Shown: one piece after another, positions 1 through 39,013 of the stretch | Position numbering within the stretch: the first letter of the stretch is position 1 | How the letters are laid out: the number at the start of each line of letters is the position of its first letter | From: a virus | Direction: 5' to 3' (one strand) | DNA: 39,013 nt | IMG/VR virus record: IMGVR_UViG_3300008110_008646 | Span: 1 to 39,013 of that record | Notes under the pieces: generated by a model | What the model was told of the DNA's origin: nothing | Seen by the model: only the letters and a program-made list of their open reading frames with translations | The model's database searches: none | Program-made: the position numbers and the translations under genes

Positions 1-513
1 TGCGTCATATACTGCAGTCTTTAAAAAACCTTCTTCAATATCTTCCAAGGGTCTGCGATATTTGCTAAAAATTGCTGGCACCTTTTCTCTTTGAACAGAA
101 TAGTTCATGATTGGTGATACTGCAAATTCAGATCCATCTTTACTGTTTACTATAAATGAGTTTTCACCTTTGTATTCTTTGTGTTGAATAAACGTTGGGA
201 ATTCATAAACACGTGTTGTGAATGGATTGTAGAATACCATGCCGGTTACTGCTACAACATCATCGACACCTTTATTGTCACCATATTGATTTACTTTGAC
301 ACCAACGTGTCCTGCATCAATTCTCTCACAAGAGAAAAATAATGTCACCAGGATAAAAAATCCTACCACACCTGAAATAATTGTTTTCATTCTTTTTTGA
401 AATTTTAATTTTTGTTGTTGATTAAATTCTTGTTCCATTCGATCCAATTCTTCTTCGGATCTTCGATTACCGTGAGAGTCCCAACGGTTGTCATATCTGC
501 TAAATGTTGCCAT
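1..513 (-). CDS. Band-7/SPFH (prohibitin-like) membrane protein, 3' end cut by window
   Basis: The first 171 codons are present; the gene runs off the left edge. Residues 1-43 are polar and charged, residues 44-62 form one hydrophobic anchor, and then ERIDAGHVGVKVNQYG begins a band-7/SPFH pattern that continues with an NPF...Y.FPTFIQ stretch, NSKDGSEFAVSP and MNYSVQ. Proteins of this family form ring-like assemblies on membranes and, in bacteria, commonly modulate FtsH-type proteases. The ATG at 513 follows the stop of the preceding two-helix membrane protein gene by one base, so the two are probably co-translated. No Shine-Dalgarno is visible (AAAATAATATG). A role in membrane quality control or protection of phage factors is inference; the family assignment rests on pattern only. 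Confidence 0.7.
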   Translation of the reverse strand, partial: MATFSRYDNRWDSHGNRRSEEELDRMEQEFNQQQKLKFQKRMKTIISGVVGFFILVTLFFSCERIDAGHVGVKVNQYGDNKGVDDVVAVTGMVFYNPFTTRVYEFPTFIQHKEYKGENSFIVNSKDGSEFAVSPIMNYSVQREKVPAIFSKYRRPLEDIEEGFLKTAVYDA

Positions 514-514
514 A

Positions 515-868
515 TTATTTTGTTGATTTTTTTCTTGTCTTAACAAATTTAACAGGGTTGTCTACCCCATCAAATTGTTTAGGATTTGATTTCTTTTTTG
601 GTTTCAATTCATCTGGATTAACATAATCCAATTCAGTTTCACCTGGTTCTATATTCATTATTTTGTCAACAAATATATCCATATTAATATAATAGTAAAT
701 GAATATAAGTGTGAATAATCCTACAATACCGGATAAGATGTTTAATACTGTATTCGCAGCAGTTAATCCTGGGAAAACAATAAACGTGATGATTGCAAAT
801 GCACCGAATCCAACGAATATGGGTGATGCTGTTTTCTGTGAGAAAACTTTTTTTAAGAGGTCTTTCAT
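515..868 (-). CDS. Small two-helix membrane protein
   Basis: A 117-residue protein with a short basic N-terminus, two hydrophobic segments at about residues 16-37 and 42-62, and a charged lysine-rich tail (KPKKKSNPKQ, VKTRKKSTK). I recognise no family. It lies directly upstream of the SPFH gene with a one-base gap, so a partner role at the membrane is plausible but inferred. Its ATG overlaps the TGA of a possible 41-codon reading frame (865-990). The coding call is supported by length, a membrane-protein composition and its place in a tight minus-strand series. Confidence 0.65.
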   Translation of the reverse strand: MKDLLKKVFSQKTASPIFVGFGAFAIITFIVFPGLTAANTVLNILSGIVGLFTLIFIYYYINMDIFVDKIMNIEPGETELDYVNPDELKPKKKSNPKQFDGVDNPVKFVKTRKKSTK

Positions 869-990
869 TTTTGTGGGTTTAGTAAGTTTGTTAAAGGATG
901 GTTGGGTTCAAAGTTCAAATTAAAAAAATCGTAAGAGAGTTTTAAAGATTGACGAATAAATGTTGACTGCTTGAGAGTTAATTTTTGAAT
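865..990 (-). other. Possible small ORF with non-standard start
   Basis: A 41-codon open frame begins at ATT (988-990), just after an in-frame stop, and ends in TGA overlapping the ATG of the next gene as ATGA. The peptide looks protein-like (STFIRQSLKLSYDFFNLNF, then a proline/asparagine-rich end), and the ATGA junction is a usual coupling arrangement. There is no ATG, GTG or TTG in frame, so either it uses a rare start, it is a decayed remnant, or it is chance. A competing 27-codon frame with an ATG covers the same bases in another phase. Confidence 0.2.
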
Positions 991-1035
991 TCACTAACTT
1001 CATCTAATCATCAGGCTTTATAATAGATTGTAGCA

Positions 1036-1052
1036 AATGGTTTGTGACCATT
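1036..1052. other. Short perfect inverted repeat
   Basis: AATGGT and ACCATT flank a five-base loop in the 869-1095 gap, the longest stretch in this block without a convincing gene. No U-run follows on either strand, so it is not a standard terminator. No tRNA-like fold could be drawn from the gap. A chance origin is possible at six base pairs. Confidence 0.25.
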
Positions 1053-1095
1053 CGTCTTGATTTAGTTAATTATCCCTCTTCCCCCGACCAATATT

Positions 1096-1548
1096 TTATT
1101 CAGCTGATCCCATGTCAATTATTGTAACATGATTCCACTGATCTAATTCGTCCTGTAGTTGTTCGATTCTTGCTTCTAGATTTTTAACCATCTTGTCTTT
1201 TTCAACGACATTAATCTCAGCATGTTTCACCACTGGTTCGCCTTCTCCCCATCTTCCTCCAGCTACTTTACCTGATGAACAGTTTAATGATTTAAGATGT
1301 TTAACTTGATTCTTAAGTTCAGACAATTCAAAAATCTTATCATAAACTGGAATATTAGCCTTATGAATCGCTGTCTTTAAAACGATCAAATCATTTGTTA
1401 ACTGCATCCACTTACCAATAGCTTCAGTTGCAGAGTATGGACGTGGATTACCTTCATCAACAACATTGTATTGTGATGCTTTGTAATATTCCTCGTTGAT
1501 TAATCCAACAAGTTTATTTTTCTTTTTGAGTGCTTGTTTAATATTCAT
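1096..1548 (-). CDS. Helical unknown protein, resembles DIP1984/septicolysin-like family
   Basis: A 150-residue, largely helical protein with no membrane segment. The layout resembles the DIP1984 (septicolysin-like) family: an N-terminal helix, a central I.VLK.AIHKAN..V stretch followed by ELKNQVKHLKSL, and a final helix EARIEQLQDELDQWN ending near residue 140. The resemblance is from memory of the pattern and is weak; the family has no firmly known function. The ATG at 1548 is preceded by AAACAATATG. A 27-codon ORF ends 10 bases upstream and may share its transcript. Confidence 0.6.
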   Translation of the reverse strand: MNIKQALKKKNKLVGLINEEYYKASQYNVVDEGNPRPYSATEAIGKWMQLTNDLIVLKTAIHKANIPVYDKIFELSELKNQVKHLKSLNCSSGKVAGGRWGEGEPVVKHAEINVVEKDKMVKNLEARIEQLQDELDQWNHVTIIDMGSAE

Positions 1549-1558
1549 ATTGTTTAAT

Positions 1559-1642
1559 TTAAAATTTTCCCCAACCTGATTTTTCCATACAAACTAATCT
1601 GTAATGTTCAACTAGTTTAAGGAACTGAATGAATTTCTTCAT
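1559..1642 (-). CDS. Possible 27-residue peptide
   Basis: An ATG-started ORF encodes MKKFIQFLKLVEHYRLVCME and then SGWGKF. It sits 10 bases upstream of the 1096-1548 gene and starts four bases after a TATATTAG box also seen before another small gene near 12990. The amphipathic, basic composition is like other tiny phage proteins. The short length makes a chance ORF possible. Confidence 0.35.
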   Translation of the reverse strand: MKKFIQFLKLVEHYRLVCMEKSGWGKF

Positions 1643-1645
1643 AAT

Positions 1646-1653
1646 CTAATATA
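1646..1653 (-). promoter_or_regulatory. Candidate promoter box TATATTAG
   Basis: On the minus strand, ATTTTCAAAAAAAAAATC leads into TATATTAGATTATG, the ATG being the start of the 27-codon ORF. Almost the same string (ATTTTCAAAAAATAATCT then TATATTAGAATTATG) precedes the small gene at 12818-12982. The box is one base from the Bacteroidota -7 consensus TAnnTTTG. It may be a phage variant promoter. The very short leader would make the transcript nearly leaderless. Confidence 0.4.
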
Positions 1654-1677
1654 GATTTTTTTTTTGAAAATAAAAAA

Positions 1678-2331
1678 TTATGTATCAATATTTTTTAAAT
1701 CATCAGTGTGGTGATCTATTGGGCCCATCTCGCTACCAATTTCTTTTTTCTTTAGTAACTTAATTACTTCATGTAAATTGTATGGTTCAAAGTCTGGATT
1801 GCCATCCATACCTATATCCATTCTTCTACCATTACTAATTTTTTGATTGTGTGGTAAATGACAATGCCCATGTAAATGAATTCTACCTTTACGTAAACCA
1901 TTCCAACTGGATATTGGATAATGGCAACATTCAATTGTTTCACCCATATACTCAAATTGATCAAACCAACTTACACTTCTAAATAGCTTTTTGATATCAC
2001 CACGATTTCTATCGATATGGTGATCATGATTACCTAATATCAAGTGTATGTTTTTACAAATCAATCTATTATAAAACTCTTCGATATTTTCAAACCCACC
2101 GAATGACCAATCACCCAAATGAATTAACACATCATCTTGCCCAACACATTCATTTATATTGTTTACAATAGTAGCATTCATTTTTTCTATTGTATCAAAC
2201 GGTCTGGTCTGTGCTTCAGGAACGTCACCATTAGGTAAACGCCACTTAGTCACCCCCCGACATATGTTTTTATGTGAGTAGTGAGTGTCGGATGTTATCC
2301 AGACTTTAATATTATCATCAAGTTTTATCAT
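1678..2331 (-). CDS. Calcineurin-like metallophosphoesterase
   Basis: A 217-residue protein with the full metallophosphoesterase metal-site series: SDTHYSH (Asp15, His17), LGDW (Asp74), GNHD (100-103), CCHYP (His137) and HGHCH (154-158). The family hydrolyses phosphomonoesters or phosphodiesters using two metal ions; the substrate here cannot be told. Phages commonly carry single-domain members of about this size. The last ~20 residues are an extra polar tail. It overlaps the upstream lipoprotein gene by four bases (ATGA), so it is probably translated from the same message. It should be cytoplasmic, as no signal peptide is seen. Confidence 0.85.
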   Translation of the reverse strand: MIKLDDNIKVWITSDTHYSHKNICRGVTKWRLPNGDVPEAQTRPFDTIEKMNATIVNNINECVGQDDVLIHLGDWSFGGFENIEEFYNRLICKNIHLILGNHDHHIDRNRGDIKKLFRSVSWFDQFEYMGETIECCHYPISSWNGLRKGRIHLHGHCHLPHNQKISNGRRMDIGMDGNPDFEPYNLHEVIKLLKKKEIGSEMGPIDHHTDDLKNIDT

Positions 2332-2663
2332 AGTTTAAACTGACCATTTTCTGGGCCGATTTCAACTTCGACTTCAGCACCTTGGTGTCTATCTGATACA
2401 AAATCAATTAGATCACCAATTAATTGTTTATTTGCTAACGACCCAATATATTTCAAATTATATTCTTCAACCAATTCGCCGCCATCTAATGAATAAGTTT
2501 TAGCCTGATAAACAGCAATAACTTTTCCATCCAAATAAACGTTTTGATTTTCTACTTTGAAATTCAATTTTGTTTTTTGATCATCCTTTTTTGAGGCTAG
2601 ACCAACAACGCTACAGCTAGTTACAAATGCAACTACTAGAAATACATAAATGCCCTTTTTCAT
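2328..2663 (-). CDS. Small predicted lipoprotein
   Basis: A 111-residue protein beginning with a lipoprotein-type signal: basic MKKG, a hydrophobic run, then VTSC with the acceptor cysteine at residue 17. The mature part is a small soluble domain with several beta-prone stretches (KVENQNVYLDGKVIAVYQ; ELVEEYNLKYIG). No family is recognised. It would be anchored in the periplasm or outer membrane of an infected cell. Phage lipoproteins often interfere with receptors or superinfection, but nothing in the sequence shows that here. Confidence 0.65.
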   Translation of the reverse strand: MKKGIYVFLVVAFVTSCSVVGLASKKDDQKTKLNFKVENQNVYLDGKVIAVYQAKTYSLDGGELVEEYNLKYIGSLANKQLIGDLIDFVSDRHQGAEVEVEIGPENGQFKL

Positions 2664-2685
2664 TTTATTTGTTTTTAGTGATTAA

Positions 2686-3189
2686 TTATGAAAAATCGGT
2701 AGATGTGCTTACACGAAGCCCATCGATTATTAAATCATCATACCTTTCGTGGTCTAACCAAAAAGCGCCATGACCTTTTGCCCTTTCTTTTCTACGATAC
2801 TCTTCGTTAACCACTAAACCATCCGGTTGGCCCCATTCAAGTGCCATAGTTATAAACTCTTCAACATCTTGTTCCTCACCATATTCATCAACAACTCTAC
2901 CAGAACGAATATATTCTATTAAACTTTCTTTATCTGAATAGTATTTTTCTTTGTGAAAGTTCCAGCAGAATTTCCACCCGCTACTCCTCTTACCAAGATG
3001 AACATTAGTATCTTCTAGGAACATATCCCACGGGGAAAACCATTCCCATTCCTTTCTTGGGCTAATGATTCTAAATCCGCTTTCGATGTTTTCTGGAGAT
3101 AAATCAAGGTTAGTTACAAACCCAATAAGTGTTTGTTTACGAGCTTCCATCTCCTCTTGTGTTGGAATTCTGTAATAGTTGGTTCCCAT
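2686..3189 (-). CDS. MGTNYY-type conserved phage protein
   Basis: A 167-residue soluble protein beginning MGTNYY, the hallmark start of a family of unknown function seen in many phages. It is rich in Trp and aromatic residues (SPRKEWEWFSPWDMF, SSGWKFCWNFHKEKYY), with an acidic stretch in the middle. The ATG at 3189 is preceded by AACTTAACATG, with no Shine-Dalgarno. A good host-type promoter lies 21-50 bases upstream, so this gene probably heads the operon running down towards the SPFH gene. Confidence 0.6.
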   Translation of the reverse strand: MGTNYYRIPTQEEMEARKQTLIGFVTNLDLSPENIESGFRIISPRKEWEWFSPWDMFLEDTNVHLGKRSSGWKFCWNFHKEKYYSDKESLIEYIRSGRVVDEYGEEQDVEEFITMALEWGQPDGLVVNEEYRRKERAKGHGAFWLDHERYDDLIIDGLRVSTSTDFS

Positions 3190-3209
3190 GTTAAGTTCTT
3201 GTTCTTAGA

Positions 3210-3239
3210 CAAATGTAAGAATAATTTCTTAAAAACAAA
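3210..3239 (-). promoter_or_regulatory. Bacteroidota-type promoter
   Basis: On the minus strand TTTG (3236-3239) is followed after 18 bases by TACATTTG (3210-3217), matching the Bacteroidota housekeeping pattern of a TTTG/TTG box and TAnnTTTG. It lies 20 bases upstream of the MGTNYY gene start. The opposing gene at 3289 starts about 50 bases away, so this is a divergent intergenic region. It is the best promoter match in the window. Confidence 0.55.
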
Positions 3240-3288
3240 AAAATTTGGGGTTCAAAATCATATATTTTTTTGTGATATTTATACTATT

Positions 3289-3822
3289 ATGGGAATAAAA
3301 CTAATTTTAACAGAATCACAATTAGCAGCTCTAGAAAAAAGAGTCAATAAAGTAATTTTATCCGAGGCTAATTTATCTTGTACAGACCTTAGTTTCGATG
3401 GGCTAATGAGATTTCTAAATGGTAGAGAAGAAAAAAAATTAGGTAACAATACTTGGGTATTGAAGACAGAAGACTGGAGAAATGGCTTAGATGCTGTTGC
3501 GGTAAAATACCATGATACTAATATTTTACTTATTAATTCTGGGGGAATTACAACCATTAATAATGGAGGTTGGGATACTAGTACAACCAAAGATAGATTA
3601 AACCAATTCTTAAGATGTAAGGGGGTTTATATTTCCCAAAAAAATTATCAATGGTATATTACTGGGCCTATGGGTACCGAAAAATATGTGAATGGAACAC
3701 AAATATTACCTGACGGACAAGTAGTTGTTCCATATGATGAAGAAAAAGCAAAAACAGCAATAGAAAAAGCTAAGACGCTTAATATCGATCCTAAATATAA
3801 AGAACTTTACGGTATTGACTAA
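3289..3822 (+). CDS. Phage protein with GGW-T-TT-RxN domain and ESQL N-terminal motif
   Basis: The ATG at 3289 (context CTATTATG) is preferred over an in-frame ATG 156 bases upstream, because the upstream part crosses the promoter region and reads as non-coding. The 177-residue product starts MGIKLILTESQLAALEKRVN, a motif also at the N-terminus of the convergent lysin. Residues ~65-125 read like a widespread phage domain of unknown function: YHDTNILLINSGGI then NNGGWDTSTTKDRLNQFL and a WYI strand. Its stop TAA overlaps the stop TAG of the opposite lysin gene. A virion or tail-associated role is inferred from the shared motif only. Confidence 0.7.
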   Translation: MGIKLILTESQLAALEKRVNKVILSEANLSCTDLSFDGLMRFLNGREEKKLGNNTWVLKTEDWRNGLDAVAVKYHDTNILLINSGGITTINNGGWDTSTTKDRLNQFLRCKGVYISQKNYQWYITGPMGTEKYVNGTQILPDGQVVVPYDEEKAKTAIEKAKTLNIDPKYKELYGID

Positions 3823-6800
3823 CTTTTCATAGACATTTTAGCATACTCACCATTCTCAACATTGTACTTAAACAACTCGTTTCTTACATTTTTAATGATA
3901 TAAGTTTTACCTGAACGATCCATTGGATTGTTTGATATACCCAAGAATTGTGGGTGTAGAATAGTTTCACCATCTTGTTTGATTAATCCCCAAAGATTCT
4001 CTTCTGTTTTAACCGCGATGTTTCCGTTTCTATCTACCGGTCCATTATCGGCAAATCTTGTCACAAATGGTAGAGCATCTGTACATGCATATAATGTTCT
4101 CTTAATACCTCTCTGAGAGGTAATGAATGTTCTTTCTTCTTCATTGAATCTCTTAAATCCTCTGTCGATAAATGGACAGAATGTTTCGTAGAAGTCAAAA
4201 TAATTTTTAGATATAGATCTTAGGGAAGTGATAAAATCTTCGGTAGTCATTTCTTCACCACTATCCAAAACTGAAGTTAGCATTCTAACAACTTCATTAG
4301 CGAACTTTGATAAGAAATATTTTTTATCCGACGTTTGGATATTATCGAAAACACCGGTGATATCTTGAATGATATCATCCGTAACCTTTTCTTTAAATTC
4401 ATCGAACTTTCCAAGTTCTTCAGATTTTTTAATTAAACGAATAATTACTTCTGCACCATAGTTCGCCAGGCTTAATTCACCTGCCAAAATCGCATTTATA
4501 ATTTCTGGCCAAGCTGACTGATTGTTTATGTCATATCTTAAATTATGGTTTCCAGCTAAAACTCTTTTTAAGTTTTGTGGAGATAAATCTGATAATTGAA
4601 AATTAGCTTCATATCTATGCACTCCTGATCTGGTTAACTGTGTAACTGGATATGTTTGATTGATTAAAAAATCTACAATTTGTTTGTGAAATCTAGCTGT
4701 TGGTTTGTTATTACCATGTCTATGGAAATCACCAATCACTCCGCCTGGTCTATAATCTACAGTTAAAAAAGATTCACCTTCACCAAATTCATTAATTTTT
4801 CTAAAAGAGATTAATTTTCCACTGTTTGATCTAGCACAGTGTCCCATTCTATCAGCTTCGTCTGAACAGTAACTCTTGTTTAAATGAACCCAATAATAAC
4901 CAACACCATCCGCATTTCTGTAATCGATAAAAACATCACCTTCTTCTTTGTAGTTAGATTGTTTTTTAGCATCTAAGGTTTCGTGCCATTCTTCTGCTTG
5001 TGCATAAGCCTCATTAAAATCTAACTCACGTATATTAATCGGTTCTCTTCTTGGCGCTCTAAACCAGTGAACAATATAATTGTATTTGTTTCTGTAATTA
5101 CTAGCCCATATACTAGTTGAATCTGGGGTGTTTTGACTTAAGATTTGTGCCACAAATCTTTTTGGATTTTCCCCCTGTGGTATGTTATAATCGCCACTTT
5201 TAATAAGTTCATTTAGAAAACTATCGGCAATCCAAACAGATAGTTTATCATATATTCCATGGAATTGATCTGCCCAATCGTCATTAAACCCCAACACATT
5301 TTTAATTAGAGGTCTTTTATCTGATTCAAGTAATAAAGATTCGGTAATTGCTTGCCCCTTAGATTTGATCGAAGCGTATACTGGTTCGCTTTTGCGTCTA
5401 ATATCCGAAACTAATGTTCTTAATTTTCTTTCATAACCAACATCAGCATATGAATTTCCTTGATCGTTTTTAAAATCATTGATCAAGTCATTTGCTGTTT
5501 TACCATTAACCATATATCTTCTAGCAATAAGATCATAGTAAATGTTTACACCATCTTCAAAAGTAGGTCGTGGGTTACTTTTTGTTGGTGTGTTACCAAC
5601 ATTGAATGGATTCTTTGTTCTTATTGGTCTATTAGTTGTATCTGTACTGATACCACCTTCTAATGTTAATTGAGATAATGCTAACTCTGGTGGAATGTAT
5701 TTTCTATATCTTTGATAAGCTCTTTTTGCCGCCTCTGCCATCATAGCGCCGGTAACAAGAGCATTTGGATTTCTTTGTCTAATGTAGTTGTCACAAATAT
5801 CTTTGTATGCTTCAACCCCTTCAGGCGTTGTTAAATCTAAATCAGTGAAATCTAAAGAACCGCCAGTGATTACGGCTGGATCAATATATTGTTTAATGTC
5901 TTCGCTGGTGATTCCCTTTGCTTTTAGATCGTCAACTAAACGATCTACCATTTCTGTGGTGATGGTTTCGCCTCCATTGGAACCTGAGCCAGATGTAATT
6001 GATGGTGCACCGCTTACGCCCTCTTTGTTAGAAACATGTAGATGGTTATAATGATTACCACCAGTATTTGTCTGCCATAAAACGGCTTTAGGATTACCAC
6101 TTTCTGTATTCCAAGTATACCCCATGGAAACTAAAGCGTCCTTAACTCTATCTCCATATTCTTTAAATTTTTTATTACCATAACCCACACCATTTAAAAG
6201 AGCGATATCAACAGCTGTACGGAAACCGTGTCTACTTAGTTTGCCGCCTTTTGTGTATTTGCTGTGACCAGAACTAGCTGTTGTAATTGTTATAACAACA
6301 CCAGCCGCCTCGGCAGCAGACTGTAGGTCTACTAATAACGCATCGTTTACTTCATCATGACGAGTATCGTAATCGACTTTAACGTGTGAATAATTTTGAT
6401 CACCTATTTTTATAAAAGATTCTTCAATTTTTTCTACTATACTTTTATCTTCTTTGTATTTTCTAACAGCTTCAGCAGTTTCGGGGCCAAATAATCCATC
6501 TGTACCAAATCTAGGTAATTTATAACCTAATATTTGAAGAGCGATTTGTACGGCCTCAACAGATTGTTGATGTGTCATTGACCCATACTCTTGTTGACTA
6601 ACTGGTTCTTTAATGCCGCCTAGAATTTTATAAAAATCCTCTACATTATCTCCAATATAATCAGCTTTAGTTGTTATGTCCTGTGATTTTTTAACCACAT
6701 CAACATCACTACCTAAACCAGAAATAAAATCCTGGGCTGCTTTTACACCTTTTTCTAAATAAGACCCTCCTTTGGATATCAAATCATCTAAAAGATCTTC

Positions 6801-6869
6801 GTTTAGGTTTTCTTTCTCAAGTCTTTTCTTTAACCTTAATATTTGGTCTTCATTAAATACAAATCTCAT
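3819..6869 (-). CDS. Multidomain virion-type peptidoglycan hydrolase
   Basis: A 1016-residue protein with several modules. Residues 1-30 carry FNEDQILRLKKRLEK, like the N-terminus of the convergent neighbour. Residues ~95-142 are a peptidoglycan-binding-1 domain (LGYKLP..GTDGLFGPET..AV). Residues ~155-280 look like an M15 D,D-peptidase: SRHGFRTAVD (Ser212, His214, Asp221; the usual Gly is Arg217) and HYNHLH (273-278). Residues ~390-500 resemble a glucosaminidase/lysozyme fold (PPELALSQLTLEGG, then NPFNVGNT). Residues ~620-770 hold a phage module with MGHC (675-678), LISFR and HGNNKP. The rest is unknown. Size and mixture suggest a tail-tip or capsid-borne hydrolase that opens the wall at entry. 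The start has TTATAAACTATG. Confidence 0.75.
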   Translation of the reverse strand: MRFVFNEDQILRLKKRLEKENLNEDLLDDLISKGGSYLEKGVKAAQDFISGLGSDVDVVKKSQDITTKADYIGDNVEDFYKILGGIKEPVSQQEYGSMTHQQSVEAVQIALQILGYKLPRFGTDGLFGPETAEAVRKYKEDKSIVEKIEESFIKIGDQNYSHVKVDYDTRHDEVNDALLVDLQSAAEAAGVVITITTASSGHSKYTKGGKLSRHGFRTAVDIALLNGVGYGNKKFKEYGDRVKDALVSMGYTWNTESGNPKAVLWQTNTGGNHYNHLHVSNKEGVSGAPSITSGSGSNGGETITTEMVDRLVDDLKAKGITSEDIKQYIDPAVITGGSLDFTDLDLTTPEGVEAYKDICDNYIRQRNPNALVTGAMMAEAAKRAYQRYRKYIPPELALSQLTLEGGISTDTTNRPIRTKNPFNVGNTPTKSNPRPTFEDGVNIYYDLIARRYMVNGKTANDLINDFKNDQGNSYADVGYERKLRTLVSDIRRKSEPVYASIKSKGQAITESLLLESDKRPLIKNVLGFNDDWADQFHGIYDKLSVWIADSFLNELIKSGDYNIPQGENPKRFVAQILSQNTPDSTSIWASNYRNKYNYIVHWFRAPRREPINIRELDFNEAYAQAEEWHETLDAKKQSNYKEEGDVFIDYRNADGVGYYWVHLNKSYCSDEADRMGHCARSNSGKLISFRKINEFGEGESFLTVDYRPGGVIGDFHRHGNNKPTARFHKQIVDFLINQTYPVTQLTRSGVHRYEANFQLSDLSPQNLKRVLAGNHNLRYDINNQSAWPEIINAILAGELSLANYGAEVIIRLIKKSEELGKFDEFKEKVTDDIIQDITGVFDNIQTSDKKYFLSKFANEVVRMLTSVLDSGEEMTTEDFITSLRSISKNYFDFYETFCPFIDRGFKRFNEEERTFITSQRGIKRTLYACTDALPFVTRFADNGPVDRNGNIAVKTEENLWGLIKQDGETILHPQFLGISNNPMDRSGKTYIIKNVRNELFKYNVENGEYAKMSMKS

Positions 6870-6887
6870 AGTTTATAAATATCACAT

Positions 6888-7286
6888 CTACCCAACTTTT
6901 ATCCATTTTTGGGTTGAATCTAGTTTAAATGAACCGATATATTTTTGTTTCCATTGTTCTGGAGGAATTAGGGATAAAAAGGTTGTATCATCATTTCTCA
7001 TATACAGATGATAAGTTTCGTTCATTACAGGAACAAAATTATAACTCGATGAATAAACGAGCTCATTCCAATTAACCTCATCAACAAGTTTGCGAAACTC
7101 TTCTTTAAGTTCTTCATATTTTGTTTGAAACTGTTTGTTTGCCACATTTGCTTGCATTTTTTTCCAACCGCCAACATCCTCTAACTTAATAGCCGGAGCG
7201 CCAACGTTTGAGCCATAGGTTAATTCTTTTGAATAATAACCCTTCTCCTCATCCCATACAACTAAATCTGGCTTTTTCTTTTTCAT
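6888..7286 (-). CDS. DUF2452-family protein
   Basis: A 132-residue soluble protein that closely follows the DUF2452 pattern known from flavobacteria: KKKPDLVVWDEEKG, then YGSNVGAPAI, KYEELKEEFRKLVDEV, W-x-x-LVYS, and a C-terminal P......YHLY......FLSLI.P......YIGSFKL. The function of the family is unknown. Its presence in phage DNA points to gene flow with a Bacteroidota host. It overlaps the upstream 67-residue gene by four bases. An AAGGAG lies just before its ATG, but within the upstream coding sequence, so it may be incidental. Confidence 0.75.
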   Translation of the reverse strand: MKKKKPDLVVWDEEKGYYSKELTYGSNVGAPAIKLEDVGGWKKMQANVANKQFQTKYEELKEEFRKLVDEVNWNELVYSSSYNFVPVMNETYHLYMRNDDTTFLSLIPPEQWKQKYIGSFKLDSTQKWIKVG

Positions 7287-7486
7287 ACATCTCCTTCGGT
7301 ATGCGCTTTATTGTCATCCCGCTTTTCATTCTCCTCCCAAGGCGCTGTTTCTTCACCCCAGTTTAAAAAATCCTCACCCTTATAATCCGGATGATGTGTG
7401 TTCATGTAGTCAATGCCTCTAACCCAGAAGTATGAAACGATTGCGGAAACAAATAGGGAAATCCCGATTGCAATTACGTAGTTCAT
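7283..7486 (-). CDS. Small single-helix membrane protein
   Basis: A 67-residue protein with one hydrophobic helix at residues ~3-22 and a highly charged, acidic and tryptophan-containing tail (GEDFLNWGEETAPWEE). No family is recognised. It is translationally coupled by a four-base overlap to the DUF2452 gene and starts six bases after the HAD gene. Start context is AACAATATG. Confidence 0.6.
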   Translation of the reverse strand: MNYVIAIGISLFVSAIVSYFWVRGIDYMNTHHPDYKGEDFLNWGEETAPWEENEKRDDNKAHTEGDV

Positions 7487-7492
7487 ATTGTT

Positions 7493-8089
7493 TTATATTA
7501 AAAATTTTAAAATCTTTTCTTTTACCCCACTTTGTTTGATACCTTCGGTTCCTAATGGTGTCTCGACAAAGTTGTCCAACCCCCATTCATGTTCATACTC
7601 AATACCATAATCAAGACCAGTTTTACCCATTTTTAAATCATCAATTGAAACCCAATGGGTAATTTCTGGATGATCGAACAGATATTGCTTAATCTCAATA
7701 GATCTGGTTTGTTCTAAATCCCATTGACGAGACCAGGGAAACCCAGCCTTGTATGCTTCAATATACCATCTACACTTTCCTAGGTTAGGGGTGAAATCAA
7801 TCGGTTTCTTAATGATACCTTGTTGTCCATAATATTCACCCATCTCTTCAACATTCGCCCATCTCTTCCAATCAGAACTAACAACAATCTCAGCACCCGT
7901 CTCTTCCAATATTGAATTCAAAACCTTAACTGCTTTATCATCAAAGTCATCAAAACGATATTCCAAAGGAATCTCATCATTATTCATAGATAACTTACGC
8001 CCTCCCCACTTTTTTTGTTTCTTGAAACGTCCACCCCAGTTGTTGGATAGACAAATCACACCATCATGATCTAGAAATATTACCTTCAT
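7493..8089 (-). CDS. HAD-like phosphatase domain protein
   Basis: A 198-residue protein with HAD-superfamily signatures: motif I FLDHDGV (Asp7, Asp9), motif II IVVSSDWK, and a late acidic motif VSIDDLK. The layout is like the small HAD domains grouped with RNA-repair Swiss-army-knife proteins and with T4-type phage phosphatases, but no kinase or ligase domain is attached. It probably removes a phosphate from a nucleotide, sugar or nucleic acid end; the substrate is unknown. The start at 8089 is required to keep motif I, which forces a 26-base overlap with the upstream membrane-protein gene. Confidence 0.75.
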   Translation of the reverse strand: MKVIFLDHDGVICLSNNWGGRFKKQKKWGGRKLSMNNDEIPLEYRFDDFDDKAVKVLNSILEETGAEIVVSSDWKRWANVEEMGEYYGQQGIIKKPIDFTPNLGKCRWYIEAYKAGFPWSRQWDLEQTRSIEIKQYLFDHPEITHWVSIDDLKMGKTGLDYGIEYEHEWGLDNFVETPLGTEGIKQSGVKEKILKFLI

Positions 8090-8402
8090 TTTTTCTTCTC
8101 TTAAGTATTAAATTAAATGTACTTAAAATTCCTAAAAACATGAAGACTTGAACTGGCCAATATGGCAAATTTTGCAGCTCATGTAACATCCAAAAGATGT
8201 TCATAGAAAGCCAAGATAGAAGAACCAAATTTGAATCTTTAGATTCTTTATCTGTTATAAAAATGTAGATAGCCAATAATGCTGTTGGTAAAACCATAGT
8301 CGTCGCCATCCAAGTCCATTTCAATGTCCAAAAGATATCCTTAAGTAGCCACAAAATTACATGGATTTCATGAATATTCAAAAATTTTTTATGAATTTTC
8401 AT
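8064..8402 (-). CDS. Small polytopic membrane protein
   Basis: A 112-residue protein from the ATG at 8402; a TTG four codons earlier is possible but less likely. Three or four hydrophobic segments, rich in Trp and Leu, lie between residues ~12 and 100, with a basic C-terminus (LKRRKNEGN). No family is recognised. It overlaps the decarboxylase-like gene upstream by 14 bases and the HAD gene downstream by 26, so all three are probably co-transcribed. Confidence 0.55.
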   Translation of the reverse strand: MKIHKKFLNIHEIHVILWLLKDIFWTLKWTWMATTMVLPTALLAIYIFITDKESKDSNLVLLSWLSMNIFWMLHELQNLPYWPVQVFMFLGILSTFNLILKRRKNEGNISRS

Positions 8403-8814
8403 CAATATAGTCAAGTTGCGGATTCCAAAAGCCCTCAGATGTTATTTTAGGAGACCCATTTCTATCAATCATAACCCATTCATATTTAACTATCCCCCAT
8501 GGATCAAATTGTTCCAAGACATCTTCAAGTGTAAAGCATTTACATGAATAGATGTCAAACTGAGCCATAGCTGGTTCATAATGATCCCAAATATGGATGG
8601 ATGCATGTGATGTTGCTAATGTTACAGTTCCTGTTAAACCTTCGTTTCCTGGATAATTAACATAAACGCTTGTTGGTCCAGCCACTACTTCCATTCTTAC
8701 TTTGTGTACTAAATCAACAAACCATTTATTGAGAACTTCCACCTCTTTTGGTGGGTTTTGAATCCAAATCTTCATTAAAAGATGTTGGTGATAAGGGACA
8801 AACTCTTCTTGCAT
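8389..8814 (-). CDS. S-adenosylmethionine decarboxylase-like protein
   Basis: A 141-residue protein matching the bacterial SpeH-type AdoMet decarboxylase pattern: VTLATSHASIHIW corresponds to the (E/K)SH.(S/T)IH.(W/Y) site where the chain cleaves before a serine (here Ser69) to form the pyruvoyl cofactor, and AQFDIYSCK corresponds to the following (V/F)D(I/V)FTC strand with its cysteine. The family makes decarboxylated AdoMet for spermidine synthesis. The residue before the serine is Thr rather than Glu or Lys. Length fits the ~120-140 residue family. A perfect inverted repeat lies just before the start codon. No spermidine synthase was seen nearby. Confidence 0.75.
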   Translation of the reverse strand: MQEEFVPYHQHLLMKIWIQNPPKEVEVLNKWFVDLVHKVRMEVVAGPTSVYVNYPGNEGLTGTVTLATSHASIHIWDHYEPAMAQFDIYSCKCFTLEDVLEQFDPWGIVKYEWVMIDRNGSPKITSEGFWNPQLDYIDENS

Positions 8815-8816
8815 TA

Positions 8817-8839
8817 ATATGTAATTTTACATTACATAT
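8817..8839 (-). promoter_or_regulatory. Perfect inverted repeat before decarboxylase start
   Basis: ATATGTAAT and ATTACATAT (nine bases each) flank a five-base loop. The right edge in the transcript lies two bases upstream of the ATG at 8814-8812, so it could act as an RNA hairpin limiting ribosome access or as a DNA operator. No U-run follows, so it is not a terminator. A similar arrangement precedes the IscU gene. Confidence 0.4.
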
Positions 8840-8875
8840 ATATCACGAAAATTGTAATATTCTAAGAATAAGATA

Positions 8876-9556
8876 TCACTTGTTAAACTTTTTAAAATTG
8901 TTGATAAAGCCCCTTTCATATTTACTAAGTTCCTTTGTTTCCAAACCATTATATAAACCGGTTGACATAAACGCTTGGATCTCATCGTCTATGATCTTTT
9001 TATCATCATTATACCCCATCTTAATGATCTTCTTCGTGAGTTTTTCATAATGCGATGGTTTAATTTTAGCAATTAGATTGTCACAATTCTTTTTATATTC
9101 TTTATTTGTATAATATAAACCATGTGCGATTTCATGATCCATAGTACTAGATTTAAAACTATCCGCCCCAATCAAATACCATTTAGTTCTAGGCTTATTA
9201 AATCTAAGTGGGTAGTTTTCGCAATGGTACCAAATGTTACTCATTATTTCATCATATGGGCCCTTATCCTTATTGAATGTATTCAATCCTTTTTCTACCA
9301 CATTTGATGGGATGTTAAAACCGCTCCAATCTTCTGGGTATGTGAACAAGTTTTTCTTCCATCTATTCCTATACACCACCATATATTTTTCCCAACTAAA
9401 AAATTTACCCCTTATTTCTTCATAAGGAGATTCATAAAATTCTTGATACCTGCAGAACAACATTGTTCTTTGGTAATTATCTTTTATTGATACAGCAAAT
9501 ATCTGTGGTCTTATTTGTTTGACCTCACCGACTACAAAGTCGTTTTTTATTTTCAT
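8876..9556 (-). CDS. Zinc metallopeptidase-like protein (HEIAH)
   Basis: A 226-residue soluble protein with MDHEIAHGLYYTN (HExxH at 141-145), the zincin zinc-binding site, and IIDDEIQAF about 45 residues later, which could give the third zinc ligand. No signal peptide is seen, so it would act in the cytoplasm. The region before the motif (aromatic and basic) matches nothing known to me. Phage proteins with HE.AHG.(Y/F)YTN motifs occur in large myoviruses as unknown conserved proteins. Whether it cleaves phage or host proteins is not shown. Confidence 0.65.
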   Translation of the reverse strand: MKIKNDFVVGEVKQIRPQIFAVSIKDNYQRTMLFCRYQEFYESPYEEIRGKFFSWEKYMVVYRNRWKKNLFTYPEDWSGFNIPSNVVEKGLNTFNKDKGPYDEIMSNIWYHCENYPLRFNKPRTKWYLIGADSFKSSTMDHEIAHGLYYTNKEYKKNCDNLIAKIKPSHYEKLTKKIIKMGYNDDKKIIDDEIQAFMSTGLYNGLETKELSKYERGFINNFKKFNK

Positions 9557-9571
9557 ATAATATATTTTAAA

Positions 9572-9904
9572 TTAAAAAATATTTCTAACAATTATAGTTA
9601 AGGATATGATTATCCAAATAGTATTGAAAACAATTAAAGTTGGTAATGATTTTTTCATGCTGGCCCAGATCAATAACGAAGATGTGGCGAGTGTTAAAAA
9701 GTGAAAGTACCATAATTCAATACCAAATATTAAACCAGGAACAATGATGATAGCTTTAGCCATCCATGCAGCAAACTCGATTATGTTATAATCGGTCCAA
9801 TACTTTTTATCTTTGAACATTATTAAACGTTTCCAGATTTTTCCAAATCCAATAAACGCGTAAAGAGCTGTAATAAATGTTACATAAACTATAAAATAAA
9901 TCAT
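9572..9904 (-). CDS. Small polytopic membrane protein
   Basis: A 110-residue protein with about four hydrophobic segments: residues ~1-19, ~44-63, ~66-84 and ~89-108, separated by a short basic loop (KIWKRLIMFKDKKYW). No family is recognised. Start context is ATATTAAACTATG. It follows the A-type Fe-S carrier gene after 35 bases and precedes the metallopeptidase. Confidence 0.55.
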   Translation of the reverse strand: MIYFIVYVTFITALYAFIGFGKIWKRLIMFKDKKYWTDYNIIEFAAWMAKAIIIVPGLIFGIELWYFHFLTLATSSLLIWASMKKSLPTLIVFNTIWIIISLTIIVRNIF

Positions 9905-9939
9905 AGTTTAATATAAGAAAAAAAAGCGAAATAAAAAAA

Positions 9940-10269
9940 TTATAAAGCAAAACTTTCACCACACCCACAAGTTCGTGATGCGTTAGGGTTAACCCAATGA
10001 AACCCTTTCCCGTTTAACCCGTCTGAGTAATCTAATTGAGTTCCGAAAAGGTATAAAACTGACTTTTTATCTATAACGACTTTTAATGTACCAAGATCGA
10101 TAATATCATCAGTCGGTTCAATTGCATCGTCAAAATCCATAACATAAGATAAGCCGCTACACCCACCACCTTTAACACCAACACGAAGGTTATGTGTTTC
10201 TGGTGTTATCCCCTCGTTTACCATTATCTCTAATAAATGATTTAATGCCTTATCAGATACTGTAACCAT
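9940..10269 (-). CDS. iscA: A-type iron-sulfur cluster carrier (IscA/HesB family)
   Basis: A 109-residue protein with the complete A-type signature: GGGCSGLSY (Cys37) and TCGCGESF (Cys101, Cys103), which together hold an Fe-S cluster for delivery to target enzymes. Length matches cellular IscA, SufA and ErpA, and the symbol is given at family level only. It lies in an operon just after an IscU homologue with one tiny membrane protein between, and its start shares a TAATG junction with that protein. The pair suggests the phage supports Fe-S assembly during infection, for example for the radical SAM enzyme at 31.6-32.6 kb; that link is inference. Confidence 0.92.
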   Translation of the reverse strand: MVTVSDKALNHLLEIMVNEGITPETHNLRVGVKGGGCSGLSYVMDFDDAIEPTDDIIDLGTLKVVIDKKSVLYLFGTQLDYSDGLNGKGFHWVNPNASRTCGCGESFAL

Positions 10270-10454
10270 TATTTTAAATCTTTAATCTTTAACAGAGAAT
10301 CAATTGTTTTTTTATCTGCTTTTATTTCTTGGATGGTGTGAACTTCTTTTCTTAATTTGGCTAATTCCTTTTGTTGAAAATAACAAACAAGTAAAAGGGC
10401 CACGGCCCCTCCCATTGTTATGTTTTTCTGATTTTTTTTGAAAAATTCAACCAT
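10269..10454 (-). CDS. Tiny membrane-anchored helical protein
   Basis: A 61-residue protein with one hydrophobic segment at residues ~13-27 followed by a charged coiled-coil-like helix (KELAKLRKEVHTIQEIKADK). It lies between the IscU and IscA genes, ending in a TAATG junction with IscA and starting one base after the IscU stop. A role with the Fe-S pair is possible only by position. Confidence 0.5.
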   Translation of the reverse strand: MVEFFKKNQKNITMGGAVALLLVCYFQQKELAKLRKEVHTIQEIKADKKTIDSLLKIKDLK

Positions 10455-10455
10455 A

Positions 10456-10857
10456 TTAGTCTTTAAATTTTAATTCTTCCATACCATTTTTTTTACGGTA
10501 ATCGTTTATAGCTGCTTTAACGGCATCCTCAGCCAAAACACTACAATGTATTTTAACTGGAGGTAAACTAAGCTCTTCTACAATATCCATGTTATCTATC
10601 TCAACAGCTTGATTTAGTGTTTTACCCTTTAACCATTCCGTTGCTAAAGATGATGATGCAATTGCTGAACCACATCCAAATGTTTTAAATTTAGCATCCT
10701 TTATCACTCCGTTTTCAATTTCAATCTGTAATCTCATCACATCGCCACATTCGGGAGCACCCACAAGCCCTGTACCTACATTGGCTTTGGATTTATCTAG
10801 GGTACCCACGTTTTTAGGGTTTTGATAATGATCTATTACCTTTTCACTATATGCCAT
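10456..10857 (-). CDS. iscU: Iron-sulfur cluster scaffold IscU
   Basis: A 133-residue IscU with all conserved cluster ligands: APECGD (Cys37, Asp39), FGCGSAIASSS (Cys62) and KIHCSVLAEDA (Cys105), plus LPPVK (98-102), the site recognised by the HscA chaperone. Nothing is missing, so the protein should be an active scaffold using the host cysteine desulfurase. The end KFKD is slightly extended. It is followed by a 61-residue membrane protein and an A-type carrier. No IscS, ferredoxin or chaperone gene was seen in the window. A nine-base inverted repeat lies just before its start codon. Confidence 0.93.
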   Translation of the reverse strand: MAYSEKVIDHYQNPKNVGTLDKSKANVGTGLVGAPECGDVMRLQIEIENGVIKDAKFKTFGCGSAIASSSLATEWLKGKTLNQAVEIDNMDIVEELSLPPVKIHCSVLAEDAVKAAINDYRKKNGMEELKFKD

Positions 10858-10859
10858 AA

Positions 10860-10880
10860 ATTTATGATTTTATCATAAAT
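10860..10880 (-). promoter_or_regulatory. Perfect inverted repeat before iscU start
   Basis: ATTTATGAT and ATCATAAAT (nine bases each) flank a three-base loop. In the transcript the hairpin ends two bases before the ATG, as at the decarboxylase gene. It could occlude the ribosome site or bind a regulator. There is no IscR-type motif that I can recognise, and no U-run. Confidence 0.4.
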
Positions 10881-10883
10881 ATT

Positions 10884-11129
10884 TTAATCTAACAATTCAT
10901 CCGTGTTTATGCTGTGATCGTCAAGAATTTCATATATTTTTTCAAAGACCATCTCAAGAGCATCGTACTTATCTATTTCTTTACTGTCCATAGACCACTC
11001 TAAGGTTTTTTTAGTGTTATGTGTGATATCCCAAAGAGCAGATGCCATATCTAATGATTTGATCGCCCTAAAATGGGCTTTTCTATCATCAGGATCATCC
11101 ATATCAAATTTAAGTATTGCTTCTGCCAT
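10884..11129 (-). CDS. Small acidic conserved phage protein
   Basis: An 81-residue acidic helical protein. The start MAEAILKFDMDD with later SALWDI resembles a common small phage family (A.L.F.LPE......A......S.LWDL) of unknown role. Its ATG shares a TAATG junction with the stop of the 2OG-oxygenase-like gene upstream, so it is translationally coupled to it. Confidence 0.55.
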   Translation of the reverse strand: MAEAILKFDMDDPDDRKAHFRAIKSLDMASALWDITHNTKKTLEWSMDSKEIDKYDALEMVFEKIYEILDDHSINTDELLD

Positions 11130-11743
11130 TATATTAATGTTTTTATATTTTTACTATTATCTATTCTAAAATCACCAGCCAAAACTATTCTATTATGTGT
11201 TGAGTTTTTGGCATGTATTGGGGCGTGCGGAATATCTGATTTGAAAATTAAAACCTCGTTCTCCACCGGTAGATATTTTAAAACGTTACCCTCATAATCT
11301 TTAAGTAATATATGACCATCAATACCAGATAAATTATTTGGCATTTGAAGGTAGAAAACAAAACTATAGGTCGGTACTGTGTTACCGGATCTTAATGCAA
11401 TATCTTTGTGGTTATGGTAAGTGGGCTCGTTGTTCTCAGGATCAAGTTCCATTGGTTGAACTGGGTTACTTCTCAAAACACTTATCCATTTATGTAAAGT
11501 AAATCTTTTTGCTTCAATAGAATTTTCATCACAAATTGATTTGCACACTTCAGAACAAAATTTATAAATGTCCTCAAACTCTTTTTTAGGTGCGCTGAAC
11601 ATATAACCATCTGACTTAACATGTGTCATTTTAGAAATCATACTATTGACGGATTCTAATATTTCATCTTTAGAAAAAATTGGTTTATAATCTAAAGAAT
11701 ATGCTATTACTTTTCCGTTTAATATTATTTCTTTTTTTTCCAC
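11129..11743 (-). CDS. Putative 2OG-Fe(II) oxygenase-like protein, GTG start
   Basis: A 204-residue protein whose second half fits the double-stranded beta-helix of phage 2-oxoglutarate/Fe(II) dioxygenases: YHNHKD (110-114) as the HxD pair, SFVFYLQMP, a glycine turn, ENEVLIFKSDIPHAPIH (His173 or His177 as distal ligand) and NRIVLAGDF with Arg185 as a possible 2OG contact. Phage members hydroxylate proteins or nucleic acids in a few cases; the target here is unknown. The start is GTG at 11743, inside the end of the upstream 46-residue gene. A cupin without oxygenase activity is the main alternative. Confidence 0.55.
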   Translation of the reverse strand: MEKKEIILNGKVIAYSLDYKPIFSKDEILESVNSMISKMTHVKSDGYMFSAPKKEFEDIYKFCSEVCKSICDENSIEAKRFTLHKWISVLRSNPVQPMELDPENNEPTYHNHKDIALRSGNTVPTYSFVFYLQMPNNLSGIDGHILLKDYEGNVLKYLPVENEVLIFKSDIPHAPIHAKNSTHNRIVLAGDFRIDNSKNIKTLI

Positions 11744-11865
11744 AAATCACTAAGTTTTTTCCCTGGCTTTAATACTTTGCCACTTTCATCCATCATAGGG
11801 GCTCTCCAAATTTCATAGGCCATCCATAATGTTGTAATAGACGCTATAAGAAGTATATATTTCAT
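11725..11865 (-). CDS. 46-residue membrane peptide
   Basis: The ATG at 11865 (context ACTAATATG) is preferred to a start 81 bases upstream that would overlap the preceding gene widely. The product has one hydrophobic helix at residues ~3-18 and a basic tail ending in KKLSDLWKKKK. It overlaps the oxygenase-like gene by 19 bases. No family is recognised. Confidence 0.5.
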   Translation of the reverse strand: MKYILLIASITTLWMAYEIWRAPMMDESGKVLKPGKKLSDLWKKKK

Positions 11866-11876
11866 ATTAGTGGTTT

Positions 11877-12206
11877 TTATTGCATTTGCATAAAATATTT
11901 TGTTTTCCAAAACTGCCACCATTTTCTTTTCACAATCGGTTTGCATTCAGAGAATGGGTTATTTCCAAATGAAACTGTGTTTAGATATTTTGATGTCAAA
12001 ACATTTAAAAATATCTCATGATATTTTTTAGGGATCTCATCAAAATCTGCTGTTATTTTAACATTCAAAAATTGTGGCCCGTCTTCGGAATGAACAATAA
12101 GCTGCTCATTCAATGTAATTACTGTGCTTGCTTTAATGTTAACATATCCCGAATTACCTAGATTTAATTCTCCGGTAATATGTTTTTTAAATTCTTCATC
12201 TGACAT
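11877..12206 (-). CDS. Unknown soluble protein
   Basis: A 109-residue protein with alternating beta-prone segments (GYVNIKASTVITL, FLNVKITADF) and a C-terminal basic aromatic motif KRKWWQFWK. No family is recognised. It lies 11 bases upstream of the 46-residue membrane peptide and one base after the preceding gene, with start context AATAATATG. Confidence 0.5.
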   Translation of the reverse strand: MSDEEFKKHITGELNLGNSGYVNIKASTVITLNEQLIVHSEDGPQFLNVKITADFDEIPKKYHEIFLNVLTSKYLNTVSFGNNPFSECKPIVKRKWWQFWKTKYFMQMQ

Positions 12207-12207
12207 A

Positions 12208-12510
12208 TTATTCTGTTTCGTGGTACATCCATTCTTCCATCTCTTTACCCAATTTAGGGTTAACTTCTTTAAGATGTTCTAATGTTAATTCGTATCTACC
12301 TGAGTTTGTTTTTTCAATAAACAATTCGTCATGTAGACTATCAATTCTGTTTTGCAACTCAGCTTTTTCAATATCTCCACCAGGAATAAATCCATTATCG
12401 GTTTGACATTGTTTAAGCTCTTCTTTTTGATTTAAGTACTGGACTAACAATGTTATAAATGCTAGCACTACCAATACTAAATAAAACCTGATTTGTGTTA
12501 AAATTTTCAT
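12208..12510 (-). CDS. Membrane-anchored coiled-coil protein
   Basis: A 100-residue protein with an N-terminal hydrophobic anchor (~residues 8-25) and a coiled-coil-like region (KAELQNRIDSLHDELFIEK). The layout, short anchor plus periplasmic coil, is like Rz-type spanins, but there is no lipoprotein partner directly next to it, and the lysis-like pair lies 4 kb away. I therefore keep it as unknown. It overlaps the next upstream gene by four bases. Confidence 0.55.
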   Translation of the reverse strand: MKILTQIRFYLVLVVLAFITLLVQYLNQKEELKQCQTDNGFIPGGDIEKAELQNRIDSLHDELFIEKTNSGRYELTLEHLKEVNPKLGKEMEEWMYHETE

Positions 12511-12773
12511 AGTCTTTGTATTTCCATTAATAATTCTGTTACGTCTTCCTCGGAAAGATAACCTATAACATCTCCGTGCGCCACCGGGTTATCATAATGA
12601 ATTTCATCATCAAATAAAACCGCAAGTTCATACAATCCGTCTTTACCACCATATGACATATCATGAGAAACAACTGAAGCACCAAATCCATTTTCAAAAT
12701 TAATTCTCGCTTTTTTACCTGACATAAGTGGAGATGTCATTGTTTCGAACTGAAGATCTTTAAATGTTTTCAT
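12507..12773 (-). CDS. Conserved small phage protein (TFKDL family)
   Basis: An 88-residue protein from the ATG at 12773 (KTFKDLQFET), preferred over an in-frame start 14 codons upstream because this family typically begins with TFKDL. The pattern ARINFENGFGASVVSH, YGGKDGLYELAVL, YD.P, GYLSEEDVTELL.(E/K)IQ.L is shared with many phage and prophage proteins of unknown function. It is soluble and probably cytoplasmic. Confidence 0.7.
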   Translation of the reverse strand: MKTFKDLQFETMTSPLMSGKKARINFENGFGASVVSHDMSYGGKDGLYELAVLFDDEIHYDNPVAHGDVIGYLSEEDVTELLMEIQRL

Positions 12774-12817
12774 TTTTAGTTTTTTTACAAATGCTGGGAT
12801 TAAATAATGATTCATGA

Positions 12818-12982
12818 TTAAAAAATTTCTTCGGCGATGCCTAAGGCTTCGGCGATGATTAATAATGCTCCGGCAGACATATAATCACCATTCCATAGGG
12901 TTATACCTGCCGCAATTCTAAAACCAGATTTAACTAAACTGATCCAGAAATGTGTACTTGAATTTGATTCTTTTTCTTGCAT
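12818..12982 (-). CDS. 54-residue membrane protein
   Basis: An ATG-started ORF encoding a short polar N-terminus, then FWISLVKSGFRIAAGITLW and SAGALLIIAEALGIAEEIF, giving two hydrophobic helices. Similar small proteins with a K..LRI.AG....G....AGALLI.AE.LGI.EE layout occur in phages and bacteria. A TTTG-N20-TATATTAG promoter-like string lies directly upstream, which supports its being a real gene. Confidence 0.55.
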   Translation of the reverse strand: MQEKESNSSTHFWISLVKSGFRIAAGITLWNGDYMSAGALLIIAEALGIAEEIF

Positions 12983-12986
12983 AATT

Positions 12987-13018
12987 CTAATATAAGATTA
13001 TTTTTTGAAAATACCAAA
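12987..13018 (-). promoter_or_regulatory. Promoter-like TTTG-N20-TATATTAG
   Basis: On the minus strand TTTG (13015-13018) precedes TATATTAG (12987-12994) by 20 bases, the spacing expected for a Bacteroidota promoter. The ATG of the 54-residue gene follows four bases later. About 30 bases here match the region before the 27-codon ORF near 1646, with one or two single-base gaps. Confidence 0.45.
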
Positions 13019-13138
13019 TCACCTAACCAACATTGAAATTAAAACCAATTTAAGGTGTTTGATCCAGCCGGATAAAGTGTTTTCTCTTTGGTAATCTTTG
13101 TACTTTTCTTGGTAGTACTCTCTGCTATATTTTTTCAT
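13019..13138 (-). CDS. Possible 39-residue basic peptide
   Basis: An ATG-started ORF (context CTTTAATATG) encoding KKYSREYYQEKYKDYQREN and a hydrophobic basic end (WIKHLKLVLISMLV). It fills the space between the PcfJ-like genes and the 54-residue gene. The start context is the one used across the window. Length makes chance possible. Confidence 0.4.
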   Translation of the reverse strand: MKKYSREYYQEKYKDYQRENTLSGWIKHLKLVLISMLVR

Positions 13139-13212
13139 ATTAAAGTTGTTTAAATCCGAACGCTAATTTATGTAAAAATACTTAGAATGAAAAAATATTT
13201 TTTGATATTTTT

Positions 13213-14610
13213 TTAACTAATTGATTTTGAATTAGTTATAATATCATATTTTTCTTTAATAGGGTTAACTTCTTTGTATTTCTCCATTTTAACACTGAAG
13301 ATATCAACCGCATCATCAAAATCTTTTGGTGGGGTAGAATTTGCTTTACCTCTGTGTTGGTTTAGGTGTCCCTTCCTGTATTGAATGTTTATTCTTTTGT
13401 TACCTAATGATATTGATGCGTGTATGTATAATGACCCAACATTAAATTGTTTGGCCATACAATTCTTCATTATCATGCCCTCAATCTTAAATTGATCTTC
13501 TGTTAAAATTAGTGCTGGCTTAAAAATCTTACCGTTAAATTCGATCGGTTCTTCCAAATCTTTTACCATATCTTCTGGTAATGTATATTTTAACTTGTAA
13601 CCGAGTTTAAAATGCTTTTTGTGTAGCTCCCAACTATCTTTTAATGAAATTAAATGATGGCAATTACTTGCTTTTATTTTTACATTTAGCCCATTACTTT
13701 TTAAAAAGTCTTTCAAAACAAACAATTCTTGTAATGTGTTAAGTATGCCGTCACTAGTGATCACATCAACTTCATTATATTTTTTTAGAGATTTTGCAAT
13801 AGCTTTTTTCTCAGATTCATCTTCACAAACAAATAATTTATTTGTTTTCATATATTCAAGACAGATGGTTTCCCACTCAAACTCTCTGATATAATCGACA
13901 TAGTTTTCACCAAACAGGGTGCATAAAAATCTAACTGATTTAAAGTTTATCTTAGGTATTGATGGCTTTCTACTTGAAAGGGCCCCAACCAGATATTTGC
14001 TTTTAATGTTAAATTGCTCTAACACCGCCGGAACAAACTTATTATCATTTGCTTTAAGGTATTTCTTTTTAGGATAAGCTTCACATATGTCCCAGTAAAC
14101 ACAATCGTGACCCTTTATTCCTTTCATCTTCAAATGATAATCCAATAATATATCATATAATGGATTTATTTTATGCTCCTTATCTTGTTGGATGTCACTC
14201 AAGCCCAGGTCTACAGTAATTAATTTGTATATATCTAGGCACGCTCTTTTGTATTTAACCCCCCAGAAATTATGTCTTTTCTCTCCAGTGAAAAAACCTC
14301 TACTTGTTAATTCAATTAACATATCGAAATTATTTCTTTTGGCTCGAATAATATTTCTGTGAAGAACATAATTGTTTTCTTTTTTATTTATTAATCTATA
14401 TATAACATTGATGTCACCATTTGATTTATTAATAGTTAATCCGTGTTCATATGTTAGATAATTTTTTCTACCTAATCTAGCATATTCTATATAGAATTCT
14501 GAAGTGAATAAAAGGAAATCATTATCAGAAGCCAATTTCAATTTACATAAATTTCTAAGTGGCTTATTCCTCTCGTACTTTTCCTGTTCGTGATAAAATA
14601 AAACTTCCAT
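13213..14610 (-). CDS. PcfJ-like protein, shorter and divergent copy
   Basis: A 465-residue basic protein, paralogous to the 633-residue neighbour. The two share (D/E)AYP.KK.LK.N.NK (from ~178), IKASNCHHL against MTASNLKDF (~312), a GY..KY..ED (or PED) stretch, (I/L)EEPI, and the PcfJ motif region. Here the motif is EGMIMKNC (Cys384) instead of EGSHMHHC, so the conserved histidine is Asn. PcfJ-like proteins occur on conjugative plasmids and phages; their biochemistry is unknown. The start codon lies in one arm of a nine-base inverted repeat. The histidine loss may mean altered activity or decay, but the frame is intact. Confidence 0.7.
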   Translation of the reverse strand: MEVLFYHEQEKYERNKPLRNLCKLKLASDNDFLLFTSEFYIEYARLGRKNYLTYEHGLTINKSNGDINVIYRLINKKENNYVLHRNIIRAKRNNFDMLIELTSRGFFTGEKRHNFWGVKYKRACLDIYKLITVDLGLSDIQQDKEHKINPLYDILLDYHLKMKGIKGHDCVYWDICEAYPKKKYLKANDNKFVPAVLEQFNIKSKYLVGALSSRKPSIPKINFKSVRFLCTLFGENYVDYIREFEWETICLEYMKTNKLFVCEDESEKKAIAKSLKKYNEVDVITSDGILNTLQELFVLKDFLKSNGLNVKIKASNCHHLISLKDSWELHKKHFKLGYKLKYTLPEDMVKDLEEPIEFNGKIFKPALILTEDQFKIEGMIMKNCMAKQFNVGSLYIHASISLGNKRINIQYRKGHLNQHRGKANSTPPKDFDDAVDIFSVKMEKYKEVNPIKEKYDIITNSKSIS

Positions 14611-14643
14611 CTACATCTTAGTTTACCTAAAATATAGATGGAA
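14605..14643 (-). promoter_or_regulatory. Inverted repeat enclosing the start codon of the short PcfJ-like gene
   Basis: In the transcript TTCCATCTA (14643-14635) pairs perfectly with TAGATGGAA (14613-14605) across a 21-base loop. The ATG at 14610-14608 is inside the second arm. The long PcfJ-like gene ends just upstream, so ribosomes finishing it at 14662 would stop about 20 bases short of the hairpin. This suggests translational control of the second gene. Confidence 0.4.
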
Positions 14644-14661
14644 ATCATGAATTAATAAACC

Positions 14662-16563
14662 CTAAAATAATTCTAAAAGGTTACCGAAAACATCTGGTTC
14701 TTTTACTTCTAATTGAACACCATTTATTACTAATGGTACCTTTTCTTTTGATGTGGATTTAATTGAGCCTCTAAAAATGTTTACTCTATGTTTTGTTTTT
14801 TCTAGTGCAAATTCAAATCTTTCTGGAGGAACAGCATTGCAGAAGTATTTTGCTTGCACACATGATTTATCTCTGACGTCAAATTCACAAGTAACCCTTT
14901 CGCTTCCGGTTGGACTACCTTCTCTAACTGAAACAATAATTGAGCGTTCTTTATCTGCATAGCTTGCAACACAATGATGCATATGAGAACCCTCTTCAGA
15001 ATATTCGCCATCAATTTTTAACAATACTGGATAAAAGGTTTGGGTTAAATTACCGTGTTCGTCTTTTATCAATATAGGTTCTTCAATATGTTTTATCAAT
15101 CTATCTTCAAAAACATATTTAATACTATATCCCTTTCTTATTGCTCGATCAATACTTGAAAACTCTAGATGTTCATTATGAAAATCTTTAAGATTGGATG
15201 CTGTCATTTCTATGTGAGGTAACTGCGCCCTTATTTTCACTAACATATCAAGATGATCATTGAAAGTATGAAATTGCATAAGTTGTGTATTTTCATATAA
15301 CGTTATAACATTATTTTCTTCATACTTTAACCTATCCTGACTGAAGAATTCATTTATTAATTTTAATAAACATTTTCTTTCAGAATCTTTTATATCATAC
15401 TCATACTTGCTTGTTAACGCCTCATATATAGATCCACCCATAAGTTCATTATTTTTCTTTTTAGGATTAATAAAAAACTTTTCATTAACATTATGAATAT
15501 ACTTGTGTAAGTTTTTATAACCAAAATATCTCGCCAAAAGTATTAGTTTTTTTATATCGATATCAGGATGTTTATGTAGTAGTTTTATTGTCCCTTTCGA
15601 TTTTATACCCAACCTATCTAAGATACTAGCAATTAATTTATTTTCATTTTTCTTTAAGAACTTCTTTGTGGGGTAAGCGTCCATTATTAATCCCTCATAA
15701 TGATTAGGGACTTTAATTTTATTTATCTCAACGAACACTCGCATAATCATAGATAAAACTTTGGCTCCGATATTCGTATGATCATTTGAATTAATGGTTT
15801 CTACATATGGGAGCTTTGATAAAATAGAATGTGATAAACATTTCATGAATTCGCTATCATCAAAAATCTTTTTAGCCTCAAGGTTTAAAGGATGTTCATC
15901 TTTAGAATTACCACCCCACATATGAATAATATTACCAGATGTTCTGCTAAAGAAATTCATTAAAACTTGCATCAGGTGCTTGAAGTTATTTTGTCTAATT
16001 TTTGGTGTCTTAACCCCCTCATAACTCATCACGTTACCGGTTCTGAAGTTAATTTTGAATCCAAATGCTGAACGATTTTTCTTAAAGTATTTACTGTTTA
16101 CTGTTCTAGCTTTCCTATATACATAAAACCTAACAGAAATGGTGTCACCATCTATTGATATGTTTCTTTCATGAATTTCTGTGGAAACAGAACTAAATGC
16201 TCTACCATAATGCTTTAATAGATGACGCTCTTTTGTTGTATAAAAGGTTTGAATACGGTTAGACCAATTGTCTAGCTTAATCATTTCTCCATCCGATTCG
16301 TTGCTGTAGAAATATTTTGTATTCTTTTTTTTGTATTCCTTTTTGTTGTGAAGTTTTATTTTAAACTTACTTCTAAGGAACCTTTCGAGCTCTTCACCAT
16401 TCGCTACTCTAACAACGTCCGGTGAAAAAAAATCAACATTATCTAGTTCTAAATTTAGGTCCTCGTGAACTTGATTCTCTACCTTTGATTCGATAGTCGA
16501 ATAATCTTTATATGGTTCAATAGCATAAAACTGAAATCTTTGGGTAAGTATCGTTTTTTTCAT
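14662..16563 (-). CDS. PcfJ-like protein, long copy
   Basis: A 633-residue protein. The C-terminal third carries the PcfJ core: KIDGEYSEEGSHMHHCVASY (Met528, His530, Cys531), then SIIVSVR and a beta stretch ending at VPPERFEFAL. Residues 1-280 are basic and unlike known domains to me, with an acidic patch at 34-50 and a Tyr/Lys-rich region at 72-170. It starts with MKKTIL and has no signal or membrane helix. A perfect TATATTTG box lies 26 bases upstream. The shorter paralogue follows by 51 bases, so the pair is probably an ancient tandem duplication kept with divergent motifs. Function unknown; nucleic-acid association is sometimes supposed for the family. Confidence 0.75.
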   Translation of the reverse strand: MKKTILTQRFQFYAIEPYKDYSTIESKVENQVHEDLNLELDNVDFFSPDVVRVANGEELERFLRSKFKIKLHNKKEYKKKNTKYFYSNESDGEMIKLDNWSNRIQTFYTTKERHLLKHYGRAFSSVSTEIHERNISIDGDTISVRFYVYRKARTVNSKYFKKNRSAFGFKINFRTGNVMSYEGVKTPKIRQNNFKHLMQVLMNFFSRTSGNIIHMWGGNSKDEHPLNLEAKKIFDDSEFMKCLSHSILSKLPYVETINSNDHTNIGAKVLSMIMRVFVEINKIKVPNHYEGLIMDAYPTKKFLKKNENKLIASILDRLGIKSKGTIKLLHKHPDIDIKKLILLARYFGYKNLHKYIHNVNEKFFINPKKKNNELMGGSIYEALTSKYEYDIKDSERKCLLKLINEFFSQDRLKYEENNVITLYENTQLMQFHTFNDHLDMLVKIRAQLPHIEMTASNLKDFHNEHLEFSSIDRAIRKGYSIKYVFEDRLIKHIEEPILIKDEHGNLTQTFYPVLLKIDGEYSEEGSHMHHCVASYADKERSIIVSVREGSPTGSERVTCEFDVRDKSCVQAKYFCNAVPPERFEFALEKTKHRVNIFRGSIKSTSKEKVPLVINGVQLEVKEPDVFGNLLELF

Positions 16564-16588
16564 TAGTTATTACTTTTTTGTTCCAAAA

Positions 16589-16596
16589 CAAATATA
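16589..16596 (-). promoter_or_regulatory. Bacteroidota-type -7 box TATATTTG
   Basis: A perfect TAnnTTTG match on the minus strand, 26 bases upstream of the long PcfJ-like start. No clear TTG box sits at the right distance. The opposing small basic gene starts 41 bases away on the plus strand, so the gap is a divergent promoter region. Confidence 0.4.
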
Positions 16597-16636
16597 TAAA
16601 AAATTTCGGAATAATTATAAAAATAAAGAAAATATT

Positions 16637-16771
16637 ATGGCTAAAGCAAAAGGTTCATCAACCGCATCAAAAAAAGTTTCTTTTGGAAAAAAGGGTAAAG
16701 GTAAAGCTAGAAAATCTTACGGCCCTAAAGACCAAAAACCAAAGAGATACAGGGGACAAGGTAGGGCTTAA
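16637..16771 (+). CDS. Small very basic protein
   Basis: The 44-residue frame beginning AKAKGSSTASKKVSFGKKGK and ending KPKRYRGQGRA is preferred to a longer frame starting at 16578 in another phase, which lacks any protein-like pattern. It has a strong start context (ATATTATGGC). Its Lys/Arg/Gly content suggests RNA or DNA binding, or packing with the genome; similar tiny proteins are found in other phage contigs. Its stop overlaps that of the convergent NlpC/P60 gene within TTAA. Confidence 0.6.
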   Translation: MAKAKGSSTASKKVSFGKKGKGKARKSYGPKDQKPKRYRGQGRA

Positions 16772-16785
16772 TTTTTAAGCCTACC
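16760..16785. terminator. Hairpin at convergent stop codons
   Basis: GGTAGGGCTTAA and TTAAGCCTACC pair with one bulged G across a three-base loop. The overlapping stops of the basic protein and the NlpC/P60 protein are inside the stem. No U-run follows on either strand, so termination is uncertain; it may protect mRNA ends instead. Confidence 0.35.
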
Positions 16786-17250
16786 TCCTCCTCGATATGA
16801 TTTTAGGTATCTGGGTTCTTTTAGTGAACTCACCTTAACACCCTCAAATTTATTTGCAGCGTGAACGAAATAAGTGTTTCCTATATAAGCACCACAATGC
16901 CAACCAGACGGGGATTGTCTGCTACGAAAGAATAGCAAATCCCCAACTTGTAAACTATCACGTTTAACTCTTACAGTTTGGTTCCATTGTTTATATGCCA
17001 CATTCTGTAGATCCAGACCATATACATCTTTGTATAGTCGTTTAGTAAACTGAGAGCAATCGATCCCCTTTTCGGTCCTACCTCCTAATTTATACGGTTT
17101 ACCCAACCATTTTAAAATAAAACTATTTAAAACAGTATCCTCAGTAAAGACACCATCATCAAATTTTTCCAGTGGCACTTGTGCAACTGATGTAAAAGAT
17201 AACAGTATACCTAGTACAACTGTTATTGATTTTAATTTTTGATTTTTCAT
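16768..17250 (-). CDS. Secreted NlpC/P60 peptidoglycan hydrolase
   Basis: A 160-residue protein with a Sec signal (MKNQK, hydrophobic run, cleavage probably after VA at ~23) and a full NlpC/P60 domain: KPYKLGGRTEKGIDCSQF (Cys65 nucleophile), VGDLLFF, SGWHCGAYIGN (His118) and YFVHAA (His130). These enzymes cut D-gamma-glutamyl-diamino acid bonds in wall peptides. The signal peptide sends it to the periplasm without a holin channel. It overlaps by four bases an upstream three-helix membrane protein, so the pair looks like a lysis cassette. A cellular-type wall hydrolase gained by transfer is the alternative. Confidence 0.82.
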   Translation of the reverse strand: MKNQKLKSITVVLGILLSFTSVAQVPLEKFDDGVFTEDTVLNSFILKWLGKPYKLGGRTEKGIDCSQFTKRLYKDVYGLDLQNVAYKQWNQTVRVKRDSLQVGDLLFFRSRQSPSGWHCGAYIGNTYFVHAANKFEGVKVSSLKEPRYLKSYRGGGRLKN

Positions 17251-17552
17251 AATAAACTTAATAAATAATAAGAAAGTTTGTAACCAGTAAACGCCCCCAA
17301 CGCTGATGGTATGGGGAAGACAATAAGTTTACCTAAATCTGTTACATATTTCGGTCTGTTGACAATCTTACCCATGAAAAAGTAATAAGTAAGATATCCA
17401 AATAAAACTGCAATGTCAGTTCTAGTTGCAATAAAAACAACTAATGTTGCTCCAATAAATCCAAATGTAAAATTATCTCTTATACCCTCCCAAATCTCTA
17501 ACCATGTTGCATCTTTCCATTCTTTATAAATTTTCTGTGTTTTTTTTCTCAT
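17247..17552 (-). CDS. Small membrane protein, possible holin
   Basis: A 101-residue protein with a charged N-terminus (KKTQKIYKEWKD), hydrophobic segments at ~29-47, ~49-62 and ~76-98, and a short C-terminus. Size, helix number and coupling by a four-base overlap to the secreted NlpC/P60 hydrolase fit a holin-like role. No holin family motif is recognised, so this rests on position. It begins 17 bases after the thymidylate synthase stop. Confidence 0.5.
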   Translation of the reverse strand: MRKKTQKIYKEWKDATWLEIWEGIRDNFTFGFIGATLVVFIATRTDIAVLFGYLTYYFFMGKIVNRPKYVTDLGKLIVFPIPSALGAFTGYKLSYYLLSLL

Positions 17553-17568
17553 TAGTTTTTCTCCTAAC

Positions 17569-18684
17569 TTAATTACTTAGTGGTGCTTTAATTTTTGGAT
17601 GTGACTGATAGTTTAATAATTCAAAACAATCAGGTCTATAACTTAATATTTTTTGTTCGAATGTTTTTTCGCCCAAGTGAGCTTTAACTGCTTCATGTTG
17701 ATACCAATTACGTTCTGTGATTTGCACTGTAGGTAATTGAAATGGCTCTCTGCTAATTTGTTCCTTTGCTTGTTCAATATGGTTAGAATATAAATGAACA
17801 TCACCTAAGTTACCTATTAGCTCATCTGGTATCATCTTAACTTCTTTTGCAATAATTTCTAGCAGCAGCGCATAAGATGAGATGTTGAATGGTAAACCTA
17901 AGAATGTATCTACACTTCGTTGATTCCACATTAAAGAGATGGCTTTTGTTGGTATGTTTTGTTTATCACACATATCCCCCGTAACCGTTGAGCCAAATCT
18001 GAAATCACCTAGCTTTACTCTTTCATAAAGTGTTAGGTCTCTTGTATAAACTTGAAATCCATAATGACAAGGTGGGAGAACCATCTGATCTAATTGACCC
18101 ACGTTCCATGCGCTCACCATCAATCTTCTACTGTCTGGATTTGTTTTTAAATCTTTAATAAGATTAGCTATTTGATCAATCCATTCATCCCCCTCAACAT
18201 ATGTATCATTACCAGTTAAGGGGTCTTTTAGTGTTGTTTTAATTAATTTTTTGGTGTGCCATTCTCTCCACTGTGCACCATAAATTGGGCCGAGTTCACC
18301 CCACTCATCAGCGAAGTCTTGATTCTCTCGAATCATTTGTTCAAATTGATTTATGTCAGCAACATCGCCACCCCCATCATATTGTTTAACAATAGATTTA
18401 GTATTTCTATAATTCTTATATGCATCACCGCTCCAGATATGACAATCGTAATCCAATAAAAACTTGATGTTAGTATCTCCTCTTAGAAACCATAGAAGCT
18501 CTGTTACAAGAGATTTCCAAGCCATCTTCTTAGTTGTAAGCAAAGGAAAACCTTCACTCATTTTATGACGAATCTGTCTACCAAAAACTGAAATAGTCCC
18601 GGTTCCTGTCCTGTCTTTCTTTTCAATACCGTTATCTAAAATATCTTGTAAAAGATCCTGGTAGCATTTATCTATATTGTTCAT
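17569..18684 (-). CDS. thyA: Thymidylate synthase
   Basis: A 371-residue ThyA-type enzyme making dTMP from dUMP with methylenetetrahydrofolate. Clear motifs: DRTGTGT near the N-terminus, LLWFLRGDTNI, GPIYGAQWR, DPDSRR-like NPDSRRLMVSAWN, the catalytic LPPCHYGFQ (Cys206), LMWNQRSVDTFLGLPFNI and the C-terminal GDVHLYSNH. It is about 100 residues longer than the 264-residue E. coli enzyme because of insertions at ~84-128, ~145-168 and ~212-240, as seen in several phage ThyA. It supplies thymidine for AT-rich phage DNA. It overlaps the upstream membrane-protein gene by 17 bases. Confidence 0.95.
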   Translation of the reverse strand: MNNIDKCYQDLLQDILDNGIEKKDRTGTGTISVFGRQIRHKMSEGFPLLTTKKMAWKSLVTELLWFLRGDTNIKFLLDYDCHIWSGDAYKNYRNTKSIVKQYDGGGDVADINQFEQMIRENQDFADEWGELGPIYGAQWREWHTKKLIKTTLKDPLTGNDTYVEGDEWIDQIANLIKDLKTNPDSRRLMVSAWNVGQLDQMVLPPCHYGFQVYTRDLTLYERVKLGDFRFGSTVTGDMCDKQNIPTKAISLMWNQRSVDTFLGLPFNISSYALLLEIIAKEVKMIPDELIGNLGDVHLYSNHIEQAKEQISREPFQLPTVQITERNWYQHEAVKAHLGEKTFEQKILSYRPDCFELLNYQSHPKIKAPLSN

Positions 18685-19042
18685 ATGCTTTTAATCTTTT
18701 TTTGTTTTCTCTTTCACATTCGTGAGAATAATTTTCTTTATATCCAATGATTCTATGAAACTCTCTATATGCGTCGGGATGTGTTTGTTTAAGGTGTTCT
18801 ATTCCGTATTCATATTCAAAAAGAATACTTTCATAACGATTTTCTTTATTATCCCACCCATCTGATTCTCTAACAAAGTCTATTTCTAATTCATTAATAA
18901 CTTTAGTTAAAGAATCTTCTTTACAAACGTTATGAGCCTGTGGCGCAATCATGTCATGTGGTTTACGCATCGCTACAATTGTTAAAACAATAATCAATGC
19001 TGTACCAATAATAAGTCTTATGACAGTATCTTTATTTTCCAT
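18668..19042 (-). CDS. Membrane-anchored helical protein
   Basis: A 124-residue protein from the ATG at 19042 (ENKDTVIRLI), chosen over a start 13 codons upstream because the hydrophobic anchor then lies at residues ~8-25. The rest is charged and helical (NELEIDFVRESDGWDNKENR; ECERENKKRLKAYEQ), probably outside the membrane. It overlaps thyA by 17 bases and the next gene upstream by 11. No family is recognised. Confidence 0.5.
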   Translation of the reverse strand: MENKDTVIRLIIGTALIIVLTIVAMRKPHDMIAPQAHNVCKEDSLTKVINELEIDFVRESDGWDNKENRYESILFEYEYGIEHLKQTHPDAYREFHRIIGYKENYSHECERENKKRLKAYEQYR

Positions 19043-19247
19043 TTGTGTAATAAATGTTTTTTTGAATTTGTATTCCCGCAAAAAATATTAACCAACGAAA
19101 TGATAACCCAATCGCTGGTGATGTGATCCCTGTTTCAAAAAACACATCTTCTCTATAAAAGAAAACAATTGTAGGTATAATAAACCAATGATGCTTCTTT
19201 TTGTAAATAAAAAAATCTGTTAGATATTTTGGTTCTTTATTCGTCAT
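19032..19247 (-). CDS. Small aromatic membrane protein
   Basis: A 71-residue protein with hydrophobic segments around residues 20-31 and 44-60 and many aromatic residues (HHWFIIPTIVFFYRED). It overlaps both neighbours by 11 bases each, supporting co-translation. No family is recognised. Confidence 0.45.
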   Translation of the reverse strand: MTNKEPKYLTDFFIYKKKHHWFIIPTIVFFYREDVFFETGITSPAIGLSFRWLIFFAGIQIQKNIYYTNGK

Positions 19248-19527
19248 AATTTCCGGTTGTTCTTCTTAATAGTTTATCTACATCGTCTTCACGTTCTTTA
19301 AGTTCTACCATACGAATATAGTAGCTATCTGCATTAGCTTCTGGTTGATTGGCTTTGACGTTTTTTTCAAACCATTTACTAAACCACTTTCCTTTGTACA
19401 CAAGTACTTGACATCTTTCACGAAACTCTTCTGCGTCAGATTCATCTAGTAAATCTTCTTCAACTAGTTTATTAAGAACTATGTCCTTGACCTTGTTGTA
19501 GTTCTCCATTTCCGATGTTAAATCCAT
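19237..19527 (-). CDS. Small charged unknown protein
   Basis: An acidic, helical protein of up to 96 residues; an ATG six codons in (MENYNK) could be the true start. Contains ESDAEEFRERCQVL and a basic Trp patch (KGKWFSKWFEKN). The upstream gene runs 56 bases into it. No family is recognised. Confidence 0.45.
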   Translation of the reverse strand: MDLTSEMENYNKVKDIVLNKLVEEDLLDESDAEEFRERCQVLVYKGKWFSKWFEKNVKANQPEANADSYYIRMVELKEREDDVDKLLRRTTGNYDE

Positions 19528-19711
19528 TTTCTTTGAGTTTTTTTAAGCATTTAAAAATAACGTGGCTTTCCACGATTGAGAATCTATCATTACAGCCATC
19601 TAAAGCTATTTCTAATAGCTTGATAGCCAATGTTTTATCCATCTTATCTAGGACGGCGTCTAGGTCGTTTTCATCCCTAAATTCCAATAAATCGTTAAAA
19701 ATCGCTGGCAT
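19472..19711 (-). CDS. Small helical unknown protein
   Basis: A 79-residue protein from the ATG at 19711 (MPAIFNDLLEF); another ATG five codons upstream (19726) is equally possible. The longer upstream extension crosses the divergent promoter gap and overlaps the opposing DUF192 gene, so it is rejected. The helical pattern (DLDAVLDKMDKTLAIKLLE) is like small phage regulators, but there is no firm match. Confidence 0.45.
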   Translation of the reverse strand: MPAIFNDLLEFRDENDLDAVLDKMDKTLAIKLLEIALDGCNDRFSIVESHVIFKCLKKLKENGFNIGNGELQQGQGHSS

Positions 19712-19763
19712 ATAGCTAAGATACATAAAAAAAATTAAAAAACCAAATAAAGTATTTATTAAT

Positions 19764-20120
19764 ATGAATCTAAGAATTTCAAACCAGGAGTTTCCGGTAG
19801 AGATGCAAACGACCCCAGAAGAAATCCAAAGAGGTATGTCTGGTAGAGACACCCTAGATGGTTGCATGGGGTTTAAACTTAAGAAGGGGTACCATACATT
19901 TTGGATGAAGGATTGTTTGATTCCTTTAGATATAGTGTTTGTATTGAATGGTAAAATATCGAAAATTTTTAGAGACTGTCAGCCATGTTCTAAAGAAGAA
20001 TGCCAAAGATTTGTTGGCCCAGCTGATCATGTGTTTGAATTCCCATCCGGTACCTGCGGGAATTTTAAAGAGGGAGATAGCGCAAATCTTTATTTAGGGA
20101 CAAAATTTAATCCCGCATAA
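19764..20120 (+). CDS. DUF192 protein
   Basis: A 118-residue protein with the DUF192 pattern: V.M..T.EE...GMSGR..L.GCMGF, YHTFWMKDCLIPLDIVFV, then a DHVFEFPSG strand and a C-terminal GD. The usual GL(M)xR and MxF elements are slightly altered, and Cys residues (CQPCSKEEC) are added in the middle. Cellular DUF192 proteins are usually exported; this one has no signal peptide. The function of the family is not settled. It opens the plus-strand block with start context ATTAATATG. Confidence 0.82.
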   Translation: MNLRISNQEFPVEMQTTPEEIQRGMSGRDTLDGCMGFKLKKGYHTFWMKDCLIPLDIVFVLNGKISKIFRDCQPCSKEECQRFVGPADHVFEFPSGTCGNFKEGDSANLYLGTKFNPA

Positions 20121-20201
20121 ACTTTAACTTTTCATTTTTTTTACTTATATTTTTCCTATACTAATTTAACAAATAAACTATTTATTTTTAAAAGCAATAC
20201 T

Positions 20202-20372
20202 ATGGGATGCGGATGTAAAAAAAAGACTAACGAAAATGTTCAAACCACAGAAGGTCAAGCAACAGCTACAGTGGTTTCTAACGACCAAACAACTCAACAA
20301 GAACAGACACAAGAGCAAATTGTACAAGTGGCAGTCGCTCTCCGTGAGATGATCGAAAATAAGGAACTGTAA
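20202..20372 (+). CDS. Small MGCGCKKK protein
   Basis: A 56-residue protein starting MGCGCKKKTNEN, then a Gln/Thr-rich linker and a short helix (IVQVAVALREMIENK). Two cysteines at residues 3 and 5 followed by lysines are typical of a small class of phage and bacterial proteins starting GCGCKK; their function is unknown. It is followed immediately by a terminator hairpin. Start context CAATACTATG is good. Confidence 0.6.
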   Translation: MGCGCKKKTNENVQTTEGQATATVVSNDQTTQQEQTQEQIVQVAVALREMIENKEL

Positions 20373-20378
20373 TATAAA

Positions 20379-20413
20379 AATAACGGGTATATATTTTTTT
20401 GCCCGTTATTTTA
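20379..20413 (+). terminator. Rho-independent-like terminator
   Basis: AATAACGGG and CCCGTTATT form a nine-base perfect stem around a 14-base loop, followed by TTATTG. It ends the DUF192/small Cys protein transcript and separates it from the ribbon-helix-helix gene and the glycosyltransferase operon. The U-run is weak. Confidence 0.6.
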
Positions 20414-20450
20414 TTGTCCTAGTTCTATATAAAGATATATATATTCAAAT

Positions 20451-20648
20451 ATGAAATCGAATACTAAACTAACGAGTGTGAACATCTTAGAAGATGTTTA
20501 CAAAAAATTTAAAATTAAATCTATAGAAGGTTCAATTAATTTACAGAAGCTTGTTAATCGTTCTTTAGATTTATACAACAAAGATGAGAGCTTCAGAAAT
20601 ACAATAAATAATCATAACGGATTAGCATCCAGTGGATCAAAGTTTTAA
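20451..20648 (+). CDS. Ribbon-helix-helix-like DNA-binding protein
   Basis: A 65-residue protein that fits the RHH fold: a beta strand KLTSVNI, helix LEDVYKKFKIKSIEG and helix INLQKLVNRSLDLYNKD. Proteins of this kind bind DNA as dimers and often regulate the operon they head. Here it starts the glycosyltransferase operon, with the next gene beginning four bases after its stop. Regulation of that operon is inference. Confidence 0.65.
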   Translation: MKSNTKLTSVNILEDVYKKFKIKSIEGSINLQKLVNRSLDLYNKDESFRNTINNHNGLASSGSKF

Positions 20649-20652
20649 TTTA

Positions 20653-22011
20653 ATGAAGAAGAAAATATTATTATTATCAGATGATTTAAGAATGTCGTCC
20701 GGTATTGCCACAATGTCCAAAGAGATTGTTATAGGTACCGTACACAAATATGATTGGGTGCAATTAGGTGCCGCAATTAAACACCCAGAATTCGGTAAGG
20801 TTGTTGATATTAATGATGATATAAGAAAAAGAACAGGCGTTAAAAACGCTAATCTTAAAATCATACCTTACAACGGCTATGGCGATATTGGTATTTTGAG
20901 AAAACTAATTGCAGAAGAGAAACCAGATGCAATTCTTCACTTTACTGATCCACACTATTGGCAATGGTTATATGACAATGAACACGAAATTAGACAACAT
21001 GTTCCATTGTTATTTTACCACATATGGGATGATTTACCAGATCCACTATACAATAGAAATTATTATGAAAGTTGCGACTGGTTAGGCTGTATCTCCAAAC
21101 AAACATACGGTATTGTACATAGAGTAGGTAAAAAGAAAAACGGTTCCACGTGGAAACCATTGCAAGATTGGCAAATAAAATATGTTCCTCATGGTATTAA
21201 TCCTGAGACATTCAAACCATTGAATAAAGTATCAGATGAAATAAAAAGTTTAGTACATGGGAATAAAGAATATGATTTTGTTTTATTCTATAACAATAGG
21301 AATATTAGAAGGAAGCAACCGTCAGATGTGATTTATTCTTTTAAACTATTCTGTGATCAATTACCAAAAGAAAAGGCGGAAAAATGTTTGTTATTAATGC
21401 ATACTGCTGCTGTTGATGAGAATGGTACAGACCTACCTGCAGTAATTGAAGCACTTTGTCCATATGATGTTAAATTCACAGGATTGAAATTAGAACAAGA
21501 TAAATTAAATGAGATTTATAATACTGTTGATTGTACAATTAATATTGCAAACAACGAAGGATTTGGTTTAACTACTGCAGAATCTTTAATGGCCGGTACA
21601 CCAATCATAGCAAATGTTACAGGCGGTTTACAAGATCAGATGGGTTTCGATCTTAGTGAAGATGATTACATCACAATAGGATCGTTACATCATAAAGGTA
21701 AATCAAAACATTTGGTTCAAGAGGGTGAATGGGTTGAGGCTATTTGGCCCGCAGCGATTAATTTAAATGGATCAGTACCAACACCATACATTTTTGATGA
21801 TAGGGTAAACGATGATGAAGTTGCTAGTGCTATTATGAGAATGTACAAGTATGGTAAAAAGAAAAGAAAAGCAAAGGGATTAAAGGGTAGAGAGTTCATG
21901 GTTAATACTCTATCTAACAAAATAATGTGTGATAAAATGATCGAGGGTATTGAAACAACTCTTGAGAATTGGGAACCTAAAAAAAGATTTGATTTATATA
22001 AAATTGTATGA
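20653..22011 (+). CDS. GT4-type glycosyltransferase
   Basis: A 452-residue GT-B enzyme. The ATG at 20653 (KKKILLLSDDLR) is preferred over one seven codons upstream that overlaps the RHH gene. The N-terminal half has a Rossmann-like start and GYGDIG; the C-terminal half has NNRNIRRKQP and the donor-binding E-x7-E motif NNEGFGLTTAESLM (~301-315) followed by AGTPIIANVTGG. It probably transfers a sugar from a nucleotide donor; acceptor unknown. Its stop overlaps the next glycosyltransferase start by four bases (ATGA). Confidence 0.85.
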   Translation: MKKKILLLSDDLRMSSGIATMSKEIVIGTVHKYDWVQLGAAIKHPEFGKVVDINDDIRKRTGVKNANLKIIPYNGYGDIGILRKLIAEEKPDAILHFTDPHYWQWLYDNEHEIRQHVPLLFYHIWDDLPDPLYNRNYYESCDWLGCISKQTYGIVHRVGKKKNGSTWKPLQDWQIKYVPHGINPETFKPLNKVSDEIKSLVHGNKEYDFVLFYNNRNIRRKQPSDVIYSFKLFCDQLPKEKAEKCLLLMHTAAVDENGTDLPAVIEALCPYDVKFTGLKLEQDKLNEIYNTVDCTINIANNEGFGLTTAESLMAGTPIIANVTGGLQDQMGFDLSEDDYITIGSLHHKGKSKHLVQEGEWVEAIWPAAINLNGSVPTPYIFDDRVNDDEVASAIMRMYKYGKKKRKAKGLKGREFMVNTLSNKIMCDKMIEGIETTLENWEPKKRFDLYKIV

Positions 22012-23267
22012 GTAAACCATTTTTATTATTCAGAGGACCGGTACAAACAAGAAGCGGTTACGGAGCACACGCTAGAGACTTACTACAAGCGTTGTATAAA
22101 ATGAATTTATATGATATTAAGATTGATAGTTGTCCTTGGGGATCGACACCAATGACTGCACTTGAAAAAGATAATGTATTCCACATATGGATTCAATCTA
22201 ACATCATTACAACACTATCCATTCAACCAGATGTGTATGTCCAAGTAACGGTACCAAATGAATTCCAGAGAGTAGGTAAAATAAACATAGGGGTAACCGC
22301 TGGTATTGAAACTACAGTTGCACCTAAGTCTTGGGTTGATGGGTGTAATAAAATGGATATGATTATTACTACCTCACAATTTTCAAGTGAAGTGTTGATG
22401 AGCACTGTTTATAACGAAACAGATAATGTTAGTGGTAAACTAATTAAACAACACAAAATTGAAAAACCTATCAAAGTATTATTTGAAGGTGTGCATACAG
22501 ATGTTTTTAATAATGTGTACACTGGTATTGATTTAGATGTAAAAGAAGATTTTGCATTTCTTTTTGTTGGTCATTGGTTAAAGGGTAATATTGGACAAGA
22601 CAGAAAAGATGTATCAATGTTGATTAAATGTTTTGTCGAAGCTTTTAAAGATGCTGAAAATGCGCCTGCACTTGTTTTAAAAACATCAGCAGCTACATTC
22701 TCAATTAAGCAAAGAGAAGATCTTAGAAAAAAGATTAGTGAATTAGCTAAGGGTATTGAAGCCCCACCACCAATTTATTTGTTGTTTGGTGAATTAACGG
22801 ATAAAGAAATGAATGAGCTATACAACCACCCAAAAGTAAAAGCAATGGTTTCTTTAACTAAGGGTGAAGGTTTTGGTAGACCTTTACTTGAATTCACTAT
22901 GACTGGTAAACCTGTGATTGCTTCAAACTGGTCAGGGCACAAAGACTTTTTACCAATGGATAAAGGTATAATGATTGGCGGAAAGTTAACAGATGTAGAC
23001 GAGAGTGCGGTAGATGATTTTATTTTAAAGGGATCTAAATGGTTTACAGCAAATTATAATGAAGCTGCGGAAGTAATGAAAATCGTGAGAAACGAATATG
23101 AGAATTTTACTGAGAGGGCAGAAAATCTTAGGATAGAAAATTCAACTAAATTTAGTTTTGACAACATGGTTGCTGAGTTTCAAAAACTTTTACCAACAAC
23201 AATTTCTACGGAAGATGCCCCAAAACAAAAACCAATTAATCTACCTAAGTTGAATAAAATTAAATAA
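22008..23267 (+). CDS. GT4-type glycosyltransferase
   Basis: A 419-residue GT-B enzyme with an N-terminal RSGYGAHARDLL loop, a central FVGHWLKGN strand, and the E-x7-E donor motif LTKGEGFGRPLLEF (~285-298) followed by TGKPVIASNWSGH. It differs clearly from its upstream neighbour, so this is not a recent duplication. Translational coupling (ATGA) suggests the two act in the same glycan pathway. The C-terminus is a short Lys/Pro-rich tail. Confidence 0.85.
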   Translation: MSKPFLLFRGPVQTRSGYGAHARDLLQALYKMNLYDIKIDSCPWGSTPMTALEKDNVFHIWIQSNIITTLSIQPDVYVQVTVPNEFQRVGKINIGVTAGIETTVAPKSWVDGCNKMDMIITTSQFSSEVLMSTVYNETDNVSGKLIKQHKIEKPIKVLFEGVHTDVFNNVYTGIDLDVKEDFAFLFVGHWLKGNIGQDRKDVSMLIKCFVEAFKDAENAPALVLKTSAATFSIKQREDLRKKISELAKGIEAPPPIYLLFGELTDKEMNELYNHPKVKAMVSLTKGEGFGRPLLEFTMTGKPVIASNWSGHKDFLPMDKGIMIGGKLTDVDESAVDDFILKGSKWFTANYNEAAEVMKIVRNEYENFTERAENLRIENSTKFSFDNMVAEFQKLLPTTISTEDAPKQKPINLPKLNKIK

Positions 23268-23268
23268 A

Positions 23269-23562
23269 ATGGCAAAGAGCAAAAAGAAAACAAATAATCA
23301 ACCAAATGAAATTTTGAGGCTTAGTGCTCCGATGAGTAATAGTTTATTTATTAATCCAACTAATGGGAATTATAAAGATTGTGAATGGTGTTTTCAGTTT
23401 GATGATAGTGAACCACATGTATTTGCAGCAACAAAACCATTTTATCAAGGTGATCAAGCTAAGATATCCTTTACACTCACTAATCAAACAAGCACAAACA
23501 TAGTCTTTAAGGACTATAAAACAGGTAAAGAATTTAAACTATTTGTAAGAGAAAAAATATGA
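23269..23562 (+). CDS. Small unknown protein in glycosyltransferase operon
   Basis: A 97-residue protein with a basic N-terminus (KSKKKTNNQPN) and a beta-rich body (NGNYKDCEWCFQFDD, AKISFTLTNQTSTNIVFKDY). It starts one base after one glycosyltransferase stop and overlaps the next by four bases. It could be a small virion decoration or binding protein, but nothing shows this. Confidence 0.55.
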   Translation: MAKSKKKTNNQPNEILRLSAPMSNSLFINPTNGNYKDCEWCFQFDDSEPHVFAATKPFYQGDQAKISFTLTNQTSTNIVFKDYKTGKEFKLFVREKI

Positions 23563-24182
23563 AAATTAGTTTCGCAATCACAGTATGTAACGAGTATGAA
23601 GAAATCAAGCAATTGGTTCCATTCTTAATTAAGAATAAAAGAAATAATGACGAGATTGTCATTTTATTTGACAGTAAAAATGGGGACGAGAAAGTTCTTG
23701 ACTTTTTGTTAGGATTTAATAAATTACCTAATGTTCAAACCTGGAGATCGTTTGATTTTAATAACGATTTTGCAGAATGGAAAAATAAGTTAAATGAGTA
23801 TTGCACAGGAGATTATATCTTTCAATTGGATGCTGATGAATTAATCAGTGAATATATGGTTAAAAATATTCACGAGATCATTGAAATGAATTTGGAGATT
23901 GATTTATTTTTTGTTCCTAGAATCAATACAGTGAAGGGTTTAACTAATGAACATGTTAAGAAATGGAGATGGAACGTGGATGCGGATGGTAGAGTTAACT
24001 ATCCCGATTACCAGGGAAGAATTTATAAATCAACTTTAAAATGGGGAGGTAAAGTGCATGAAAAAATTGTTGGCGCTAAATTTTATTCATTACTTCCAAT
24101 GGAAGAAGAGTATTCTTTGTCTCATCACAAAACAATAACTAGACAAGAAAAACAAAATGATTATTATGAAAACATTAAATGA
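23559..24182 (+). CDS. GT2-type glycosyltransferase
   Basis: A 207-residue GT-A domain: ISFAITVCNEYEEI at the N-terminus, a DSKNGD turn, a metal-binding DAD in FQLDADELIS (~89-96), YQGRIY and a WGGKVHEKI segment typical of LPS-core-like WaaE/glycan transferases. No membrane helix. It overlaps the preceding gene by four bases and the methyltransferase by up to 26. Confidence 0.78.
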   Translation: MKISFAITVCNEYEEIKQLVPFLIKNKRNNDEIVILFDSKNGDEKVLDFLLGFNKLPNVQTWRSFDFNNDFAEWKNKLNEYCTGDYIFQLDADELISEYMVKNIHEIIEMNLEIDLFFVPRINTVKGLTNEHVKKWRWNVDADGRVNYPDYQGRIYKSTLKWGGKVHEKIVGAKFYSLLPMEEEYSLSHHKTITRQEKQNDYYENIK

Positions 24183-24708
24183 GATATATGAACGATACCA
24201 ATCACCAGAAGGACACGGTGATAAGGGTACTGCTCACACATACATTGGTGAATATGACAGATTATTATCTCCTTATAGAAAAAATTCAGTATTTCTTGAA
24301 ATTGGTCTGTGTGAAGGGGAATCGTTAAGAATGTGGGAAGAGTATTTTATCGATTCTAAAGTAATTGGTATTGATATCACTAGCAAATTTTTAACTCATT
24401 TAATTAACGAGCCGGGGCATAATATCATTATCGGTGACGCAACACAGGAAGATATTGTAGAAAAAATTGATGAAAAATTTTTTGATGTTATTATTGATGA
24501 CGGTAGTCATAGACTTACTGATCAAATAAAAACATTTGATATTTTTAAATCAAAAATGAAACCTGGTGGGATATACATTATTGAAGATATTGTTGCATTA
24601 GATAATGTTAAAAATATTTTTTCTGGGCTTCACAATAACATAGAAATTATCGATAATAGACATATAAAGCGTAGGGACGATGACGTTCTAATAATATATA
24701 AATTTTAA
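24166..24708 (+). CDS. Class I SAM-dependent methyltransferase
   Basis: A 180-residue methyltransferase from the ATG at 24166 (KTLNEIYERYQSPEG); another ATG three codons upstream is possible. Motifs: SPEGHGDKGTAHTYI, VFLEIGLCEGESLRMW (SAM-binding loop), VIGIDI, IIGDAT, VIIDDGSHR and KPGGIYIIED. The start SPEGHGDKGT.H.YI is typical of glycan-cluster methyltransferases. It probably methylates a sugar in the pathway of its neighbours. Confidence 0.8.
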   Translation: MKTLNEIYERYQSPEGHGDKGTAHTYIGEYDRLLSPYRKNSVFLEIGLCEGESLRMWEEYFIDSKVIGIDITSKFLTHLINEPGHNIIIGDATQEDIVEKIDEKFFDVIIDDGSHRLTDQIKTFDIFKSKMKPGGIYIIEDIVALDNVKNIFSGLHNNIEIIDNRHIKRRDDDVLIIYKF

Positions 24709-24711
24709 ATT

Positions 24712-25707
24712 ATGAAGGTTTTAATTACAGGTATTGCGGGTTTATTAGGTTCAAGATTAACAGATTATATCATTGAAAACCACAAGGGTGTTGAAATTGT
24801 AGGTATAGATGATTTGAGTGGGGGCTACTATGAGAATGTAAATTCTAAGGTTAGTGAATTAAGGGTGTTAAATCTTGTTACAGGAAATTTAGAAGAGTGT
24901 TTTAATGAACATAAATTTGATTATGTTTTTCACTTTGCAGCTTACGCGGCTGAAGGATTGTCACCATTTATTAGACAATACAATTATGAGAATAATTTGG
25001 TAGCAACAGCAAGAATAGTAAACCAATGTATTAAACATGATGTGAAGAGATTAGTGTTTACATCTACTATGGCTGTCTATGGTCATGGAAATGGGAATAT
25101 TTTTGATGAATCACAAATACCACAACCAATTGATCCATATGGTATCGCAAAATATGCTTGCGAAATGGATATTAAAGTTGCTGGAGAACAACATGGATTA
25201 GATTGGTGTATAATTAGACCACACAATGTATATGGCATTAAACAAAACATCTGGGACAAATACAGAAATGTATTAGGTATCTGGATGTACCAACATATGA
25301 ATGGTCAACCAATGACAATATTTGGGGACGGTGAACAAAAAAGAGCATTTAGTTATATTGATGATTGTTTAGAAGGTTTATGGAAAGCATCACAACTTCC
25401 GGAATGCTCAAAAGAAATTATTAATTTGGGTGGAACAAAACATTATACAATTAATGAAGCAAATAAAATTTTACGAGATGTTATTGCTGGTGGTGATACT
25501 GTTTACAAAGAACAGAGACACGAAGTTAAAACAGCTGTGCCTACTTGGGCTAAGTCAGTTAAGTTATTAGGATATGAAGATAAAACATCTTTATATGATG
25601 GTTTAAAGACAATGTGGAAGTGGGCACAAAAACAACCAAACAGAGATAGATTCGTTTGGGAGACATACGAATTAGATAAAGGAATTTATAGTTTTTGGAA
25701 AAAATAA
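24712..25707 (+). CDS. NAD-dependent sugar epimerase/dehydratase
   Basis: A 331-residue short-chain dehydrogenase of the extended type: GIAGLLG (NAD-binding glycines 7, 10, 13), FHFAAYAAE, a TSTMAVYG strand and the catalytic DPYGIAKYA (Tyr143, Lys147). Closest in style to UDP-glucose 4-epimerases. RAFSYIDD and NLGG motifs of the C-terminal substrate domain are present. It probably supplies an epimerised nucleotide sugar for the flanking transferases. Confidence 0.88.
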   Translation: MKVLITGIAGLLGSRLTDYIIENHKGVEIVGIDDLSGGYYENVNSKVSELRVLNLVTGNLEECFNEHKFDYVFHFAAYAAEGLSPFIRQYNYENNLVATARIVNQCIKHDVKRLVFTSTMAVYGHGNGNIFDESQIPQPIDPYGIAKYACEMDIKVAGEQHGLDWCIIRPHNVYGIKQNIWDKYRNVLGIWMYQHMNGQPMTIFGDGEQKRAFSYIDDCLEGLWKASQLPECSKEIINLGGTKHYTINEANKILRDVIAGGDTVYKEQRHEVKTAVPTWAKSVKLLGYEDKTSLYDGLKTMWKWAQKQPNRDRFVWETYELDKGIYSFWKK

Positions 25708-25711
25708 GAAT

Positions 25712-26293
25712 ATGAAAAAAATAGAGTTTATTATCCCAACTTACAACAGACCTGAAAAGTTAATGGTTATGTTGTCTTCAATAAAAGCACAATCAGTTGA
25801 CTTGTGGAAAGTTCATGTTGTTGCAGACGCACCATATGATGGATATCAAGAAGTCAAAGATTATTTTAAAAATGATGAAAGATTTAAGTTTTCAGAATTA
25901 AATGGCCCACATAAAGATTGGGGGCATACTGCTAGAAATTATGGATTAGAGAGAGCGGAAGAAGAGTGGGTAGTGATGTCTGGAGATGATAACTACTATG
26001 TGCCAATTTTTGTGGAAGAGTTTTTAAATTCCGTCAAGTATAGAAAGGATGCTAACTTTGTACACTGTAACTTGGTGCATAATTGGATTAATAATGATTA
26101 TATTGGTTTAATGTCGAGACCACAGTTACATGGTATTGATATCGGTAACTTTATGACCAAAACAAAATTCGCTAAACAAATGAGATTAGATGTTACTAAA
26201 GTTGATGCTGATGGTTTATTTGTAGAAGAGTACATTGATAAATTTAAGGGGGGTATCATTCACATTCAGAAAATATTATATGTCCACAACTAA
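25712..26293 (+). CDS. GT2-type glycosyltransferase
   Basis: A 193-residue GT-A protein: EFIIPTYNRPEKL, VHVVADAPYDG, HTARNYGLERA and VVMSGDDNYY, the last giving the metal-binding acidic pair. It is short for the family, with the C-terminal acceptor part reduced. The next glycosyltransferase starts inside its last 14 bases. Acceptor unknown. Confidence 0.78.
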   Translation: MKKIEFIIPTYNRPEKLMVMLSSIKAQSVDLWKVHVVADAPYDGYQEVKDYFKNDERFKFSELNGPHKDWGHTARNYGLERAEEEWVVMSGDDNYYVPIFVEEFLNSVKYRKDANFVHCNLVHNWINNDYIGLMSRPQLHGIDIGNFMTKTKFAKQMRLDVTKVDADGLFVEEYIDKFKGGIIHIQKILYVHN

Positions 26294-27398
26294 TATCACA
26301 TTTGTTTTAGCAGTTTTAAATAAATTAGATCTAACAGAGAATTGTTATTCCCGGATAAGAGAAATATATCCAACAGTACCATTTGTAATAAGCAGCGGCG
26401 GATCAACAGATGGTACCAAGGAATGGCTTGTAAGTATGGCTGAAAAAGATGCTAATCTAACCATCTTTCATGATGATGATAGATTAGCATTTTCAGAAAC
26501 ATATAATTCTGGGATAAAATTAGTCGATACAGACAAGTTAGTATTAATTCACAATGATATGATCATCGGAGAAGGGTTTTTAGAGGCCATAGAGAGGCTT
26601 TTAGAACCAAATATGGTGTTATCATATACAACAATAGAACCGCCGATTTTTAAGGGTCATAGAAGGCCCGGTAAGGTATTATTAGATTTGGGTTCATCAT
26701 TCGAAAATTTTGATTATTTTAATTTTAATCAATATGTTGAAGAACATAAAAATGATGACGATTTATATGATGGTGCCGTGTTTTTTATGAGTGGGTATAA
26801 AAAAATGTTTGAAGATGTTGGATTTTTTGATGGGTTTAGTTTTATCCCATGTTTTTGTGAAGATGATGATTTCCTTATAAGAGCAAAATTAAAAGGATAC
26901 GAATTAAAGACATGTGAATCAGCAATTACTTATCATTTTGTTTCTCAAACATCAAGGTTTAGTGATGACTTTAAAAAGGATAGAGCATTACATGAAGTGT
27001 CTTCTGGAAGAAACTTTGTTAGAAAATGGGGTATACCTATAATCATTTTTAATGAACTGCGTTATTGGGAAGAAAAGAATTTTACATATAAAACTTTTTC
27101 AATGGGGTTAATAACGAGAAATAAAAAAAGACTCATGCAAGTTGAGCCATTCTTTGATAAGATAGACCTTGGTGAGGTTCCGGAGGATTATATTAATAAT
27201 GAACAAAAAAGAACTAGGTATGATCTTAGAACTAAATTTACATTAATAGACACTGTAGATGTGACGGTAACAGAATTGGAAGAATTTACAGATGAAGATA
27301 TGCAAACATTATATCGTTTAAGGTTATCTATTCCGTACTATGAGCCTGGGGAATATCAATTAGGTAATATGTTAATACAAATAAAAAAGGAGCTTTAA
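26280..27398 (+). CDS. GT2-type glycosyltransferase with extra C-terminal domain
   Basis: A 372-residue protein from the ATG at 26280 (context ATATTATATG); an in-frame start 15 codons upstream lies in the previous gene. It has ITFVLAVLNKLDLTENC, SSGGSTDGTKEW, LVLIHNDMII (the acidic metal site) and CFCEDDDFLIRAKLKGY, a usual GT2 acceptor-side motif. The last ~110 residues, ending in a Glu-rich stretch, are not part of the GT core. Its last codons and stop are inside the terminator stem-loop. Confidence 0.8.
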   Translation: MSTTNITFVLAVLNKLDLTENCYSRIREIYPTVPFVISSGGSTDGTKEWLVSMAEKDANLTIFHDDDRLAFSETYNSGIKLVDTDKLVLIHNDMIIGEGFLEAIERLLEPNMVLSYTTIEPPIFKGHRRPGKVLLDLGSSFENFDYFNFNQYVEEHKNDDDLYDGAVFFMSGYKKMFEDVGFFDGFSFIPCFCEDDDFLIRAKLKGYELKTCESAITYHFVSQTSRFSDDFKKDRALHEVSSGRNFVRKWGIPIIIFNELRYWEEKNFTYKTFSMGLITRNKKRLMQVEPFFDKIDLGEVPEDYINNEQKRTRYDLRTKFTLIDTVDVTVTELEEFTDEDMQTLYRLRLSIPYYEPGEYQLGNMLIQIKKEL

Positions 27399-27417
27399 AA
27401 GCTCCTTATTTTTTATT
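27387..27417. terminator. Bidirectional terminator
   Basis: AAGGAGCTT and AAGCTCCTT form a nine-base stem with a TAA loop, and this TAA is the stop codon of the last glycosyltransferase. Plus-strand ATTTTTTATT follows, and minus-strand TTTTTTATT follows in the other direction. It closes both the plus sugar operon and the minus block starting at 39 kb. Confidence 0.8.
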
Positions 27418-27880
27418 CTTTTGTTTCCTTTTTAATAAGTCTAAATAAAACCTGGTACTTGTCTTTAGATTTACCAGCTTCTTTTAAATCTTCTTTTGTA
27501 ATTTCAGGGTACTCTAGATCTATTTCAGTATTTAAAAGCTCACCATATTCTTTATCAAATTCAACATACTTCGGATTAATTACTTTACTAATTACGTTAC
27601 CCTCATCATCTTTAACCTCATTAAACATCTTAACTAGAATACCACCTTTCTCGTCTTCCTCACCATGTTTTTTGATAAGATCATCTCTTAGTCCGTCTAC
27701 TTTTCTTCTTTCTTTAGATAAAACTTCACTAAGTTCTGTTAACTCATATTTTAGAATAATAGTTAAATTTTGCTTCAAAAAACCTTCATAAATTCTTTCT
27801 CCAGTTTCTTGGTTTACGAACCCGTTAATTTCGCTCTCAAGTTGAAGCACATCGCCTAATTTAAATTTACTTTTTTCCAT
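27413..27880 (-). CDS. Unknown phage protein
   Basis: A 155-residue acidic, helical protein: LGDVLQLESEINGFVNQETGE, EVLSKERRKVDGLRDDLIKKHG, then NPKYVEFDKEYGELL and EIDLEYPEI. I have seen this general layout in unannotated phage proteins near tail genes but cannot name a family. A TATATTATAAAAC string upstream may be its promoter. Confidence 0.55.
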   Translation of the reverse strand: MEKSKFKLGDVLQLESEINGFVNQETGERIYEGFLKQNLTIILKYELTELSEVLSKERRKVDGLRDDLIKKHGEEDEKGGILVKMFNEVKDDEGNVISKVINPKYVEFDKEYGELLNTEIDLEYPEITKEDLKEAGKSKDKYQVLFRLIKKETKE

Positions 27881-27933
27881 AATTTTAATTCTTGTTTTAT
27901 AATATATATGTTATTTTTTAAAAAGTGAATAGT

Positions 27934-28938
27934 TTATAGGATGGTTAAAATTGCAAAAGTTATCATAAGAGATATCCAAACAATTAATGCTTTTAAGTAG
28001 GTCATAAATCCAGTATGGAAATACTTTTGACCTATGGGTAAGCACTTATGGGAGGGTGATATCAGATAAGCGGAATACTCTAACGTGAAGAATAGTACAA
28101 AATATTCCATACCAAATACTGTTGTTAATAAGCTAACAATACTAGCATATTTTGCTGATGACCCAAGTAAGAAAGAAGCCATAAACCCAAGCATAGAAAC
28201 AACCAAGATACTCTCTGGATTTTTATATTGTTTAATATAGTTTTCAATATCTGAATAATAACTATTGGCTACGTTTCCTATTATAATAACCGCAGCAACA
28301 ATTAACACCAAGTCCCAATTTATATAGGATAATAACTTATCCCATAACTTAGAATAACTAATTAAATAAAAGGTGAATACCGTAAATGCTAGAAAGTAAT
28401 AGTCGGTAAAACAACTAACCAATATCGTCGATAAGAACGGTAAAACCACCAGATATATGTTTTTCCAATTAATCGGTTCATCTTTAACATCAATATCAAT
28501 CTCATCGTCTTCCAGTGATAAAATATAATATGTGATATAAAGACCTGTGATTAATAACAGTGGCCACACATATAACATAAACTTAGAGTATGTCAATCCT
28601 AGTACTGCCATAGGAATGATTACAGTCTTTTCTAATGGGGACCATAGGTAATAATGATGTGTTGCAAGGTAATCGATGATACCAAACTTCTTACGTTTCT
28701 TATTATCAACTGGTGCGATACTATTAAGCATTGATGCGGATAGTGCAACCCTACCAGGAATTGGTAGAACACCACCAAATAATGATACTAAGAAGACAAC
28801 CATCTTCTTTGATTTAACTTTTTGTTCTAAAAGTCTAAAAACGTCCATAAGGTATCCTCTTTCTTTGAGGATACCTGTGATGAACATAATGAATATTAAA
28901 TAGACAAGGAACTCTTGTCCTTTGATTAAAATCTCCAT
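27934..28938 (-). CDS. DUF401-family inner-membrane permease
   Basis: A 334-residue polytopic protein with about nine hydrophobic helices. It fits DUF401 of the ion-transporter superfamily: LFGGVLPIPGRVALSASML in the first half, HHYYLWSPLEKTV after it, a charged central loop (EDDEIDIDVKDEP), and the symmetric second-half LEYSAYLISPSHKCLPIG. The substrate of the family is unknown; organic anions or small solutes are possible. It overlaps by 13 bases the end of a secreted beta-barrel gene. Phage-encoded permeases of this size are rare. Confidence 0.75.
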   Translation of the reverse strand: MEILIKGQEFLVYLIFIMFITGILKERGYLMDVFRLLEQKVKSKKMVVFLVSLFGGVLPIPGRVALSASMLNSIAPVDNKKRKKFGIIDYLATHHYYLWSPLEKTVIIPMAVLGLTYSKFMLYVWPLLLITGLYITYYILSLEDDEIDIDVKDEPINWKNIYLVVLPFLSTILVSCFTDYYFLAFTVFTFYLISYSKLWDKLLSYINWDLVLIVAAVIIIGNVANSYYSDIENYIKQYKNPESILVVSMLGFMASFLLGSSAKYASIVSLLTTVFGMEYFVLFFTLEYSAYLISPSHKCLPIGQKYFHTGFMTYLKALIVWISLMITFAILTIL

Positions 28939-29810
28939 CCGAATATAATTAAGGTTCTTGATTGTTTAGCGTCTTGATTTAAGCCTGGCATGTGCTCAAT
29001 GTTTAGATAACCTTTGTTACTAAAACGATATTGAACTAGTGGACCTAGATACCATTCTTGTGACCCCCCATCAAAATCATTATATCTAAACATGTGTGAG
29101 ACACCAACGGATAAATCATTGTTAATGATGTTAGCATAAGATGCGGTATATGCATACTCAGGTTCTCTTTGCTCTTTAGTACTTGCAAGATTACCTTCAT
29201 AGATTGCATTAAAGCCCCATATGCCTCTTTCGCCAATTCTATCACCTAATAATAACTTAGGTTCAATACCCCAGCGACCATCTAACATTTTCATTTCGTA
29301 GTAAAGTGTTGGGTTACCCCAGATTTTACCCCAATCTGCTAATGCATATCTAAGTTCCCAAGAGAAACCTCTCCATTTAAAAGTTTTGGCACCATCCAAG
29401 CCATCATAAACTGTGTGAGAGTATAAATCTAATTGAAGTCTTTTACCCAAACCAAATGTAAATTCATCTCTCATTCTGATTTGTGCTGGTCCGTTTCTTC
29501 TTTGTCTAATATCAAACCACTTCTCATACATCGCAGTACCAGGAGGATTCATTACATAGACTCTTGTGGATGGAAACATTCTGATGGTAGTCCAAAGTGG
29601 TTGGCCATATGGCCCTACTTTGGTCATCAATGGAACTTTTTTAGCTGTTACAATAATCTCTTGTAACTCGTTTTTAGTTGTGTCCTGAGACTTTTTCAGG
29701 GCTTGCTCAGATCCCTGTTTGATCGCGCTGTTACTATATTGACCGAATGACAATGTAGCAACAAACAATAATGCTAACATTAGCGATAGCATTTTCATTG
29801 TTTTCTTCAT
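28926..29810 (-). CDS. Secreted beta-barrel outer-membrane protein
   Basis: A 294-residue protein from the ATG at 29810, chosen because it gives a proper signal (KKTMK, hydrophobic run, cleavage at FG-Q near residue 23); an upstream in-frame start adds a polar extension. After a linker, ELQEIIVTAKK looks like a TonB-box/plug start of outer-membrane receptors. The rest alternates in amphipathic strands (IRMRDEFTFGLGKRLQLDLY, WRGFSWELRYALADW, VSHMFRYNDF) and ends in FGWRF, the aromatic end typical of BAM-inserted barrels. About 12 strands are likely. It has its own TATATTTG promoter box and overlaps the DUF401 gene. Confidence 0.75.
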   Translation of the reverse strand: MKKTMKMLSLMLALLFVATLSFGQYSNSAIKQGSEQALKKSQDTTKNELQEIIVTAKKVPLMTKVGPYGQPLWTTIRMFPSTRVYVMNPPGTAMYEKWFDIRQRRNGPAQIRMRDEFTFGLGKRLQLDLYSHTVYDGLDGAKTFKWRGFSWELRYALADWGKIWGNPTLYYEMKMLDGRWGIEPKLLLGDRIGERGIWGFNAIYEGNLASTKEQREPEYAYTASYANIINNDLSVGVSHMFRYNDFDGGSQEWYLGPLVQYRFSNKGYLNIEHMPGLNQDAKQSRTLIIFGWRF

Positions 29811-29845
29811 CTGTTTTTTTGTTTTTAAAGAAAGTTTATTACTAT

Positions 29846-29853
29846 CAAATATA
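29846..29853 (-). promoter_or_regulatory. Bacteroidota-type -7 box TATATTTG
   Basis: A perfect TAnnTTTG match on the minus strand, 35 bases upstream of the beta-barrel start, in the gap after the methyltransferase. The upstream -33 area is a T-run without a clear TTG. It suggests that the barrel/permease pair can be expressed by the host polymerase alone. Confidence 0.4.
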
Positions 29854-29877
29854 AACAAAAAAAACGAAAAAAAGAAC

Positions 29878-30543
29878 CTATTTGCCTATTAAAAATACAC
29901 CTAATCCGTTCCAAAAATCGTCCGGATCTTCACCTGATGTGAATATTTGTTTAGAATGAAAAAGATTTAATTTGTTTTTATCTAAGAATTGTTCAAAGGC
30001 TCCACTATCCCAGTTCCAATCATCCATAATTAAAATAGTTTGATCAGAAATAATTGGTAGCATGTTTGTTAATGCTGTATATTGATCGTGAAATTTTGTT
30101 TCCCCATCATAGAATATAATATCAACATTTGGTAAGGAGCTAAAGTCAAATGTTTGATAATCAGTTTTATATACTGATATCTTATCTACATCACCGAATT
30201 TTTTAACATTATTTAAAAATTCTTCTTGTGGGATAATGTCAATATTGTGTTTATAATAGTTGCCAATTTTTTGACTAACACCTCTCGGGGTTAAATTTGG
30301 GGACATGAAATTATCAATCGCGATGGAATAAATGTTGTTACCATATATTGCGGAACAAAATGTGGCACCACGAAAGACACCAACTTCAAGATATGTTGCA
30401 CCTTCGATATCACAAATATTATTTAAAAAAGATTTGACTTTGTTACTTGTGATTCCATGTATATCTAAAATATCCTGTGTTAGTTTAGATACTTCAAGTC
30501 TACCCCACTCAATAGATTCATCAATATGTTTAATTAAGTCCAT
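29878..30543 (-). CDS. Class I SAM-dependent methyltransferase
   Basis: A 221-residue protein from the ATG at 30543 (DLIKHIDESIEW). Motifs: GATYLEVGVFRGATFC (SAM loop), YSIAIDNF, VDIIFYDGETKFHDQ and TILIMDDWNWD. It is of the Methyltransf_24 style. It overlaps the U32-like gene by 14 bases and so belongs to the radical SAM cluster. The substrate is unknown: a virion protein or a small molecule. Confidence 0.78.
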   Translation of the reverse strand: MDLIKHIDESIEWGRLEVSKLTQDILDIHGITSNKVKSFLNNICDIEGATYLEVGVFRGATFCSAIYGNNIYSIAIDNFMSPNLTPRGVSQKIGNYYKHNIDIIPQEEFLNNVKKFGDVDKISVYKTDYQTFDFSSLPNVDIIFYDGETKFHDQYTALTNMLPIISDQTILIMDDWNWDSGAFEQFLDKNKLNLFHSKQIFTSGEDPDDFWNGLGVFLIGK

Positions 30544-31567
30544 ATGCTTTTTTCTTATGATCAGCAACAATGTCACAGTAATTACAATCCCAACATTGGA
30601 ACTTACATTTCTTAATTTTATTTCTCCAACCTTTTAATTCTTCATGTGGTATACCATCCAAATATATTTCTGATGTCTTAGATAATATTTCTTTACCTTG
30701 AACATATGAGTCAACAATTTCAATAGTTTCATCTAATCTATTAAAACTGTCTCTTCCATGCATTTTAAAGACATCAATATATTCCAGGAATTCATCAAAC
30801 TCTTCTTTGAATGGTGGAATTGTTCCGGTTTTGAAAAAGAATGCGTTGATATCTTTTTCCCACTTGTGTTCACAGGTTACCTTAGATATCTCATGATGAA
30901 AATATGGTAACTCGTTGTTTGTTCTTAGGTTGTTATAAGAATAATGTTCATCCATTACTGGGCATCTACCTAAGCAGCCTTCATTAACAAGTAATGATAG
31001 TTTTACGTATCTACCTTTTTCTTCGTAGTATTTTAATTGTGCTCGCTTAATGTTTTTTAATTCCTCAACGTCTCTCATTAGAATTCGATCAAGATTAATG
31101 TAATCAAACCCTTGATCAGCATTGTACCAAAAATCTTGGCCGGTTGCAACCTTTCTTAAGATAGTGTTTTTAATTTCCATTTCTGGAAAGTGTTTCTTTA
31201 ACCCCATTGCAACCCAATGTCCATGCGGAATGGTCATGCATCTTAATCCCTTTTCATATAAAGGTTTAAGGTTATCAACAAATAATTTGTAGTTATCAAA
31301 CCTAGGAGAAACATTGGTATTATTAAATGTTGCGCTCACAGTAATCCCCAAAGCTTTCTGTACAATCATTGCATTATCAAAAACAACATCTCTAAATTCG
31401 TCAGAGAACGTTGATCCCATTGCGTCTTGTGTAAATGGGGGTATTCTACAAGTAAAATAAACATCATAAATCCATTCTTTATTTCTTTCTAAGAATGGAT
31501 AAAATTTGTTCACAAATACTTCTTCTGAAAGCATTGGATTAAAAGGGATTGAAAATATTTTTTTCAT
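30530..31567 (-). CDS. U32-peptidase-like, Fe-S-type Cys protein
   Basis: A 345-residue protein from the ATG at 31567 (KKIFSIPFNP), which shares one base with the radical SAM stop (TAATG). The pattern INLDRILMRDVEELKNI followed by LLVNEGCLGRCPVMDEHY (Cys198, Cys202) is like U32 peptidase-family proteins (UbiU, RlhA), which bind Fe-S rather than act as proteases. A C-terminal cluster (C321, C325, C328, C331 in KCKFQCWDCNYCD) could hold a cluster. Its coupling to a radical SAM enzyme suggests a joint modification reaction. Confidence 0.65.
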   Translation of the reverse strand: MKKIFSIPFNPMLSEEVFVNKFYPFLERNKEWIYDVYFTCRIPPFTQDAMGSTFSDEFRDVVFDNAMIVQKALGITVSATFNNTNVSPRFDNYKLFVDNLKPLYEKGLRCMTIPHGHWVAMGLKKHFPEMEIKNTILRKVATGQDFWYNADQGFDYINLDRILMRDVEELKNIKRAQLKYYEEKGRYVKLSLLVNEGCLGRCPVMDEHYSYNNLRTNNELPYFHHEISKVTCEHKWEKDINAFFFKTGTIPPFKEEFDEFLEYIDVFKMHGRDSFNRLDETIEIVDSYVQGKEILSKTSEIYLDGIPHEELKGWRNKIKKCKFQCWDCNYCDIVADHKKKAYGLN

Positions 31568-32568
31568 TACTTTGATCCTTCTAAACATCCACCACAAATT
31601 CCGTTGCATTCGGTCTTATAAAAGACACAATCTAAACAGCCTTGCGGTATTGTATAATTTTTATGATTTATGGTATAAAGCTCGTCGAACTTATCCCTTA
31701 GGTCTAATATACCGTTTTTTCCTGAGATTTCCAAAACATTATCGATCTTTACTTTATCTTGTAAAGGGTAACAATGAATTGAGCTACCGTCGGGAAACAC
31801 ATCTAACGGCATAAAGCCACAGATGGTATCATATTCTGGTATTTTAAATGTGGCAAAATTTAAAGAATTTTCTAATACAGCTTTCTTGGTTTTACCTTCC
31901 CATAAACATGGAGGTACTTGACAATCAGAAGTAATCTTAATACCGTTATATAACCCGAATTTAAGGATTTTGGTAATCTCGGCACCCATTTCTTTATTGT
32001 TAATCAAATACGTGCCAGTAAGATCTAAACCAACTCTAATTGCATTTACTTTACCATCCAATTCATGATATAACCATTTTATATAATCATAAAAGTTTCT
32101 ATCTTTCCAATCTTTTGACATGGTTATAGCTAAGTAAAGTCTAGGGTTGGTATCAAACCCCCAGGTATTAGCATAGGCTTTATAAATTTCTAGATAGTTC
32201 TTTTTAAAAATAACCATCCTGTTTTTTTCGTTTAATTCTGCAGCATTTGGGAATACCCATCTAATGTTTTTTATATTATCGATTAAATAATCTCTAGTTG
32301 TTTTACCAAATAAAAAATTACTAACAAGATTTATCTTCATATTTTTACTGAAGATATAATCAAGTATATCAATAAAATTTGGATGTTGTGTTGGTTCACC
32401 ACCTAGAATGGTAATTTCTTCTTGTGGTGTGTTTAAACGATAATGGTTGATAATTTTATCAACCATTTCTATTGTCATGTTACCTAAAGTATGTTTTAAT
32501 CTTGCGTCTTCTTTAGTAAAGCAAAATGAACACCCTTTAGCGCACGTCCCATTAATTGCTAAATTCAT
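31567..32568 (-). CDS. Radical SAM enzyme with SPASM-like C-terminus
   Basis: A 333-residue protein with the radical SAM site CAKGCSFC (Cys9, Cys13, Cys16) starting near the N-terminus, ILGGEPT (56-60), and a Cys-rich end (Cys311, 314, 321, 325, 328 in CLDCVFYKTECNGICGGC) typical of SPASM/twitch auxiliary clusters. More Cys (DCQVPPC, TICGF, IHCYP) precede this. SPASM enzymes mostly modify peptides and proteins. It is coupled at both ends by TAATG junctions to a probable virion gene and to the U32-like gene. Confidence 0.85.
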   Translation of the reverse strand: MNLAINGTCAKGCSFCFTKEDARLKHTLGNMTIEMVDKIINHYRLNTPQEEITILGGEPTQHPNFIDILDYIFSKNMKINLVSNFLFGKTTRDYLIDNIKNIRWVFPNAAELNEKNRMVIFKKNYLEIYKAYANTWGFDTNPRLYLAITMSKDWKDRNFYDYIKWLYHELDGKVNAIRVGLDLTGTYLINNKEMGAEITKILKFGLYNGIKITSDCQVPPCLWEGKTKKAVLENSLNFATFKIPEYDTICGFMPLDVFPDGSSIHCYPLQDKVKIDNVLEISGKNGILDLRDKFDELYTINHKNYTIPQGCLDCVFYKTECNGICGGCLEGSK

Positions 32569-33308
32569 TAAAAGTCCATTTTCAGGGTTAAAGGTGTGAA
32601 TGGCACATTTTCATCTTCTTTTTGTTGCTTACTCATAGCCACCCCAAATTTCTCATGTTTCAATCTATGGCAATCAGCAATAGTTTGACAAGCTTTAATT
32701 CTTTCTTCTAATAATTGTTGTTCTAATAACAAGTTTGCTAATTTAGTATTATATGATGTTACGTTGTTAATAATTTTCTGAACAAAAGTTGCTTTGTCGA
32801 TTCCTCTACCTGTAGATAACACATCTATGATCGGTGTTTGATAATCACTATCTGCAGTCCAACCAAAAGCTTCTCTCTTTTGTTCTTCCCAAGTGTCTTT
32901 TTCTAATGTGGAAGCGTCAACCATTAGCTCTTTATATCTTTCAGAAAATCTATCCGCAACAACTTTTTTCATTACTGCTTTGTTGAAAGCAACACCAGCT
33001 GCTTTATCTTCATCGGTTAAAAAGTGTTTTACTTTTTCTTCATCTGTTTCTCCTGATTCAGCTAACTGAGGGATCTCATCCATGATGTGTGAATTTGTTC
33101 TAACACTGATATAATCTTTATAGATGTCAGCAAATACAAACCCTCTAGCAACTTCTGGTGGTATAATAATAGCCCCCATACGGTTGAGCTCTACTCTCAT
33201 GTCATTATATTCGTCAGCAATTCTTCCATAATTGTAGTTTAAGTACATACCCACAACATGAATGTAGCCCGGAACATTACCTTGTAATTTAAAAATAATA
33301 TGCGTCAT
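32568..33308 (-). CDS. Unknown protein, probably tail-related
   Basis: A 246-residue soluble protein: a beta-prone start (THIIFKLQGNVPGYIHVVG), a middle acidic region, then EEQKREAFGWTADSDYQTPI and a long helix (TSYNTKLANLLLEQQLLEERI). The arrangement is like tail assembly or chaperone-type phage proteins, but no family can be named. It is coupled by TAATG junctions to the genes before and after. Confidence 0.55.
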   Translation of the reverse strand: MTHIIFKLQGNVPGYIHVVGMYLNYNYGRIADEYNDMRVELNRMGAIIIPPEVARGFVFADIYKDYISVRTNSHIMDEIPQLAESGETDEEKVKHFLTDEDKAAGVAFNKAVMKKVVADRFSERYKELMVDASTLEKDTWEEQKREAFGWTADSDYQTPIIDVLSTGRGIDKATFVQKIINNVTSYNTKLANLLLEQQLLEERIKACQTIADCHRLKHEKFGVAMSKQQKEDENVPFTPLTLKMDF

Positions 33309-34069
33309 TATAATAATTTTTCTGTTTGAATATTATTTGGTTTATCTAACTTCAATTGATTTTTTAATGATTCTTCAATTGAAAAGTGATTTGTTGTTGC
33401 TTGTGTCATTAATTGATTAATGTTTCTGTCAATTGAAATAGTATATGATGAAGCTAAAGATAATACTTGTTTTTGTTGTTCAGGATCCATCATTAAAATT
33501 GAATCTAGGTTACCCGTTCCAATTCTTCCATAAGATATCATATCGAGCATCGCTTGCTTAGCCATACGAACAGTCCAATATTCATGCTCATATTTTTCCT
33601 CTAATTCATGGTTACCAAATACATCAATTAATTTTGTGCCGTCTGGTAAGATTGAGTCCTCGCTTTCTAAAAATTCTTTAATTAAATCAATGAACCCTTG
33701 TCTTTCTCTATAAGCGTCTCTTAAATTTCTTTTGAATTTTCTTAAATCAATTTGTTTATCAGCAATTGTTAAATCGATCATTTCTTTTCTTTTTGGGTCG
33801 GCTATAAATTCCTTACTTTCTTCATCCATTTGGATTTCTAATTCCGCTTTTCTAACTGTATACTCTAAATGCTCTACAGCATCCTCTCTACCTCTTAATT
33901 CCAATAGCCATTGTTTTAATTTTGCGTATGGGGTTATTTGTGCTCCACCAACGAAATTATATGCTTTATACTTTGGTAATGCGAAAGACATATTTTCTGA
34001 GATTTTCATCAATTTCTCATCGAATGGATTATTTAAATTTTTTGCTCTGTCATATTTGTAACCTTCCAT
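33308..34069 (-). CDS. Unknown helical protein, probably virion-related
   Basis: A 253-residue protein from the ATG at 34069 (EGYKYDRAKN), chosen over one 23 codons upstream that lies in a TATATTAC promoter-like gap. It is mostly helical and charged, with KYKAYNFVGGAQITPYAKLKQ, coil regions at ~80-140, and EYWTVRMAKQAMLDMISYGR. It follows the third kelch-like gene and is TAATG-coupled to the next. No family is recognised. Confidence 0.55.
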   Translation of the reverse strand: MEGYKYDRAKNLNNPFDEKLMKISENMSFALPKYKAYNFVGGAQITPYAKLKQWLLELRGREDAVEHLEYTVRKAELEIQMDEESKEFIADPKRKEMIDLTIADKQIDLRKFKRNLRDAYRERQGFIDLIKEFLESEDSILPDGTKLIDVFGNHELEEKYEHEYWTVRMAKQAMLDMISYGRIGTGNLDSILMMDPEQQKQVLSLASSYTISIDRNINQLMTQATTNHFSIEESLKNQLKLDKPNNIQTEKLL

Positions 34070-34119
34070 AAATAAAATTGTTTTTGTTGTAATATAAGTA
34101 AAAATTTTCAAATTGTCAA

Positions 34120-35235
34120 CTATTGCCTCCAGCCGCAATGTCCTGATGATGTCCCCGAATTTACCGCTGGGTTTAATCCGGTTACACTAGAACTTCCACT
34201 ATCTGTTGCATAAGTAAATTTCCAGCTAACATTATTTTGTCCACCACCGTCATAACAGCCTAACATATATTGCCAATCTTGTCCCATAGTAAAATTCTCT
34301 TCCCCGCAGTTAGTGTGAGGTTTTGCCACATTACCAATATTGGTATCGCTAGCATTGCTCCATCTTCTTAGATTATACCCACCATTATAACTTCCTTCAT
34401 TACCTGCATATCCTTTACCATGTTTAGAGCTAATACCTTTTTGCTGAGCATGTGCACTCCAATGAGTTGATGATGATGGTGTCTCGTTTGAAAAATTAAA
34501 TTTAATACCGGCACTAGATGTCCAAGCGTATCCAAAACTTTCATCAAAAAATGCTCCACCTCCATCATTTCCACTGATAGATGTTACAGCAAAACCACTT
34601 ACATAACTTTCGTTCGATAAATTAAATTTTTCTATTGTTGTTGATCCTCCGGAAATTAAATAAGCCGCTTCAGTTTCTTTTTGCATAGTCGCAACGTCGC
34701 TTCGTGCAATACTAGTATTAAACTTTGATTGATGTGCGTAATTGGTATCAGTAATCATATTGATCGCTGAAGTTCTTGTTCCGTGAATACTATCCGGACC
34801 TTTCCATGCACCATCATCGTTCACGGACCAAACAAAGAAAATAGATTTGTTACAAGCGCCAGATGTATATGATGCTGGGTAATCTAGCAACTCGCCAATA
34901 TGTGTTGTTTGATCGGTAAGGTTGGTAACTTTGTGAACATTCTTCCATGGTGACGCATCTTTATAACCACCAGCCAAATAAGAATAGTTAATAATTTGTC
35001 TATATCTAAATGCTGTGGGTTGTGTTTCTTGTGCCGCAATTCTTTCCCAGCCATTATCGATATTTGAAACGCCAGTATATAACATCAAGTAGTTACTACC
35101 ACTGGTTGTTGTTTCAAGAAATAATGAACCTGAGCTTGGATTAGAGGGTCTGCTTGCTCTTGGCCCTCTTGGTGGTCTGTTAACAACTCTATCAGACCTT
35201 AAACTACCACTAACTTCTAAATTCTCGTATATCAT
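34120..35235 (-). CDS. Kelch-like tail protein, copy 3
   Basis: A 371-residue protein, the last of three tandem paralogues. Order: ENLEVSGSLR start, PPRGPRASRPSNPSSGSLFL linker, SYLAGGYKDASPWKNVH, SYTSGACNKSIFFVWS, then blade-like repeats STTIEKFNLSNES, FGYAWTSSAGIKFNFSNET, GYAGNEGSYNGGYNLRRWS and YMLGCYDGGGQNN, ending GTSSGHCGWRQ. The repeats are like those of kelch beta-propellers, which bind ligands. Likely a receptor-binding or baseplate-attached spike. Confidence 0.7.
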   Translation of the reverse strand: MIYENLEVSGSLRSDRVVNRPPRGPRASRPSNPSSGSLFLETTTSGSNYLMLYTGVSNIDNGWERIAAQETQPTAFRYRQIINYSYLAGGYKDASPWKNVHKVTNLTDQTTHIGELLDYPASYTSGACNKSIFFVWSVNDDGAWKGPDSIHGTRTSAINMITDTNYAHQSKFNTSIARSDVATMQKETEAAYLISGGSTTIEKFNLSNESYVSGFAVTSISGNDGGGAFFDESFGYAWTSSAGIKFNFSNETPSSSTHWSAHAQQKGISSKHGKGYAGNEGSYNGGYNLRRWSNASDTNIGNVAKPHTNCGEENFTMGQDWQYMLGCYDGGGQNNVSWKFTYATDSGSSSVTGLNPAVNSGTSSGHCGWRQ

Positions 35236-35247
35236 TTTTATATCTTT

Positions 35248-36354
35248 TTATGCTCTCCAGCCACAATGACCGGAAGATGTACCGCCATTAACACCAGGTG
35301 CCAATCCGCTTACGCTTGTTGTTCCAGTATCTGTTGCATAAGTAAATTTCCAGCTTGTATTATTTTGTGCTCCGTCATAGTTTCCAAGCATATATTGGTG
35401 GTCTTGCCCCATGGTAAAGTTTTCTTCACCACAATTTGGGTGTGGTTTAGCAACGTTACCTAGATTTGTGTCGCTAGCGTTGCTCCATCTTCTTAGATTG
35501 TATCCGCCCGAATAACTACCTTCGTTACCAGCGTAACCTTTACCTACTTTAGAACTAATGCCTTTTTGTTGTGAGTGTGCCCCCCACATACCGGTTGAAG
35601 TAAATGTTTCTGAAGCAAAGCTGAATTTAATTCCTGCACTAGATGTCCATCCATATCCAAAGTTTTCATCAGAAAAAGCGGATCCACCATCACCACCATC
35701 TATTGTTGTTAAGTTATAACCGGTCATTATTGATTCGTTGCTTAAATCAAATTTTTCAACATAAGAACTACCACCAGTAAACATGTATGCAAATTCAGTT
35801 TCTTTATGCATTGTACCCAAATCACTTCTTGCTGTTGTTATATTAAATTTTGTTTGGTGTGCATAGTTTGTATCATTTGCCATATTAATTGCTGATGTTC
35901 TCACACCATTAACATCTGATGGCCCTTTAAATGCATTATCGGTATTCACTGACCATACAAAGAAAATGTACTTACTACAAGCACCTGATGTATATGATGC
36001 CGGATAATCTAATAGTTCACCAATATGTGATGTTTGGTCTGTTGAATTAATTGTTTTATGTACGTTCTTCCATGGTGAAGAGTTTTTATACCCTCCGGCC
36101 AAATATGAAACAGCAATTATTTGTCTAAATTTAAAGCCAACATTTGAATTGACTTGTGAGGATACTCTTACCCATCCACTATCACCATTATCTAACCCAG
36201 TATAAACCATGAGAAAACTACCACTAGCCGCTTGCTCCAAATACAAAGAACCAGTAACAGGACTGCTTGGCCTATTTGCCCTACTTCCTGCTGGTGGTTT
36301 TGCAATCCCCTGTGCTCTAAGTGACCCACTAATCTCTATGTTATCGTGACGCAT
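35248..36354 (-). CDS. Kelch-like tail protein, copy 2
   Basis: A 368-residue paralogue starting RHDNIEISGSLRAQG, with the linker GSRANRPSSPVTGSLYLEQ, and repeats SSYVEKFDLSNES, FGYGWTSSAGIKFSFASET, GYAGNEGSYSGGYNLRRWS and YMLGNYDGAQNN, ending GTSSGHCGWRA. It is closer to copy 3 than to copy 1 in the middle region. The gene starts 18 bases after the stop of copy 1. Probable role as in copy 3. Confidence 0.7.
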   Translation of the reverse strand: MRHDNIEISGSLRAQGIAKPPAGSRANRPSSPVTGSLYLEQAASGSFLMVYTGLDNGDSGWVRVSSQVNSNVGFKFRQIIAVSYLAGGYKNSSPWKNVHKTINSTDQTSHIGELLDYPASYTSGACSKYIFFVWSVNTDNAFKGPSDVNGVRTSAINMANDTNYAHQTKFNITTARSDLGTMHKETEFAYMFTGGSSYVEKFDLSNESIMTGYNLTTIDGGDGGSAFSDENFGYGWTSSAGIKFSFASETFTSTGMWGAHSQQKGISSKVGKGYAGNEGSYSGGYNLRRWSNASDTNLGNVAKPHPNCGEENFTMGQDHQYMLGNYDGAQNNTSWKFTYATDTGTTSVSGLAPGVNGGTSSGHCGWRA

Positions 36355-36372
36355 ATTTTATAAATACATTTT

Positions 36373-37506
36373 TTAATTTCTCCAACCGCAATGCCCCGAT
36401 GACGTACCACCATTAACCCCTGGAGCTAGTCCAGCTGGGTTTACGGTTCCCGTATCAGTTGCATAAACAAACTTCCAACTCGTATTATTTTGTAAACCAT
36501 CATAGTTTCCAAGCATATATTGATGATCTTGCCCCATAGTGAAGTTTTCTTCCCCACAATTTCCGTGTGGTTTGGCTACGTTACCTATGTTGGTTTCGTT
36601 AAATACATTCCATCTTCTTAAATTATAACCTCCATTATATGTGCCCTCATTACCAGCATATCCCTTACCCCATTTTGAGCTAATACCTTTTTGTTGACCG
36701 CTTGCACCCCATTGTTGGTTTGTTGTGAAAGTATCTGTGGCAAAAAACAATTTATTACCACTCTCCGAACCATAACCATAACCATAATTTTCATCTGAAA
36801 AACCAGATGCACCAAGAGAACTAGTGAGGGATGTTTTTAAAGTTAAGTATGGTTGCATATTTGGATAATACACACTATACATAACTTCATTAGTTAAATT
36901 AAATTTCTCTACAGTCGCAACACCACCACCAAATACCCAAGCAAATTCTGTTTCTTGGAATAATGTACCTAAATCGTCTCTTGCATTTGCTAAATCCCAT
37001 TTAGATTGGTGTGCATACGCAGTTTCATTTACCATATGAACACCTGTTGTATATGTTGAATGTATTTGTGTTGCCGATTTCCATAGACCGTCTGTGTTAG
37101 TTGACCATACAAACAATATTGATTTACTACACGCACCAGATGTATATGATGCTGGATAGTCCATTAATTCACCTAAGTGAACTGTTTGATCGGTTGCATT
37201 TGTTGTGCGGTGTACATTCTTCCATGGTGAAGAATCTTTATAACCACCGGCCAAGTATGAGAAATTAATAATTTGTCTATATAAAAAACCTATTCTATCT
37301 GTATTTTGTGAACCAACTGGCTCCCATCCATCATCTCTATTTGATGCTGCTGTGTACGTGACAACAAAACTTCCACTACTAGATTCTTCAAGGTAAAGAG
37401 ATCCTATTTCTGGGCTAGATGGTCTATTAGCTCTTGGTCCTCTAGGTATTATATATTGTCCACTAACATCTAAAGAGCCACTAACAATTACATTTTCTCT
37501 TAACAT
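36373..37506 (-). CDS. Kelch-like tail protein, copy 1
   Basis: A 377-residue paralogue starting LRENVIVSGSLDVSG, with GPRANRPSSPEIGSLYLEE, SYLAGGYKDSSPWKNVH and blade-like repeats. It differs from the other copies by an insertion of about 10 residues (within MYSVYYPNMQPYLTLKTSL) and by GSESGNKLFFATDT in the third repeat. It ends GTSSGHCGWRN. The inserted loop is a candidate for receptor choice. A TATATTAAAG string lies directly before its start. Confidence 0.7.
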   Translation of the reverse strand: MLRENVIVSGSLDVSGQYIIPRGPRANRPSSPEIGSLYLEESSSGSFVVTYTAASNRDDGWEPVGSQNTDRIGFLYRQIINFSYLAGGYKDSSPWKNVHRTTNATDQTVHLGELMDYPASYTSGACSKSILFVWSTNTDGLWKSATQIHSTYTTGVHMVNETAYAHQSKWDLANARDDLGTLFQETEFAWVFGGGVATVEKFNLTNEVMYSVYYPNMQPYLTLKTSLTSSLGASGFSDENYGYGYGSESGNKLFFATDTFTTNQQWGASGQQKGISSKWGKGYAGNEGTYNGGYNLRRWNVFNETNIGNVAKPHGNCGEENFTMGQDHQYMLGNYDGLQNNTSWKFVYATDTGTVNPAGLAPGVNGGTSSGHCGWRN

Positions 37507-37523
37507 ACTTTAATATACGTATT

Positions 37524-39013
37524 TTATCTCAAAACAACAACCCTTCCGGTTCTATTTGCTGCAAAAGTTATTGTCACTACACTTGTGCTTGTTGTTACAA
37601 TTGAGGATGGCCAGAACATCTCGTCGTTACTATCATAAACCATGACCATTACATCTTTAGATCCTAAGTTATGTGTAACAGTTACTGATGATACGTTACT
37701 GAATGACGTAGCATATGTTGAGTTTCCAAAATCTTTAACAAGATTTCCGCTTCTAGCATAAATTGCACCACCACTTGTAATATAAGCAACTGTAGATCCC
37801 GCAGATTGGAAATTAACCATAGTAGCTTGCCCGCCACCTGACACTGTGTTAGAATTTATATCAATTCTACCAGCTCTTAATTCCATGAAATCTTCTTGAT
37901 CGTTCTCAACTCTAATAGTTAATTTTGCTCTCTCAGATACACCGCCACTATTGTTTTCAAGATATATCTGAGCACCATCCGATGGATAATTGTTACCAGA
38001 ACGAAAATCAATACCACAATATCCAGTTGCATCTGCGGCGGAAGATGTTAGTACAATATTTGCATTCGTTATACCGTATGTACTTCTTCCTGTTGCAACA
38101 CCATTACCAACTGTTAAACCTCCAAATGTTGGTGTGGATGTTGTTGCAACGGCTTGGCCTATAGATACTGTAACAGAACCTGTGGTAGTATCCACACCAA
38201 CACCTGTTCCTGCATTTACTGCTGTAACTTTTGCTGCAGTATACGTTGTGGATATTGATGAGCCTTGCCATGTACCGCTTGTAATTGTACCAACTGTCGC
38301 CAAATTTGATAATGAAGTTAGACTTGTATTTGAACTCGCAGTTATATTTGTTGCATTCCCACTCAATGTACCGATAAAGTTACCCGAGTTAACCGTAACG
38401 CCGTTATTATCAACAGTCATTATTTTAGTCCACGTACCACCGCCTGTTCCGGCTGAGTTATACCAATGCGTTAAACCACCTGTACTTAAACTATCAATTG
38501 CACCATGCGGAATATTATCTCCATTTCCATCAGGGCCTCCCCACCATACGGAAGCTGTTGATGTTGTACCTCTAAAAAATACTGTTCTACTTGTATCAGT
38601 TGAGCTAGCTCCTAAAGAGTTACCAAATGTTACAGAAGATGTTCCAGCACTAAATTTAACAATGTTAGACGTTGAACCAGCAGTTCTTAAATTACCACCT
38701 AAAGTTAAATTATTTGTTATTGAAACATTAGGTGTAGTATCACCACTACCGGTTGCAGTAAAGCTCATTGCGGTGGCAAATGAAGTTCCGCTCACATCTT
38801 TTCTAAATGTCAAACCATAACTTCCACATGTCAATGCCCAACCGGCCCCCGCAATATCTTTTAAAAACAATGCAGATGCGGCCGTACCCCTACCAACATA
38901 AAACCAATCATAACTACCTATTCCTTGAACAGTTCCTGTTGCTGAATATGTTGCCCCAGTAACAATCAAATTACCATTTACTGTTAGACCACCAAATGTT
39001 GGTGTTGCGGCAG
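37524..39013 (-). CDS. Tail-fibre-like protein, 5' end cut by window
   Basis: An open frame of at least 496 codons that runs off the right edge, so the true start is outside. The chain is Ser/Thr/Gly-rich with repeats TPTFGGLTV(N/G)(G/N) near the start and again near residue 295, NATNITASSNTSLTSLSNLATV and TYTAAKVTAVNAGTGVG. The end VTHNLGSKDVMVMVYDSNDEMFWPSS and TITFAANRTGRVVVL is a usual C-terminal tip of phage fibre proteins. It leads the tail block and precedes the kelch-like genes by 17 bases. Confidence 0.8.
   Translation of the reverse strand, partial: AATPTFGGLTVNGNLIVTGATYSATGTVQGIGSYDWFYVGRGTAASALFLKDIAGAGWALTCGSYGLTFRKDVSGTSFATAMSFTATGSGDTTPNVSITNNLTLGGNLRTAGSTSNIVKFSAGTSSVTFGNSLGASSTDTSRTVFFRGTTSTASVWWGGPDGNGDNIPHGAIDSLSTGGLTHWYNSAGTGGGTWTKIMTVDNNGVTVNSGNFIGTLSGNATNITASSNTSLTSLSNLATVGTITSGTWQGSSISTTYTAAKVTAVNAGTGVGVDTTTGSVTVSIGQAVATTSTPTFGGLTVGNGVATGRSTYGITNANIVLTSSAADATGYCGIDFRSGNNYPSDGAQIYLENNSGGVSERAKLTIRVENDQEDFMELRAGRIDINSNTVSGGGQATMVNFQSAGSTVAYITSGGAIYARSGNLVKDFGNSTYATSFSNVSSVTVTHNLGSKDVMVMVYDSNDEMFWPSSIVTTSTSVVTITFAANRTGRVVVLR

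Follow-up and report, generated by a model that had tools for sequence, protein, structure and literature searches.

A tandem pair of PcfJ-family phage genes with a conserved hairpin over the start codon of the second copy

The window analysed here is a virus record of 39,013 bases. Its minus strand carries, in tandem and 51 nt apart, two open reading frames that are called below the long and the short gene. Both are intact and, as a first-pass annotation of the DNA had claimed, the long protein contains the motif EGSHMHHC and the short one EGMIMKNC (Table 1). A hairpin at the junction of the two genes encloses the start codon of the short gene.

Table 1. Positions of the two genes, of their motifs and of the junction element in the window
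Feature	Position	Strand	Remarks
Long PcfJ-family protein	14662..16563	-	633 aa; ORF, PF14284 E 2.4e-11, AF2 fused model
Predicted layout of long protein: N-terminal beta domain, helical middle, C-terminal PcfJ core	14662..16563	-	AF2 fused model
Pfam PcfJ region, long protein residues 434-580: DH and EH helices, predicted GNAT-like core	14824..15264	-	Pfam, models
EGSHMHHC motif, long protein residues 524-531	14971..14994	-	ORF, alignment
Codon of E560, long gene	14884..14886	-	E in 32/33 longs, Q in 21/21 shorts
Junction element: long stop codon, spacer of about 15 nt, hairpin over short start codon	14589..14664	-	RNA model R1, 57.8 bits
Hairpin, 22-pair stem (17 Watson-Crick), 5-nt loop	14600..14648	-	Encloses start codon 14608-14610
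Short PcfJ paralogue, altered active-site positions	13213..14610	-	465 aa; ORF, tblastn, alignment
EGMIMKNC motif, short protein residues 377-384	13459..13482	-	ORF, alignment
Codon of Q410, short-copy counterpart of E560	13381..13383	-	Alignment

Genes of other kinds were noted elsewhere in the window. The frame at 17569-18684 is presumably, by the look of its sequence, a thymidylate synthase gene, and Bacillus phage CM1 also has an annotated thymidylate synthase close to its PcfJ-like gene. A HAD_SAK_2 domain protein ("Swiss Army Knife RNA repair" HAD) is encoded at 7493-8089, with relatives in 58 of the loci around the pair. The neighbouring frames 35248-36354 and 36373-37506 both match phrog_1417 (unknown function) with near-equal scores and form another tandem pair of paralogues. 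The protein encoded at 11129-11743 has weak PHROG matches to the endonuclease V and 2OG-Fe(II) oxygenase families; this gene may be a recent insertion, since only four loci (perhaps one contig) share it, at 100% identity.

The common descent of the long and short proteins, proposed from shared segments in the first-pass annotation, is borne out by a tblastn search of the record with its own long protein, which matched the short gene with an E-value of 2.2e-13 and 27% identity over residues 292-622 of the long protein; the AYP.KK and SN segments align between the copies. The long protein is a member of the Pfam family PF14284 (PcfJ), with 44.1 bits (E 2.4e-11) against a cut-off of 25. The short protein gave no match in the Pfam search and is thus below the curated cut-off of PF14284, as are the short genes of four relatives (14.2-16.1 bits), while the family is found above cut-off in 15 of 15 records of relatives. 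The only PHROGs match of the long protein is to phrog_3169 (unknown function; E 4.2e-7), and the short protein has only chance-level matches there. In phage records, the long protein found two partial matches (E 6e-3 and 9e-3) and the short protein none; a search of plasmids with the long protein, of PDB sequences with profiles of both proteins, and of NCBIfam and PADLOC returned nothing. Nor were relatives of the short alignment found in species genomes, by a pattern-based search that may miss distant ones. The earlier remark that PcfJ-like proteins are known mainly from plasmids finds no support here: of 16 matches with E <= 0.001 that a fused structure model of the two proteins (see below) has in the viral structure library BFVD, nine are phage proteins named PcfJ-like or PcfJ-domain. 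In the portions of the open-access literature covered by our search, no description of the fold or function of PcfJ was found.

Relatives were gathered by four scans of viral contigs. The scan for the short gene, from which the best 80 of 93 matches were taken, used patterns that include EGM[IV]MK and is hence biased towards that motif; MKNC is also present in three representatives reached via the long gene (L100, L101 and L112) and in L118/L009. By hand comparison of the listings, the short gene is carried by at least 86 virus contigs, 79 from the short-gene scan and seven found via the long gene or another scan. In 85 of the 86 contigs listed, the short gene is immediately preceded, on its own strand, by the long gene, which is complete or truncated at the contig end; the remaining contig (L082) starts inside the short gene. 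The pair is therefore present in other phages, where the annotation had advised looking for it. In all 111 two-gene loci (several loci per contig), the genes are on the same strand and the distance between them runs from -65 to +52 nt; it is negative where the ORF caller picked an upstream start codon. The pair farthest from that of the window, L009, shares 35% identity with it in the short protein and 28% in the long. The long gene without the short one is seen in three distant relatives, L119-L121, and in L116, where a homologue of the window gene 11877-12206 comes immediately after the long gene. L116 provides a natural comparison: the long gene and its downstream neighbour are kept, and the short gene and the hairpin are absent. 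One contig (L001, L011, L093) ends soon after the junction and has no short gene, with the junction element still in place.

Representatives chosen at 90% identity number 32 shorts and 37 longs. In the tree, the shorts fall on one side of a branch with an SH-aLRT of 100, which is most simply read as a single origin; because the outgroup branch is very long (7.8), neither the root nor the sequence of duplication and loss is sure. Judged by these comparisons, the long and short genes are ancient paralogues. The motif MKNCM is fixed in all 32 short representatives. dN/dS, computable for six of the seven pairs in each case, ranges from 0.025 to 0.069 for the short gene and from 0.073 to 0.172 for the long gene; the copy with the altered motif is thus under the stronger purifying selection. 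The suggestion that the two copies have different jobs gains from all of this: the short family has its own fixed motif, its own well-supported branch, stronger selection and a steady place beside the long gene. That the short copy is a decaying duplicate would fit the disappearance of about nine residues that the longs conserve, and its absence or breakage in related phages had been named beforehand as the sign of decay. Apart from L116, no such case was met among the relatives, and we reject decay, to which the low dN/dS and the fixed motif leave practically no chance.

The annotation had counted one lost motif residue. An alignment of 33 longs, three L119-type proteins and 21 shorts (alignment A4) raises the number to about nine long-conserved positions replaced across the short family. 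The pairs D436-H437 and E464-H465 are invariant in the longs and the L119-type proteins; H437, E464 and H465 are missing from every short, and D436 is retained in five. All 21 shorts have Y for S541, lack R547 and have Q for E560 (E in 32 of 33 longs), and T558 has become N in 20 of them and D in one. H530 is H in 33/33 longs and N in 21/21 shorts, a change which is less telling by itself since the three L119-type proteins also have N there with the other residues kept. Likewise, the loss of H527 in the short copy means little, as this position varies among the longs (18 F, 15 H). E524, C531, Q570 and N576 never vary among the 57 sequences, and R556 is R throughout except for one K. Because the L119-type proteins and seemingly, by eye, Bacillus phage CM1 retain R547, T558 and E560 or their equivalents, the states of the short copy look derived. 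E-to-Q replacement and a missing R commonly mark a lost catalytic function, so that, given the changes at E560 and R547, the short copy is unlikely to be the same enzyme.

A fused AlphaFold model of the long and short proteins, built from 18 paired rows, has a mean pLDDT of 75.8 and a pTM of 0.41. An N-terminal beta domain, a helical middle and a PcfJ core are seen in both proteins, so that the predicted likeness spans the whole chain; the long copy has an additional low-confidence stretch at residues 19-69. The N-terminal beta domain could not be assigned to a coherent family by VIA on the fused model. Modelled alone (209 residues, 57 rows), the PcfJ core reaches a pLDDT of 89.5 and a pTM of 0.75, and its predicted order is two long helices followed by strand-helix-helix-strand-strand-strand-helix-strand. 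The top match of the core in VIA-align is HAT1, with 106 residues aligned, an rmsd of 3.8 and a Z of 7.2, values of Z under 8 being in the range that the tool flags as unsafe; chains that we take to be of GNAT type fill 19 of the first 20 rows. Foldseek found no PDB match to the core with E <= 0.001. For these two reasons, the low Z and the Foldseek result, a GNAT-like transferase fold is held as likely only. The pyrophosphate loop of GNAT proteins, (R/Q)xxGx(G/A), sits between strand 4 and helix 3. A QxxGxA sequence is present in most shorts and in CM1, and a QxxYxC-like one in the longs, overlapping strand 4 in the model. To our knowledge, the conserved Cys and several other residues of PcfJ match no known GNAT catalytic set. 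If the GNAT-like fold is correct, the activity of PcfJ becomes directly testable.

Since the long copy has the full set of conserved polar residues on a GNAT-like predicted core, it is probably an enzyme. Acyl- or aminoacyl-type transfer would be the best guess from the predicted fold alone, and our confidence in this activity is low. The short copy, in which the DH and EH pairs, H530, S541, R547, T558 and E560 are lost while E, C, Q and N are kept (and R556 nearly always), is probably non-catalytic or re-purposed; this division into enzyme and pseudoenzyme is reasoned from the sequences. The short sister would probably bind the same type of ligand as the long protein and regulate or complement it. 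A fixed pair of one active-looking and one altered copy points to residues worth testing. The strict adjacency of the genes and the common architecture of their products would also suit an obligate heterodimer, or a larger complex, in which the hairpin sets the stoichiometry. Such a complex, compatible with the reading preferred below, is conceivable, though we would sooner bet against it, given the pTM of the fused model and the existence of L116 without a short gene. Of the earlier interpretation, common descent and different jobs are supported; the number of changed residues was too low, the hairpin over the start codon had been overlooked, and the heterodimer implied by "perhaps as partners" is conjectural, since no confident interface can be read from the fused model.

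The junction hairpin is the strongest in the window, with 17 Watson-Crick pairs compared to at most 14 in eight shuffles of one strand. The junction folds in all ten cases tested, the window included, with z from -3.40 to -8.11. With the short start taken, by assumption, as the M nearest eight residues before the Q-x-K motif, all three nucleotides of the AUG are paired with p > 0.9 in 50 of the 52 distinct start regions, L031 and L100 being the exceptions. When 39 genes of the window were folded by this procedure, complete pairing was also seen at a few further start codons, and the short start region had the lowest energy (-28.0 versus -22.1 kcal/mol for the next). Two further hairpins in the window lie elsewhere: a palindromic one at 27383-27411, flanked by T/A runs and lying between converging genes, is likely a two-way terminator, and one of 15 pairs at 20377-20412, on the plus strand, is placed ahead of glycosyltransferase genes.

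Covariation was assessed on 18 non-redundant junctions for a named helix of 13 pairs (232 cells). In this helix 97.8% of the cells are paired, compared to 29.4-52.0% in slid controls, and double-sided changes occur at seven pairs, in 30 cells. The covariation score is 0.470, against 0.193 for shuffled alignments (none of 500 as high) and 0.025-0.100 for slid ones. RNAalifold, unaided, predicted 12 of the 13 pairs, a separate register analysis of the junction helix gave 209 of 214 cells, and in all 18 junctions the A of the short AUG is paired at the same columns of the alignment. The short AUG is inside a conserved, covarying RNA helix, as is proper to a start-codon-sequestering hairpin. A DNA palindrome in place of an RNA hairpin is disfavoured: where only one side of a pair in the helix has changed, the result is mostly G-U when read on the sense strand, as at pairs 34-67, 35-66 and 40-61 of the covariation alignment; a separate count gave 59 G-U versus 9 A-C, with some stems (e.g. 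L008-L010) badly chosen. The covariance model of the element, R1, scores 20.2 bits on the plus strand at the junction versus 57.8 on the minus strand. None of 4227 Rfam models reached its gathering score; the sub-threshold matches within 14300-14900 had 26 bits versus 45 required (off the hairpin) and 19.3 versus 50 (overlapping it).

The hairpin is specific to the start of the short gene. In a simple stem scan, in which the short starts were placed by the assumption given above, 37 of the 47 short starts scored at least 25, a value that no long start (of 40) and no start of another gene (of 772) reached; the ten short starts under 25 are explained in part by the scan allowing loops of 10 or less. 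R1 finds one strong copy (55.9-72.2 bits), at the junction, in each of 14 pair-bearing phage records, which reach 335 kb. L116 and L119-L121 have no R1 match of junction strength, and the region after the long gene of L116 (L116:8869-8960) has no such fold (z +1.05). Additional copies of the element were rejected: outside the junctions, the top R1 scores (31.6 bits in G014 and 29 bits in L116) fall on sequences that fold as terminator-like hairpins off start codons; the L116 match was not recovered when the same place was searched as L123. Our confidence in the conservation of both the pair and the hairpin is high.

The spacing of the hairpin is also constrained. The helix begins 12-20 nt past the long stop codon in 50 of 51 junctions, and the distance from this stop to the short AUG varies from 35 to 55 nt among 18 junctions. 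In most relatives a ACTACACA-like element lies between the stop and the helix; the window's own clade has a different spacer. As 15 of the 17 plus-strand matches to ACTACACA are at the junction (24 loci), the element is junction-specific and was rejected as a genome-wide promoter motif.

The hairpin begins roughly at the point which the leading edge of a terminating ribosome would reach. With its AUG within the hairpin, the short protein would be made only once the hairpin is opened, whether ribosomes completing the long gene or a specific RNA-binding factor did this. The near-fixed distance from the stop and the buried AUG suggest that synthesis of the short protein depends on events at the junction. 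We infer, with moderate confidence, that the hairpin gates translation of the short gene, and in this direction. The reading that we prefer, and hold to be somewhat nearer true than false, is that two anciently duplicated PcfJ-family proteins are encoded as one operon, a catalytic one and an altered sister whose translation is gated by the hairpin. Several observations weigh against it: the hairpin of the window also fits a terminator pattern, L116 has kept a long gene with no short partner, ten of the 47 short starts fall under 25 in the stem scan, the GNAT matches have Z under 8 with no Foldseek PDB match at E <= 0.001, and the conserved residues match no known GNAT catalytic set, as noted above. 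A more elaborate version, which we regard as improbable, is a two-component transferase system of large phages that works as an autoregulated switch: the enzyme or its altered sister would read the dedicated RNA element at the junction, the ligand-bound or free protein opening or locking the AUG of the altered sister.

Two other roles for the hairpin were considered, and we rank translation gating first, a timing switch of the T4 type second and attenuation third. In the T4 genes e, soc, 49 and I-TevI, the Shine-Dalgarno sequence and/or the AUG is sequestered in a helix, late promoters lie in or beside the 5' arm in e and I-TevI, and such start-site helices silence the genes on read-through transcripts until a late promoter releases them, as set out in PMC3014915 and PMC2988022. 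By this precedent, a read-through mRNA with the full hairpin would be silent for the short gene, and a promoter inside the 5' arm would later yield an mRNA without that arm. A (C/A)TA(T/C)ATT stretch is indeed found in the 5' arm and loop in most rows. However, in compact versions of the element only 3-6 nt of the 3' arm are left before the AUG, so the mRNA would be nearly leaderless, and the flanking ACTACACA element is not genome-wide; we therefore think this switch unlikely, if a little less so than the third role, in which the hairpin would reduce the transcription that enters the short gene, acting as a weak intrinsic terminator or attenuator. The window's hairpin was flagged as terminator-like (one found, 0.3 expected). 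Nevertheless, the longest T run after the stem is at most 2 in eight of the 18 non-redundant junctions, and a terminator has no need for the A of the AUG to pair at the same columns in every one. Whichever its mode of action, the junction hairpin is a compact candidate RNA control element, supported by covariation and assayable in a simple reporter.

Each part of the locus can be compared with known systems. The long protein, being above the curated cut-off, resembles the PF14284 PcfJ-like proteins of plasmids and phages, and ORF109 of Bacillus phage CM1 shares with it the HC motif as well as the Q and N that follow the core; the short protein differs from the family in being below the cut-off, without counterparts of R547, T558 and E560. 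The core model has the strand and helix order of GNAT-fold acyltransferases and their relatives that use aminoacyl-tRNA (HAT1, PaiA, NatD, the C-terminal domain of MprF, FemX, ATE1), with Z under 8 and little sequence identity; the conserved Cys/His and DH/EH residues seem to be a feature of PcfJ proteins only. The combination of a PcfJ pair with a start-codon hairpin was not found described in the open-access literature searched, and the two kinds of element are known separately. In the MS2 replicase gene, an operator hairpin at or near the start site is bound by protein. The PcfJ hairpin shares this position on a phage mRNA with the operators of MS2 replicase and of T4 gene 43; these are protein-bound, whereas the PcfJ hairpin has no known binding protein. 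With T4 e, soc, 49 and I-TevI it has in common that an RNA helix sequesters the start of translation. Unlike the T4 hairpins, that of the PcfJ pair stands at a near-fixed distance past the stop codon of a paralogue, covaries, and occurs once per phage record.
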